Shown here: positions 1 through 47,798 of the stretch, in pieces
Position numbering within the stretch: position 1 is the first letter of the stretch
Layout of the letters: each line of letters starts with the position of its first letter
Made by a program: the position numbers and the translations under genes
The notes under the pieces: model-generated
The model's input: the letters and a program-made list of their open reading frames with translations, nothing else
The model's database searches: none
What the model was told of the DNA's origin: nothing
Source: Elusimicrobiota bacterium
GTDB taxonomy: Bacteria > Elusimicrobiota > Elusimicrobia > UBA1565 > UBA9628
Direction: 5' to 3'
Length of the DNA: 47,798 nucleotides
Assembly (NCBI GenBank): GCA_016191335.1
Contig: JACPOW010000009.1
Span: 1 to 47,798, forward strand

Positions 1-1
1 G

Positions 2-3000
2 TCGCTTTGGAAAGGGCGCATCGACGAGTTCCGTATTCTTGCGAGGGCGATCAGCCGCGCCGAAGCCGCTCTCGACTACCGCCGGGGCTTCGCCGCGCTC
101 GCCACGGGCGACAACTGGCGGACTTCGAGACTGGCGACGCAGTACGACCACGGCGGGCTGCCCGAGGGCCAGCCCGGCCCGGCCGTCCTGACCGCCTCCG
201 GATTCGCATTGGCTCGATCCACCTATGCCGTCAGCATCGAGGTCGTTGTCGCTGACGTTGACGGGCACTTCACCTCGGCGGCATTCCCGGTGTCCGTGGC
301 GCCGGCCGATGCGACGCCGTTGTCCTTCTCGGGCGCGGAGATATCCACGGATGCCGCGCGGTGGCATCCTCAGGGCGCCATTCCCGTCCCCGGACGCGCC
401 GATTTTCGCGTGAATGTCCATGATCCGGCGTTGGGCGACGCTTTGCGTTCAGGTATAGGGACATCGACCCAGGCGGCCCCCTTCACCCTGATCCCTAACA
501 CGCTGCTTCTTCTTCACTTGGACGAAGGGACCGGCGTCCCCCTCGACTCGAGCGGAAACGCGTTTGCGATGACGCTGCAAAACGGTCCGGCATGGGTTTC
601 CGGGCGCTTCGGCGGCGCGCTCCAGTTCAACAGCGACTATCAATATCTCCTGCCATCCGGGAGTCCGTCCGGCCTTGACGTGCCGAATTGGACGGCGAGC
701 GTTTGGGTCTATCCGACCGAAACCCCGAACGGCGGCATTATTTCCAAAATCAACGACGGCCGTTATGGATTCAGATTGCGAGGGGCCGCCGGACGGCCGC
801 AACTCAGCGTCCATAACAGCGTGAACGGCGGGGCCACGGTCACCGCGCCGGATGTCTTGCCGTTGAATCAATGGACGCAGCTGACGGCGACCAGCGACCT
901 GGGCGTCGTCCGTCTATACGTCAACGGCGAATTAAAGGCGAGTGCCGCCAACTTCATGCAGCCTAACAGCGCGCCGTTCATTATCGGCGCCGGAGACAAC
1001 GGAGGCCCTCCTTTCTGGAAAGGACGTCTGGACGAGATCCGGTACATGAACAGGCCCCAGGCGGCGGAGGAGGTGCTTCTCGACTACCGCCGCGGGTATG
1101 CCGCGCTGTTCTCGTCCAATGGCGGGACGAGTTGGACTTCGCCGGCCTTGAGCTATGGTGCTGCGGCCCAGGGGGACCTCAACGCGGTTCTGTCCGTGTC
1201 GAGTCTGACCTTAACCGATTCATTGACGGGCAATGTGCTGCAGCTCTTCGCTGCGGACGGCGCCGGAAACACCTCTTCAGCGACTTTCGTCCTGCCCGCA
1301 GCATTCGATGCCACGGCTCCCGCTTCACCCGTGATCGTGTCCACGCAGTTGGTCTCGAACGGGGCCGTCGCCATCGCTTGGCAGCATGCTCCCGGCGAGG
1401 TGCCGGTCTCTTATTCGCTTTACCGCGCGACCGAGCCGATCAGTTCCCTCGCAGGCTTGCTGCCGGTTGCGACGACGAGCGCCGTGAACTTGCTGGATAC
1501 GCCGTCTCCGACGTTGGGCGACGTTCATTATTACGCGTTGACAGCGAAGGACATTCAAGGCAATGTCAGCGCGCCCTCATCGTCCGTTCAAACGCTCTTT
1601 GACCATACGCCGCCGGTGTCGGCGTTGGTCGTCCAAGGCAGTTCCGCAGCGGCAGCCGGGAATATCTACGTGCTTCCGTCATCGACGCTGACTTTGGGCG
1701 CGATCGACCAGGGGACCGCCATCAGCGGCATCGCCATGGCGTCCCTGGCCTTGAATGGGGTTCCGGTCGTCGCGTCCACGGCCTCCTTCCAACTCGGGGA
1801 GGGTGCGTATCATCTTTCTTACTTCGCGACGGACGCCGCTGGAAACGCGGAAACTCCGCGTGTCAGCACCGTGGTGGTTGACGCGACGGCTCCCGTCTCC
1901 ACCTTCACCGTGCCCGGCGGCGGCACGCGCGACTCGCTTGATCGCATGATCATCGTCGCGGGGCAGGAAGTCGTCTTGACGGCTCAGGATGCCATGGTCG
2001 GCGTAACCCAGATTCTCTATCGAGTGGATTCCGGGACATGGAGTGCCGTTGCGGCCCCGTTGGCGATCCCGGAAGGACAGCATGTCCTTCAGTTCTATGC
2101 CGTGGACGCGTTGGGCAACACCGAGGCCCCGCGTTCTCAGTCTTTCGTCGTGGCGCTTGCGCAGATGAGCGGCGTCTTCGTTGCGTCTCCAACCGCGACT
2201 TCTTTCGCGATCAGTTGGTCCTCGATGGCGAACGCGGCAGGGTATGTCGTCCTGGTCTCGTCGTCGCCGGACTTCAGCACGGTGGATTTTTCGACGGCCG
2301 TCGAGACGCGGCAGGTCCTGGTCGAAGGACTGCGGCCTTCCACGACCTACCTCGTCCGCGTGGCTTTCTTCAGTGAGAGCAACGACGGCCTTCCGGTGAC
2401 GATCACGGCCATGACCGCGAGCGATCTTCAAGCACCTTCCTTGACGGTGTTCCCGGCCGATCGCAGCACGGTGACGACGCCGAGCCCGCCGCTGATCGCC
2501 CTCTATGCGGACGCCGAGAGCGGAATCTCGACGGCCACGCTCCGTCTCGTTTTGGACGGGACGGATATGACGAGCCGGACGCTCGTCGGCGTTTCCTCGG
2601 CGGCCGCGATCGTCTCCACGCCGTTGGCGCAGGGCGCGCACACGTTTGAGGCTACCGTAGCCGACTTCTTCGGCAATACGGCGAGCACGCTGGCGACTTT
2701 TCTGGTGGACTCGCTGCCGCCGATCACGGGCTTGCGAGTCAACGGCCTCGCGGTCGGAAGCACGAACCTGGTTCTGGTCTCGACCGACGCCGTGAGCTTC
2801 GCCGCCGCCGACTCGGGCGTCGGCGTCCTCGAGACCCGCTACTCCGTGGACGGTTCGAGCGAGACGCTCTTTGCCGCGCCTTTCTTCCTCAGCACCGGAA
2901 ACAGTTCGCTCTCCTTCCACAGCCGCGATCTCGCGGGAAATCAGGAGGCAGGGCGGGTCGTCTCGATTGTCGTCACGATCCCGCCCTCCGACACGACTCC

Positions 3001-5080
3001 GCCTCTCGTGCGCCTGGACCTTCCCGGCGTCTCGGCCCTCGGCGTCGAGCAGGCGCTCGGGGGCGTGGTCGACGTGCGGGGCGCGGTTTCCGACGCGAGC
3101 GCCCTGACGTGGACCTTGGAGGCGGCGCCGGGCGCCTCGGCCACCGGCGGCTTTGCGACCATCGCCTCCGGCGCCGGCAACGTCTCGGGTCTTATCGCCG
3201 CCTGGAACACGACATCGCTTTCCGGTTACCAGACCGTGCGCCTGCGGGCGACGGACGCCTTCGGCAATTCCGCCTCGGCGACGGCGACCGTCTTCGTGGG
3301 CGGCCCCGTCTTCACCTTTGCCGTCGGCCGCAAGGATTCAAACGTCTTCGTCAACACGATCAAGGGCCCGACCGGCATCGCGGTCCGTTCGGACGGGGCG
3401 ATCTGGGTCGCGAGCACGGAGAACGACAAGATCCTTCTTTTCAGCCCCGCGGGAGTCCTGCTTGGTGAGGCGGGCCATGCGCCGGGACATAGCGGGCGGG
3501 AGAAGGAGCACGGTAAGAAGGACAAAGACCACGACGACGAAGATGAGAACGAGGACAAGGGCAGCCTGAGCTTCAAGACGCCGCAGGGCCTGGCGCTGGA
3601 TTCGGCCGACAACCTGTACGTGGCAGACCGCGACCTGAACCGCGTGGTCAAGCTTTCGCCCGACGGGCGCGGCCTTCTTCTTCAGCTCGGCAGGGCGGGC
3701 TCGGGCAACGGGGAGTTGCGGCATCCCTTCGACGTCGCGGTGGACGGCAACGGCGACATCTACGTCGCCGACTCGGGCAACCGCCGCATCCAGGTCTTCA
3801 ACTCGTCGGGCGGCTACTTGCGGCAGTTCGGAGCGGGCGTGCTGCTGTCGACCTCGGAGGTGCGCGGCATAGCGCTGACCGTCGAAGGCCTGTGGGTTTC
3901 GGACAAGGAGCAGGAGCGCATGTTCCTGTTCAGCCGCGCCGGGGTGCTGCTCAAATCCATCGGCGGCGCGGACTCGGCGGTGGGGGAACTCTCGCGCATG
4001 CGCGGCCTTGCCTCGGACCGCCTGGGAGCGCTCTACGTCGTCGAGCCCAACCGCGACCGCGTGCAGAAGTTCGACCCGCTGGGCAAGGGCCTGCTCGCCT
4101 TCGGCTCCAAGGCCGGCCTGAGCCAGGCCGACAAGAAGGCGAAGCGCTACCTGACCCAGCCTATCGACGCGGCCATGGCTCCCGACGGTTCGATCTGGAT
4201 CGCCGATACAGGCCGCGACCGTATCGTGCGTTACGCGCTGCCGTCCTCGGGCGGCTACGGCACGGCCGCTTACGCGGCGGGCGGAGGCGAGTTCTCATCC
4301 TCGTCGGCGGAGCCCGCGCGCCGCATCGTGGACCACAAGGACGGCGCCAAGATCGAGCGCGACGATGGCGCGGGGGTTTCCGTTCCCAGGGGCGCCCTGG
4401 CGGCGGATCTCGAGATCACGGTCGACAAGGGCGACGAGAACCAGGACAAGGAGCAGAAGACCGCCAAGCGCCGGGACATGAATATCACGGCCGTCTCCGA
4501 GGAAGTGCAGTACGGTCCCGAGGGGACGACCTTCGCCGCGCCCGTCACGCTCATTTTGCCTTACGACGCCAATCTTCTCGCCTCGCAGGGCATCCGGGAG
4601 GACGACCTCAAGGTCTACTACTGGAACCCGACCCTCAAGGACTGGCAGGCCATGCCCTCGACGGTGAACAAGCAGAACAAGACGGTCCACGCCCAGACGA
4701 CTCACTTCTCGGCGTACCAAGTGGGCGGCTTGGGCGGCATCGGCGTAGCCGCCGTCGACGACTTCGGCCTACGCGACGGCTACGCGTTCCCGAATCCTAC
4801 TCGGAACGGCTCGGCCGTGACCTTCCGGATGCAGCCGGGCTCGGTCGATTCGATCGAGGTGCGCGTCTACGACCTCTCGGGCCGCAAGGTTCACTCGTCC
4901 TCGGACTTCCGCTTCCTGGGAGCGATCGACGACGGCAACGGCAAGGGCGTGCAGAACACCTACGACCACGTTTGGAACGTGTCGGGCGTCGGCTCGGGCG
5001 TCTACACCTTCGTGATGACGGCGAGGAAGGCCGGGCAACCGGACCTCCGCAAGACCGGCAAGGTCGGCATCATTCGCTAA
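2..5080 (+). CDS. Giant secreted LamG/Ig-like/NHL surface protein with FlgD/T9SS-like C-terminus (5' end outside window)
   Basis: The frame is open from base 2, so the gene starts upstream of the window; at least 1,692 residues are present. The first codons read WKGRIDEFRILARAISRAEA, the end of one LamG repeat. A second full LamG-like domain lies at about 500-1100 and ends in a matching stretch (WKGRLDEIRYMNRPQ). Next come several Ig/fibronectin-like modules separated by TAPV/TPPVS linkers (1300-3300). NHL-type propeller repeats follow at 3340-4240 (LYVADRDLNRVVKL, IYVADSGNRRIQVF), interrupted by a charged Lys/Asp/Glu linker. A ZU5-like module (VSVPRGALAADLEITV through HFSAYQV) precedes a C-terminal FNPT-like beta domain (YAFPNPTRNG, VRVYDLSGRKV) similar to FlgD-Ig or type IX sorting domains. 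It probably acts as a cell-surface adhesin or glycan-binding protein. The PorV-like gene overlaps its stop codon, which suggests coupled export. Domain types are clear; the role is inferred. Confidence 0.85.
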   Translation, partial: SLWKGRIDEFRILARAISRAEAALDYRRGFAALATGDNWRTSRLATQYDHGGLPEGQPGPAVLTASGFALARSTYAVSIEVVVADVDGHFTSAAFPVSVAPADATPLSFSGAEISTDAARWHPQGAIPVPGRADFRVNVHDPALGDALRSGIGTSTQAAPFTLIPNTLLLLHLDEGTGVPLDSSGNAFAMTLQNGPAWVSGRFGGALQFNSDYQYLLPSGSPSGLDVPNWTASVWVYPTETPNGGIISKINDGRYGFRLRGAAGRPQLSVHNSVNGGATVTAPDVLPLNQWTQLTATSDLGVVRLYVNGELKASAANFMQPNSAPFIIGAGDNGGPPFWKGRLDEIRYMNRPQAAEEVLLDYRRGYAALFSSNGGTSWTSPALSYGAAAQGDLNAVLSVSSLTLTDSLTGNVLQLFAADGAGNTSSATFVLPAAFDATAPASPVIVSTQLVSNGAVAIAWQHAPGEVPVSYSLYRATEPISSLAGLLPVATTSAVNLLDTPSPTLGDVHYYALTAKDIQGNVSAPSSSVQTLFDHTPPVSALVVQGSSAAAAGNIYVLPSSTLTLGAIDQGTAISGIAMASLALNGVPVVASTASFQLGEGAYHLSYFATDAAGNAETPRVSTVVVDATAPVSTFTVPGGGTRDSLDRMIIVAGQEVVLTAQDAMVGVTQILYRVDSGTWSAVAAPLAIPEGQHVLQFYAVDALGNTEAPRSQSFVVALAQMSGVFVASPTATSFAISWSSMANAAGYVVLVSSSPDFSTVDFSTAVETRQVLVEGLRPSTTYLVRVAFFSESNDGLPVTITAMTASDLQAPSLTVFPADRSTVTTPSPPLIALYADAESGISTATLRLVLDGTDMTSRTLVGVSSAAAIVSTPLAQGAHTFEATVADFFGNTASTLATFLVDSLPPITGLRVNGLAVGSTNLVLVSTDAVSFAAADSGVGVLETRYSVDGSSETLFAAPFFLSTGNSSLSFHSRDLAGNQEAGRVVSIVVTIPPSDTTPPLVRLDLPGVSALGVEQALGGVVDVRGAVSDASALTWTLEAAPGASATGGFATIASGAGNVSGLIAAWNTTSLSGYQTVRLRATDAFGNSASATATVFVGGPVFTFAVGRKDSNVFVNTIKGPTGIAVRSDGAIWVASTENDKILLFSPAGVLLGEAGHAPGHSGREKEHGKKDKDHDDEDENEDKGSLSFKTPQGLALDSADNLYVADRDLNRVVKLSPDGRGLLLQLGRAGSGNGELRHPFDVAVDGNGDIYVADSGNRRIQVFNSSGGYLRQFGAGVLLSTSEVRGIALTVEGLWVSDKEQERMFLFSRAGVLLKSIGGADSAVGELSRMRGLASDRLGALYVVEPNRDRVQKFDPLGKGLLAFGSKAGLSQADKKAKRYLTQPIDAAMAPDGSIWIADTGRDRIVRYALPSSGGYGTAAYAAGGGEFSSSSAEPARRIVDHKDGAKIERDDGAGVSVPRGALAADLEITVDKGDENQDKEQKTAKRRDMNITAVSEEVQYGPEGTTFAAPVTLILPYDANLLASQGIREDDLKVYYWNPTLKDWQAMPSTVNKQNKTVHAQTTHFSAYQVGGLGGIGVAAVDDFGLRDGYAFPNPTRNGSAVTFRMQPGSVDSIEVRVYDLSGRKVHSSSDFRFLGAIDDGNGKGVQNTYDHVWNVSGVGSGVYTFVMTARKAGQPDLRKTGKVGIIR

Positions 5081-5970
5081 TGAAAAAACTCGCGCTTGCC
5101 GTTCTGCTCGTCCTCGCCTCCCAGGCCTCCTGGGGGGGCGAGACGGCGTCGTTCCTCGACATCGGCGTGGGCGCGCGCGGCCTGGGCATGGGCGGCGCCT
5201 TCACGGCGCTGGTCGATGACGCCGGCGCGCTGTACTGGAACCCGGCTGGATTGTCCAGGCTCGAAAAGCGCGAGTTCACGGCCAGTCATGCCGAGATGTT
5301 CGAGAGCACGCGCCTCGACTTCCTAGCCTACGCCCATCCGACGAGCCAGGGGACCTTCGCGGCGGGGCTGACCTACTTGAGCCAGGGCAAGATCGACGGC
5401 CGCGACAGCTCGGGGCGGCAGACGACGGGCTACGACGCCTCGGACGCGGCGGTGAGCCTCGGTTACGCCCGCAAACTTGAGATCGCCGATTTGGGAGCCG
5501 CCTTCAAGTACCTGCGCAGCCACATCGCCGGGACGGAGGCGCAGGGCGTGGCCGTGGATATCGGCGCCAAGCGCGCGTTCGACCGGGTGAGCGTCGGCGC
5601 GGCGCTGCGCAACCTCGGCCCCGGCCTCAAGTTCCAGGATCAGCGCAACGACCTGCCGCTGAGGCTCGCCCTAAGCACGGCGTACAAGTTCGGGGTCGGT
5701 CACGCGGCGGCGATTGAGATCGTCAATGGACCTCGCGGCACCGGGACTAACGCCTCTTTCGGCGGCGAGTACCGGGCCATCAAGAATCTCTACCTGCGCG
5801 CGGGCTACGCGACGCAGACGGCGATCACCGGCGGCTCGGGCTTCGACGCGGCCCGTGGCCTGACGATGGGCCTGGGCTTTCGCAGCGAAAAATGGGATAT
5901 TGACTATGCCGTGCTTCCATCGGGCGAGCTTGGGCGCTCGCATCGGTTCAGTCTCGGCGCCAGATTTTGA
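5080..5970 (+). CDS. PorV/PorQ-family outer-membrane beta-barrel protein
   Basis: A 296-residue protein with a clear signal peptide (MKKLALAVLLVLASQASWGG). The mature N-terminus, SFLDIGVGARGLGMGGAFTA followed by DDAGALYWNPAGLS, is the hallmark of the PorV/PorQ (UPF0164) outer-membrane family. The rest alternates short beta-like stretches and ends in a Phe (SLGARF), as outer-membrane barrels usually do. In Bacteroidota, PorV is the type IX secretion shuttle that binds cargo C-terminal domains. Here the ATG overlaps the stop codon of the giant FlgD/T9SS-like protein (TAATG), so the two are surely co-transcribed. Other type IX components are not in the window, so a role in exporting its neighbour is inference. 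Confidence 0.85.
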   Translation: MKKLALAVLLVLASQASWGGETASFLDIGVGARGLGMGGAFTALVDDAGALYWNPAGLSRLEKREFTASHAEMFESTRLDFLAYAHPTSQGTFAAGLTYLSQGKIDGRDSSGRQTTGYDASDAAVSLGYARKLEIADLGAAFKYLRSHIAGTEAQGVAVDIGAKRAFDRVSVGAALRNLGPGLKFQDQRNDLPLRLALSTAYKFGVGHAAAIEIVNGPRGTGTNASFGGEYRAIKNLYLRAGYATQTAITGGSGFDAARGLTMGLGFRSEKWDIDYAVLPSGELGRSHRFSLGARF

Positions 5971-7899
5971 ATGTGCGGCATATGCGGCGTCGTTTACGGA
6001 GACGGGCGGGCCCCCGATAAAGGGGTCCTCAAGCGCGCCAACGACGCCATCGCGCACCGCGGCCCCGACGACGAGGGCTACCACCTCGACGGCCCCGCCG
6101 GCCTGGCGATGCGCCGCCTGGCCATCATCGACCTCAACACCGGCCATCAGCCGCTCTCCTACGCCGACGAGAGCCTATGGATCGTGCTCAACGGCGAGAT
6201 CTACAACTACCTCGAGCTGAAGGCCGAGCTCGAGGCCAAGGGCCACCGCTTCAAGACCAAGTCCGACACCGAGGTCATCCTCGCGCTGTACAAGGACCTG
6301 GGGCCGAGATGCGTGGACAAGCTGCGCGGCATGTTCGCCTTCGCGGTGTGGGACAAGGCCAAGCGCAGGCTCTTCATCGCTCGCGACCGCATCGGCAAGA
6401 AGCCGCTGTGCTACGCGGTCCGCCCCGACGGGACCTTGCTGTTCGGCTCGGAGCTGCGCTGCCTGTTCGCGCTCGACCCCTCGCTGCCGCGCGAGGTCGA
6501 CCCGGTCGCCGTCGACATGTTCCTCACCTTGCAGTACATACCGTCGCCGCGCACGATCTACTCCTCGGCGCGGAAGCTCCCGCCGGCCCACACGCTCACC
6601 TGGGAGAACGGCAAGATCGCGGTGGACCGTTACTGGGACCTGCCCCTCGGCCAGAAGCCGATAACGGACGACTTCGAAGAGGCCAAGGGGCTTCTTCGCG
6701 AGACCTTGACGGATGCGACACGCCTGCGCATGATCTCCGACGTGCCGCTCGGCGCGTTCCTCTCCGGGGGCGTGGACTCCTCGATCATCGTGGCGCTGAT
6801 GGCCGGGCTCTCCTCGAAGCCGGTGAAGACCTTCTCGATCGGCTTCGAGGAGGAAAGATTCTCCGAGCTCAAGTACGCGAAGCTCGTCGCCGACCGCTAT
6901 AAGACCGACCACACCGAGTTCGTCGTCAAGACCGAGATGGCCGACGTCCTGCCCAAGCTCGCCTGGCATTACGGCGAGCCCTACGCCGACGCCTCGGCCC
7001 TGCCCAGCTACTACGTCGCCCGCGAGACGCGCAAGTTCGTCACGGTCGCGCTCAACGGCGACGGCGGCGACGAGAACTTCGCCGGCTACATCCGCTACTT
7101 CGCGATGAAGGCCGCGCGCCTGACCGACGCCCTCCCGACCCCCGTGCTGGGCCTGCTGCGCGCCGGCGCCGAGCTGCTGCCCGAGCACGACGCGCCCCTC
7201 GGCAACGTCTGGCGGGCCAAGCGCTTCCTGCGCTCGATCCTGTCGGCCGACCTTCCCGGACGCCATCTGAAGATGGTCGGCTTCTTCTCCGAGGACGACA
7301 AGCCGGCGCTGTACAGCGAGGGCTTCAAGAAGCGCCTGGGGGCCTCGCTCGGCGAGGCCCTGCGCTACATCCGCGCGGCGTTCGCCGAGTGCGAAGGCGA
7401 GGATTTCGTCAACCGCATGCTCGCCGTCGACTTCAAGACCTACCTCCCCGAGTGCCTGATGGCCAAGGTGGACATCGCCACGATGGCCTGCTCGCTCGAG
7501 GGGCGTTCGCCTCTCCTCGACCACGTCTTCGTCGAGACCGCCTTCCGCATGCCCGGCGACTGGAAGCTCAAGGGCCTGCGCGGGCACAAGCACGTCATGA
7601 AGGAGGCCTTCAAGGACCTTCTCCCCGAGGAGATCCTGAGCCGCCCCAAGATGGGCTTCGGCATACCGCTCGGCGCCTGGTTCCGCGGAGGCCTCAAGGA
7701 GTTCTGGGAGGAGAACGTGCTGTCCCGCAAGGCGCTGTCGCGCGGCTACTTCAACGAGGCGACCTTGCGCGGCCTCTGGGCCGAGCACCAGGGAGGCAAG
7801 CGCGACCACGGCTACCGCCTGTGGGCGCTGCTGATGCTCGAGCTGTTCCACCGCCACGCCGACGAGGCGCTCCCGGCGCCCGAGATCGCCGCCCGCTGA
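5971..7899 (+). CDS. asnB: Asparagine synthase (glutamine-hydrolysing)
   Basis: A 642-residue AsnB-type enzyme that makes asparagine, or amidates a related acid, using glutamine and ATP. It begins MCGICGVVYG, so Cys2 is the class-II amidotransferase nucleophile. The glutaminase half holds RGPDDEGYH and LNGEIYNYLEL. The synthetase half has the PP-loop LSGGVDSSII at about residues 264-273 and the C-terminal PKMGFGIPLGAWFRG. The ATG follows the PorV-like stop codon with no gap, and the next gene overlaps its end (TGATG). AsnB paralogues of this length often sit in exopolysaccharide or exosortase-type clusters, where they may modify a glycan or peptide rather than feed free asparagine pools. Family assignment is firm; the substrate is not fixed by sequence. 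Confidence 0.93.
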   Translation: MCGICGVVYGDGRAPDKGVLKRANDAIAHRGPDDEGYHLDGPAGLAMRRLAIIDLNTGHQPLSYADESLWIVLNGEIYNYLELKAELEAKGHRFKTKSDTEVILALYKDLGPRCVDKLRGMFAFAVWDKAKRRLFIARDRIGKKPLCYAVRPDGTLLFGSELRCLFALDPSLPREVDPVAVDMFLTLQYIPSPRTIYSSARKLPPAHTLTWENGKIAVDRYWDLPLGQKPITDDFEEAKGLLRETLTDATRLRMISDVPLGAFLSGGVDSSIIVALMAGLSSKPVKTFSIGFEEERFSELKYAKLVADRYKTDHTEFVVKTEMADVLPKLAWHYGEPYADASALPSYYVARETRKFVTVALNGDGGDENFAGYIRYFAMKAARLTDALPTPVLGLLRAGAELLPEHDAPLGNVWRAKRFLRSILSADLPGRHLKMVGFFSEDDKPALYSEGFKKRLGASLGEALRYIRAAFAECEGEDFVNRMLAVDFKTYLPECLMAKVDIATMACSLEGRSPLLDHVFVETAFRMPGDWKLKGLRGHKHVMKEAFKDLLPEEILSRPKMGFGIPLGAWFRGGLKEFWEENVLSRKALSRGYFNEATLRGLWAEHQGGKRDHGYRLWALLMLELFHRHADEALPAPEIAAR

Positions 7900-8549
7900 T
7901 GTACTGCCCCGCGTGCGGCGTGCGCGCGAAGGAGGGCGCCCTCGCCTGCGCGAGCTGCGCGCTGATCTTCTCGAAATGGAAGCCGAAGGCCCCGCCGCCC
8001 GCGCGCGGGTCCGCGGTCGTGAGGCTCGACGCCCCCGTTGTCCGTTCCCCGGCGGCATGGGGGGCCCTCGTCGCCGGCGCCGTCGTCCTGTTCGCCCTGC
8101 GGGACTGGTTCCGCGGCGCCTTCTTCTTCCTCGACGGCGTCTCCCTCGCGGTGCACGAGGCGGGCCACGTCGTCTTCGGCCTCCTCGGAAGCCGCTTCGT
8201 GATGATGGCCGGCGGCACCGCGCTCCAGCTCGCCATGCCGCTGGCCTTCGCGCTGGATTTCCGCCGCCGCGGCCAGCCGCGCTCGTCCGCCGCCTGCGTC
8301 GCGTGGGTCGGCCAGAACCTTCTGAACGTCGGGCGCTACGCGGCCGACGCGCGCGCCCAGCAGCTGCCGCTCGTCGGCGGCGGCGAGCACGACTGGACCT
8401 ATCTGCTCGAGGTCGTGGGGCTGCTCCGCCGCGACGCCGAGGTGGGGGCGGCCTTCGACTTCGCCGGCTGCCTGCTCATCGCGTGGGCCGCGCTCTCGGT
8501 CTGGGAGCGGACCAGAGCGCTTCGCCATCCTTCGTTTCTTGAAAAATAG
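7899..8549 (+). CDS. Zinc-ribbon membrane protein with HEAGH motif (possible M50-like metalloprotease)
   Basis: A 216-residue protein. The N-terminus is a small zinc ribbon (Cys3, Cys6, Cys17, Cys20) followed by a proline/basic linker. Then come hydrophobic segments (AAWGALVAGAVVLFALRDW and later ones). HEAGH at residues 86-90 lies at a membrane edge and fits HExxH, the zinc site of membrane metalloproteases. A later NLLNVGRYAADAR could hold a third ligand, as the NxxPxxxxDG-like motif does in M50 enzymes, but the match is weak. The start overlaps the asnB stop by one base, so it is translationally coupled. I do not recognise a named family. Membrane location is well supported; peptidase activity is inferred from one motif. 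Confidence 0.7.
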   Translation: MYCPACGVRAKEGALACASCALIFSKWKPKAPPPARGSAVVRLDAPVVRSPAAWGALVAGAVVLFALRDWFRGAFFFLDGVSLAVHEAGHVVFGLLGSRFVMMAGGTALQLAMPLAFALDFRRRGQPRSSAACVAWVGQNLLNVGRYAADARAQQLPLVGGGEHDWTYLLEVVGLLRRDAEVGAAFDFAGCLLIAWAALSVWERTRALRHPSFLEK

Positions 8550-8573
8550 TCTTTTAAAAATAGGCGTTAATCA

Positions 8574-8589
8574 CATCACTTAAGTGATG
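8574..8589. promoter_or_regulatory. Perfect 16-bp palindrome upstream of the transglutaminase-like gene
   Basis: CATCACTTAAGTGATG is fully self-complementary with no loop. It lies in an A/T-rich 103-bp gap (8550-8652), 64 bp before the ATG at 8653, in an otherwise high-GC window. The symmetry and lack of a loop fit a dimeric regulator site better than a terminator. A weak TATCGT box follows at 8641-8646, 6 nt before the ATG. Function is inferred. Confidence 0.4.
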
Positions 8590-8652
8590 CGAATTTCAGC
8601 GGGAATCTCAGCGTTATTTTTTCGAAAACGCAGGAATTTTTATCGTTACGAC

Positions 8653-9483
8653 ATGAACACCCGAAGCCTTATCCTCGCCGCATCGCTCCTGTCGCCGGCC
8701 GCCGTCGAAGCCGCGCCCGGGCCGTCTCCCGAGCAAGCCGTGGCCCGGGCCATGGTCCGGATGCGCGCCGACCTGAGTTACCGCCCGGAGCTTCCCGCGG
8801 CGCGCGGCCCGCATGAGTGGAGCGCCCGGCGGGTGCTCGACGCGGGCACCGTCAACGGCTGCGTCGAGTCCGCCAAGGCGTTCTTCACCTTCCTGCGCGA
8901 GGCGTGCCCGTCGTGCCGGGCCCTTTACCTCGACTCGTTCAAGGCCGCCGGGCAAGGGGGGCACGCGGTGGTCCAGGTGACGGGCTCGGACGGCCGGGAT
9001 TTCCTCGTCGACGCCGCCTCCTTCGAGCGCCTGCCGGGGGCCGTCGCGGTGGATGACGCCGCCCTCGCGCTGTCCGTCGACATACGCAAGGACAGGAAGG
9101 GGAAGGTCGTCCAGCTCAAGGAGCGCGGCGACGTCTTCCTGGAAAAGACCGGCGGGGCCTACGCGATGACCGTCTATCCGCCCGGGGAGGTCTTCGACGG
9201 GAAGGTCCTTTCGAGCAAGTCGGTCGGTACTCTGGCCGAGCTCAATCGGGCTCTGGCGGACCACGCCGCCGGGGCCGGCGTCGATTTCGCCTGGCTGCGC
9301 GACTACGGCCTCATCCTGCCGTTCGCCGACCCGGAGAAGACGAGCTTCGTGTACACCGATCCCGACGGAGGCCTGGCCCTCTACGTGATCTACGGCCGCT
9401 TCGCGGCCTTGCCGGAGCCCGACGACGCCGAGACGCGCGAGCCGGCCGCCCGCGAGCGCCGCGCCCGGACCCGCGCCCGTTAA
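8653..9483 (+). CDS. Secreted transglutaminase-like cysteine protein
   Basis: 276 residues from the ATG at 8653. This start is preferred to the in-frame ATG at 8584 because it begins directly with a signal peptide (MNTRSLILAASLLSPAAVEA). The mature part shows the spacing of a papain-like transglutaminase core: Cys70 in NGCVESAKAFF, His104 in GQGGHAVVQV and Asp120 in DFLVDAASF. Such secreted domains act as cysteine peptidases or cross-linking enzymes. The C-terminus is Arg/Glu rich. It stands alone after the asnB run and overlaps the marC 3' end by 4 bp (convergent). The family call rests on the Cys/His/Asp triad; substrate and true activity are unknown. Confidence 0.65.
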   Translation: MNTRSLILAASLLSPAAVEAAPGPSPEQAVARAMVRMRADLSYRPELPAARGPHEWSARRVLDAGTVNGCVESAKAFFTFLREACPSCRALYLDSFKAAGQGGHAVVQVTGSDGRDFLVDAASFERLPGAVAVDDAALALSVDIRKDRKGKVVQLKERGDVFLEKTGGAYAMTVYPPGEVFDGKVLSSKSVGTLAELNRALADHAAGAGVDFAWLRDYGLILPFADPEKTSFVYTDPDGGLALYVIYGRFAALPEPDDAETREPAARERRARTRAR

Positions 9484-10091
9484 CCGAGCTTGAGGGCGGA
9501 GAGGATCAGCTGCACGCCGATCGCCGCCAGCAGCAGACCCATCAGGCGGGTGATGATGTTGAGGATGGTGGGGGAGAGCTTCTTGGCGCTGTCGGCGGCG
9601 ACGGTCAGCACCCAGTAGCTGATCAGGGCGACCGCGGCGATGGAGAGGAACACGAGCGCCTTCTGCGGCAGGCTCGTGGCCCGGCCCACCTGGACGATCG
9701 AGGTGGTGATGGCGCCGGGGCCCGCCAGGAGGGGGACGGCGAGCGGGGTGATGGCGATGTCGTCCTTGCTCATGCCCTCGGCGAACTCCTCGGGCGTCTC
9801 CTTCATCGGGGACTTCTGGGCGCGGATCATGTCCAGCGACGACAGCAGGAGCACGAGGCCGCCGGCGATCTGGAAGGCGGCCAGGGTGATCCCGAACAGC
9901 TTGAAGATGGCCGGTCCGAGCAGGCCGAAGATGCCCATCACGCCGGCGCAGACGAGGCAGGCGGTGCGCGCCATGCGGCGGCGCTGCTCGGCGGTGTCGC
10001 GGGCGGTCAACGCGAGGAAGGTCGGGACCGCCGCGAAGGGGTCCACGATCGCGAAGAGCGAGCCGAACGTCAGGAACGCGTATTCGAGCAC
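9480..10091 (-). CDS. marC: MarC-family integral membrane protein
   Basis: 203 residues from the GTG at 10091. An in-frame start further upstream would add 25 charged, Cys-rich residues and cross the promoter box, so it was not used. There are about six hydrophobic segments, beginning LEYAFLTFGSLFAIVDPFAA, and the family signature TPLAVPLLAGPGAITTSIVQ. MarC (UPF0056) proteins are inner-membrane proteins of uncertain function; the old link to antibiotic resistance is not supported in general. It is a single gene, convergent with the transglutaminase-like gene and divergent from the polysaccharide operon. TACAAT lies 6 nt before the GTG, so a leaderless mRNA is likely. Confidence 0.88.
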   Translation of the reverse strand: MLEYAFLTFGSLFAIVDPFAAVPTFLALTARDTAEQRRRMARTACLVCAGVMGIFGLLGPAIFKLFGITLAAFQIAGGLVLLLSSLDMIRAQKSPMKETPEEFAEGMSKDDIAITPLAVPLLAGPGAITTSIVQVGRATSLPQKALVFLSIAAVALISYWVLTVAADSAKKLSPTILNIITRLMGLLLAAIGVQLILSALKLG

Positions 10092-10097
10092 CCCGTC

Positions 10098-10121
10098 ATT
10101 GTAGCCTTTCCGCCGGAAAGG
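10098..10121 (-). promoter_or_regulatory. marC promoter with operator-like inverted repeat
   Basis: On the minus strand a TACAAT -10 box (10103-10098) stands 6 nt before the marC GTG. Directly upstream, within the -35/-10 spacer, is CCTTTCC-GGC-GGAAAGG (10121-10105), a perfect 7-bp inverted repeat with a 3-nt centre. A repressor bound there would block RNA polymerase. No good -35 box is visible at 17 bp. Confidence 0.45.
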
Positions 10122-10147
10122 TTCATTGCTCCCGGTCAAACATCGGC

Positions 10148-10186
10148 AGGCCCGGCACTTACGCAAATAACGGTAGGCCTGGCACC
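10148..10186 (-). repeat. Degenerate single-arm copy of the GGGGTC-type repeat
   Basis: Read on the minus strand, the segment starts GGTGCCAGGCCTACCGTT and continues into ATTTGCGTAAGTGCC. It aligns along its length with the arm of the palindromes at 33320 and 39598 (GGGGTCAGACCTCCCGTT...GCGT), with a handful of mismatches. AGGCCCGGCAC (10148-10158) and AGGCCTGGCAC (10175-10185) form a direct repeat within it. It lies between the divergent marC and ColD-like promoters. No second inverted arm is seen. Confidence 0.45.
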
Positions 10187-10207
10187 AAGGAATCGCCTTA
10201 AATTTCC

Positions 10208-10213
10208 TACAAT
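10208..10213 (+). promoter_or_regulatory. -10 box of the polysaccharide operon
   Basis: TACAAT stands 8 nt before the ATG at 10222, in a short A/T-rich patch. No ribosome-binding site fits between the box and the ATG, so the transcript would have at most a base or two of leader. A clear -35 box is lacking. Confidence 0.5.
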
Positions 10214-10221
10214 TGACGCCA

Positions 10222-11403
10222 ATGGACCGTGAAATAGGCGTCGGCGGCTTCGCCGTCAGCCCCCTCGCCCGCCGCTACGTCAACGAGGTGCTGGACTCCA
10301 ACCGGCTGTCCTACGGCCCGTTCCACCGCCGCTTCGAGTCCGCCTTCGCCGCCGAGCACGATTCCAAACACTCGGTGTTCTGCAACTCGGGCACCAGCGC
10401 GCTCCAGATCGCCCTTCAGGCCCTCAAGGAGAAGCACGGCTGGGCCGACGGCGACGAGGTCATCGTCCCGTCGGTCACCTTCATCGCCACCTCGAACATC
10501 GTCCTGCACAACCGCATGGTCCCGGTGTTCGCCGACGTGGACCCGCGCACCTACACGCTCGACCCCGCCAAATTCGAGGCGGCGATCACCCCCAAGACCC
10601 GGGCCGTGATCCCGGTCCACCTCCTCGGCCTGCCCGCCGACATGGACTCGATCTCGGCGATCGCGCGCAAGCGCGGCCTGTCCGTCATCGAGGACTCGGC
10701 CGAGACCATGTTCGCCAGGTACAAGGGCCGCAAGGTGGGCTCCCTCGGCGACATCGGCTGCTTCTCGACCTACATCGCGCACTACATCGTCACCGGCGTG
10801 GGCGGCCTCGCCACGACGAGCGACCCGGACCTCGCGGTGCGCCTGCGCAGCCTGATGAACCACGGCCGCGACTCGATCTACCTCTCCATCGACGACGACC
10901 AGGGCGCCACCGGCGCGAAGCTCCACGAGATCGTCGCCAAGCGCTTCCAGTTCGTCTCCGTCGGCCACAGCTACCGCGCCACCGAGCTCGAGGCGGCCCT
11001 GGGCCTGGCCCAGCTCGAGGAGAAGGACGGCATCGTCGCCGCGCGCACCGGCATGGCCGCGCGCCTGAGCGCCGGCCTCAAGGAGTTCGAGGGCCGGCTG
11101 CAATTGCCGTTCAGCCCGCCGGACCGGGACCACACCTTCATGCTGTACGGCCTCGTGCTCAAGAACGAGGACAAGGCTCCGCTGGTGAACTTCCTCGAGG
11201 ACCGCGGGGTGGAGACAAGAGATATGTTGCCGTTGTTGAATCAGCCCGTGTACAAAAAGATGTTCGGGGATATCGAGTCCAAGTTCCCGGTCGCCAAAGC
11301 GCTGAATCGCTCGGCCTTCTACATCGGCTGTCACCAGTACATGACCGCGAACGACGCCGATTACGTGATCGCGCAGTTCCGCGAGTATTTCCGGTCGCAT
11401 TGA
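10222..11403 (+). CDS. ColD/E1-type PLP-dependent sugar 3-dehydratase (DegT family, catalytic Lys replaced by His)
   Basis: 393 residues, from ATG 10222 (TTG at 10213 overlaps the -10 box). The fold is DegT/DnrJ/EryC1/StrS: GTSALQIAL, VIVPSVTFIATSN, VIPVHLLGLPADMD and SVIEDSAETMF (the PLP ring Asp). In ordinary aminotransferases of this family a Lys follows the FSxxxx motif. Here the segment reads FSTYIAHYIVTGVGG, with His187 in the Lys place. That swap defines the 3-dehydratases ColD (GDP-4-keto-6-deoxymannose) and E1/RfbH (CDP sugars). The MNHGRDS...KRF region resembles E1, but the Fe-S cysteines of E1 are absent, which favours the ColD type. It is the first gene of the operon, and a ColC/GDP-fucose-synthase-like gene lies downstream, so a GDP-3,6-dideoxyhexose product is likely. 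GMD and mannose genes would have to lie elsewhere. Confidence 0.82.
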   Translation: MDREIGVGGFAVSPLARRYVNEVLDSNRLSYGPFHRRFESAFAAEHDSKHSVFCNSGTSALQIALQALKEKHGWADGDEVIVPSVTFIATSNIVLHNRMVPVFADVDPRTYTLDPAKFEAAITPKTRAVIPVHLLGLPADMDSISAIARKRGLSVIEDSAETMFARYKGRKVGSLGDIGCFSTYIAHYIVTGVGGLATTSDPDLAVRLRSLMNHGRDSIYLSIDDDQGATGAKLHEIVAKRFQFVSVGHSYRATELEAALGLAQLEEKDGIVAARTGMAARLSAGLKEFEGRLQLPFSPPDRDHTFMLYGLVLKNEDKAPLVNFLEDRGVETRDMLPLLNQPVYKKMFGDIESKFPVAKALNRSAFYIGCHQYMTANDADYVIAQFREYFRSH

Positions 11404-11404
11404 G

Positions 11405-12358
11405 ATGATGACTGTCTCGGTCGTCATTGATAATCACAATTACGGCCGGTTCCTGCGCGAGACGCTCGATTCGGTGCTTGCGCAAGTCCTCGACTCCGTT
11501 GCCGTTGAAATCGTTGTCGTTGATGATGGTTCCACCGACGATTCCCGAGAGATCCTTTCCACGTACGCCCCGCGCGTGAAGTCGTTGCTTCAGGCGCGGC
11601 AGGGACAGGCCACGGCCTTCAACGCCGGCCTCGCCGCCGCGAGCGGCGACATCGTCTGCCTTCTCGATTCGGATGACGTCTTCCTTCCCGGCAAGCTCCA
11701 GGCCGTGGTATCGGCGTTCAAGGACCCGACAGTCGTCGCCGTCCAACATTTTTTGCATGACACCGACGCCCATCTCGTCCCCTTGCCCCGCCGCTTCCCC
11801 GCCTGGCCCGCCCGCTACACCCTCGACGACTACGCCGCCGGCCGCACCGAGTTCACCGCGACCTCCGGCCTCGCCTTCCGCCGCGAGGTCCTGCTCAAGC
11901 TCCTGCCCATCCCGAAGGACCTTTTCTATTACCTCGACGACTTCCTGACCGCGCACGCCCTGTTCTTCGGCGAGGTCGCGAACATACCGGAGGTCCTCGG
12001 CCTGCACCGCATGCACGGCGCGAACTGGTGCGCGGGGGGGCTCGAGAACCCCGCCAAGATCGAGCGCGATTTCGTCGATCGCGCCAATTACGCCGCCCAC
12101 CGCGACCGCTGGCTCGCCGAGGCGGGCCGCTCCCGCTCGCCGGAGGCCGTCGAGGCCGAGGCCCTGGAGCTGTGGCGCCGGCGCGTCCTGCTCGAGAGCC
12201 TGCGCGCCCGCCCGCTCGAGGCGGCCCGCGCCTGGACCGAGGGCCTGAAGACGTTGCCCGGGACCCGTCACGCGCGCTTCCGCGCCGCGACGACGGCGCT
12301 CGCCGTCCTGTCGCCGACCCTCTACCTCGCGCTGTACGACCTGTACTCCCGGCCATGA
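11405..12358 (+). CDS. Glycosyltransferase family 2
   Basis: 317 residues with a GT-A fold: VSVVIDNHNYGRFLRETLDS, IVVVDDGSTDDSREIL, and the metal-binding DSDDVFLPGKL. The ATG at 11405 (or 11408) follows the ColD-like stop by one base. The C-terminal third is helical and Arg/Ala rich. It probably adds a sugar to the operon's glycan on the cytoplasmic face of the membrane. Donor and acceptor cannot be read from sequence. The first 350 bp are visibly less G/C rich than the rest, as is the end of the preceding gene. Confidence 0.88.
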   Translation: MMTVSVVIDNHNYGRFLRETLDSVLAQVLDSVAVEIVVVDDGSTDDSREILSTYAPRVKSLLQARQGQATAFNAGLAAASGDIVCLLDSDDVFLPGKLQAVVSAFKDPTVVAVQHFLHDTDAHLVPLPRRFPAWPARYTLDDYAAGRTEFTATSGLAFRREVLLKLLPIPKDLFYYLDDFLTAHALFFGEVANIPEVLGLHRMHGANWCAGGLENPAKIERDFVDRANYAAHRDRWLAEAGRSRSPEAVEAEALELWRRRVLLESLRARPLEAARAWTEGLKTLPGTRHARFRAATTALAVLSPTLYLALYDLYSRP

Positions 12359-13053
12359 GCGAGGCCTTCGACCTGACGGTGGTGGTGCCGACCCTCAACG
12401 AGGAGGGCTCCCTGCGCCAGGTCCTGCCGCGCCTGAAGGAGACCTTCTCGCGCCTGGGCGTGCGCGGCCAGATCCTCGTCGTGGACGGGCGCTCCAAGGA
12501 CGCGACCGTCGCCGTGGCCGAGTCCCTCGGCGCGCGCGTGCTCGTGCAGACCGCGCGCGGCCTGGGCGGCGCCCTGCGCGAGGGCCTGCTCGCCGCCGAG
12601 TCCCCCTGGGTCGCCGTCGTCGACGCCGACGGCTCGCACCCGCCCGAGGTGCTGGCGCAGATGTGGGCCAGGCGGAACGAGGCCGACCTCGTCATCGCCT
12701 CGCGCTACGTCCCCGGCGGCTCGGCGGTGATGGACCCCCTGCGCCAGGTGCTCAGCCGCTCGCTCAACGTGGTGGCCCGCCTCGTGCTCGACCTGCCCGC
12801 GCGGGATTCCTCCGGCGGCTTCCGCCTCTACCGCGCCGAGCTCGTCCGCCCCGTCTGCGCCGCCGCCATCGCGACCGACTTCACCATCCAGCAGGAGCTG
12901 CTCGTCGGCATCCTGTCGCGCGGCGGCCGCGTCCTCGAGGTCCCTTTCCGCTACGAGCCCCGCATCGACGGCGCCTCCAAGGCCTCGGCCCTGCGCCTGG
13001 CGCCGGCCTACGTGCGCATGCTCCTGAGGCTGCGCGGACGGAGCCGCCCGTGA
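12355..13053 (+). CDS. Polyprenyl-phosphate glycosyltransferase, DPM1-like (GT2)
   Basis: 232 residues, ATGA overlap with the preceding gene. Motifs VVVPTLNEEGSLRQVLPRL, ILVVDGRSKDATVAVAESLG, VAVVDADGSHPPEVLAQM and DLVIASRYVPGG match dolichol/polyprenyl-phosphate mannose synthases. DSSGGFRLYRAEL is the family's DxxxGFR region. There is no C-terminal membrane domain, so it is the short DPM1-type form. It would make a lipid-linked monosaccharide used for transfer outside the cytoplasm. The sugar is not determinable. Confidence 0.85.
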   Translation: MSEAFDLTVVVPTLNEEGSLRQVLPRLKETFSRLGVRGQILVVDGRSKDATVAVAESLGARVLVQTARGLGGALREGLLAAESPWVAVVDADGSHPPEVLAQMWARRNEADLVIASRYVPGGSAVMDPLRQVLSRSLNVVARLVLDLPARDSSGGFRLYRAELVRPVCAAAIATDFTIQQELLVGILSRGGRVLEVPFRYEPRIDGASKASALRLAPAYVRMLLRLRGRSRP

Positions 13054-13745
13054 CCACTCTGACGCGCCTGGAGACGCTGTCGGGGGCCGACCGGTTCAAC
13101 GACGAGGTCTGGAGCCGCGTCCAGGCCTTCATCGGGACCGACATCCTCGAGGTCGGCATGGGCATCGGCATCTTCACCGAGAAGCTCCTGGCGCGCGGCA
13201 AGGTCTTCGGCGTGGAGATCGTGCCCGAGTTCGTCGAAGAGGCCCGCCGCCGCCTCGGCGCGCGTCCGGGGCTCGAGTGTCTCGTCGCCGACATCGGCGG
13301 GAAGGACCTGCCCGATTCCCTGCGCGGGCGCGCCTTTGATACCATCGTGTGCATGAACGTGCTCGAGCACATCGACGACGACCGGGGAACCTTGTCGCGC
13401 TTCCTCGGCCTTCTCAAACCCGGGGGCAAGCTCGTCCTCGTCGTGCCGGCGCACCGGTGGCTGTTCAACCCGCTGGACTCCCACGACGGCCATTTCCGCC
13501 GCTACGAGGCCGCGGAGCTCAACGAGAAGCTCAAGACGGCCGGCTTCGGCGTCGTGCACGAATCCACCTTCAACCTGTTCGGCATCGCGGGCTGGTTCCT
13601 GAACGGCACCATCCTGCGCCGCAAGGACCTGCCCGCCGGTCAGATGGGCCTGTTCAACAAGGTCGCGCCCTTCCTGTTCTGGCTCGAGAACCTCCTGGGG
13701 CCGCCCGTCGGGCTGTCTTTGCTCGCCGTGGGGGCCAAGCCGTGA
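13050..13745 (+). CDS. Class I SAM-dependent methyltransferase
   Basis: 231 residues from GTG 13050 (GTGA overlap). The SAM-binding motif is ILEVGMGIGIFTEKLLARG, with the acidic residue ending strand 2 in VFGVEIVPEFVEEAR. Later motifs are DTIVCMNVLEHIDDD and LKPGGKLVLVVPAH, followed by HFRRYEAAEL, typical of UbiE/Methyltransf_11 proteins in glycan clusters. It probably methylates a sugar or lipid-linked glycan made by the operon. The downstream overlap is again GTGA. Confidence 0.85.
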   Translation: MTTLTRLETLSGADRFNDEVWSRVQAFIGTDILEVGMGIGIFTEKLLARGKVFGVEIVPEFVEEARRRLGARPGLECLVADIGGKDLPDSLRGRAFDTIVCMNVLEHIDDDRGTLSRFLGLLKPGGKLVLVVPAHRWLFNPLDSHDGHFRRYEAAELNEKLKTAGFGVVHESTFNLFGIAGWFLNGTILRRKDLPAGQMGLFNKVAPFLFWLENLLGPPVGLSLLAVGAKP

Positions 13746-14899
13746 ACGAGAAGCTCTCCATCGTCATCCCCGCCTACAACGAGGAGGCCTCGGTCGACGC
13801 CATCCTCAAGAGCTGCCTCGACGCCCGGGCCGCCTTGATCAAGGACGCGGGGCTGTCCGGCGTGGAGGTCATCCTCGTCGACGACGGCTCCAAGGACAAG
13901 ACCCTCGAGAAGGCCCGCCGCTGGGCCGAGGCCAAGGTCGTCGTGCACGAGAGGAACAAGGGCTACGGCGCCGCGCTGATGACGGGATTCCGCGCCTCCT
14001 CGGGGGACCTGCTCTCCTTCCTCGACGCCGACGGCACCTGCGACCCCCTCGAGTTCGGCGGTCTTATCAAGTCGCTTCGCGAAGCGAAGGCCGACATGGC
14101 CGTCGGCGCGCGCCTTCACGCCGGCTCTCAGATGCCTTTCGTGCGCACCATCGGCAACCGGCTCTACGCCCTCCTGATCCGCGCTCTGACCGGCGTCAGC
14201 CTGACCGACACCGCGAGCGGCATGCGCGTGTTCAAGCGCGCGCTCCTGCCGCGCCTGGCGCCCCTGCCGACGGGCCTTCACTTCACGCCCGCGATGACGG
14301 CCCGCGTCGCCTGCATGGGCGGCGTCTTCGTCGAGCGGCCGATCTCCTACGCGGAGCGCGTCGGCCAGTCCAAGCTGTCCGTCGTCCGCGACGGCGTGCG
14401 CTTCCTGCGCGTGATCCTGGGCACCGTCTTCGCGTACTTCCCGATGCGCGTGTTCGGCCCCCTGGCGACGGCGTTCCTGCTCGCCGCGGCGGGCCTGGCG
14501 CTGCTGCCGGCGCGCACCTACCTCGGGGGGTCGGGGATCGAGGAGTGGATGATCTACCGCCTCCTCACGGTCCTGACCTTGTCCGTGTGCGGCGTGATCT
14601 TCGCCGCGATCGGCCTGCTGGCGCAGAAGGCCTCGAACGCCGCGCTCGGCCGCCCCGTCTCCTGGGTGGACCGGCCCGCGATCCGCGAGACCGCGGGCGT
14701 CTGCGGGGCCGCCCTGTGGCTGGCGGGCGTCGGCGTCAACTGGCCGACCGTGGTCGAGTACGCGACGACCGGCCACATCACCCGGCACTGGGCCTGGGTG
14801 CTGCTCGGCGCGCTCGCGGTGATCTGCGGCACCGTCCTCGTCTCGCTCTCGATCGCCCTGGGCGCGTTCGCGCACCTGCCCCGCGAGGACGCCTCGTGA
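13742..14899 (+). CDS. Membrane-anchored glycosyltransferase family 2
   Basis: 385 residues, GTG start, GTGA overlaps at both ends. The N-terminal GT2 domain has LSIVIPAYNEEASVDAIL, VEVILVDDGSKDKTLEKA, HERNKGYGAALMTGF and LLSFLDADGTCDP. LTDTASGMRVFKRALL is the DPM-like signature loop. The C-terminal 150 residues carry about four hydrophobic helices (VFGPLATAFLLAAAGLALLP and others), so it is membrane bound. It resembles undecaprenyl-phosphate glucose or GtrB-like transferases. It likely works with the neighbouring DPM1-like enzyme on lipid-linked sugars. Confidence 0.85.
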   Translation: MNEKLSIVIPAYNEEASVDAILKSCLDARAALIKDAGLSGVEVILVDDGSKDKTLEKARRWAEAKVVVHERNKGYGAALMTGFRASSGDLLSFLDADGTCDPLEFGGLIKSLREAKADMAVGARLHAGSQMPFVRTIGNRLYALLIRALTGVSLTDTASGMRVFKRALLPRLAPLPTGLHFTPAMTARVACMGGVFVERPISYAERVGQSKLSVVRDGVRFLRVILGTVFAYFPMRVFGPLATAFLLAAAGLALLPARTYLGGSGIEEWMIYRLLTVLTLSVCGVIFAAIGLLAQKASNAALGRPVSWVDRPAIRETAGVCGAALWLAGVGVNWPTVVEYATTGHITRHWAWVLLGALAVICGTVLVSLSIALGAFAHLPREDAS

Positions 14900-15879
14900 G
14901 CTTCTGGGACGGCAAGAAGGTCCTCGTCACCGGCGGCGGCGGCTTCATCGGCAGCCACGTCGTCGAGCGCCTGCTCCGGGCCCACCGCGGGGTCCGCGTC
15001 ACCGCGGCCGGCCGCATGAGCTCGGAGAACAAGCGCAACCTCTCCGAGGTCCTGCGCAACCCCTTCCTGCGCGTGATCAAGGGCGACCTGCGCGACCCCC
15101 GTTTCTGCCGGAAGGCCTGCAAGGGGCAGGACGTCGTGCTCAACCTCGCCGGCGTCGTCGGCGGCGTGGGCTACAACAGCAAGCATCACGCCAGCCTCTT
15201 CCGCGACAACATGACTTTGCAGCTCAACGTGCTCGAGGCCGCCCGGCTCGAGGGCGTGAAGCGCTATCTCGTCGTGAGCACGGCCTGCGTCTATCCGCGC
15301 GACTGCGTCATCCCCACGCCCGAGACGGAGGGCTTCCGCGACGAACCGGAGCTGACCAACCGCGGCTACGGCTGGGCCAAGCGCATGGGCGAGTACGCCG
15401 GCCGCGCGTACGCCGAGGAGTTCGGCATGAGCGTCGCCATCGTGCGACCCTACAACGCCTACGGCCCGCGCGACCACTACGACCTCGACAAGTCCCACGT
15501 CATCGCCGCCCTGGTCCGCCGCGTCTGCGAGGGGGAGAGCCCGCTCAAGGTCTGGGGCGACGGCAAGTCCACGCGCGCGTTCCTGTACGTCGAGGATTTC
15601 GCCCGGGGCCTGCTCGAGGTCGCGGAGAAATACCCGAACGCGGACCCGGTGAACATCGGCTCCGCCAAGGAGATCTCGATCAAGGACCTGGCCAAGGCCG
15701 TCTTGCGGGCCGCCGGCCACGACGCGAAGCTCGTGTTCGACCCCTCGAAGCCCTCCGGCCAGCCCCGGCGGGCCTGCGACACGACGAAGTCGCGCAAGGT
15801 GCTCGGCTTCAAGGCCGAGATCGGCCTGGACGAGGGCCTGCGGCGGACCGTCGCGTGGTACCGGGAGAACCTCCAGTGA
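14896..15879 (+). CDS. NAD(P)-dependent epimerase/reductase, GDP-L-fucose synthase/ColC-like
   Basis: 327 residues from GTG 14896. It is an extended SDR: nucleotide loop VLVTGGGGFIGSHVVERLL, YGWAKRM as YxxxK, and STACVYPRD as the Ser-containing strand. VGGVGYNSKHHASLFRDNM and VSTACVYPR parallel GDP-L-fucose synthase (Fcl), where a GG..N......F...N stretch and SSCIYP lie in the same places. ColC, which finishes GDP-L-colitose after ColD, belongs to this Fcl group. A ColD-like dehydratase opens this operon, so C5 epimerisation plus C4 reduction of the 3-deoxy product is the best guess. A plain GDP-fucose synthase or another UDP-sugar epimerase remains possible. Confidence 0.78.
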   Translation: MSFWDGKKVLVTGGGGFIGSHVVERLLRAHRGVRVTAAGRMSSENKRNLSEVLRNPFLRVIKGDLRDPRFCRKACKGQDVVLNLAGVVGGVGYNSKHHASLFRDNMTLQLNVLEAARLEGVKRYLVVSTACVYPRDCVIPTPETEGFRDEPELTNRGYGWAKRMGEYAGRAYAEEFGMSVAIVRPYNAYGPRDHYDLDKSHVIAALVRRVCEGESPLKVWGDGKSTRAFLYVEDFARGLLEVAEKYPNADPVNIGSAKEISIKDLAKAVLRAAGHDAKLVFDPSKPSGQPRRACDTTKSRKVLGFKAEIGLDEGLRRTVAWYRENLQ

Positions 15880-16616
15880 GGGGCAAACGGCTCTTAGTCC
15901 TGCTGACCTTCAACGAGTCCGAGGCCCTGCCCAAGCTCTTCGACCGCCTCCCGCTGTCCGCCGCCGACGAAGTGATGGCCGTCGACGGCGGCTCCAAGGA
16001 CGGGACCGTCGAGTTCCTCCAGTCCAAGGGCCTGAAGGTCGTCGCCCAGCCCCGCCGCGGCCGCGGCGTCGCCTTCCGCCTCGCCCTCGAGCTGACCGAC
16101 GCGGAGACGATCTGCTACTACAGCCCCGACGGCAACGAGGACCCCGACGACATCCCGCGCATCTTCGAGAAGATCGAGAAGGACGGGTCCGACCTCGTCG
16201 TCGCCTCGCGCATGATGAAGGGCGCCTACAACGAGGAGGACGTCCACTGGTGGCGGCCGCGCAAGTGGGTCAACCAGCTCTTCACCTTGGCCGCCAACCT
16301 GATCTGGAACCGCGGACCGTACGTCGAGGACACGATCAACGGCTTCCGCGCGGTCCGCGCGGACTCCCTGCGCCGCTGCGCCTGCGACGCCGACGGCTTC
16401 CCCATCGAGTACCAGATGTCCATCCGCATGATGAAGCTCGGCATGGCCATCGGCGAGATGCCGACGCACGAGTATCCGCGCCTCGGCGGCCAGAGCACGG
16501 CGGAGTCCTGGCCCACCGGCGTCGCCTTCGTCAAGACCCTCCTGCGCGAGATGTCGATGGGCCGCGGCGTCGTCGCCCCGGACGCCGAAAAGGTAGAATC
16601 ACCGACCAATGGCTGA
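15876..16616 (+). CDS. Glycosyltransferase family 2 (soluble)
   Basis: 246 residues, GTG start, GTGA overlap. The GT2 core is seen in LLVLLTFNESEALPKLFDRL, EVMAVDGGSKDGTVEFLQS, ICYYSPDGNEDPDDIPRIFE (acidic metal site) and DLVVASRMMKGAYNEED. INGFRAVRADSLRR is the DPM-like acceptor loop. The ligase gene starts 8 bp before its stop. It probably builds the lipid-linked repeat unit with the other GT2 enzymes of the operon. Confidence 0.85.
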   Translation: MRGKRLLVLLTFNESEALPKLFDRLPLSAADEVMAVDGGSKDGTVEFLQSKGLKVVAQPRRGRGVAFRLALELTDAETICYYSPDGNEDPDDIPRIFEKIEKDGSDLVVASRMMKGAYNEEDVHWWRPRKWVNQLFTLAANLIWNRGPYVEDTINGFRAVRADSLRRCACDADGFPIEYQMSIRMMKLGMAIGEMPTHEYPRLGGQSTAESWPTGVAFVKTLLREMSMGRGVVAPDAEKVESPTNG

Positions 16617-19203
16617 GCAACGCCGCGACCTGCGCGCCGACGCCGAGACCTACGCCCACCGGGCGATCACCGCGTGGCTCCCGCTCCTGTACCTGCTGAT
16701 CTCCTCGCTGTTCTTCCTGCGCACCTACGACTCGGCCCAGGTGAAGATCTCGATGATGCAGATGGGCGGCCTCGGCCTGCTGACGATGTGGCTCGCGCGG
16801 TTGGCCGTCGCCGGCAAGCACGCTCTCAATAAAGAGGACCTGGTCTGCCTGTCGCCGTTCCTCGCCTACCTCTTCTGGGGCGTGTTCTCCTACCTGAAGG
16901 CGCCGTACCACATGTCGAGCACGGACTTCTTCCTGCGCCACATGTTCTACATGATCGTCGCCCTGATCACGATCTACGAGTTCGACGAGGCCGCCATCGC
17001 CCGCCTCTTCAAGGTCCTGATCTGGACCGCCTGGATCGCGATCGGCTACGGGACCCTCCAGTTCGTGGACACCGCCGCCTTCCCGCCCGGCGTGGGCAAG
17101 GGCATCGACCCGTTCGTCTGGCGCGGCGCGTTCAGCGACCGCGTGTTCTCCACCTACGGCAACCCGAACTTCTACGGCGATTTCCTCGTCATCATGTTCC
17201 CGATCCTCGTCACCCAGTGGTTCAAGACGCGGCGCTGGAGCCTGATCCTCCTGATCGCGATGCTCCTGCTCAACCTCGTCAAGACGGGCACGAAGGGCGC
17301 GTGGCTCGGCTTCGCGATGGTCTGCTTCATCTTCGGCGTGATCGCCCTGGTCTTCTTCCCCGAGCAGAGCAGGCCCTACCGCAAGCGCCTGCTCGGCCTC
17401 GTCGGCGCTTTGGTGCTGGGCTTCGTGGGCTACACGGCCAAGGACTTGAGCGGCCGCGTCGTCTCGATCAACTTCCGCCTCTTCACCTGGGAGGCCACCT
17501 GGGAGATGATCCGCACCAACCCGTGGACGGGCACGGGCATCGGCTCCTTCCCGCCGATCTACCCCGCCTTCCGCCGCCCCGCGATCTTCCACATCGAGGG
17601 CAAGCACAACACCGAGACCGACCACGCCGAGAACGAGTACCTGGAGCAGTTCTTCGACAACGGCATCCTCGGCTTCGGCATCTTCATCTGGCTCGTCTAC
17701 AGCACCCTCGTCGTCGGCTTCCGCTCGCTCGGCCAGCTGACCACCACGGCCATGCTCAAGGACGGCCGCCCGCCGCCCCGCGCCCTGGACCTGATCGGCG
17801 TGATCGTCTCCTTCATGGGAATGCTCGGGCACAACTGCTTCGACGTGAGCCTGCGCTTCGTCTCCTCGGGCGTCTACCTGGGCCTGCTCTCGGGCCTCAT
17901 CGTCAATGTCGCCCGCGGCAAGGCCCTGTACGAGCTCCACGCCCGAGAGGCCGACGCCCCGGCCCTCCCCGGCGAGGGGGCGTCCGCCTGGAAGACCCTC
18001 TCCGAGATGCTGATCTGGCCGCTGCGCCTGGCCGCCGCCGGCGGCGTGGTCTATTACGCCTTCTTCAAGGGCTGGTCCCAGCTGCGCCAGGTCCCGTTCG
18101 GCGGGATGTTCGGCGAGTTCTGCATGCTCCAGGGCCCGCTGTCGCGCGTCCCCGGCGGCGGCGAGCTGCTGCAGTGGTGGATCGCCTGGTCGGTCTTCGC
18201 GGGCTGCATGCTCTGGCTCGGCTGGAAGATGATCCGCCTGTGCCTGCTCTCGGAGAACCCCGTCGTGCCGCTGCTCGTCCTCGCGATGCTCGCTCCCCTG
18301 TACCAGTTCTGGGGCTACTTCAAGGCCGACATCCACCACAACGTGGCCATTTACTTTTCAAAAGAACGGCAGTGGGAGCCCGCCGTCGGGAATTACCTCA
18401 TCGTCAACAAATTGAATCCCGACTTCGTCATGTCGAAATATTTTTTGGGCAACGTCTTCAACGACCGCTTCAACATGACCAAGGCGTATCTCCCCAACTG
18501 GGGGGACACCGACAACGTCCCGCGCGACGACTACGAGCGCGCGATGTACTGGTACGAGGAGGTGCGCAAGCTCGCCCCGAACTACGTCCAGATGCACCAC
18601 CAGATCGGCAACCTGCACCTGCGCCGCGCCGAGTGGGCGACCAACAACGGCCGCCCCGAGGAAGCCCAGAAGTACCTGGACATGGCGATGGTCCGCTTCA
18701 AGCTCTACTACCAGATCGACCCGGTCTTCGCGCCGAACTACTACCGCATGGCGCAGATCCACATGATCCGCAAGCAGTTCGACCTCGCCGTGAAGGCCTA
18801 CCAGGCCTACATCGACGCGCTGCGCTGCTCGGTGGACCCGTCCCTGCTCGAGAAGCCCTGGCTGCGAAACACCATCCTCTCCTACCAGAACTACGAGCAG
18901 CTCGACGGCCAGTGGACCCACCGACACGTCGGCGCGGTCAACCGCATGCGCGAGTCCGCCGAGGCCTACACGAGCATGGCCAACGCCCTGTTCATGGACA
19001 ACCGCTTCCCCGAGGCCGAGCAGGCCTACCGCACCGCCCTGTCCTACGACACGAACTTCGACATGGCCAAGAAGAACCTCGAGGTCACCTACCGGCGCGC
19101 TCAGGCCGAGGGCCGCCTGAAGCCGGCACCGGTGGCTCCCGGCACGAAGATCGTCCCCGGCCTGCCGGTCCCGACGGGCTGGATCGTCGTCCCGAAGAAG
19201 TAG
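16609..19203 (+). CDS. O-antigen ligase/polymerase-like membrane protein with C-terminal TPR domain
   Basis: 864 residues. The first ~590 hold about a dozen hydrophobic helices. The Wzy_C/WaaL signature is present: WEMIRTNPWTGTGIGSFPP, then an extracytoplasmic loop with HIEGKHNTETDHAENEYLEQ and FFDNGILGFGIFIWL. Residues ~600-840 form TPR-like repeats (ERAMYWYEEVRKLAPNYVQM, DLAVKAYQAYIDAL, FPEAEQAYRTALSYD) that would lie outside the cytoplasm. It would polymerise or ligate the operon's glycan onto a lipid or protein acceptor; TPR fusions are also known for bactoprenol-linked O-glycosylation ligases. The last gene of the operon; TAGAAT at 16594-16599 could be an internal promoter. Confidence 0.85.
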   Translation: MAEQRRDLRADAETYAHRAITAWLPLLYLLISSLFFLRTYDSAQVKISMMQMGGLGLLTMWLARLAVAGKHALNKEDLVCLSPFLAYLFWGVFSYLKAPYHMSSTDFFLRHMFYMIVALITIYEFDEAAIARLFKVLIWTAWIAIGYGTLQFVDTAAFPPGVGKGIDPFVWRGAFSDRVFSTYGNPNFYGDFLVIMFPILVTQWFKTRRWSLILLIAMLLLNLVKTGTKGAWLGFAMVCFIFGVIALVFFPEQSRPYRKRLLGLVGALVLGFVGYTAKDLSGRVVSINFRLFTWEATWEMIRTNPWTGTGIGSFPPIYPAFRRPAIFHIEGKHNTETDHAENEYLEQFFDNGILGFGIFIWLVYSTLVVGFRSLGQLTTTAMLKDGRPPPRALDLIGVIVSFMGMLGHNCFDVSLRFVSSGVYLGLLSGLIVNVARGKALYELHAREADAPALPGEGASAWKTLSEMLIWPLRLAAAGGVVYYAFFKGWSQLRQVPFGGMFGEFCMLQGPLSRVPGGGELLQWWIAWSVFAGCMLWLGWKMIRLCLLSENPVVPLLVLAMLAPLYQFWGYFKADIHHNVAIYFSKERQWEPAVGNYLIVNKLNPDFVMSKYFLGNVFNDRFNMTKAYLPNWGDTDNVPRDDYERAMYWYEEVRKLAPNYVQMHHQIGNLHLRRAEWATNNGRPEEAQKYLDMAMVRFKLYYQIDPVFAPNYYRMAQIHMIRKQFDLAVKAYQAYIDALRCSVDPSLLEKPWLRNTILSYQNYEQLDGQWTHRHVGAVNRMRESAEAYTSMANALFMDNRFPEAEQAYRTALSYDTNFDMAKKNLEVTYRRAQAEGRLKPAPVAPGTKIVPGLPVPTGWIVVPKK

Positions 19204-19217
19204 CTCCCGGCGCGGTT

Positions 19218-19241
19218 CGGACTGTTTCCGGAAACAGTCCG
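19218..19241. terminator. 24-bp perfect palindrome between convergent genes
   Basis: CGGACTGTTTCC joined directly to GGAAACAGTCCG, with no mismatch, 15 bp after the ligase stop and 12 bp before the stop of the opposing GT2. The position suggests a bidirectional terminator. There is no T-tract, and the perfect symmetry would also suit a protein site or repeat. Confidence 0.5.
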
Positions 19242-19252
19242 ATTTCCCGGTC

Positions 19253-20275
19253 TTAGGCGGCTTTCTTCGCGCGCAGGCGCGCGTTCTCGGCGTCGATCAG
19301 GGGGTCGATCAGGGCGTACACCGACCGCTCCTCCGCGCTCGCCAGCGCCCGGCTGTGGCGCGCGATGAGCCAGGCCTTGCGCGCCTCCTTGGCCAGCGAC
19401 AGCAGCGGGGAGGGGACCATGGTCGCCCGGTAGACGGGCATGGACTTGGCCTCGTCGCCGAGCTCCTTGAGCATGAACTCCCGGGCCTTCTCGGGCTGGA
19501 GGTTCTTGACGAGGTAGGAGGCGATCTCGCGGACGATCTTGCGCTTCTCGGCCTCGAGGATGTCGGGCGGCGTGCCGCCGGCTACGAGCGCGGCCATGCC
19601 CTCGGGGTACTCCTCGAGCCACTTGTGCGTGACCTGCCCCTCGTGGATTCGGCGGATGGCCAGGCGCTCGTAGATCACGCCGACTTCGACGCCGTCGGCG
19701 AGCATGCGCGCGTACAATTCATTATCCAGGATGATCATGTCCGAGCGATAATGGCCGTACTTCTTGTAGAGGGCGCGGGGAATGGCGAGGTTCGTCGTGA
19801 GGTAGGGCAGGAATTCCTCGCCCACGGCGTAATGGCCGGGCACCTTGCCCTCCTCGATCTTCATGCCGGGAGGGAAGGCGGTGCCGATAAGGCGATCGTA
19901 CCGGTGCAGCCAGCCGTCGGAGAACACGAAGCCGGCCTTGGGGCGCGCTTTGAAGAAGTCGGCGAACTTCTGGAGCCGGTCGAGCGTCCAGAAATCGTCC
20001 GAGTCGATGTTCGTGATCCAGGTGCCGGCGGCCATCTCGAGCGCCATGTTGCGGCAGGCCATGTTGCCGATGTTCTTGGGCACCCGCGTGTACTTGAAGC
20101 GCGGGTCCTTCGTCCATTCCTTGATCATCTCCGGCGTCTCGTCCACCGACCCGTCGTCGACGATCAGGACCTCGTAGTCGCCGAAGGTCTGGCCGACGAC
20201 GGTGGCCAGGGCCCCGGGCAGCATGTGGGCCCGGTTGTAGGTGGGCAGGACGATGGAGAAGAGCGGCTCGCTCAC
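19253..20275 (-). CDS. Glycosyltransferase family 2
   Basis: 340 residues from ATG 20275. The GT2 motifs are FSIVLPTYNRAHMLPGALAT, DYEVLIVDDGSVDETPEM and WITNIDSDDFWTLDRLQ, with the DxD-type metal site in SDD. HRYDRLIGTAFPPG and IRRIHEGQVTHKWLE lie in the acceptor half. The ATG overlaps the glutathione peroxidase stop by 4 bp, an unexpected pairing. It faces the polysaccharide operon tail to tail and may add to the same glycan, which is inference. Confidence 0.87.
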   Translation of the reverse strand: MSEPLFSIVLPTYNRAHMLPGALATVVGQTFGDYEVLIVDDGSVDETPEMIKEWTKDPRFKYTRVPKNIGNMACRNMALEMAAGTWITNIDSDDFWTLDRLQKFADFFKARPKAGFVFSDGWLHRYDRLIGTAFPPGMKIEEGKVPGHYAVGEEFLPYLTTNLAIPRALYKKYGHYRSDMIILDNELYARMLADGVEVGVIYERLAIRRIHEGQVTHKWLEEYPEGMAALVAGGTPPDILEAEKRKIVREIASYLVKNLQPEKAREFMLKELGDEAKSMPVYRATMVPSPLLSLAKEARKAWLIARHSRALASAEERSVYALIDPLIDAENARLRAKKAA

Positions 20276-20862
20276 GCCAGCAGGGCCTCGATCTTGGAGG
20301 CGATCTCCTTGCCGACGGGGTTGGCGTCGGGGCCGAAGCGGGCGACGACGGTCCCGTCCTTATCGACGAGGAATTTTGAGAAGTTCCAGGGGATGTCGCC
20401 GTTGAAGCCCGACTCCGTCGTCAGGTACTTGTACAGCGGGTGGATGGACGGCCCCTTCACGCTGATCTTCGAGTAGAGGTCGAAGGAGAGCGCGAACTTG
20501 GTCATGCAGAAGCTCTTGATGTCGGCGTCGGTGCCGGGCTCCTGCGCGCCGAACTCGTTGGCGGGGAAGGCGGCGATGCGCAGGCCCTTGTCCTTGTACT
20601 TCTTGTACAGCGCCTCGAGGTCCGTGTATTGCGGGGTGAAGCCGCACAGCGACGCGGTGTTGACGATGAGCAGGGGGTGGCCCTTGTACTTCGAGAGCTT
20701 CGCGGGCTTGCCGTCGATGGTGTTCATCTCGAACTCGTAGACGCGGCCCTTGGTCTTGTCGGCTTGCATCGGGTTCACCTCGTTCTTCCTGGTCAAGGCG
20801 GCGCCCGCGGCGAACGCCGCCTCGGTCAGCCCCAGCTTGGCCTTGCGAAGGATGTCCTTCAT
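20272..20862 (-). CDS. Glutathione peroxidase-family (thioredoxin-dependent) thiol peroxidase
   Basis: 196 residues. Active site NTASLCGFTPQYTDLEALY: peroxidatic Cys73 (a Cys, not Sec), Gln78, and Trp159 in DIPWNFSKFLVD. Cys119 in KSFCMTKFALSFDLYSKI sits where thioredoxin-type GPx enzymes carry the resolving Cys, so thioredoxin is the likely reductant. It reduces hydrogen or lipid peroxides. The first ~30 residues (Ala-rich, one basic patch) extend beyond the usual start; Met32 could be the true start of a shorter form. However, TAGAAT lies 6 nt before the ATG at 20862, which supports the long form as a leaderless mRNA. Confidence 0.9.
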   Translation of the reverse strand: MKDILRKAKLGLTEAAFAAGAALTRKNEVNPMQADKTKGRVYEFEMNTIDGKPAKLSKYKGHPLLIVNTASLCGFTPQYTDLEALYKKYKDKGLRIAAFPANEFGAQEPGTDADIKSFCMTKFALSFDLYSKISVKGPSIHPLYKYLTTESGFNGDIPWNFSKFLVDKDGTVVARFGPDANPVGKEIASKIEALLA

Positions 20863-20868
20863 TATCTG

Positions 20869-20874
20869 ATTCTA
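20869..20874 (-). promoter_or_regulatory. -10 box of the glutathione peroxidase/GT2 pair
   Basis: TAGAAT on the minus strand, 6 nt before the ATG at 20862. Transcription should start at or next to the A of the ATG. The -35 region would fall on the GGGG end of the 29-bp repeat at 20895; no -35 consensus is seen. Confidence 0.5.
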
Positions 20875-20894
20875 CCTTTCGTATGCGGGGATTA

Positions 20895-20923
20895 GGGGTC
20901 AGGCACGCAAATTCGTTGAATTC
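20895..20923 (+). repeat. 29-bp inverted repeat, left arm (cargo-bearing palindromic element)
   Basis: GGGGTCAGGCACGCAAATTC continuing to 20923 (..GTTGAATTC). Its exact reverse complement lies at 22139-22167. With one mismatch the match extends inward to 34 bp (20895-20928 against 22134-22167). It supplies the stop codon and last residues of the GmhB-like gene. The outward-facing GGGGTC end matches the short palindromes at 33320 and 39598. Confidence 0.85.
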
Positions 20924-21459
20924 TTTTCGACGATCCAGCGGGCCGCGGCCAGGATGTCGCGGCGGACGGCCGTGGGTCTCGCCTTGTAGGCCTTGTCCTT
21001 GCCGCCGTTGCCGGTCCGCACGAGGACCGAGGCGCAGCCGGCCCGCCGGGCGCACTCGATGTCCGAGGTCTTGTCGCCGATCACGAAGGAGCCCTTCAGG
21101 TCGAGGCCGAACCTCTTCCTGGCGGCCAGGAGCATGCCCGTCCCGGGCTTGCGCCAGGAGTGGCCGCTGTCGGGGCCGTGAGGCGAGTAGTAGATCGCGT
21201 CCCAGCGCGCCCCGGCCTTGGCCAGGCGGCGCTTCAGCTCGGCGTGGATCCTCCGCACGGCCGCCTCGGTGAAGTAGCCGCGGGCGACGCCGGACTGGTT
21301 GGTGACGATGACGATCTTGAAGCCCGCCTCGCGCAGGAGCTTGAGCGCCCGGGGGGAGCCTTTGAAGACGGACAGGCCGTCGGTCGTGGCCAGATGGTCC
21401 GCGTCGCGGATGAGGACGCCGTCGCGGTCGATGAAGACGGCCTTGGGGCGGGGCTTCAC
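20899..21459 (-). CDS. HAD phosphatase, GmhB/HisB-N-like, lacking the zinc-loop cysteines
   Basis: 186 residues from GTG 21459. HAD motif I is VFIDRDGVLIRD (Asp11 nucleophile, Asp13), motif II IVTNQSGVARGYF, and the later motifs RKPGTGMLL and VIGDKTSDIECARRAG. This is the D-glycero-D-manno-heptose 1,7-bisphosphate 7-phosphatase group. GmhB normally binds zinc through Cys-x-His...Cys-x-Cys before RKP; here the loop is YYSPHGPDSGHSWRKP, with Ser, His and Trp where cysteines belong. It may have lost zinc or may act on another phosphosugar. Its last residues (NSTNLRA) and TGA are encoded by the 29-bp repeat. Substrate is uncertain. Confidence 0.82.
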   Translation of the reverse strand: MKPRPKAVFIDRDGVLIRDADHLATTDGLSVFKGSPRALKLLREAGFKIVIVTNQSGVARGYFTEAAVRRIHAELKRRLAKAGARWDAIYYSPHGPDSGHSWRKPGTGMLLAARKRFGLDLKGSFVIGDKTSDIECARRAGCASVLVRTGNGGKDKAYKARPTAVRRDILAAARWIVEKNSTNLRA

Positions 21460-21465
21460 CCCAGG

Positions 21466-21471
21466 ATTCTA
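21466..21471 (-). promoter_or_regulatory. -10 box of the GmhB-like gene
   Basis: TAGAAT on the minus strand, 6 nt before the GTG at 21459, placed in the 13-bp gap just after the stop codon of the secreted protein gene. It implies separate, leaderless transcription of the phosphatase gene although it follows another gene closely. Confidence 0.5.
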
Positions 21472-21472
21472 G

Positions 21473-22054
21473 CTATTTGGCGAGAGCGGCGGCCCAGTCG
21501 AGGACGCGGAGCCAGAGCCGCTGGAGGCGCTGGCGCGCGGTCAGGACGGCGGGCCGCACGCCGAGGTGCCGAAGGACGGCGCGCTGGACGGCGGGGGTGA
21601 CCGCGGCCGGGACCGAACCGGAACCGGCGAAGACGGATGTGCCGTCCGGTTGGAGCTGATAGGAATAGCCGCCGAGTTTGGTCCGATCCCGTCCCGGGGG
21701 CAAGGCGTCGCTGTGGCCGCGCACTCCCCAGGAGCCGAGTGAGAACGCGTTGAGCACGCGCGTCGTGCCCGTCTCGAAGATGCCGATCACGGGGCGGCCG
21801 TCGGTCTGGCTGACGGCCTTCAGCAGCTCGGGGGCGCCGAAGGCCCGCGTGTCGATGAGGCTCGAGCCCAGCTTCACGAACGGGGTTCCGGGGACCTCGA
21901 CCCAAGGCTTGAGCGGGCCCGCGCCGTCGAAGGACACCGCCGCCGCGCCGAGAGGCGAGGCCGCGGCCAAGGCGGCGGGAGCGGCGCGGACGGGGGCCTC
22001 GACGACGCCCGCGGAGGCGGGCGCGGCCAGCAAGAGGACGAGCCAAAGCTTCAC
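21473..22054 (-). CDS. Secreted protein of unknown function
   Basis: 193 residues from GTG 22054 with a signal peptide (VKLWLVLLLAAPASAGVV). The mature part has SFDGAGPLKPWVEVPGTPFV, GSSLIDTRAFGAPELLKA and RPVIGIFETGTTRVLNAFSL, then a Gly-rich stretch with KLGGYSYQLQPDGTSVFAGS. The C-terminal 40 residues look helical (RQRLQRLWLRVLDWAAALAK). I do not recognise a family. It lies with the GmhB-like gene between the inverted repeats. Confidence 0.65.
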   Translation of the reverse strand: MKLWLVLLLAAPASAGVVEAPVRAAPAALAAASPLGAAAVSFDGAGPLKPWVEVPGTPFVKLGSSLIDTRAFGAPELLKAVSQTDGRPVIGIFETGTTRVLNAFSLGSWGVRGHSDALPPGRDRTKLGGYSYQLQPDGTSVFAGSGSVPAAVTPAVQRAVLRHLGVRPAVLTARQRLQRLWLRVLDWAAALAK

Positions 22055-22060
22055 CGAGCC

Positions 22061-22066
22061 ATTATG
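22061..22066 (-). promoter_or_regulatory. -10 box of the secreted protein gene
   Basis: CATAAT on the minus strand, 6 nt before the GTG at 22054, the same spacing as at several other genes here. No -35 consensus is seen. Confidence 0.4.
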
Positions 22067-22138
22067 GCGGGATTCCCCTCGCGCCGTAAGGGTCGAAAGG
22101 CCCCGAAATCCCGGCCGGAAGGCCTGCGGGCCGGAAGA

Positions 22139-22167
22139 GAATTCAACGAATTTGCGTGCCTGACCCC
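22139..22167 (-). repeat. 29-bp inverted repeat, right arm
   Basis: The exact reverse complement of 20895-20923, ending GTGCCTGACCCC, 8 bp from the stop codon of the deacetylase gene. Between the two arms lie 1,215 bp holding two whole genes with their own promoters. The outer flanks show no target-site duplication. Confidence 0.85.
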
Positions 22168-22175
22168 CAAATCAA

Positions 22176-23162
22176 CTAGGACAGGCGGTGGCGGGCGGCT
22201 TGGAGGAGGTTGCGGCCGAGGCTGAAGGTCATGCGGAACTTCTCGAAGGAGTCGCGGTCGTCGGTGCCGAAGCGGCGCAGCGCGTAGGGGTCGGAGCCGG
22301 GGGTGGTGAAGCCGGCGACGGTGGTGAGGCCGCAGAGGTAGCCGGTCTCCTTGAGCAGGCGCGCGGAGTCGGCGCTGAAGTCGTCGAAGTCGCCGTTCGG
22401 GTAGCAGAACAGGTCGCAGCGGCGCTGGACGTTCTTCTCCACGAGGGCCTTGGACCGCGCGAGCTCGTCGCGCGCGGCCTCCGCGCCGTGGAGGGTGACG
22501 ATGGTGTGGGTGTGGGTGTGGCTGCCGATCTCCATCAGGCCGGAGTCGGCCATCTCCTTGGCCTGCGCCCAGGTCACGGGGCGGTAGTTCTCCGGGGCCG
22601 AGGCGTCGAGGACCAGCTTGCGGCCGAGCTCGGCCTCGACGGGCGCGATCAGGGCCTCGCGCGCGCCGGGGAGCAGGGACTTGGCGCGGCGCTGGAGGTC
22701 CTTGAGGCGCTCGCGGCGCGCGGCGGCGTCGCCGGGGGCGCCCGCGAAGGCGTGCTCGAGGCGGTCGGGCCACAGGGGGACGCGTTCGTCGACGAACTGG
22801 GTGGCGACGAACAAGGTCGAGGGAACGCCGGCCTCGCGCAGGACGGGGAAGCCCAGGGTGTACACCGACTCGTAGCCGTCGTCGATGGTCAGGGCGACCG
22901 CGTAGTCGGGCAAAGCCGGCCCGCCCGAGAGCGAGGCCGCGACCTGGCGCAAGGTCACGAGATGGCAGTTGTCCTTGAGGAAGGCGAGCTGACGGCGGAA
23001 GGTGGACTGCTGGAGACGGTTCCCTTGATAGTTGACGATCCCGTCGGAGGGGCGGTCGGTGAAGCCGTGATACATGAGAACCACGGCGCTCTTACGCCGC
23101 AGCCAGCGCACGGGCCGGTCGAGGCCCAGGGCGAGCGCCGCTTTCAGCAAGGTCGCTTTCAT
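22176..23162 (-). CDS. Polysaccharide deacetylase (NodB domain)
   Basis: 328 residues, ATG 23162, ATGA overlap with the GNAT gene. The NodB motifs are LTIDDGYESVYTLGFPVL (metal-binding and catalytic Asp) and MEIGSHTHTHT (metal His pair), then LFCYPNGDFDDFS and DPYALRRFGTDD. LMYHGFTDRPSDG near the N-terminus is typical of carbohydrate-esterase-4 proteins in exopolysaccharide clusters. It would remove N-acetyl groups from a glycan. No clear signal peptide: the N-terminus carries one hydrophobic stretch followed by basic residues, so it may be membrane-associated. Confidence 0.88.
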   Translation of the reverse strand: MKATLLKAALALGLDRPVRWLRRKSAVVLMYHGFTDRPSDGIVNYQGNRLQQSTFRRQLAFLKDNCHLVTLRQVAASLSGGPALPDYAVALTIDDGYESVYTLGFPVLREAGVPSTLFVATQFVDERVPLWPDRLEHAFAGAPGDAAARRERLKDLQRRAKSLLPGAREALIAPVEAELGRKLVLDASAPENYRPVTWAQAKEMADSGLMEIGSHTHTHTIVTLHGAEAARDELARSKALVEKNVQRRCDLFCYPNGDFDDFSADSARLLKETGYLCGLTTVAGFTTPGSDPYALRRFGTDDRDSFEKFRMTFSLGRNLLQAARHRLS

Positions 23163-24163
23163 GGGAACATGAGGTCGTGGTCGCTGTCGATGCCCTGCGT
23201 GGGCAGCGGCCCGGCCAGGGCGGCGGAGACCGCGGCGTCGTCGCTGTGCCAGGCGAAGCGGAGGGCGTGCCGTCGCGCGAAGAAAGGCGCGCAGGCGGCG
23301 AGCAGAGCGGGGTCGCTCGCCGCGGCCCAGGCGTCGTCGGCGCCTTGGTCGAGGGCCCAGCGCGCGAAGGCCCTCGCCAGGCCGGCGCGGGCGGCCGCGT
23401 CCCCGGGGCCGACGTGGAGCAGGTGCGCGCGCCGGCGGCCGCGGCTGGTGAACAGGCGGAACACGGCGTTGACGCCGCCGGCCGAGGCGAGGAGGTGCTC
23501 GTCTCGGCGCGGGTTCTCGAGCAGGCGCCACTTGAACCACTCCGCGTCGCGCACGACGCGCGTGCCGGTGGCGGAAGGGTCGTCGAGCCGTTCGGCGAGG
23601 CCGCCCGCGTCGAGGGGCAGGGGCCTGGTCTCGAGGGCCGGGGCGCCGGAGGAGCGCGCGCGCAGCCAGGCGCGCCAGGCGGGGCCGAGAAGGCGGCCCG
23701 CCGCGGAGCCCGCGGCGCCGAAGCGCGCCAGCGGGGCGGAGAGCTCGAGCGGCTGGGTCAGGACGCTCGCGTCGGAGCGCTCCTTCCAGCCGAACTTGCG
23801 GAAGACCTGGATCGAGCGCTCGTTGCAGAAGGTGACGCGGTCCGGGCACATCGCCATCCAGGCCTCGGTCAGAGCCTTGCCGTGGCCCTGGCCCTGGTAG
23901 TCCGGCAGGAGCGCGAAGTCGACGAACCACATCGCCGTCGCCTCGCGCCCGAGGCGGGAGACGGTGAACGGGATGACCCCGGCGTGGCCGACGACGCGCT
24001 CCTCGTCGACGAGGACGAGGGGCTCGATGCCGGGGAAGCGCCCGAGCCGGTACAGCCAGCGCCAGTGCTGGGAGAGGAGAGGCGCCCGCTCCGGGAAGGC
24101 GTCGCCATAGAACCGGCTCATCACGGAGCCGAGTATGGTCGACGCCTTCCGGATCTCGGGCAT
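23159..24163 (-). CDS. GNAT-family N-acetyltransferase
   Basis: 334 residues, ATG 24163 overlapping the transporter stop by one base. The N-terminal half is a GNAT domain: VVGHAGVIPFTVS, then FALLPDYQGQGHGKALTEA (the acetyl-CoA Q/RxxGxG/A loop) and ITFCNERS-like VTFCNERSIQVFRKFGWKE. The C-terminal half (DAEWFKWRLLENPRRDEHLL) resembles the second domain of sugar- or peptidoglycan-linked acyltransferases. It sits in the operon between a peptide transporter and a deacetylase. The acceptor is unknown. Confidence 0.8.
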   Translation of the reverse strand: MPEIRKASTILGSVMSRFYGDAFPERAPLLSQHWRWLYRLGRFPGIEPLVLVDEERVVGHAGVIPFTVSRLGREATAMWFVDFALLPDYQGQGHGKALTEAWMAMCPDRVTFCNERSIQVFRKFGWKERSDASVLTQPLELSAPLARFGAAGSAAGRLLGPAWRAWLRARSSGAPALETRPLPLDAGGLAERLDDPSATGTRVVRDAEWFKWRLLENPRRDEHLLASAGGVNAVFRLFTSRGRRRAHLLHVGPGDAAARAGLARAFARWALDQGADDAWAAASDPALLAACAPFFARRHALRFAWHSDDAAVSAALAGPLPTQGIDSDHDLMFP

Positions 24164-25545
24164 CAGTGGCCGACGGGGGCGGAGCCGTCCTCGAGGTACT
24201 CGCGCACCTTGTAGCGCGACGCGCTCCAGATGAAGACCCCGGAGAAGCCGAGCATGAGGACCGCGAAGAACCAGAAGAACGAAGCGCCCTGGAACTTGTT
24301 GATCTCGGAGACGTAGGCGGTCAGCATGTTCCCGGCGAACACGGTCAGAAGCCAGAAGCTCATGATCGTGCTCTTCATCGCGCGCGGGGCCTGCGTGTAG
24401 GCGAACTCGAGGCCCGTGATCGAGACCATGATCTCGGCGACCGTGATCAGGAGGTACGGGATGAACTGCCAGCCGATGGAGGGCACCCCGCCCGCGTCGA
24501 TCGCCGACTGGATCATGGCCGCCGCCGCGAAAGAGCTCGCCGCGATGACCATGCCGCCCGACATGCGGCGCAGGGGCGTCATCGCCCAGCCCGTGAGCGT
24601 CTCGATGAGCGGGTACACGCCCTTCGAGAAGATCGGAATCAGCACCATCACCATGATCGGGTTCAGGGCCGAGATCTGCGAGGCCTCGAACTTGATGCCG
24701 AGGAAGTTCAGGTTCATCTGCTGGGCCTGGAGCACCCACGACGAGCCGTGCTGGTCGAACAGCGCCCAGAACACGGAGACCGTCGCGAACACCTTGAAGA
24801 TGCCCATCGCGGCGCGCGCGCCCTCGACCTCGTCGGCGGAGTAGCGGGCCTCGGCGGCGCTGAGGAAGTCGCCGCCCTCCTTGCGCGTGCCGTTGATCGC
24901 GGCCCAGGCGATCGGAACGAAGCCGGCCTTGCCGGTCTTGCCCGTCGGAGGCACGTTGACGAACTGCTTGCGGCCCGCCCAGAACACGAGGGTGGCGACG
25001 GCCATCAGGATGCCGGGGATGCCGAACGCCCAGGAGGGGCCGTACTTGACGAGCACCCAGGGCGTGAGCAAGGTCGAGAAGAAGGAGCCGAAGTTGATCG
25101 CGAAGTAGAAGACGTCGAAGATCTTCGGGACGAGCTCCTTGTTCTTGTCGGTGAACTGGTCGCCGACGTGCGCGGACACGCACGGCTTGATGCCGCCGCT
25201 GCCGAGCGCGATCAGCCCCAGGCCGAGGTAGATCCCGCTCTTCGTCTCGAACAGCGCGAGCACGAGGTGGCCCAGGCAGTACACGATCGACAGCGTCATG
25301 ATCGTGCGGTACTTGCCCCAGAAGCGGTCGGAGATCCACGCGCCGAGCAGCGGCGTGAAGTAGCAGGCCGAGACGAAGAGGTGGTAGACGGCGGTCGCCT
25401 CGTTCTTGGGCATCGCGAGGTGCGAGACCATGAACACGGTGAGGATGGCGCGCATGCCGTAATAGCTGAAGCGCTCGCAAAGCTCGTTGCCGACGATGTA
25501 CTTGATCTGGGGCGGGAAGCCGGCCGTCTCGGTTTTAGTCGTCAT
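24163..25545 (-). CDS. Proton-coupled oligopeptide transporter (POT/PTR family)
   Basis: 460 residues, about 12 hydrophobic segments. The POT signature ExxERFxYYG is exact at residues 21-30 (ELCERFSYYG), and IALGSGGIKPCVSAHVGDQF is the PTR2 signature, with FYFAINFGSFFSTLLTPW after it. POT proteins import di- and tripeptides with protons. ATGA overlap with dapA upstream. Its place after dapF and dapA suggests that peptides for, or recycled from, peptidoglycan may be the cargo; that is inference. Confidence 0.92.
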   Translation of the reverse strand: MTTKTETAGFPPQIKYIVGNELCERFSYYGMRAILTVFMVSHLAMPKNEATAVYHLFVSACYFTPLLGAWISDRFWGKYRTIMTLSIVYCLGHLVLALFETKSGIYLGLGLIALGSGGIKPCVSAHVGDQFTDKNKELVPKIFDVFYFAINFGSFFSTLLTPWVLVKYGPSWAFGIPGILMAVATLVFWAGRKQFVNVPPTGKTGKAGFVPIAWAAINGTRKEGGDFLSAAEARYSADEVEGARAAMGIFKVFATVSVFWALFDQHGSSWVLQAQQMNLNFLGIKFEASQISALNPIMVMVLIPIFSKGVYPLIETLTGWAMTPLRRMSGGMVIAASSFAAAAMIQSAIDAGGVPSIGWQFIPYLLITVAEIMVSITGLEFAYTQAPRAMKSTIMSFWLLTVFAGNMLTAYVSEINKFQGASFFWFFAVLMLGFSGVFIWSASRYKVREYLEDGSAPVGH

Positions 25546-26423
25546 ATCAATCCGAACTCCTTGAGCGCTTTCTTCAGCGCGGGGCGATTTTCAGCAGTCA
25601 GAACGGTGAGCGGCAGGCGCGGCTCGGGGCGGCATGCGCCCATCATGGCCAGCGCGGCCTTCACGGGGATCGGGTTGGTCTCGACGAACAGGGACTTGAT
25701 CAGGGGGAAGAGCTTGAGATGCAGCGCGGCGGCGCGCTTGCGGTCGCCCTTGACGGCGGCCTCGCACAGGGCCTGAGTCTCCTTGGGCGCCACGTTGGCG
25801 ACGACGGACACGACGCCCTTGGCGCCGACGGAGATCATCGGCAAGGTCAGCGAGTCGTCCCCGGAGAGGACGGTGAAGCCGGAAGGGGTCAGAGTCAGTA
25901 TTTCGGAAACCTGGTCGAGGGAGCCCGCCGCCTCCTTGACCGCGACGATCGTGGGCAGGTCCTTGGCCATGCGCGCGAGGGTCTTGGGCAGTATGTTCAC
26001 GCCCGTGCGGCCGGGGATGTTGTAGACGACGATGGGCAGGCGGGACTCGCGGGCGACGGCGCGGAAGTGCTGGTAGATGCCCTCCTGCGTCGGCTTGTTG
26101 TAGTAGGGGGCCAGCACGAGCAGGGCGTCGGCGCCCAGGCTCTCCGCCTCGCGCGCGGACTCGACGGCCTTCCAGGTCGCATTGGTGCCCACGCCGGCGA
26201 TGACGGGGACCTCGCCGCGGGACTCGTCGCAGGCGATCTCGATGGCGCGGCGGTACTCCTCGTGCATCAAGGTCGCGGCCTCGCCCGTGGAGCCGCACGG
26301 GACCAGGCCGCGCGTGCCGCCCTTGAGCTGGCGGTGGATCAGGTGCCGGTAGGCGTCCTCGTCGAGACGGCCTTCACGGTCGAACGGGGTGACCAGAGCG
26401 ACGTAGGAGCCTTCGAGCTTCAT
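25542..26423 (-). CDS. dapA: 4-hydroxy-tetrahydrodipicolinate synthase
   Basis: 293 residues, the usual length. It condenses pyruvate with aspartate semialdehyde at the start of lysine/diaminopimelate synthesis. Signatures: ALVTPFD, GLVPCGSTGEAATL (Thr of the proton relay), YNIPGRTGVN (catalytic Tyr) and IVAVKEAAGSL (Schiff-base Lys). ATGA overlaps at both ends tie it to dapF upstream and the peptide transporter downstream. Confidence 0.96.
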   Translation of the reverse strand: MKLEGSYVALVTPFDREGRLDEDAYRHLIHRQLKGGTRGLVPCGSTGEAATLMHEEYRRAIEIACDESRGEVPVIAGVGTNATWKAVESAREAESLGADALLVLAPYYNKPTQEGIYQHFRAVARESRLPIVVYNIPGRTGVNILPKTLARMAKDLPTIVAVKEAAGSLDQVSEILTLTPSGFTVLSGDDSLTLPMISVGAKGVVSVVANVAPKETQALCEAAVKGDRKRAAALHLKLFPLIKSLFVETNPIPVKAALAMMGACRPEPRLPLTVLTAENRPALKKALKEFGLI

Positions 26424-27199
26424 AGGGATATCTCTCCTGAGAATACGACGCGGCCGGGGCCTTCGAGACGGGGGCCGTCGTCGAAGGAAACGGACAGCGT
26501 GGCTCCTCCGCGGACCACGACGCGGACGGGGGAGAAGTCGAAGCCGAGCGCGCGGGAAACGAACGCGGCCGCGACGACGCCGGTGCCGCACGCCAATGTC
26601 TCCGCTTCGACGCCTCGTTCGTAGGTGCGAACGAACAACGAATTTTTTCTTATTTCGACAAAATCCACGTTCGCGCCCGCGCGCCCGAAGACCTTGTGGA
26701 AGCGCAGGGCCCGGCCGAGCTTTTCGACGTTCACTTCGTCGATGCGGGGCACGAAGACGACGGCGTGCGGGACCCCCGTGTCGACGTAATGGGCTTGGAG
26801 CGAGCGCCCTTCCGTTTTGACGTTGAGCCCCAGCCGGAGGTTCCTCGGCGCCGGCATCACCACCTCGGCCCGCCCCTTCCCCGTCAGCCGCGCCGCCAGA
26901 GGCCCGCGGTTGGAATCGAGCGTGAACTCCTTGGTCTTGAGCCAGCCCATCGCCGCGGCCCACACGGCCGCGCAGCGCGAGCCGTTCCCGCAGAAGGCCG
27001 CGGAGCCGTCGGCGTTCCAGTAATCGAGGCGGACCTTGCCGCCGCGCCGCGTCATGACGATCAGGCCGTCCGCGCCGACGCCGAAGCGCCGGTCGCACAG
27101 GGCCCGGGCCAGGGCGGGGCCGGAGCGGCCCTTGGGCAGGCCGGCGAGGAGGACGAAATCGTTGCCGGCGCCCGTGAGCTTCCAGAAGCGGGCCTTCAT
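26420..27199 (-). CDS. dapF: Diaminopimelate epimerase
   Basis: 259 residues. It interconverts LL- and meso-diaminopimelate using two cysteines. Both are seen: AAFCGNGSRCAAVWA and ETLACGTGVVAAAF. The N-terminal FWKLTGAGNDFVLL and FGVGADGLIVM are also canonical. ATG 27199 overlaps the TPR gene stop by 4 bp. A short A/T-rich patch lies around 26630-26680. With dapA it supplies meso-DAP for peptidoglycan and lysine. Confidence 0.96.
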   Translation of the reverse strand: MKARFWKLTGAGNDFVLLAGLPKGRSGPALARALCDRRFGVGADGLIVMTRRGGKVRLDYWNADGSAAFCGNGSRCAAVWAAAMGWLKTKEFTLDSNRGPLAARLTGKGRAEVVMPAPRNLRLGLNVKTEGRSLQAHYVDTGVPHAVVFVPRIDEVNVEKLGRALRFHKVFGRAGANVDFVEIRKNSLFVRTYERGVEAETLACGTGVVAAAFVSRALGFDFSPVRVVVRGGATLSVSFDDGPRLEGPGRVVFSGEISL

Positions 27200-28158
27200 C
27201 GGGGCTCCGCGGGAGCGGCGAGGGCGTCGCGCAGGACGCGGGCCGCGCGCGCGGCGAGGTCGGTCCGCGCGGGGGCGGCCAGGGCGCCGAGCTCGCGCGC
27301 CGCGTCGGCGGTCTTGCCGAGGTCGAGCTGGGCGCGGGCGCGGGCCCACAGCGCGGCGCCGTCGCCGGGGGCGTCCTTGAGCACGCGGTCGGCCTCGGCG
27401 AGGGCCTCCGCGGGGCGTCCGGCCTCGACGAGCCACAGGGCCTTGGCCCGGCGCGCGCCGGCGTCGGCGCCGAGCGCCAGGGCGTCGTCGAGGGCGGCCA
27501 GCGCCCCCGTCATGTCGCCCTGGGCGCGGCGGGCGAAGGCGGTCAGGACTCGGCCCTCGGCGTTCTTCGGGTCGAGCGCGATGGCGCGCGCGATGGCGAG
27601 GTCCCCGGTCGTCCAGTCGCGCTGCGCGAGCAAGGTCTCGGCGTACGCGCGCCACACGTCCGCGCGGCCGTCGAGCGTCTCGAGGGCGACCTCGTAATGC
27701 GAGGCGGAGCGGTCGAGGAAGCCGGAGCGCCGGTCGATCTCGGCCAGGCCCAGGTGGGCGCCGAAGTGCTTGGGCTCGTAGACGATCGCCTTCAGGTACA
27801 GCGCCCGGGCCTGCTCGTCGAGGCCGGTGCGGTGGAGCAGGTCGCCCTGGCGCGTGAGGAGGTCCACGTTCCTGGGGAACAGCTTCACGCCCAGCTGGTA
27901 GACGCCCAGCGCCTCGTCGACGCGCCCGAGCATGTCCAGGTTGTCGCCCTTGAGGACGTACGCCTGGCGCAGGTCGGTGCCGCGCAGGGTCTGCATGAAG
28001 TCGGGGGTCAGGGCCGCGAGGACCTCGGCGGACCTGCGCTGGTCGGACAGGGCCTGCACCGGGCGGATCTTCTTGTCCGAGGGCTCGCCCCACAGGCGCC
28101 AGGCCCGGGCCGGGCCCGCGAGCAGGAGCAGCGCCAGCGGGAGGGCGAGCCTCCTCAT
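27196..28158 (-). CDS. Secreted tetratricopeptide-repeat protein
   Basis: 320 residues with a signal peptide (MRRLALPLALLLLAGPARAW). At least six TPR-like helical pairs follow: DEALGVYQLGVKLFPRNVDL, EQARALYLKAIVYEPKHFGA, DRSASHYEVALETLDGRADV, DLAIARAIALDPKNAEGRVL and others. It is a periplasmic scaffold, partner unknown. ATGA overlaps with the patatin gene upstream and dapF downstream. Confidence 0.85.
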   Translation of the reverse strand: MRRLALPLALLLLAGPARAWRLWGEPSDKKIRPVQALSDQRRSAEVLAALTPDFMQTLRGTDLRQAYVLKGDNLDMLGRVDEALGVYQLGVKLFPRNVDLLTRQGDLLHRTGLDEQARALYLKAIVYEPKHFGAHLGLAEIDRRSGFLDRSASHYEVALETLDGRADVWRAYAETLLAQRDWTTGDLAIARAIALDPKNAEGRVLTAFARRAQGDMTGALAALDDALALGADAGARRAKALWLVEAGRPAEALAEADRVLKDAPGDGAALWARARAQLDLGKTADAARELGALAAPARTDLAARAARVLRDALAAPAEPR

Positions 28159-29129
28159 TCGGCCTTGGCCCCCTTGGCTCCCCAGCCGGCCGACAGGCGG
28201 GGGATCGACGCCAGGATCAGGCTCTCCTTCGCGGCCTCGAGGCGGGAGGCCGCGGTGACGGCGCCCTTGTCGATGGCCTCGACGATCCGGTGATCCTCGA
28301 ACATGCCGATGTCCCCGACGGGCGGCTCGATGAGGAAGTTCGCCTGCTTGCGCTGTTCCCGGGACAAGTACGAGCCGCGGATGTCGATGACCTGGAGGAG
28401 GGACTCGAGCACGTTCTCCGGCCGCGAGGTCGTGTAGTCCGTCTCGGTGACGCTCGCGATCGTCCATTCCGCGCCGAGGAGCCTGGCGGCGTCGACGGGG
28501 ATGTAGTCCACCACGCCGCCGTCGACGAGGAAGCGGTGGCGGTACTCGAGCGGCCGGAAGATGCCGGGCAGGTTCATGCTCGCCCGCACCGCCTTGGCCA
28601 CGTCGCCGTCGCGGAAGATGATGGCCTCGCCGGTGTAGACGTCCATCGAGACGCAGGCGAAGGGCTTCAGCGTCTGGTCGAAGCGGATGCCGCCGATGTT
28701 CTTGCGCAGCATGATCTCGGTGTTCTCCGAGGAGAGGAGCTTGTCGAAGAGCAGCAGCGAGATCAGGCTCGCCGAGGACAGGTTGTTGCCGCTGCCGACG
28801 TTGATCGAGGTCGCGAAGTCGCGCAGGCGCTTGGGCGTCATGCCCGCGGCGTACATCGAGCCCATGACCGCGCCCATCGAGGTCCCCGCGACCAGGTCGA
28901 TCGGGAAGCCCGCGTCCTCGAGCGCCTGGATGACGCCGACGTGGGCGACGCCGCGCAGCGACCCGGCGGACAGGACGAGGCCCACCTTCGGCCGGCGGCC
29001 CGTGGGCGCCTGGCGCACCTCGCGCCACAGGTGGTCGCGCAGAAGGGCGTCCGCGCCGAGGTCCGGCGCCGCGGAGGCCGGGACCGCGAGCAGGGCGGCG
29101 AGGAAGGCCGCGGCCGCCCGCCGGATCAC
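28155..29129 (-). CDS. Secreted patatin-like phospholipase
   Basis: 324 residues from GTG 29129, signal peptide (RRAAAAFLAALLAVPASAAP). Patatin catalytic features: oxyanion loop VLSAGSLRGVAHVGVIQAL, nucleophile serine in VAGTSMGAVMGSMYAAG (GxSxG) and catalytic Asp in FLVDGGVVDYIPVDAA. It should hydrolyse acyl esters of phospholipids, and belongs to the RssA/PlpD-like bacterial group. GTGA overlap with the TolC-like gene suggests a joint envelope function. Confidence 0.9.
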   Translation of the reverse strand: MIRRAAAAFLAALLAVPASAAPDLGADALLRDHLWREVRQAPTGRRPKVGLVLSAGSLRGVAHVGVIQALEDAGFPIDLVAGTSMGAVMGSMYAAGMTPKRLRDFATSINVGSGNNLSSASLISLLLFDKLLSSENTEIMLRKNIGGIRFDQTLKPFACVSMDVYTGEAIIFRDGDVAKAVRASMNLPGIFRPLEYRHRFLVDGGVVDYIPVDAARLLGAEWTIASVTETDYTTSRPENVLESLLQVIDIRGSYLSREQRKQANFLIEPPVGDIGMFEDHRIVEAIDKGAVTAASRLEAAKESLILASIPRLSAGWGAKGAKAE

Positions 29130-30418
29130 TGCGGTATCTCCCGGCCGACCGCGCGCTCGAAGCGCGCGCGGGCCAGGATGTGCTCCGTGACGGCGGAGAG
29201 ATGGGCGAGCCGCAGCTCGAGCACGCCGTCGCGGGCGCGCAGGCGGGAGAGCGTCGGCCCCGACTTGCCGGCGGCGTCGTCGTAGAGGGCCTGGACCTTC
29301 TTCCACTGGCTCTCGCGGCGGGGCCACTCGGCCTGCCACCAGGCCAAGGTCTCCGCGGCCTGGCGGACCTCGAGGCGCACGCGGTCCTGGAGCTCGGCGC
29401 GGGTCAGCTCGCCCTGGCGCTGCTCGGCCCGCTTCTGCTTGATCTGGCTCCAGAAGTCGTAGGCGAAGGGGATCTTGATGCCGAGGGTCACGTCCCAGTT
29501 GTTGTTCTTGAGGGGGAAGCGCTGGGCGGTCAGCTCGTAGTCGCCGGCGAGGAAGACGGTCGGGTTGCGGCGGCCGATCGCGAGGTTCACGCCGATGGCG
29601 TCCATCTGCACGCGGTAGGTCTGCGACTGCAGCTCGGGGCGCAGCTCCATCGCCCAGATCACGGCCTTCTCCACCTCCGCCTTGACGGGGCGCGTCGCCA
29701 GCTCGCCCTGCACGCGGAAGGGGGTGTCGAGCTCGAGGCTCAGGGTGTTGAGGAACTGCAGGCGGGCCTGGTCGAGCGCGTGCTTGGCCTCGGCGGCGCG
29801 CGCGCGGGCGACGCCGAGCGAGGCCTCGGCCTCGACGCGCTCCCACGGCCCCAGCTCGCCCGCCGCGGCGGCGGCCTCGACGCTCTTGAGGTGGGCGCCG
29901 AAGGCGGCCTCGCGCTCCTGGGCGAGCAGGAGGCGGTAGAACGCCTCCTTGGCGCGCAGGGCGACCTCGAGGCGGACCGAGTCGCGGTCGGACAGGGCCT
30001 GCTTCTGCGAAGCCTGGGCGAGGCGCAGGGTGTTCAGCGTGCGCCGGCCCTCGTAGAGGGGCATGTTGAAGTAGGCGCGGCCGGAGTAGATGTTCTCGCT
30101 CACGGCGCCCGGGAACAGCAGCAGGCTGCGGAACTCGGGGGACAGCGCGAACGGGTAGCGCGCGTCGAACTTCGTGGCGCTCGCCTGCAGGCCGATGTCG
30201 GGGAGGAACCGGAGCTTCGCCTCGGTGACGCGCGCGTCGGCGATGATGACGTCCTGCTCCGCGCTCTGGAGCTTGGGGTCGTTGCGCATGAGGCGCAGGG
30301 TCTCGTCGAGCGAATACACGCGCTCGATCGGCATGACGGAGACGTTCGCGGCCGGGGCCGCGACGGGCGTCCCGGCGAGGGCGAGGCACAGCGTGGCGGC
30401 GAGAAGTCGTTTGAGCAT
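29126..30418 (-). CDS. TolC-family outer-membrane channel protein
   Basis: 430 residues, signal peptide (MLKRLLAATLCLALAGTPVAAP). Long helical stretches with duplicated architecture: LDETLRLMRNDPKLQSAEQD, RRTLNTLRLAQASQKQALSD, ALRAKEAFYRLLLAQEREAA and a second half beginning LRPELQSQTYRVQMDAIGVN. SGRAYFNMPLYEG and LGIKIPFAYDFWSQ are the beta-strand parts of outer-membrane efflux proteins. No inner-membrane pump or periplasmic adaptor gene is adjacent, so the exported substrate is unknown. Confidence 0.87.
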   Translation of the reverse strand: MLKRLLAATLCLALAGTPVAAPAANVSVMPIERVYSLDETLRLMRNDPKLQSAEQDVIIADARVTEAKLRFLPDIGLQASATKFDARYPFALSPEFRSLLLFPGAVSENIYSGRAYFNMPLYEGRRTLNTLRLAQASQKQALSDRDSVRLEVALRAKEAFYRLLLAQEREAAFGAHLKSVEAAAAAGELGPWERVEAEASLGVARARAAEAKHALDQARLQFLNTLSLELDTPFRVQGELATRPVKAEVEKAVIWAMELRPELQSQTYRVQMDAIGVNLAIGRRNPTVFLAGDYELTAQRFPLKNNNWDVTLGIKIPFAYDFWSQIKQKRAEQRQGELTRAELQDRVRLEVRQAAETLAWWQAEWPRRESQWKKVQALYDDAAGKSGPTLSRLRARDGVLELRLAHLSAVTEHILARARFERAVGREIPQ

Positions 30419-30438
30419 GGGCGGGACGGCCGGAACGG

Positions 30439-31002
30439 TCAGATCTTGAAGGACTTGGTCAGATGGTCGAGCTCGAGCTTGAACGCCTTGAGGTCGTCGC
30501 GCGAGCCGCCGGCGCTCTCGGGCAGGCGCTTGGCGATCTCCTCGAGCCGCTCGGACAGGCGCTGGACGAGGTTCCGGTCCTTCTGGAGCAGGGCCTGGAG
30601 CGCGGCGGCCATGTCGTTGAACTCCTCCTGGAGCTCCATCAGCTCGTCGCCCGTGCGCAGGGAGACGCGGTGCGTCAGATCGCCCGAGCTCAGCGACTGG
30701 CAGGACTTCTCGAAGCGATAGATGGGACCCGCGAACCGGTGCGAGACGTACAGGGAGATCAGCAGCATCAGGCCGAGGTACAGCGCGATCTTGACGAGCA
30801 GGACCGTGTTGAACTGCACGACCCGGTCCGTGACCGACGGGCACTCCGTCAACATGACCCGCATCAGGGAATAGTACACGTCGCCGCCGACGATCATGGA
30901 GGCGACGAGCACGCTCAGGAACACCATCCCGATGTACTTGAGCTGCAGCGCGCGCTTGACGAGGACGGTCTTACGCTGGAACCGCTGGTCTTCCTGCGGC
31001 AT
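30439..31002 (-). CDS. Two-helix membrane protein with HAMP domain and no output domain
   Basis: 187 residues. TM1 is about YIGMVFLSVLVASMIVGGDV and TM2 about LLVKIALYLGLMLLISLYV, with a short periplasmic loop containing one Cys. A HAMP domain follows (RFAGPIYRFEKSCQSLSSGD, RVSLRTGDELMELQEEFNDM), then a coiled coil to the C-terminus. No kinase, cyclase or MCP signalling tip is present. Members of this type may act by protein contact or work with the orphan response regulator four genes upstream, which is speculation. Probable GGAG ribosome-binding site 5 bp from the ATG. Confidence 0.8.
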   Translation of the reverse strand: MPQEDQRFQRKTVLVKRALQLKYIGMVFLSVLVASMIVGGDVYYSLMRVMLTECPSVTDRVVQFNTVLLVKIALYLGLMLLISLYVSHRFAGPIYRFEKSCQSLSSGDLTHRVSLRTGDELMELQEEFNDMAAALQALLQKDRNLVQRLSERLEEIAKRLPESAGGSRDDLKAFKLELDHLTKSFKI

Positions 31003-31017
31003 AGTTCTCCGTTGCGG

Positions 31018-32043
31018 TCAGAGCAGGTCGTCCGAGAATTTGAGCCACTCGGGCGTCACGGTCTTGAGCTTGGCGGTCGCGGCTTCGAGGCTGACGGCGA
31101 TCACGGCGTCGCCCTTGAGCGCCACCATGTTGCCGAACTTCCCTTCATGGACGAGGTCCGCGGCCTTGACGCCGACGCGCGTGCCCAGGATCCGGTCGAA
31201 CATCGTGGGCGGCCCGCCGCGCTGCATGTGGCCGATGACGGCGGTGCGGGTCTCGATCTTGGTCTCGGTCTCGATGATCTTGGCCAGGCGCTCGGCGACG
31301 CCGCGGTCCTTGAGGATCATGTGCCCGAACTCGTCGAGCTGCTCCTCCTTCTTCTCGCCGGGGATGTCGACGGCCTCGGAGGCGACGACGATGGCGACCT
31401 GGCGGGCGGCGTGCGCGGCCTTGACCTTGGCGCACAGGTCCTTGATGTCGACGGGGCGCTCGGGCACGCACAGGTAGTCGGCGCCGCCGCCGATCGCGGT
31501 GTACAGGGCGACCCAGCCGGCGTGGCGGCCCATGACCTCGAGGACCATCGCGCGGCGGTGGGAACGGCCGGTGTCGCGCAGGCGCTCGACGGCCTCCATC
31601 GCCAGGGTCGCCGCGGTGTCGAATCCGAACGTGTAGTCGGTCGCGTCGAGGTCGTTGTCCATCGTCTTCGGGACGCCGACGACGTTGAGCTTGTGCTCCT
31701 TGTAGAGCTTGTTGGCCACGCCGAGCGTGTCCTCGCCGCCGAGGGCGACGAGCGCGTGGAGGTCGAGCTTCTTGAAGCTGGCGAGGACGCCTTGGACGCC
31801 GCCCTCCTTCTTGTAGGGGTTCGTCCGGGAGGTGCCGAGCATCGTGCCGCCGCGGCCCACCATCTCGCGGACGTCGTCGGGGCCGATGGGCTTGGCCGTG
31901 CCGTTGATCATGCCCTTCCAGCCTTCCTGGATGCCGACGCACTCGTAGCCGAGCTTGTGCGCCTTGATCACGACGCCGCGGATCGCCGGGTTCAGGCCCG
32001 GGCAGTCTCCGCCGCCGGTGAGGATCGCGATGCGCTTAGCCAT
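31018..32043 (-). CDS. pfkA: 6-phosphofructokinase, PPi-type signature
   Basis: 341 residues. N-terminal ILTGGGDCPGLNPAIRGV and the substrate loop MGRHAGWVALYTA show the PFK family. The phosphoryl-donor residues differ from ATP enzymes: LGGEDTLGVA (Gly102-Asp105) has Asp where E. coli PfkA has Gly104, and PKTMDNDL has Lys126 where E. coli has Gly124. Asp plus Lys at these places is the known mark of pyrophosphate-dependent PFK, which works reversibly in glycolysis and gluconeogenesis. A GAGGGA site lies 6 nt before the ATG. Donor choice is inferred from two residues. Confidence 0.92.
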   Translation of the reverse strand: MAKRIAILTGGGDCPGLNPAIRGVVIKAHKLGYECVGIQEGWKGMINGTAKPIGPDDVREMVGRGGTMLGTSRTNPYKKEGGVQGVLASFKKLDLHALVALGGEDTLGVANKLYKEHKLNVVGVPKTMDNDLDATDYTFGFDTAATLAMEAVERLRDTGRSHRRAMVLEVMGRHAGWVALYTAIGGGADYLCVPERPVDIKDLCAKVKAAHAARQVAIVVASEAVDIPGEKKEEQLDEFGHMILKDRGVAERLAKIIETETKIETRTAVIGHMQRGGPPTMFDRILGTRVGVKAADLVHEGKFGNMVALKGDAVIAVSLEAATAKLKTVTPEWLKFSDDLL

Positions 32044-32061
32044 GAGAAATCCCTCGCTGCT

Positions 32062-32850
32062 TTAGAAGCTGTTGGAGTACTTGAGCTGCACGATGCGCTC
32101 CGGCCCGCGGCGCGCTCCGTCGCTGTACAGGCCGCCCGCGCCGATGGCGCGCACGGCGAAGTCCACGTTGAAATTGGGGGTAAGGTAAGCTCGGAGCCCT
32201 GCGTTGAGCCGGGAGTCGCTCCAGTTCGCGATATTGTCCCACTCGATCAGGACCGCGGCCTTGTCGCGGATGTTGATCGACAGCGGGATGGAGCCGAAGA
32301 TGCTGTTCGAGTCGAAGTCCGAGACGTTGAACGACGGGTGCAGCTCGAGGCCCGGCACGCCGAGCTCCTTCGTCGCCACGACGTAGAAGCCGCGCTGGCG
32401 CTGGTTGAAGCGGCGGATGCCGGTGTTGTACGCGTAGCCCTGGCCGTCGAAGCCGACCGCGAACGAGGGGAACTGGCTGTCGCCCTCGTAGAAGCGGTAC
32501 TTGACCTGGGCCGTCGGGGCGCGCATGCGCACGTTGCGCTCGTCGCCGATCAGGCCGTCGATCGCGGCGGAGGCGCCGAGGTTGATGCCCGGGTACACGC
32601 CGAAGGAGAGGTACTGCAGCAGGCCGCCGCGGGAGTAGAAGCGGGAGCGGGCCGAGTAGCCGTAGTTGTCGAGCACCGCGGTCGTCGGCGCGTCGATGAC
32701 GTCGGTGTCGGGCGTGACGCCGCCGGACCGGGCGGAGCGCGCGGCCGAGGCCTTGGGCTTGATCTTCACGGCGGAGGAGGTGGCTTCCTCGGCGCGCAGC
32801 ATGGGGGCGGCGAGGAGGAGAGCGGCGAGCAGGGCGGACATGGGTTTCAT
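32062..32850 (-). CDS. Predicted outer-membrane beta-barrel protein
   Basis: 262 residues from ATG 32850; AAGGA sits 9 nt upstream of it, and the signal peptide (MKPMSALLAALLLAAPMLRA) begins here, so the earlier in-frame ATG at 32871 is less likely. Mature protein: alternating aromatic and polar strands such as GGLLQYLSFGVYPGINLGA, VKYRFYEGDSQFPSFAVGF and GLRAYLTPNFNVDFAVRAIG, ending in an aromatic (YSNSF), the usual barrel-insertion signal. The pattern resembles YjbH-like outer-membrane proteins. Function unknown. Confidence 0.72.
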   Translation of the reverse strand: MKPMSALLAALLLAAPMLRAEEATSSAVKIKPKASAARSARSGGVTPDTDVIDAPTTAVLDNYGYSARSRFYSRGGLLQYLSFGVYPGINLGASAAIDGLIGDERNVRMRAPTAQVKYRFYEGDSQFPSFAVGFDGQGYAYNTGIRRFNQRQRGFYVVATKELGVPGLELHPSFNVSDFDSNSIFGSIPLSINIRDKAAVLIEWDNIANWSDSRLNAGLRAYLTPNFNVDFAVRAIGAGGLYSDGARRGPERIVQLKYSNSF

Positions 32851-32867
32851 CGATAAATCCTTATGGA

Positions 32868-33251
32868 TCAAGCGGGTTTCGCCAGGACGGCGGCGATGCG
32901 CTCGTGGAGTTTGGCCATCTCGAACGGCTTCTGGAGGACTTCGGTGGCGCCGCTCATCAAGGCGATGCCTTTCTCCTTGACCGTGTCGCGGCTGGTCATG
33001 ATCATGATGCGCGGGGCCTTCGCGCCGAGCTTGTTGGTCAGCTCGTAGGCGACGTGGTAGCCGTCGATGTAGGGCATCATCACGTCGAGGAGCACGAGGT
33101 CGAGCTGCTCCTTGAGCGCGGTCTGCAGGGCGTCCTTGCCGTTGGCGGCCGACAGGACCTCATAGCCCTGATAGGCGAGGTCCATCATCAGCAGGTCGAG
33201 CAGATCCGGATCGTCATCGGCGACGAGGATGCGCTTCTTCGTGTCGGCCAT
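32868..33251 (-). CDS. Stand-alone response regulator receiver protein
   Basis: 127 residues, receiver domain only. Acidic pocket ILVADDDPDLLDLL, phosphoacceptor Asp56 in LVLLDVMMPYIDGY, Thr in IMIMTSRD and Lys in VLQKPFEM are all in place. No output domain, so it signals by protein contact, like CheY or Spo0F. AAGGAGAGGG lies 3-12 bp before the ATG. No kinase is adjacent; the nearest is the GAF/PAS kinase at 43812-45347. Confidence 0.9.
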   Translation of the reverse strand: MADTKKRILVADDDPDLLDLLMMDLAYQGYEVLSAANGKDALQTALKEQLDLVLLDVMMPYIDGYHVAYELTNKLGAKAPRIMIMTSRDTVKEKGIALMSGATEVLQKPFEMAKLHERIAAVLAKPA

Positions 33252-33280
33252 TCCCTCTCCTTATATTGCGCGGCTCGTGG

Positions 33281-33310
33281 ATTCTAACCCATTTATCCTT
33301 TATGCGACAA
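33281..33310 (-). promoter_or_regulatory. Promoter of the response regulator run
   Basis: Minus strand: TTGTCG (33310-33305), 18-bp spacer, TAGAAT (33286-33281). Transcription would start about 24 bp before the ATG at 33251, leaving room for the strong AAGGAG ribosome-binding site. It probably drives much of the twelve-gene run down to 22176. Confidence 0.5.
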
Positions 33311-33319
33311 GCCGTAATT

Positions 33320-33393
33320 GGGGTCTGACCTCCCGTTGTTGCGTTGTTCGGGAATAAAGCAGGGAATAACGCAACAACGGGAGGTCAGACCCC
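33320..33393. repeat. GGGGTC palindromic element (26-bp perfect arms)
   Basis: Left arm 33320-33345 begins GGGGTCTGACCTCCCGTTGT; right arm 33368-33393 is its exact reverse complement and ends GGTCAGACCCC. The 22-bp loop holds a direct repeat of GGGAATAA (33350 and 33362). It lies between the dnaE stop and the response regulator promoter. A long hairpin would form in RNA, so it could also terminate or stabilise transcripts. Confidence 0.88.
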
Positions 33394-33398
33394 GCTGT

Positions 33399-36300
33399 TC
33401 AGGAGGGCTTGCCGCCCCACTTGCTGGGGGCGATGACGGCGGGGGCGCCGGAGGCGTCGATGTTCCAGCAGCGGGGGCCGAGGATGGCCTCGACCGCCTC
33501 GAACAGGGCCTGGTTGAGGTTGACGCGCTGGTCCACGTCGAGCATCGCGATGCCTTCCGAGGTCTCCTGCTCCAGGGCGACGGGGCAGGGGCCCTCGAAG
33601 CGCTCGAGGACGTCGCGCAGGGCCTCGAGCTTCTCGGTGCCGACGGTGGCGTCGCACTTCAGGCGCAGGCGCTTGGCGAACTTCGTCGCCGAGGAGTCGA
33701 GGGGGGTCATGTCGTCGACGATGACCTCGGGGGTGCCGGCGCCCGCGTCCTCGCTCTTGAAGGACAGGCGTCCGGTCGCGGCCACGAAGCCGCCTATCTT
33801 GGCCAAGTTGTTGACGCCCGCGGCGTAGGTCTTCGGGAAGCACAGCAAGGTGATCTCGCCGGTCAGGTCCTCGAGGGTGATGATGACCCACGGCTCGCCG
33901 GTCTTCTTCGAGATCATCTTCCGCATCTTGCTGATCATGCCCGCCAGGCGCACGGGCGCGGTGATGGCGGGGGTGAGCTGGCTGATCTCATGGGTCGCGG
34001 TGGCCTTGAGCTGGGCTTTGACCGACATCAGCGGGTGGCCGGAGAAGTAGAAGCCGAGCACTTCCCGCTCGTAGGTCAAAGTGTCGTGCTCGGAGAGGGG
34101 TTTGACCGCGGCGTCGGCGTCCGATATCTCCTTCGAGGCCGGCGCGGGCGCCGTGCCGAAGAGAAGCCCCTGGCCCTTGTCGAGGTCGGCCTTCATCTTC
34201 TGCTGGCGGCCGACGGCTTCGTCGACAGACAGCAATAGTCGTGCTCGCGCGGCGGGCGAAGGCTCGTGAGGCCTCAGCGAGTCGAGCGCCCCGGCCTTGA
34301 TCAGGGACTCCACGGCTTTCTTGTTGATCGCGTGAAGGTCGACGCGCGAGCAGAAGTCGTCGAGGGACGTGAATTTCTTTTCTTTAGCCGCGTTCACGAT
34401 CGACTCGGCGGCGCCCGACCCCACGTTCTTGATCGCGAGCAGCCCGAAGCGGATGTTGTCGTTCTGGATGTCGAACTGAGTCCTCGATTCGTTGACGTCC
34501 GGCGGGAGGACTTTCATGCCCATCCTTCGGGCTTCTTCCAGGTACGTCACCAATTTATTCTCTTTATCCTCGGCCCCGATGGACGAGTGCCCGATCTCGC
34601 TGGTCAGCACCGCGGTCATGAACTCGATCGGGTAGTTGGCCTTGAGGTAGGCGGTCTGGTAGGCGACGAGGCCGTAGGCGACGGAGTGCGACTTGTTGAA
34701 GCCGTAGCCGCCGAACTTCACCATCTGGTCGTAGATCTTGTTGGCGACCTTGTCCTTGATCTTGTTGACGCCGCAGCCGGCGACGAACTTGCTGCGCATC
34801 TTTTCCAGATCTTCATGGATCTTCTTGCCCATGGCCTTGCGCAGGCCGTCGGCCTCGCCGGGCGTGAACCCCGCGAGCTTCTTGGAGATCTCCATGACCT
34901 GCTCCTGGAAGACCATGCAGCCGTAGGTGTCCTTCAGGATGGTCTCGAGCAGGGGGACGTCGTAGACGACCTCCTCGCGCCCGTGCTTGCGCTCGACGAA
35001 CATGTCGAGCATGCCGGACTGCATGGGGCCGGGGCGGAAGAGGGCGATGAGCGAGACGATGTCATCGAAGACGGTGGGCTTGATGCGGAACAGGAGGTCG
35101 CGGATGCCCTGGGAATCGAGCTGGAACACGGCGAGCGACTTGGCCGTGCGCAGCATTTCATAAGTCTTCGGGTCGTCCATCGGGATCGCGTCGATGTCGA
35201 ACTTCGGGTCGTGGCGCGACTTCACGAACTTGACCGCGTCGTCGATGATGGAGAGGGTGCGCAGGCCGAGGAAGTCGACCTTGAGCAGGCCGAGCTTCGG
35301 GCACACGTCGCCGTCGTACTGCGTCGTCACCACGTCGGACTTGGCGCCCTTGGCGAGCGGCGTGTACTTGACCACGTGCTCCTTGGTGATGAGGGTGCCG
35401 GCCGCGTGCACGCCGGTGTGGCGCTTGAGGCCCTCGAGCTTGAGCGACAGGTCGAGCAGGCGCTTGACCTGCGGGTCCTTGGCCAGCTCGAGCATCTCCG
35501 GGCCCTGCATCGCCTCGTGCAGGTGGACGTTGGGGCCGACGGGGATCTTCTTGGCGATCTCGTCGATGCGCGTCAGCGGCATGTCGAGCACGCGGCCGAC
35601 GTCGCGGATGACGAGCTTGGCGCCGAGCGAGCCGAAGGTGATGATCTGGGCCACGCATTCCTTGCCGTACTTTTCGCGCACGTACTGGATGACGCGGTCG
35701 CGTCCGGTGTCGGCGAAGTCGATGTCGAGGTCGGGCATGGACTTGCGGTCCGGGTTCAGGAAGCGCTCGAAGAGCAGGCGATGCTCGAGAGGGTCGGCGT
35801 TGGTGATGCGCAGCGCGTAGGCGACGATCGCCCCGGCGCCGGAGCCGCGGCCGGGGCCGACCGGCACGCCGATCGAGCGGGCGTGCTTGATGAAGTCCCA
35901 GACGATGAGGAAGTAGCCGGAGAAGCCCATGCGCTTGATGACGCCGAGCTCGTAGGTCAGGCGCTCGGCGTATTCCGGGCGGTAGCCGGCGGGGAAGCGC
36001 TCTTTGAGGCCCTCGAGGCACAGGTGCTCGAGGTAGGAATCCTGATCGTACCCGGGGGGGACCTTGAACTCGGGGAGGAGCATCTGGTCCATCGGGATCT
36101 TGAGGTTGCACATCTCCGCGATCTTGAGCGTGTTGCTCAGCGATTCGGGGGCGAAGCCGCCGAACAGCTTGTGCATCTCCTCGGGGGACTTGATGTAGAA
36201 ATCGTGGGAGTCGAACTTCAAGCGCTCGGTGTCCGCCATCTTGCGGCCGGTGGCGATGCACACGCGAGCGTCGTGGGCCTCGTGGTCGTCGGGCTTCCAG

Positions 36301-36950
36301 TAATGGCAGTCGTTGGTCGCCACGAGGGGGATCCCCGTCCGCTTGTTGAGCTCGAGCAGGGCCGCGGTCACCTGCTTCTGCTTCTCGATGCCGTGGTCCA
36401 TGATCTCGAGGTAATAAGAATCCTGCTCGAGGTTGTCCCGGAACCAGGTGACGAGCTTCTCGGATTGGGTCAGGTCCCCGGAAAGAATGGACTGGTTCAG
36501 CTCGGACTTCAAACAACCGGACAGAACGACAAGACCTTTGGAGTGCTTCGCCAACAGCTCTTTGTCGATTCTTGGATCGTAATAATAACCTTCGGTGAAG
36601 GCGATGGAGCACAGCTCCATCAGATTCTGATAGCCCTCGAAATTTTTCGCGAGAACGGTCAAATGGCAATTTTCTTTTTGCGAGTGGCCGCGGTCGAAGC
36701 GCGTGCCCTTGGAGATGTACATCTCGCAGCCGATGATCGCCTTGAGGCCGACGGCCTTCGCGTTCGAGTAGAACTCGACGGCGCCGTACATGTTCCCGTG
36801 GTCGGTGACCGCGAAGCCCTTGGCCCCGGAGTTGGCCAGGTCCTTGAGCGCCTGGGAGGGCTTGCCGTCCTTGTCCGACAGCCGGATGACCCCGTCCATC
36901 AGGGAGTATTCGGAGTGGTTGTGGAGGTGGACGAACTCGGGCTTTGACAT
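33399..36950 (-). CDS. dnaE: DNA polymerase III alpha subunit
   Basis: 1,183 residues, the usual DnaE1 length. PHP domain at the N-terminus ([39 protein letters not shown]). Polymerase core: [19 protein letters not shown] and [19 protein letters not shown], where the two aspartates bind the catalytic metals. [28 protein letters not shown] and [20 protein letters not shown] are canonical. An OB domain follows near residue 1000 ([20 protein letters not shown]). It replicates the chromosome. A segment at about 36400-36690 is much less G/C rich than its surroundings. No ribosome-binding site is evident before the ATG. Confidence 0.97.
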
Positions 36951-36970
36951 GGAGGCGCGCGCGGGAGTAC

Positions 36971-36976
36971 ATCATA
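36971..36976 (-). promoter_or_regulatory. Extended -10 box of dnaE
   Basis: TGGTATGAT on the minus strand gives an extended -10 (TATGAT at 36976-36971), 20 bp before the dnaE ATG. It is arranged divergently with the NUDIX gene promoter, 28 bp away. Confidence 0.45.
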
Positions 36977-37004
36977 CCAAATGCCGTCGACGGCGGCCCT
37001 TTGC

Positions 37005-37010
37005 TACAAT
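37005..37010 (+). promoter_or_regulatory. Extended -10 box of the NUDIX/patatin pair
   Basis: TGCTACAAT, an extended -10 with the hexamer at 37005-37010, followed after 7 nt by the ATG at 37018. The mRNA would begin at or next to the start codon. The in-frame ATG at 37009 overlaps the box and is therefore unlikely. Confidence 0.5.
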
Positions 37011-37017
37011 GCGCGCG

Positions 37018-37563
37018 ATGGCAAAGCGCGACTCTCATCTGGTCGAGACCTTCGTCCGCAAGAAGACCGTCTGGCGCGGCCGGGCGGTGAACTTCGACGT
37101 GGACACGGTCAAGCTCCCCAACGGGAAGCTCGCCACGCGCGAGTACATCTCGCACCCCGGCGCCGTCGGCGTCGTGCCCTTCCGCGACAAGGACACCGTC
37201 GTCCTCGTCCGCCAGTACCGCCACCCCGTCGGCGAGGTGACCCTCGAGCTGCCCGCCGGCAAGATCGACCCCCGGGAGTCCATCCTCTCCTGCATCAAGC
37301 GCGAGCTCGCCGAGGAGACCGGCTACACCGCCTCCAAGTTCACGCCGCTGATCCGCTACTGGCCCACGCCCGCCTTCGCCGACGAGGTCCTGCACCTGTT
37401 CGTCGCGACGGGCCTCAAGGCCGGCAAGGTGAACACCGACGACGACGAGTTCCTCGAGGTGGTGCATATGCCGTTCAAGAAGGCCCTCGACCTGGTGCGC
37501 CGCGGCAAGATCCGCGACTCCAAGACCGTCGTCGGCCTCCTGGCTTGCGCGGTGGATCGATGA
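37018..37563 (+). CDS. NUDIX hydrolase, ADP-ribose pyrophosphatase type
   Basis: 181 residues. The NUDIX box is complete: GKIDPRESILSCIKRELAEE followed by TGY, matching GX5EX7REUXEEXGU. Upstream VVLVRQYRHPVGEVTLELPA is the usual strand pair of ADP-ribose/NDP-sugar hydrolases, and PTPAFADEVLHLFVA matches the loop typical of ADPR pyrophosphatases. It would hydrolyse ADP-ribose or nucleotide sugars to monophosphates. Its TGA overlaps the ATG of the next gene. Confidence 0.92.
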   Translation: MAKRDSHLVETFVRKKTVWRGRAVNFDVDTVKLPNGKLATREYISHPGAVGVVPFRDKDTVVLVRQYRHPVGEVTLELPAGKIDPRESILSCIKRELAEETGYTASKFTPLIRYWPTPAFADEVLHLFVATGLKAGKVNTDDDEFLEVVHMPFKKALDLVRRGKIRDSKTVVGLLACAVDR

Positions 37564-39593
37564 AGCCGGAAGAAATTCAAACTTGGGACTCCTTCCTGAA
37601 ACGGACCCCGCTGTTCGCGGGCCTGTCCGTCGAGGACCTGAGCAAGCTCGCCGCCCGCCTGCAGCTTCTCTCCCTGCCCAAGGGTGCCACCATCTTCAAG
37701 CAGGGCGACGAGTCCGACGCGCTGTACCTGATCGTCTCCGGCCACGCGCGCCGCTACCGCTCCGTCGAGGGCCAGGAGACCCTCGTCGCCTACCTCGGCC
37801 GCGGCGACGTCATCGGCGAGACCGGCATGCTCACCGGCGGCCCGCGCTCGGCGACCGTGCGTGTCGACGCGACGAGCGAGCTGCTCAAGCTGCCGCGCAA
37901 GGACTTCGAGGAGTGCCTGCGCGCGCACCCCCCGATCCTGCTGCACCTCTCGCGCACGCTCGCCAGCCGCCTCATCGAGGGCGGCCAGGCCGCGGCCAAG
38001 CCGTCCGCGGAGCAGGCCCGCCTCGTCGCGTTCGACTGCGCCCTGCCGCGCCGCGACCGCGCGCTGATCGCCTGGCGCCTCGGCGCGGAGCTGGCCGCCC
38101 AGACGCGCAAGAAGGTCCTCGTCGTGGACCTGGCCCCCGAGCCCGGCGACATCGCCCGCGCCGCGGGGCTCAAGCCCGCGCCCGTGGCCGAGACCGCTTT
38201 GCGCGCGGCCAACCTGCGCGACCCCTCGGCCCTGGCCGCGCTCGCGCAGGAGCACCCGTCGGGGGTGCGCATCCTCTCCGTGTCGCCGGCGACGCTCGGC
38301 GGCCGCCTGTTCAGCCAGCTGTACCTGTTCCTCAACGCCGTGCGCGACAGCCACGAGCTCGCCTTGATGTGCCTGGGCGGGCCGCGCGGCGACGTCGAGC
38401 GCGCGGCGCTGACCGAGGCGGACCTGATCCTGATGGCCGGCTGCGACGCGATGCGCCCGCAGTACCGCCACATGGAGGTCGAGGTCCCGCCGCTGGCCGA
38501 GGAGGCGCGCCGCATCCTGCGCCTGTGGATCGGGGACCTGGAGCCCGAGGACGCGCCGCTGCTCATCGGCGCGGAGCGCGTCGTCGTGCCGTGGAGCGAG
38601 GCCGCCGTCGAGGCCTACGAGAAGGACGGCCGCTCCGACGCCGCCTTCGCCGTCGAGCCCAAGGCCGCCAAGGCCCTCGGGCGCCTGGCCCGGCGCCTGG
38701 GCGGCGTGCAGGTGGGCCTGGCGCTCGGCACCGGCGCGGCGCTCGGCCACTCGACGATCGGCGTGCTCAAGGTATTGAAGCGGGAGGGCATCCCCGTGGA
38801 CATGATCGCCGGCACCTCGATGGGCTCCCTCATCGCGGGCTGCTACGCCGCCGGCTACGAGCCCGAGGAGATCGAGCAGCTGGCGATGCGCATCGACAAG
38901 GCCTGGGTGTACGAGAACCTGTTCTGGGACATCACCGTGCCCCGCTCCGGCCTGTTCGCCGGCGACACCTTGCTGCGCTTCATCCGCTCCTACATGGGCT
39001 CGCGCGAGTTCTCCGACATGGAGCTCCCCTTCGCCTGCGTCGCCGCCGACATCGAGACCGGCGAGGAGGTCGTCCTCCGTCAGGGCCGCGTCGCCGAGGC
39101 GATCCGCGCCTCGTGCGGGCTTCCCCTGATCTTCGAGCCGACCCAGCTCTCCGGACGCTGGCTCGTCGACGGCGGCATCGTCAACCCCGTGCCGACGCGC
39201 GTCATCGCCGACATGGGCGCCGACATCCTGCTCGCCGTCAACCTCACCATGCCCGCCGGCGAGCGCAAGAACAAGGTCAAGGAGCGCCACAGCCGCCGCC
39301 TCCTGGACCAGCCGCTCAACCTCGAGACCTTGCGCCAGGCCGCGATGCCCGTCCTGCCCAAGGCCTTCCGCGCGCCGAACTTCCCGGAAGTGTTCTTCCA
39401 GATGATCTACACGATGGAGTACGAGGTCGCCCAGTCCCGCCTCGACATCGCGCACGTGACCATGTTCCCCGACCTGAAGGGCTTCTCCTGGACCGAGCTG
39501 CACCGCGCCGGCGAGATCATCGCCGCCGGCGAGCGCGCCGCCGAAGAGGCCCTGCCCCGCCTCAAAGCCCTGATCCCCGCCTTCCGCCCTTAA
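37560..39593 (+). CDS. Cyclic-nucleotide-binding patatin phospholipase (NTE-like)
   Basis: 677 residues, ATGA overlap with the NUDIX gene. Residues ~10-140 form a cNMP-binding/CRP-like domain (FKQGDESDALYLIVSGHARR, LGRGDVIGETGMLTGG, ATVRVDATSELLKL). Residues ~150-370 look like a degenerate P-loop/MinD-like fold (KVLVVDLAPEPGDIARAAGL) without a clear Walker A. Residues ~385-670 are patatin: VGLALGTGAALGHSTIGVLK (oxyanion), AGTSMGSLIAGCYAAGYEP (Ser nucleophile) and WLVDGGIVNPVPTRVIAD (Asp). This order matches neuropathy-target-esterase-like lysophospholipases. Ligand binding by the first domain is inferred. Cytoplasmic or membrane associated, no signal peptide. Confidence 0.9.
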   Translation: MKPEEIQTWDSFLKRTPLFAGLSVEDLSKLAARLQLLSLPKGATIFKQGDESDALYLIVSGHARRYRSVEGQETLVAYLGRGDVIGETGMLTGGPRSATVRVDATSELLKLPRKDFEECLRAHPPILLHLSRTLASRLIEGGQAAAKPSAEQARLVAFDCALPRRDRALIAWRLGAELAAQTRKKVLVVDLAPEPGDIARAAGLKPAPVAETALRAANLRDPSALAALAQEHPSGVRILSVSPATLGGRLFSQLYLFLNAVRDSHELALMCLGGPRGDVERAALTEADLILMAGCDAMRPQYRHMEVEVPPLAEEARRILRLWIGDLEPEDAPLLIGAERVVVPWSEAAVEAYEKDGRSDAAFAVEPKAAKALGRLARRLGGVQVGLALGTGAALGHSTIGVLKVLKREGIPVDMIAGTSMGSLIAGCYAAGYEPEEIEQLAMRIDKAWVYENLFWDITVPRSGLFAGDTLLRFIRSYMGSREFSDMELPFACVAADIETGEEVVLRQGRVAEAIRASCGLPLIFEPTQLSGRWLVDGGIVNPVPTRVIADMGADILLAVNLTMPAGERKNKVKERHSRRLLDQPLNLETLRQAAMPVLPKAFRAPNFPEVFFQMIYTMEYEVAQSRLDIAHVTMFPDLKGFSWTELHRAGEIIAAGERAAEEALPRLKALIPAFRP

Positions 39594-39597
39594 TAAA

Positions 39598-39673
39598 GGG
39601 GTCAGACCTCCCGTTGTTGCGTTGTTTTGGTCGGCCCCGCGTTCAACAACGCAACAACGGCAGGTCTGACCCC
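39598..39673. repeat. GGGGTC palindromic element (29-bp arms, one mismatch)
   Basis: Left arm 39598-39626 begins GGGGTCAGACCTCCCGTTGT; right arm 39645-39673 ends GGCAGGTCTGACCCC. One mismatch (CTCCC against CTGCC) in 29 bp. Loop 18 bp. It fills the gap between two convergent genes, the patatin and the helical secreted protein, 4 bp after one stop and 3 bp from the other, so it may serve as their shared terminator. Confidence 0.88.
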
Positions 39674-39676
39674 TCT

Positions 39677-41266
39677 TTAGCGCCGGCCGCCTTCGGCGTT
39701 GACGAGGGAGAGGTGCGCGCCGTCGAGGTCGCCGGAGGCGATCTGGCCGAAGATGCCGAGGAAGCGGGAGAGCTTGCCGCGGCGGTTGGCGACCTCGCGG
39801 CCGTAGGAGGTGCCCTTGGCGTACTTCATGAGGAGGTCGTCGAGGATCTCCCGCCAGCGGGCCTGCTTGACGACGGCCTCGCTCACGCGGAAGGGGACCA
39901 GGCGGTAGTCGGAGATGTCGCGCGAGATGTTGCGGCGCAGTCCCGAGTTCTCGGCCATCATCTTGTCGATCTCGCCGACGCGCGAGAGCCACGCGTCGGA
40001 CTGCAGGGCGTCGAGGGAGGCCTGGGCGTTGGACTTGAGCTTGGCCAGGCGCTCCTGGTAGGCCTGGCCGCGGCGCTTGTAGGACTCGCGCGCCGGGGCG
40101 GGCGCGGGGACCGCGTCGATGGCGGCGAGCAGGTCGGCGGTGAGGAAGCCTTCCTCCGACTCGATGCGGGCCAGCTCCTCCTCGAGGGCGGCGACGGTGA
40201 GCCAGCGGGAGGCTTCGTGCTGGCGGCCGGAGAGCTCGACGAGGAGGCCCTTCGTGATCATGGCCGGGTCCTTGGCCTTGTCGGCGGCGGCCTCGAAGGC
40301 GGAGAGCGCGGCGCGGGCCCGCGCGTTGGCGGCGGCGCGCGCGGCGAAGCGCTTCTTGAGCTTGTCGGCCGGCACCTTGGCGAGCAGGCGCGCCTCGAGG
40401 CCGGGGTCCTTCATGTCGCGCTCGGTGAGCTGGATCCCGGCCAAGGTCGCGAGCTCGGCGATGCGCGCGCGGCGCAGGCGCTCCTCCAGGTTGCCCAGGT
40501 CGAACTTGAGGCCGAAGGCGGGATACGACAAAGTCGCGTGGTCGAGCTTGCCCGTCTCGATGAGGGCCGGCGCGCCCGGCGGGCGGCGCGTGTTGAGGGC
40601 GCTCTGCAGGGCCATGAGCTGGGGGGAGTAGCCGCGGATGTTGCCGGCGGAGAGGCGGTCGTAGAAGGAGTTGGCCAGCGCGGGGCTCGACGGCGTGTCG
40701 GAGCCGCCGGGCTTTCCCTCGGGCGCCTGGCCGGTGATGACGCGCTCCCCCTGCGAGCCCTTGCCCTCGAAGAGGTTGCGCAGCGCCTCGCGCTTTTCCT
40801 CCTCGCCGGCCCGCTGGTCGCCCAAGGTCGTCAGCTTCGAGGTCTTCGCCGCGCTCTTGAGGACGCCGTACGCGCCGCGGTCGGTGTTGTTGCGCTGGAT
40901 GGTCTGGTGCAGGTGCTTGACCAAGGTGTTCTCGAAAAGATGAGTGCCTTCCGCCTCGTCCTTGGCCAGTCCCAACGCGACCTCGGACGCCGAGCGCAGG
41001 TCGCTCGTGACCCAGGCCCGGACGTCGGCGCGCTTCTTGCCCGCGTCCCTCTCCGAGCTGATGGCCGAGGCGATCTTGGATTGAAGTATTCGATCGACCA
41101 GGGCCTCCTGAAGCCCAGGGTCCGATTCCAGTTGTTTACGCATGTCCTCGACCGCTTCCGTCCGATCGCCTTCGACAGCCGTTCCGGCCGGCGCGCTCGA
41201 GGGCTCTCCCTCGTCGGCGCCGGCCGAAGCTCCAGCCAAAAGTGCGGCCAGTAGCGCGGCCCTCAC
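39677..41266 (-). CDS. Secreted helical protein of unknown function
   Basis: 529 residues from GTG 41266 with a signal peptide (RAALLAALLAGASAGADE). The mature protein is highly charged and almost wholly helical (EAVEDMRKQLESDPGLQEAL, LEERLRRARIAELATLAGIQ, KKRFAARAAANARARAALSA), with a Gly/Pro-rich linker near residue 190. No Cys or known motif was seen. It ends the minus-strand run; GTGA overlap with the preceding gene. I do not recognise it. Confidence 0.7.
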   Translation of the reverse strand: MRAALLAALLAGASAGADEGEPSSAPAGTAVEGDRTEAVEDMRKQLESDPGLQEALVDRILQSKIASAISSERDAGKKRADVRAWVTSDLRSASEVALGLAKDEAEGTHLFENTLVKHLHQTIQRNNTDRGAYGVLKSAAKTSKLTTLGDQRAGEEEKREALRNLFEGKGSQGERVITGQAPEGKPGGSDTPSSPALANSFYDRLSAGNIRGYSPQLMALQSALNTRRPPGAPALIETGKLDHATLSYPAFGLKFDLGNLEERLRRARIAELATLAGIQLTERDMKDPGLEARLLAKVPADKLKKRFAARAAANARARAALSAFEAAADKAKDPAMITKGLLVELSGRQHEASRWLTVAALEEELARIESEEGFLTADLLAAIDAVPAPAPARESYKRRGQAYQERLAKLKSNAQASLDALQSDAWLSRVGEIDKMMAENSGLRRNISRDISDYRLVPFRVSEAVVKQARWREILDDLLMKYAKGTSYGREVANRRGKLSRFLGIFGQIASGDLDGAHLSLVNAEGGRR

Positions 41267-42006
41267 TTGGTCACCCCTTCCGTTGCCGTTGATTTCGCCG
41301 TTGAAAAACTGAACACGTCCCTTCTGCCCGATCTCACCACCCCGTCATCCCCGATCCTCGCCAATCCGAGGGTTAAGTCCGATGTTTCTATATCCTTCCG
41401 TGCTTTCGTCCACAGGTCGAAGAACGAGTGCGTGTCGCTCTTGTCCGGCACCCCCCAGCGCGCGACCGCGTACCGTCCGCCCGGCGTGAGCGCGATGCTG
41501 ACCAGGCGCGGGAACGGCCCCGCCTTGAGCGTCGTGCCGCCGGTCCAGTCGCGCGCCTCCATCGACCACGACTCGCCGAAGTGGCAGGCGAGCAGGATGA
41601 CCTTGGAGTCGTCGGAGAACACGACCGGCTCGCCCTTCTCGGGCAGGTCCACGGCGTCGTCGCTCCACACGGTCTGCCCCGTCGAGCCGTGTATGCGCAG
41701 CACCCGCCGGCTCTCGAGCATCTTGCTGCGCGCCGAGTTCCAGGTGAGCTTGCGCTCGAGCGTCCAGGCCGCGCGTCCGTCGGGCGACACCCCGCCGGTC
41801 ACCTCCCGGGAGACGATGCCGGAATCCTCGCGCAGGAGGCCGATCTCGAAAGCCAGCTCCCCGGCGGCGTCGTAGAGCACCAGCGACTTGCCCTGCTTGG
41901 ACCAGCCCGGCGTGGAGTGACCCACCGCCATGTCGGGCAGGGCGGGGGCCTCCGCCGCGAGCGCGGGGGAAGCCGCCAGCGCCGCCGCGAGCAGAGCGGT
42001 GATCAC
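41263..42006 (-). CDS. Secreted beta-propeller-like protein of unknown function
   Basis: 247 residues from GTG 42006, signal peptide (VITALLAAALAASPALAAEA). Blade-like repeats are visible: GWSKQGKSLVLYDAAGELAF, GGVSPDGRAAWTLERK, PVVFSDDSKVILLACHFG and IALTPGGRYAVARWGV. That pattern fits WD40- or PQQ-like propeller fragments, too short for a full seven-blade ring. Coupled by GTGA overlaps to both neighbours. Confidence 0.65.
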   Translation of the reverse strand: MITALLAAALAASPALAAEAPALPDMAVGHSTPGWSKQGKSLVLYDAAGELAFEIGLLREDSGIVSREVTGGVSPDGRAAWTLERKLTWNSARSKMLESRRVLRIHGSTGQTVWSDDAVDLPEKGEPVVFSDDSKVILLACHFGESWSMEARDWTGGTTLKAGPFPRLVSIALTPGGRYAVARWGVPDKSDTHSFFDLWTKARKDIETSDLTLGLARIGDDGVVRSGRRDVFSFSTAKSTATEGVTK

Positions 42007-42446
42007 TTCTTCTTGCCCTCCGGCGGGGCGGCCTCGACGAAGACCTTGCCCTTCACGCGCTCGAAGGCGCGGATCTTCCAGGGCTGGGCGATGGCCTGCG
42101 TGGCGAAGCCGGCCGGCTCCTTGACGCGGTAGCGCACGATCACGTCCATGCCCTTGGGCACGGGGTCGAGGAACTCGACGGTGTAGCCGCCCGTCGGGCG
42201 CTCGCCGGCGAACACGGCCACGGCGAAGAACTTCTTGAAGTCGAGGGCCGGCGCGTCCTGCCCGACCGTCAGCCACAGGCGCGTCCAGGCGCCCTCGTCG
42301 GCCGCGACCTCGGTGCCGGGGTCGATGGGCCCGCCGTACTGTCCTTTCCACTCCATGGGCTTCTCCGACTTTCGGCCTGCGGCCGAAAGCTTCATGCTGG
42401 CCGATCCGACCAATATCAGCGCCGCCGCCACGAGCCACTTAATCAT
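42003..42446 (-). CDS. PrcB-like domain protein
   Basis: 147 residues with an N-terminal hydrophobic segment (MIKWLVAAALILVGSASMKL). The core WTRLWLTVGQDAPALDFKKF followed by AVAVFAGERPTGGYTVEFLD matches the PrcB C-terminal domain, named after a protein that stabilises the PrtP protease complex in Treponema. It may chaperone or stabilise an exported enzyme. Its ATG lies 8 bp inside the tldD 3' end, so translation is coupled to that gene. Confidence 0.75.
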   Translation of the reverse strand: MIKWLVAAALILVGSASMKLSAAGRKSEKPMEWKGQYGGPIDPGTEVAADEGAWTRLWLTVGQDAPALDFKKFFAVAVFAGERPTGGYTVEFLDPVPKGMDVIVRYRVKEPAGFATQAIAQPWKIRAFERVKGKVFVEAAPPEGKKK

Positions 42447-43815
42447 GACTGCCTCCCACGACGAGCTTGGGCATGCGGATGGTGGGCTGTCCGTCGCTGA
42501 CCGCCACGTTCTGCCCTTCCTTGCCGCACACGCCGATGCCCCAGCCGATGTCCCAGCCCACGCGGTCGATGGAGCGCAGGGCCTCGGGCCCCACGCCGAG
42601 CAGGTTGGCGTCGCGCACGAGGTAAGTGACCTTCCCGTTCTCGACGCGCCAGCCCTCGTCCACCTCGAAGACGAACTCCCCGCTCGCGGTGTCCACCTGG
42701 CCGCCGCCCATGCGGGTGACGAGCAGGCCGCTCTTCAGTTCCTTGATGATCTTCGCCGGGTCGTCCGAGCCCGGCGCGATGTAGAGGTTCGACATGCGCG
42801 GGATCGGCCGCGCGGCGAAGGACTCGCGCCGGCCGTGGCCGTTGGAGGGGCGCCCCTCGCGCAGGGCCGTGGCGCGGTCGTAGAGGAAGTCGGTCAGAAC
42901 GCCGTTCTTGACGAGCTCGGTGGGGCGGGCCTCCACGCCTTCGTCGTCGAAGACGAACGAGCCGCGCTGGAAGGGCAAGGTCGGGTCGTCGACCACGGTG
43001 ATGGTCTCGGGCGCGACCGTCTTGCCGCGCATGCCGCGGTACGCGGGCGACGAGCCCTCCTGCACGTGGTCCACCTCGAGGGAGTGGCCGATCGCCTCGT
43101 GGATGAAGGTGCCCCCGGCGGAGGCGGCGAGGATGACGGCCATCTCGCCGGCCTTGGCCTTGGGCGCGTCGAGCTTGGCCAGGGCGCGCGCGGCGGCGCG
43201 GCGCGCGGCGCGCAGGGCGGCCTCGTCGTCGAAGATCTCGTAGCCGCGCTGGGCGCCGACGACCTCGAAGCCGGTCTGCAGCATCCCGTCGCGCTCGGCC
43301 ACGACGGACACGGTCATGTTCGTCGAGACCCGGCTCTGGAACAGGTCGGCCCCGTCGGAGTTCAGCACGCGCGTGTCCTTGCGCCGGTCGCCGTACACGG
43401 CGGTCACCTGGCGCACGAGGGGGGACATCTCGCGGGCGGCGCGGTCCACGGCGCGCAGCAGGGCCAGCTTGCGCTCGAGCGGCACCGTCGCCGGGTCGAG
43501 GCGGCAGGAGGCGCCGGCGGAGCGGGCGGCCCGGAAGGCGGGCCCGCGCCCGGCGGCGCCGGGCGAGAGCTTCTCGCGCAGGCGCGCGGCGGCGGCGGGG
43601 GAGGCGTCCTGGGCGCTGCCGAAAAGCGTCTCCACGCGGGAGCCGTCTTTCTTCAAAAGCCTGAGGCTCAGGCCGCGCTCGGAGCTGGCGCCGATGTCGC
43701 GCACCGCGCCGTCCTCGAGGCGGGCGGTGGACCAGCGCCACTCCTCGAGGAACGCCTCGCCGTAGTCGGCCCCCGTCAAGGACGGGCCGTAGCCGGCGGC
43801 GTCGCCGCCGATCAC
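42439..43815 (-). CDS. tldD: TldD/PmbA-family metalloprotease, TldD-type
   Basis: 458 residues from GTG 43815 (GTGA overlap with the kinase gene). The zinc motif HExxxH is present in GGTFIHEAIGHSLEVDHVQE, as in active TldD. TITVVDDPTLPFQRGSFVFD and the C-terminal GVCGKEGQNVAVSDGQPTIR are typical. TldD normally pairs with the catalytically silent TldE/PmbA to degrade unfolded peptides or mature modified peptides. No partner gene is in the window. Cytoplasmic. Confidence 0.93.
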   Translation of the reverse strand: MIGGDAAGYGPSLTGADYGEAFLEEWRWSTARLEDGAVRDIGASSERGLSLRLLKKDGSRVETLFGSAQDASPAAAARLREKLSPGAAGRGPAFRAARSAGASCRLDPATVPLERKLALLRAVDRAAREMSPLVRQVTAVYGDRRKDTRVLNSDGADLFQSRVSTNMTVSVVAERDGMLQTGFEVVGAQRGYEIFDDEAALRAARRAAARALAKLDAPKAKAGEMAVILAASAGGTFIHEAIGHSLEVDHVQEGSSPAYRGMRGKTVAPETITVVDDPTLPFQRGSFVFDDEGVEARPTELVKNGVLTDFLYDRATALREGRPSNGHGRRESFAARPIPRMSNLYIAPGSDDPAKIIKELKSGLLVTRMGGGQVDTASGEFVFEVDEGWRVENGKVTYLVRDANLLGVGPEALRSIDRVGWDIGWGIGVCGKEGQNVAVSDGQPTIRMPKLVVGGSHD

Positions 43816-45347
43816 GCGTCCCTCTTGCGCGGCAAAGTCAAGGTGACCGTGGCGCCCGCGCCGAGCTTGGAGCGCAGGACCGCGGAGCCGCCGTGCAGCT
43901 CGGCGACCTTGCGCACGAAGGCCAGGCCCAGGCCCATGCCGTCCTGCTGGCCGGTGAAATCCTTCTCCACCTGGTGGAAGCGGGAGAACACCTTCTCGAC
44001 GTCCTCCGGCGGCACGCCCGGCCCGGTGTCGGCCACGGTCACCGCGGCCCAGTCGCCCGTGCCCTCGGCGCGCAGCGAGGCGAGCGGGGAGTGCTTCGGG
44101 TTGAACTTGATGGCGTTGTCGAGCAGGTTCTTGAGCGCCTCGGTGACCAGGCGCCGGTCGCCGACGACGACGAGGCCCGTCGCCGGGGCGTCCACCGTGG
44201 CCGCGCGCTCCGCGATCTTCTCTTCGAGCCCCGCGACCGCGTCCTTGACCGCCTCGTCGAGGGGGAAGGGCTCGGAGTTGATCTGCGTGTCGGGGCTCTC
44301 GATGGTGGTGTAGCTCAGCAGCTTGTCGACGAGCTCGCTGACCTTGCCGCCCTGGGAGCGGATCGTCTTCACGGCCTTGGCCCACATCGGGTCCGTGTCG
44401 GCGTTGACCTCGTCCATCAGGATGTCGGCGAAGCCCGTCACCGCCGCCAGCGGCGTGCGCAGCTTGTGGGAGATCAGGCTCAGGAAGGTGCGCTTGAGCT
44501 TCTCCTGGCGGTGGGTCTCGGTGCGGTCGCGGAAGACGAACAGGCGCCCCTCGCTGTCGCCGAGCGGGGCGCGCGTGACGCGGCCCTCGAGCACCAGCAA
44601 GGTCGGCTCCTTGCGCACGGCGGCGAAATCGAGCACCGGCTTCTCGCCGGAGAGCAGCTCCGCGATCGACGGGGTCACCACCATGCCGTTGAGACCGTCG
44701 GCCAGCTCCTTAAGTTCCGCCCCGAGCAGCCGGGAGGCGGCCTCGTTGGAGAGCAGGACCTTGCCCGTCTCGTCGGTGAGCGCCGCGCCGTCGGTCATCT
44801 GCGCGAACACGGTGGCGAGCTTGAACTTCTCGTCCTTGAGCGAGGTGAACAGGCGCGCGTTCTCGATGGCGACGGCGGCCTGGGAGGCGAAGGCCTCGAA
44901 GGCGAGGCGGTCGGCCTCGGAGAAGTCCCCGCCGCGCTTGTTGATCGCCTCCAGCACGCCCACGAGGTGGCCCTTGATCATCATGGGCACGGCGAGGATG
45001 GACCGCGTCACGAAGCCGGACTGCGCGTCCATCGCCGGCGACCAGCGCGGGTCCTGGCGCACGGCGTTGATGATCTCGGGCTTGCGGCTCTTGGCCACCG
45101 AGCCGGCGATGCCCTGCCCGAGCTTGAGGCGCACCGCGCTCGCCTGCGGGCCGAGGCCCAGGGCGACGTCGAAATACAGCTCCTGGGTCTTCTCGTCGAG
45201 CAGGAGCAAGGACGCGCTCTCGGCGTCCACGACCTTCGTGGACAGCTCCAGTACCGAGGTGAGGAGCTCCCCGATCTCGAGCTTGGAGGACAACAGTCGA
45301 CCGACCTCGAGGAGAAGCTCTAAAGTATCCGCGTTCGTCGTCGGCAT
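43812..45347 (-). CDS. Soluble GAF-PAS sensor histidine kinase
   Basis: 511 residues. GAF domain at ~1-175 (GLGPQASAVRLKLGQGIAGS, SILAVPMMIKGHLVGVLEAI), PAS-like domain at ~185-280 (MTDGAALTDETGKVLLSNEA), HisKA with SHKLRTPLAAVTGF (phospho-His) and HATPase with LLDNAIKFNPKH (N box), DTGPGVPPEDVEKVFSRF and GMGLGLAFVRKVAELHGG (G boxes). No transmembrane helix, so it senses a cytoplasmic ligand or redox cue. No response regulator adjoins it; the stand-alone receiver at 32868 is a candidate partner. Confidence 0.93.
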   Translation of the reverse strand: MPTTNADTLELLLEVGRLLSSKLEIGELLTSVLELSTKVVDAESASLLLLDEKTQELYFDVALGLGPQASAVRLKLGQGIAGSVAKSRKPEIINAVRQDPRWSPAMDAQSGFVTRSILAVPMMIKGHLVGVLEAINKRGGDFSEADRLAFEAFASQAAVAIENARLFTSLKDEKFKLATVFAQMTDGAALTDETGKVLLSNEAASRLLGAELKELADGLNGMVVTPSIAELLSGEKPVLDFAAVRKEPTLLVLEGRVTRAPLGDSEGRLFVFRDRTETHRQEKLKRTFLSLISHKLRTPLAAVTGFADILMDEVNADTDPMWAKAVKTIRSQGGKVSELVDKLLSYTTIESPDTQINSEPFPLDEAVKDAVAGLEEKIAERAATVDAPATGLVVVGDRRLVTEALKNLLDNAIKFNPKHSPLASLRAEGTGDWAAVTVADTGPGVPPEDVEKVFSRFHQVEKDFTGQQDGMGLGLAFVRKVAELHGGSAVLRSKLGAGATVTLTLPRKRDA

Positions 45348-45359
45348 ATCGCTGTTAAC

Positions 45360-46298
45360 CTACCAAATCCTCACCCGGCGGGGCTTGGGCTCGCTCCCGG
45401 GCGCGGCGTCGAAGACGTACTCGAACGGGTTGGCGCGGGGCAGGACGAGGCTGTCGAAGCGGAGGTCCCGGACGCTCACCGTGGCGCCGCCCTCCGCCTT
45501 GGGCTCCACCGTCCACACCGGCGCCTTGAAGAAGGTCATCAGACGCCGCCCGAACGGCGTCTCCTTGGCCGCCAGCGCCGGCCCGGTCATGCCGTCGTCG
45601 CGCAGCACCGGCCCCGCGGTCACCGTGCGCTTGGACGAGTCGACGAGGTACTCCTTCCACTCCCCGTCCGTCTTCACCACCCCGCGCCAGCGGTGGGCGC
45701 CGAGCGGCTCCGGGAAGGCGTACTGGAAGCCCCGGCCGCCGGTCTCCTGGGCGAGCAGGGCCACGGCCATCTGACGGGCCGTGAACGCCATGGACAGGTA
45801 GAACGCGACGGAGACCAAAGCCGCCTGGCACAGGCCGCCCAGCTGCGGCCGCCACGACTCCTTGAGGCGGGCCAGGTGCGGCGCGGCCAGGAAGCCGGCC
45901 AGGGCCAGGTCGATGATGAAGATCATCGCCAGCTCCGGCCGCGCCGTCGAGAACGGCCAGAGCAGCTGCACGCCGAAGGAGTTGATCAGGTCGAAGAACA
46001 GGTGCCCGCCGCAGTTGACGGCGATGATGGCGGCCAGGTCCCGGGCGTCCATGTCCTCGTACTTGCGCTTGAACAGCCAGGTCAGCGCCGCGATCCACAG
46101 CGGCAGCAGGACCAGCGAGTGGCCGAAGGACCGCCGCAGGATCACCGCCCCGGGGTCGCCGGTGAGCAGGACGACGGTGTCGATGTCGGGCAGGTTCGCC
46201 GCCCAAGCCGCCACCGTGACCGCCCGGCGCCCCAGCCGCGGCCGGAAGAAGGCCTCGCCGATGGCGACGCCGAGCAAGGTGTGCGTGACGGGGTCCAC
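45360..46298 (-). CDS. YdjM/DUF457-like membrane-bound metal-dependent hydrolase
   Basis: 312 residues from GTG 46298. The family pattern is VDPVTHTLLGVAIGEAFFRP, WAANLPDIDTVVLL, ILRRSFGHSLVLLPLW and GGHLFFDLINSFGVQLL, with His and Asp residues near membrane segments as in the YdjM/YfhO-type inner-membrane hydrolases. About four hydrophobic segments are followed by a C-terminal beta-rich domain. Substrate unknown. TATACT lies 6 nt before the GTG. Confidence 0.85.
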   Translation of the reverse strand: MDPVTHTLLGVAIGEAFFRPRLGRRAVTVAAWAANLPDIDTVVLLTGDPGAVILRRSFGHSLVLLPLWIAALTWLFKRKYEDMDARDLAAIIAVNCGGHLFFDLINSFGVQLLWPFSTARPELAMIFIIDLALAGFLAAPHLARLKESWRPQLGGLCQAALVSVAFYLSMAFTARQMAVALLAQETGGRGFQYAFPEPLGAHRWRGVVKTDGEWKEYLVDSSKRTVTAGPVLRDDGMTGPALAAKETPFGRRLMTFFKAPVWTVEPKAEGGATVSVRDLRFDSLVLPRANPFEYVFDAAPGSEPKPRRVRIW

Positions 46299-46304
46299 GA
46301 GCGA

Positions 46305-46310
46305 AGTATA
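46305..46310 (-). promoter_or_regulatory. -10 box of the YdjM-like gene
   Basis: TATACT on the minus strand, 6 nt before GTG 46298; TTGCGC lies 17 bp further upstream as a partial -35. The spacing predicts a leaderless mRNA. It lies in the 45-bp gap after the small ORF. Confidence 0.5.
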
Positions 46311-46343
46311 AGAGGAAGCCGCCCGGAGCGCAAGTCGTGGATG

Positions 46344-46505
46344 TTACGGCCGCCGCGCGCCTTTTCCCCGCAGGCGCTCCAGGTGACGCGCCAGCAGGAT
46401 CTTCTGCGCCTCGTCGCGCGCCTCCTCCGACGCCTCCGCCTCCTCCAGCCTCTTCATCCGCGCCAGCAGCCGCCGCGTCTCCCGCCCCGTCATCTCCTCG
46501 CTCAT
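46344..46505 (-). CDS. 53-residue highly charged small protein
   Basis: ATG 46505 to TAA 46344 encodes MSEEMTGRETRRLLARMKRL and continues with Glu/Ala- and Arg-rich helix to GARRPGA-like basic end (RGKGARRP). About half the residues are Glu, Asp, Arg or Lys, with leucines spaced for a coiled coil. A strong Shine-Dalgarno sequence, GGGAGGT, stands 6 nt before the ATG, unlike most genes nearby, which supports real translation. Codons keep the high-GC third position of genes here. No family recognised; it opens the minus-strand run. Confidence 0.6.
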   Translation of the reverse strand: MSEEMTGRETRRLLARMKRLEEAEASEEARDEAQKILLARHLERLRGKGARRP

Positions 46506-46518
46506 GGCCGTACCTCCC

Positions 46519-46533
46519 GGGCGCCCCGCGCCC
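46519..46533. promoter_or_regulatory. Short GC hairpin upstream of the small ORF
   Basis: GGGCGC-CCC-GCGCCC, a 6-bp stem with 3-nt loop, in the 107-bp divergent gap (46506-46612) just upstream of the small ORF ribosome-binding site. It may shape the leader RNA. Such short GC stems arise often by chance in this composition. Confidence 0.25.
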
Positions 46534-46577
46534 CACTCATCAGACGATCGACCCCCCGAAAAAGTTGCATGCTCCCC

Positions 46578-46606
46578 TCGACAGAACGCCTTGAACCCGG
46601 TATGCT
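46578..46606 (+). promoter_or_regulatory. Promoter of the HEAT-repeat gene
   Basis: TCGACA (46578-46583), a 17-bp spacer and TATGCT (46601-46606), then 6 nt to the GTG at 46613. It is the best -35/-10 pair in the window, and predicts that the mRNA starts at the initiation codon. Confidence 0.55.
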
Positions 46607-46612
46607 TCCCGG

Positions 46613-47662
46613 GTGAGGATCACTCTCGCCGCTCTCGCGCTGCTCTTGCTCGCCGCCCCCGCTCCCGCCCGCAAACCCAAGGTGAAAGACCTCATCGCCT
46701 CCTTCGAAGCCGCCAAGACCGACGAGCGCCTGCGCCTGGCGGGCACGCTCGCGCGCATGAAGGACAAGAAGGCCGTGGACGCTTTGATCGCCGCCTTCGA
46801 CATCAAGAAGGGCAACCCGCGGGAGTCCGCCGCCATCGTCGACGCCCTCGGCGTCGCCGGCGACCCCCGCGCCGTCGAGCCGCTCGCCGCCGCCTGGGAC
46901 TACCTGCGCTCGATGATCCTGCAGATGGGGGAGCTCCCCGGCCACCTCCAGGTCCTGCGCTGGAAAATACTCGAGGCCCTCTCCCGCCTCGGCGGCGACC
47001 AGGCCGTGCGCACCTTGTCCGAGGCCCTCAACGAGAACGACCCGCGCGTGGTCGAAGAGGCCGTGCGCGGCCTCGGCCGCCTCCAGGTCCGCGACGCCGT
47101 CCCCGCCTTGCAGCAGCTGGCCGGCGGCGCCACCGGCAACCTCCTGCAGTCCATACTGGAGGCCCTGGGCGACATCGGCGACAAGCGCGCCGTCTCGACT
47201 CTCGAGCAGGCCTTCAACAACCCCGACAAGTTCATCGAGGTCCAGGCCTCCTATGGCCTGGCCAAGCTCGGCAAGAAGGAGGCCCTGGCCCGCCTGAACG
47301 CCTTCCTCAAGGGCGACCCCGGCGAGGACAAGGTCGGCCTGCTCGCCGCCTACTACCTCGTCAAGCTCGATAAGGACTCCGGCCTCGAGCACCTCGAGGC
47401 GATGATGAAGAAGCCCGACAGCCCGCTGGCCCCGCTCGCCGCCGAGACCCTGGGCAAGACCGAGAACCCGCGCGCCGTCCTCGTCCTCGTCGAGGCCTTC
47501 AAGGCCCCCGACCCCGCCGTGCGCCAGTCCGTCGCCCGCGCCCTCGTGCGCCTGGGCGGCCCCCGCGCCGTCACCGCCCTCAAGAAGCTGCGCGCCGACC
47601 CCAACCCGGGCGTGCGCAGCACCGCCCTCAACGGCCTCGCCGACCTCGGCGAGGTCGACTAG
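46613..47662 (+). CDS. Secreted HEAT-repeat protein
   Basis: 349 residues from GTG 46613, signal peptide (VRITLAALALLLLAAPAPAR). About nine HEAT/PBS-lyase-like repeats fill the mature part: DKKAVDALIAAFDIKKGNPR, GDPRAVEPLAAAWDYL, DKRAVSTLEQAFNNPDKF, ENPRAVLVLVEAFKAPDPAV, GPRAVTALKKLRADPNPGVR. It is a protein-binding solenoid in the periplasm, partner unknown. It stands alone, divergent from the small ORF. Confidence 0.87.
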   Translation: MRITLAALALLLLAAPAPARKPKVKDLIASFEAAKTDERLRLAGTLARMKDKKAVDALIAAFDIKKGNPRESAAIVDALGVAGDPRAVEPLAAAWDYLRSMILQMGELPGHLQVLRWKILEALSRLGGDQAVRTLSEALNENDPRVVEEAVRGLGRLQVRDAVPALQQLAGGATGNLLQSILEALGDIGDKRAVSTLEQAFNNPDKFIEVQASYGLAKLGKKEALARLNAFLKGDPGEDKVGLLAAYYLVKLDKDSGLEHLEAMMKKPDSPLAPLAAETLGKTENPRAVLVLVEAFKAPDPAVRQSVARALVRLGGPRAVTALKKLRADPNPGVRSTALNGLADLGEVD

Positions 47663-47688
47663 GAGTTCGTCCGAGTAATCTGTTTTCG

Positions 47689-47798
47689 ATGATCACCGGC
47701 GACATGAAAGTCGCGACGTTGATCTTTCGGACGGGAAATCAGACCTTCGGCTCGGTCAGGCGGCTTGTAAAGCCATTTTGGCGCCCGTCTCACGCCAC
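47689..47798 (+). CDS. Start of a possible unrecognised ORF cut by the window edge
   Basis: From ATG 47689 the frame stays open for 36 codons to the last base (MITGDMKVATLIFRTGNQTF, then GSVRRLVKPFWRPSHA). The segment is less G/C rich than its neighbours. A weak TAATCT lies 7 nt before the ATG. The stretch is too short to tell a gene from chance. Confidence 0.3.
   Translation, partial: MITGDMKVATLIFRTGNQTFGSVRRLVKPFWRPSHA

Follow-up and report, generated by a model that had tools for sequence, protein, structure and literature searches.

A gene pair between inverted repeat arms in an Elusimicrobiota genome, best read as a resident segment turned in place

The gene pair and its arms

In the window, by which is meant the whole 47,798-nt stretch of DNA that was analysed, two genes lie between inverted copies of a 29-bp repeat, here called arms, that are 1,215 bp apart (Table 1). 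The outer neighbours, a glycosyltransferase gene and a glutathione-peroxidase-like gene (GPX) on the left and a polysaccharide-deacetylase-like gene on the right, are on the minus strand, as are the two enclosed genes. The first of these (GMHB) had been annotated as encoding a GmhB-like phosphatase; its product is GmhB/HAD-IIIA-like, but its score of 167.6 stays under the NCBIfam GmhB cut-off of 178. The second (SEC) encodes a 193-aa protein that the same initial annotation called secreted; a signal-like N-terminus, judged by eye, makes it a putative secreted protein, but neither Pfam nor NCBIfam gives a match. Among 44 genomes of the taxonomic family, SEC was found in six, all of one genus and each with a single copy. 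A scan of positions 20700-22400 gave neither promoter-like sites nor terminators, which leaves the -10 box once proposed for each gene unsupported and sets aside promoters or terminators at the ends of the segment.

Table 1. Features of the segment, its neighbours and two short elements in the window
Feature	Position	Strand	Remark
Glutathione-peroxidase-like gene (GPX)	20272..20862	-	left neighbour outside the segment; fixed orientation reference
Left arm	20895..20923	+	GGGGTCAGGCACGCAAATTCGTTGAATTC; overlaps the 3' end of GMHB and gives it its stop codon
GmhB/HAD-IIIA-like phosphatase gene (GMHB)	20899..21459	-	between the arms
Putative secreted protein gene (SEC)	21473..22054	-	between the arms; no family match
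Right arm	22139..22167	-	left arm in exact reverse complement; the deacetylase gene's 3' end lies 8 bp away
Polysaccharide-deacetylase-like gene	22176..23162	-	right neighbour outside the segment
Short two-armed palindromic element	33320..33393	.	second arm family (GGGGTCTGACCTCCCGTTG...)
Short two-armed palindromic element	39598..39673	.	second arm family (GGGGTCAGACCTCCCGTTG...)

The two arms are, as first described, exact reverse complements over 29 bp with their GGGGTC ends pointing outward, and the match extends to 37 nt at 95 % identity. By simple arithmetic, an exact inverted repeat of 29 bp is expected about 1e-8 times per 48 kb, and this exactness, together with the number of copies in the genome, rules out a chance origin. 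A search of the genome from which the window comes (G000; 135 contigs, 3.66 Mb in total) gave 26 copies of the arm, allowing up to three mismatches in 19 bases, as against none for a reversed control pattern. Eighteen of the copies form nine inverted pairs measuring 58-118 bp end to end, two are the window arms and six are unpaired, so that the idea of a repeat family with paired layouts was borne out. Across the 19 genomes of the genus comparison set, a broader arm pattern is present in nine, with just stray matches in G009 (one) and G012 (two).

The same locus in relatives

A 3.9-kb piece around the segment was searched in the 19 genus genomes, and 20 stretches from 17 relatives were compared. 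GMHB and SEC occupy the same place in the same order in G004, G014 and G017. The left arm is at the locus in G000, G004, G014, G015 and G017, whereas an intact right arm is found in G000 and G004 and none in G014 and G017; G015 has lost SEC, and at the right-arm position has a 19/29 match, possibly a degenerate arm, that one in 5000 shuffles equalled. The phosphatase gene adjoins GPX in G001, G005, G009, G010 and G012, and no arm pair was seen at these five junctions, which were read by eye with G016 left out. Additionally, no empty two-armed site turned up at this locus in the stretches compared, and the genes keep to one place in G004, G014 and G017, so that neither hallmark of a mobile cassette (more than one place, or an empty site) was found. 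Since both genes are present in G014 and G017 with the left arm only, the right arm is unnecessary for their presence, and the earlier proposal of a palindromic element that had captured or moved the pair was not upheld. Relatives that carry both genes free of the repeats, which that proposal had named as evidence against itself, exist as far as the right arm goes, but these same two genomes retain the left one. Based on these comparisons, the two genes are most likely residents of the locus rather than imported cargo. G014 and G017 group together in the GMHB tree (97/93) and may share one allele, in which case they count once rather than twice.

The orientation of the segment differs between species. 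Of the 12 genomes with GPX and GMHB on one compared stretch, five (G000, G004, G014, G015 and G017) have both genes on the same strand and seven (G001, G005, G009, G010, G011, G012 and G016) have them on opposite strands. The opposite-strand arrangement is probably the older state, because four of its carriers, G001, G009, G010 and G016, branch outside the others in both the GPX and the GMHB trees. In G012, SEC and GMHB are both in the other orientation and arms are absent. In G011, two inverted arms that are alike at 27 of 29 positions enclose SEC alone, and relative to G012 it is SEC that is turned, whereas GMHB, which lies outside the G011 arms, is not; the arm type concerned has 28 matches in G011 and none in G000 or G012. 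The DNA upstream of SEC moves together with it. Thus, in two separate arrangements, that of G000 and G004 and that of G011, the turned DNA appears to be the DNA between arms, and the best reading of the comparison with relatives is that the window segment has been inverted in place. Both orientations of the segment are known between species, the unturned one being without arms. In G014 and G017 the segment is turned and the right arm missing, which implies that this arm was either lost there or gained later in G000 and G004.

The rpoB tree joins G000 with G004 (99/99), then adds G017 (100/99), and places G015 weakly with G012 (81/90). As the sole genome with both genes unturned, G012 bears on how often the segment turned, and since it has a long branch and is only weakly placed, it is uncertain how many turns there were. 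G014, in which no rpoB match was found, was placed by the trees of the locus genes only, and a very divergent rpoB copy in G015 (on contig C271) was taken to be foreign or a contaminant. In G004, an MsrP/sulfite-oxidase-like reading frame (a weak NCBIfam match) stands between GPX and the left arm; DNA resembling it lies at the same spot in G014 and G011 and is missing from G000, G015 and G017.

Arms, spacers and transposase across the genus

By the analyst's count, G000 has 18 arm sites and G004 has 16, all included in the comparison; 12 of them, with flanks about 89-96 % alike, are common to both and hold 23 shared arms. Sixteen of the 23 differ between the two genomes at the identical two positions, 3 and 11, with just five further differences among the 304 bases compared, and at these sites the flanks and, for the most part, the spacers are retained; the remaining seven comprise two unchanged arms (site C36), three that are of another type in G000 (the pair around the transposase gene, and C46) and two that are of another type in G004 (C31). 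At C50, C90 and C135, both arms have changed while spacer and flanks are retained. The window arms follow the same rule, being identical to each other within each genome and different between G000 and G004 at the two switch positions. G014 contains both arm types, and the place of the C51 site is occupied in G015, G013, G011 and G007 by arms whose inner sequences are quite different. The pattern is thus one of arms made uniform, within each genome, in the type that prevails there, by a mechanism that we infer, and the identity of the two window arms would owe to this homogenisation and not to their being the ends of one recently moved element. Switched arms could arise by conversion, by repeated re-insertion at the same place or by selection acting on each arm; the kept spacers argue against re-insertion. 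Arms switched at kept sites, several with spacer and flanks retained, together with spacers that occur in both orientations, narrow the possibilities to in-place conversion or reworking. In the literature found, covered through titles and abstract openings and thinly for subscription journals, no report of in-place conversion or inversion of such arms came up. Gene conversion was reportedly proposed in the title of a 1988 paper by Higgins.

The spacers of short elements also turn. Eight two-armed sites are common to G000 and G004, and spacer orientation could be read at seven, with four the same and three (C119, C36 and C9) turned between unturned flanks; the eighth, C31, was unclear, and C105 was scored as the same despite spacers of 30 and 155 bp. 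The flip at C36 is unambiguous, with 54 of 58 bases matching in reverse. A shuffle control, which covered seven comparisons and left out C36 and C105, gave p = 0.054 for C119, 0.014 for C9 against G004 and 0.008 against G014, and 0.018 for the C52 spacer, turned between G004 and G017. The longer spacers of C36 in G000 and C9 in G004, which are unrelated sites, have 113 bp in common at 87 %, as though the arms enclosed another, nested repeat.

Genes lie between arms at other sites as well. At C51 of G000 (8079-10214), a 2-kb autotransporter gene (PF03797; 673 aa) is situated between arms at 8079 and 10194. Both flanks of this site were found in 17 relatives, with at most 250 bp between them in 13 and 0.8-1.1 kb in four; no long match to the autotransporter gene occurs at the site in any of the 17, and G015, G013, G011 and G007 carry a short palindromic element there. 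It would seem from this comparison that genes can come to lie between arms, and to that extent the notion of gene capture has an example in the autotransporter, which stands where relatives have a palindrome or nothing, but not in the window pair. A further long arm pair surrounds a gene in G004 (C1), where G000 has just one arm. Two more long pairs in G011 (C1:13814-14386 and 3790466-3791621) each enclose an apparent single gene.

A RAYT/IS200-like transposase with ends matching the window arms, for which the initial annotation had recommended a search, does exist. In G000, G004, G014, G015 and G017, one IS200-like transposase gene, at a chromosomal place common to all five, lies between two inverted family arms with a spacing of about 0.8 kb, an extra single arm being situated about 2 kb upstream; in G013, the gene and its left arm are at that place, where the contig ends. 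The flanking arms vary by genome, and those in G014 are of the window's own type; the window genome itself has such a transposase too, but between arms of a sister type. All four transposases tested from the shared place score above the PF01797 cut-off, G000 holds six IS200-like (PF01797) genes, and for the NCBIfam REP-associated tyrosine transposase, whose cut-off is 80, the G004 protein reaches 77.2. Between species, the proteins at the shared place are 57-70 % identical in amino acids and the flanking DNA 81-93 % alike, which points to a transposase that is fast-evolving. It groups G000 with G017, whereas rpoB joins G000 with G004. The C-termini of three of the four matched Bac_DnaA_C and nothing else (E 0.029-0.092; 13-15 bits, under the Pfam cut-off of 31.5); the fourth C-terminus lacked this match, and the whole proteins gave nothing for it at E up to 0.1. 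No solved structure matches the G004 transposase at E 0.01.

Several known systems resemble this family. In TIRtrons, which are relatives of REP and REPIN elements, a RAYT-like tyrosine transposase gene (TIRYT) is flanked by terminal inverted repeats with the motif GGGGWSAS, and the repeats also occur elsewhere singly, paired or grouped (Di Nocera et al. 2013, PMC3733652). The family here likewise has a Y1 transposase between inverted arms as well as dispersed single and paired arms, and GGGGTCAG in the window arms fits the motif, to which the GGTGTCAG or AGTGTCAG of other arm types is an inexact fit; however, in-place rewriting of arms, inversion of spacers and a turned resident block are unreported in the available text of that paper. 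REPINs are short inverted repeat pairs tied to, or dispersed by, a tyrosine transposase that stays put (Bertels and Rainey 2011, PMC3116915, as far as its available text goes), and here too there are short inverted pairs linked to a transposase at one place. The arms lack the GTAG/GTGG head of REPs, however, and the wide gap of the window pair departs both from the close spacing of REPINs, such as the 71-bp distance of GI doublets in the same source, and from the nine close pairs of G000. In the orthoswitch, related strains have a transposase gene at a common chromosomal position with different classes of repeat around it, as is the case here; in that model, old repeats persist and degenerate as new ones are spreading (Nunvar et al. 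2013, PMC3686654), whereas in this genus the old sites themselves bear the new type, and several of them keep spacer and flanks. On the mechanism by which REP-like families change type genome-wide, the authors of the orthoswitch paper, in its available text, only speculate. Finally, the weak Bac_DnaA_C matches recall TnpAREP subclass 2.1, in which, according to the part of the source available, TIRYT-like Y1 transposases carry at the C-terminus a helix-turn-helix, Bac_DnaA_C for example (Quentin et al. 2018, PMC6006769), although such a likeness lies far under the cut-off.

Proposed mechanism and alternatives

The account that we favour, and hold to be probable, is that the window arms belong, as repeats of the terminal-inverted-repeat type, to a REP/TIR-associated tyrosine transposase family of the TIRtron/TIRYT kind, that such arms occupy fixed chromosomal sites in this Elusimicrobiota genus, and that the resident genes between them were inverted in place, with the arms being brought into line with the prevailing type of each genome. 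The inverted arms would have acted as exchange points for the turning, an agency that we infer, and candidate routes include recombination, replication strand switching, or single-strand cutting and rejoining of arms by the transposase. The findings would tie local inversion of resident genes to a transposase that looks domesticated. The 0.8-kb arm-bounded transposase unit, which has the identical orientation in all six genomes, counts against flipping as a general rule.

The main competitor, to which we give a smaller though appreciable chance, is that two arms inserted independently on either side of the resident genes and that the turned order reflects an unrelated, older rearrangement. The uneven distribution of the arms, the left in five genomes and the right intact in two, would follow naturally from this, as would the single arm of G000 at the place of the G004 pair on C1, and, given the rpoB grouping, the ancestor of G000 and G004 may have gained the right arm. 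However, separate insertions would not be expected to bound a turned stretch at both ends in two different arrangements, nor do they account for the flipping of spacers at other sites. They also sit poorly with the excess of inward-facing long pairs: transposase unit aside, G000 has two against 0.0135 expected at random, a figure that assumes ten randomly placed single arms, ten being the analyst's own count. The same excess is what would be predicted if arms and genes together formed a non-autonomous element, moving or having moved as a unit by means of a transposase elsewhere, as are the arm-flanked layout of the transposase gene itself and the autotransporter between arms at C51. For the window pair, this cargo explanation was rejected, the genes being resident at the locus in relatives, and it seems improbable: both genes occur at the same place without the right arm in G014 and G017, the phosphatase gene lies beside GPX without arms in five further genomes, and SEC is single-copy in every carrier. 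Least credible, to the point of being nearly dismissed, is a metagenome assembly artefact with false joins at inverted repeats. The genomes are indeed draft assemblies of 1 to 590 contigs, two of them identified as Elusimicrobiota MAGs, but five separate assemblies share the turned arrangement, and G011 consists of a single contig. Common short reads are longer than 29 bp, and the arms, or even a whole short element of 58-118 bp, fit inside one such read.

Beyond the favoured reading of inversion in place, a more speculative idea, possible but put forward tentatively, is that the arms are immobile slots, with a fast-evolving transposase copying the current arm onto old sites, flipping the contents of an arm pair, be they a short spacer or one or two resident genes, and occasionally admitting a new gene. 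If true, the family would spread new versions by rewriting old sites and not by jumping.

The two short elements of the window had been likened to the segment in layout, with arms of 26-29 bp and loops of 22 and 18 bp; the outer GGGGTC is common to both, but their arms belong to a second family and measure 30 nt, with 14 and 18 nt between them. Matches to this second family (GGGGTCAGACCTCCCGTTGTTG) number 26 in G000 and 48 in G015, where a transposase gene lies between two of its arms (within C152:6500-8677). In G000, two second-family arms are 4.1 kb apart (within C55:9000-16500), with ORFs inside that resemble, by eye, a response regulator, a sensor kinase and a permease.
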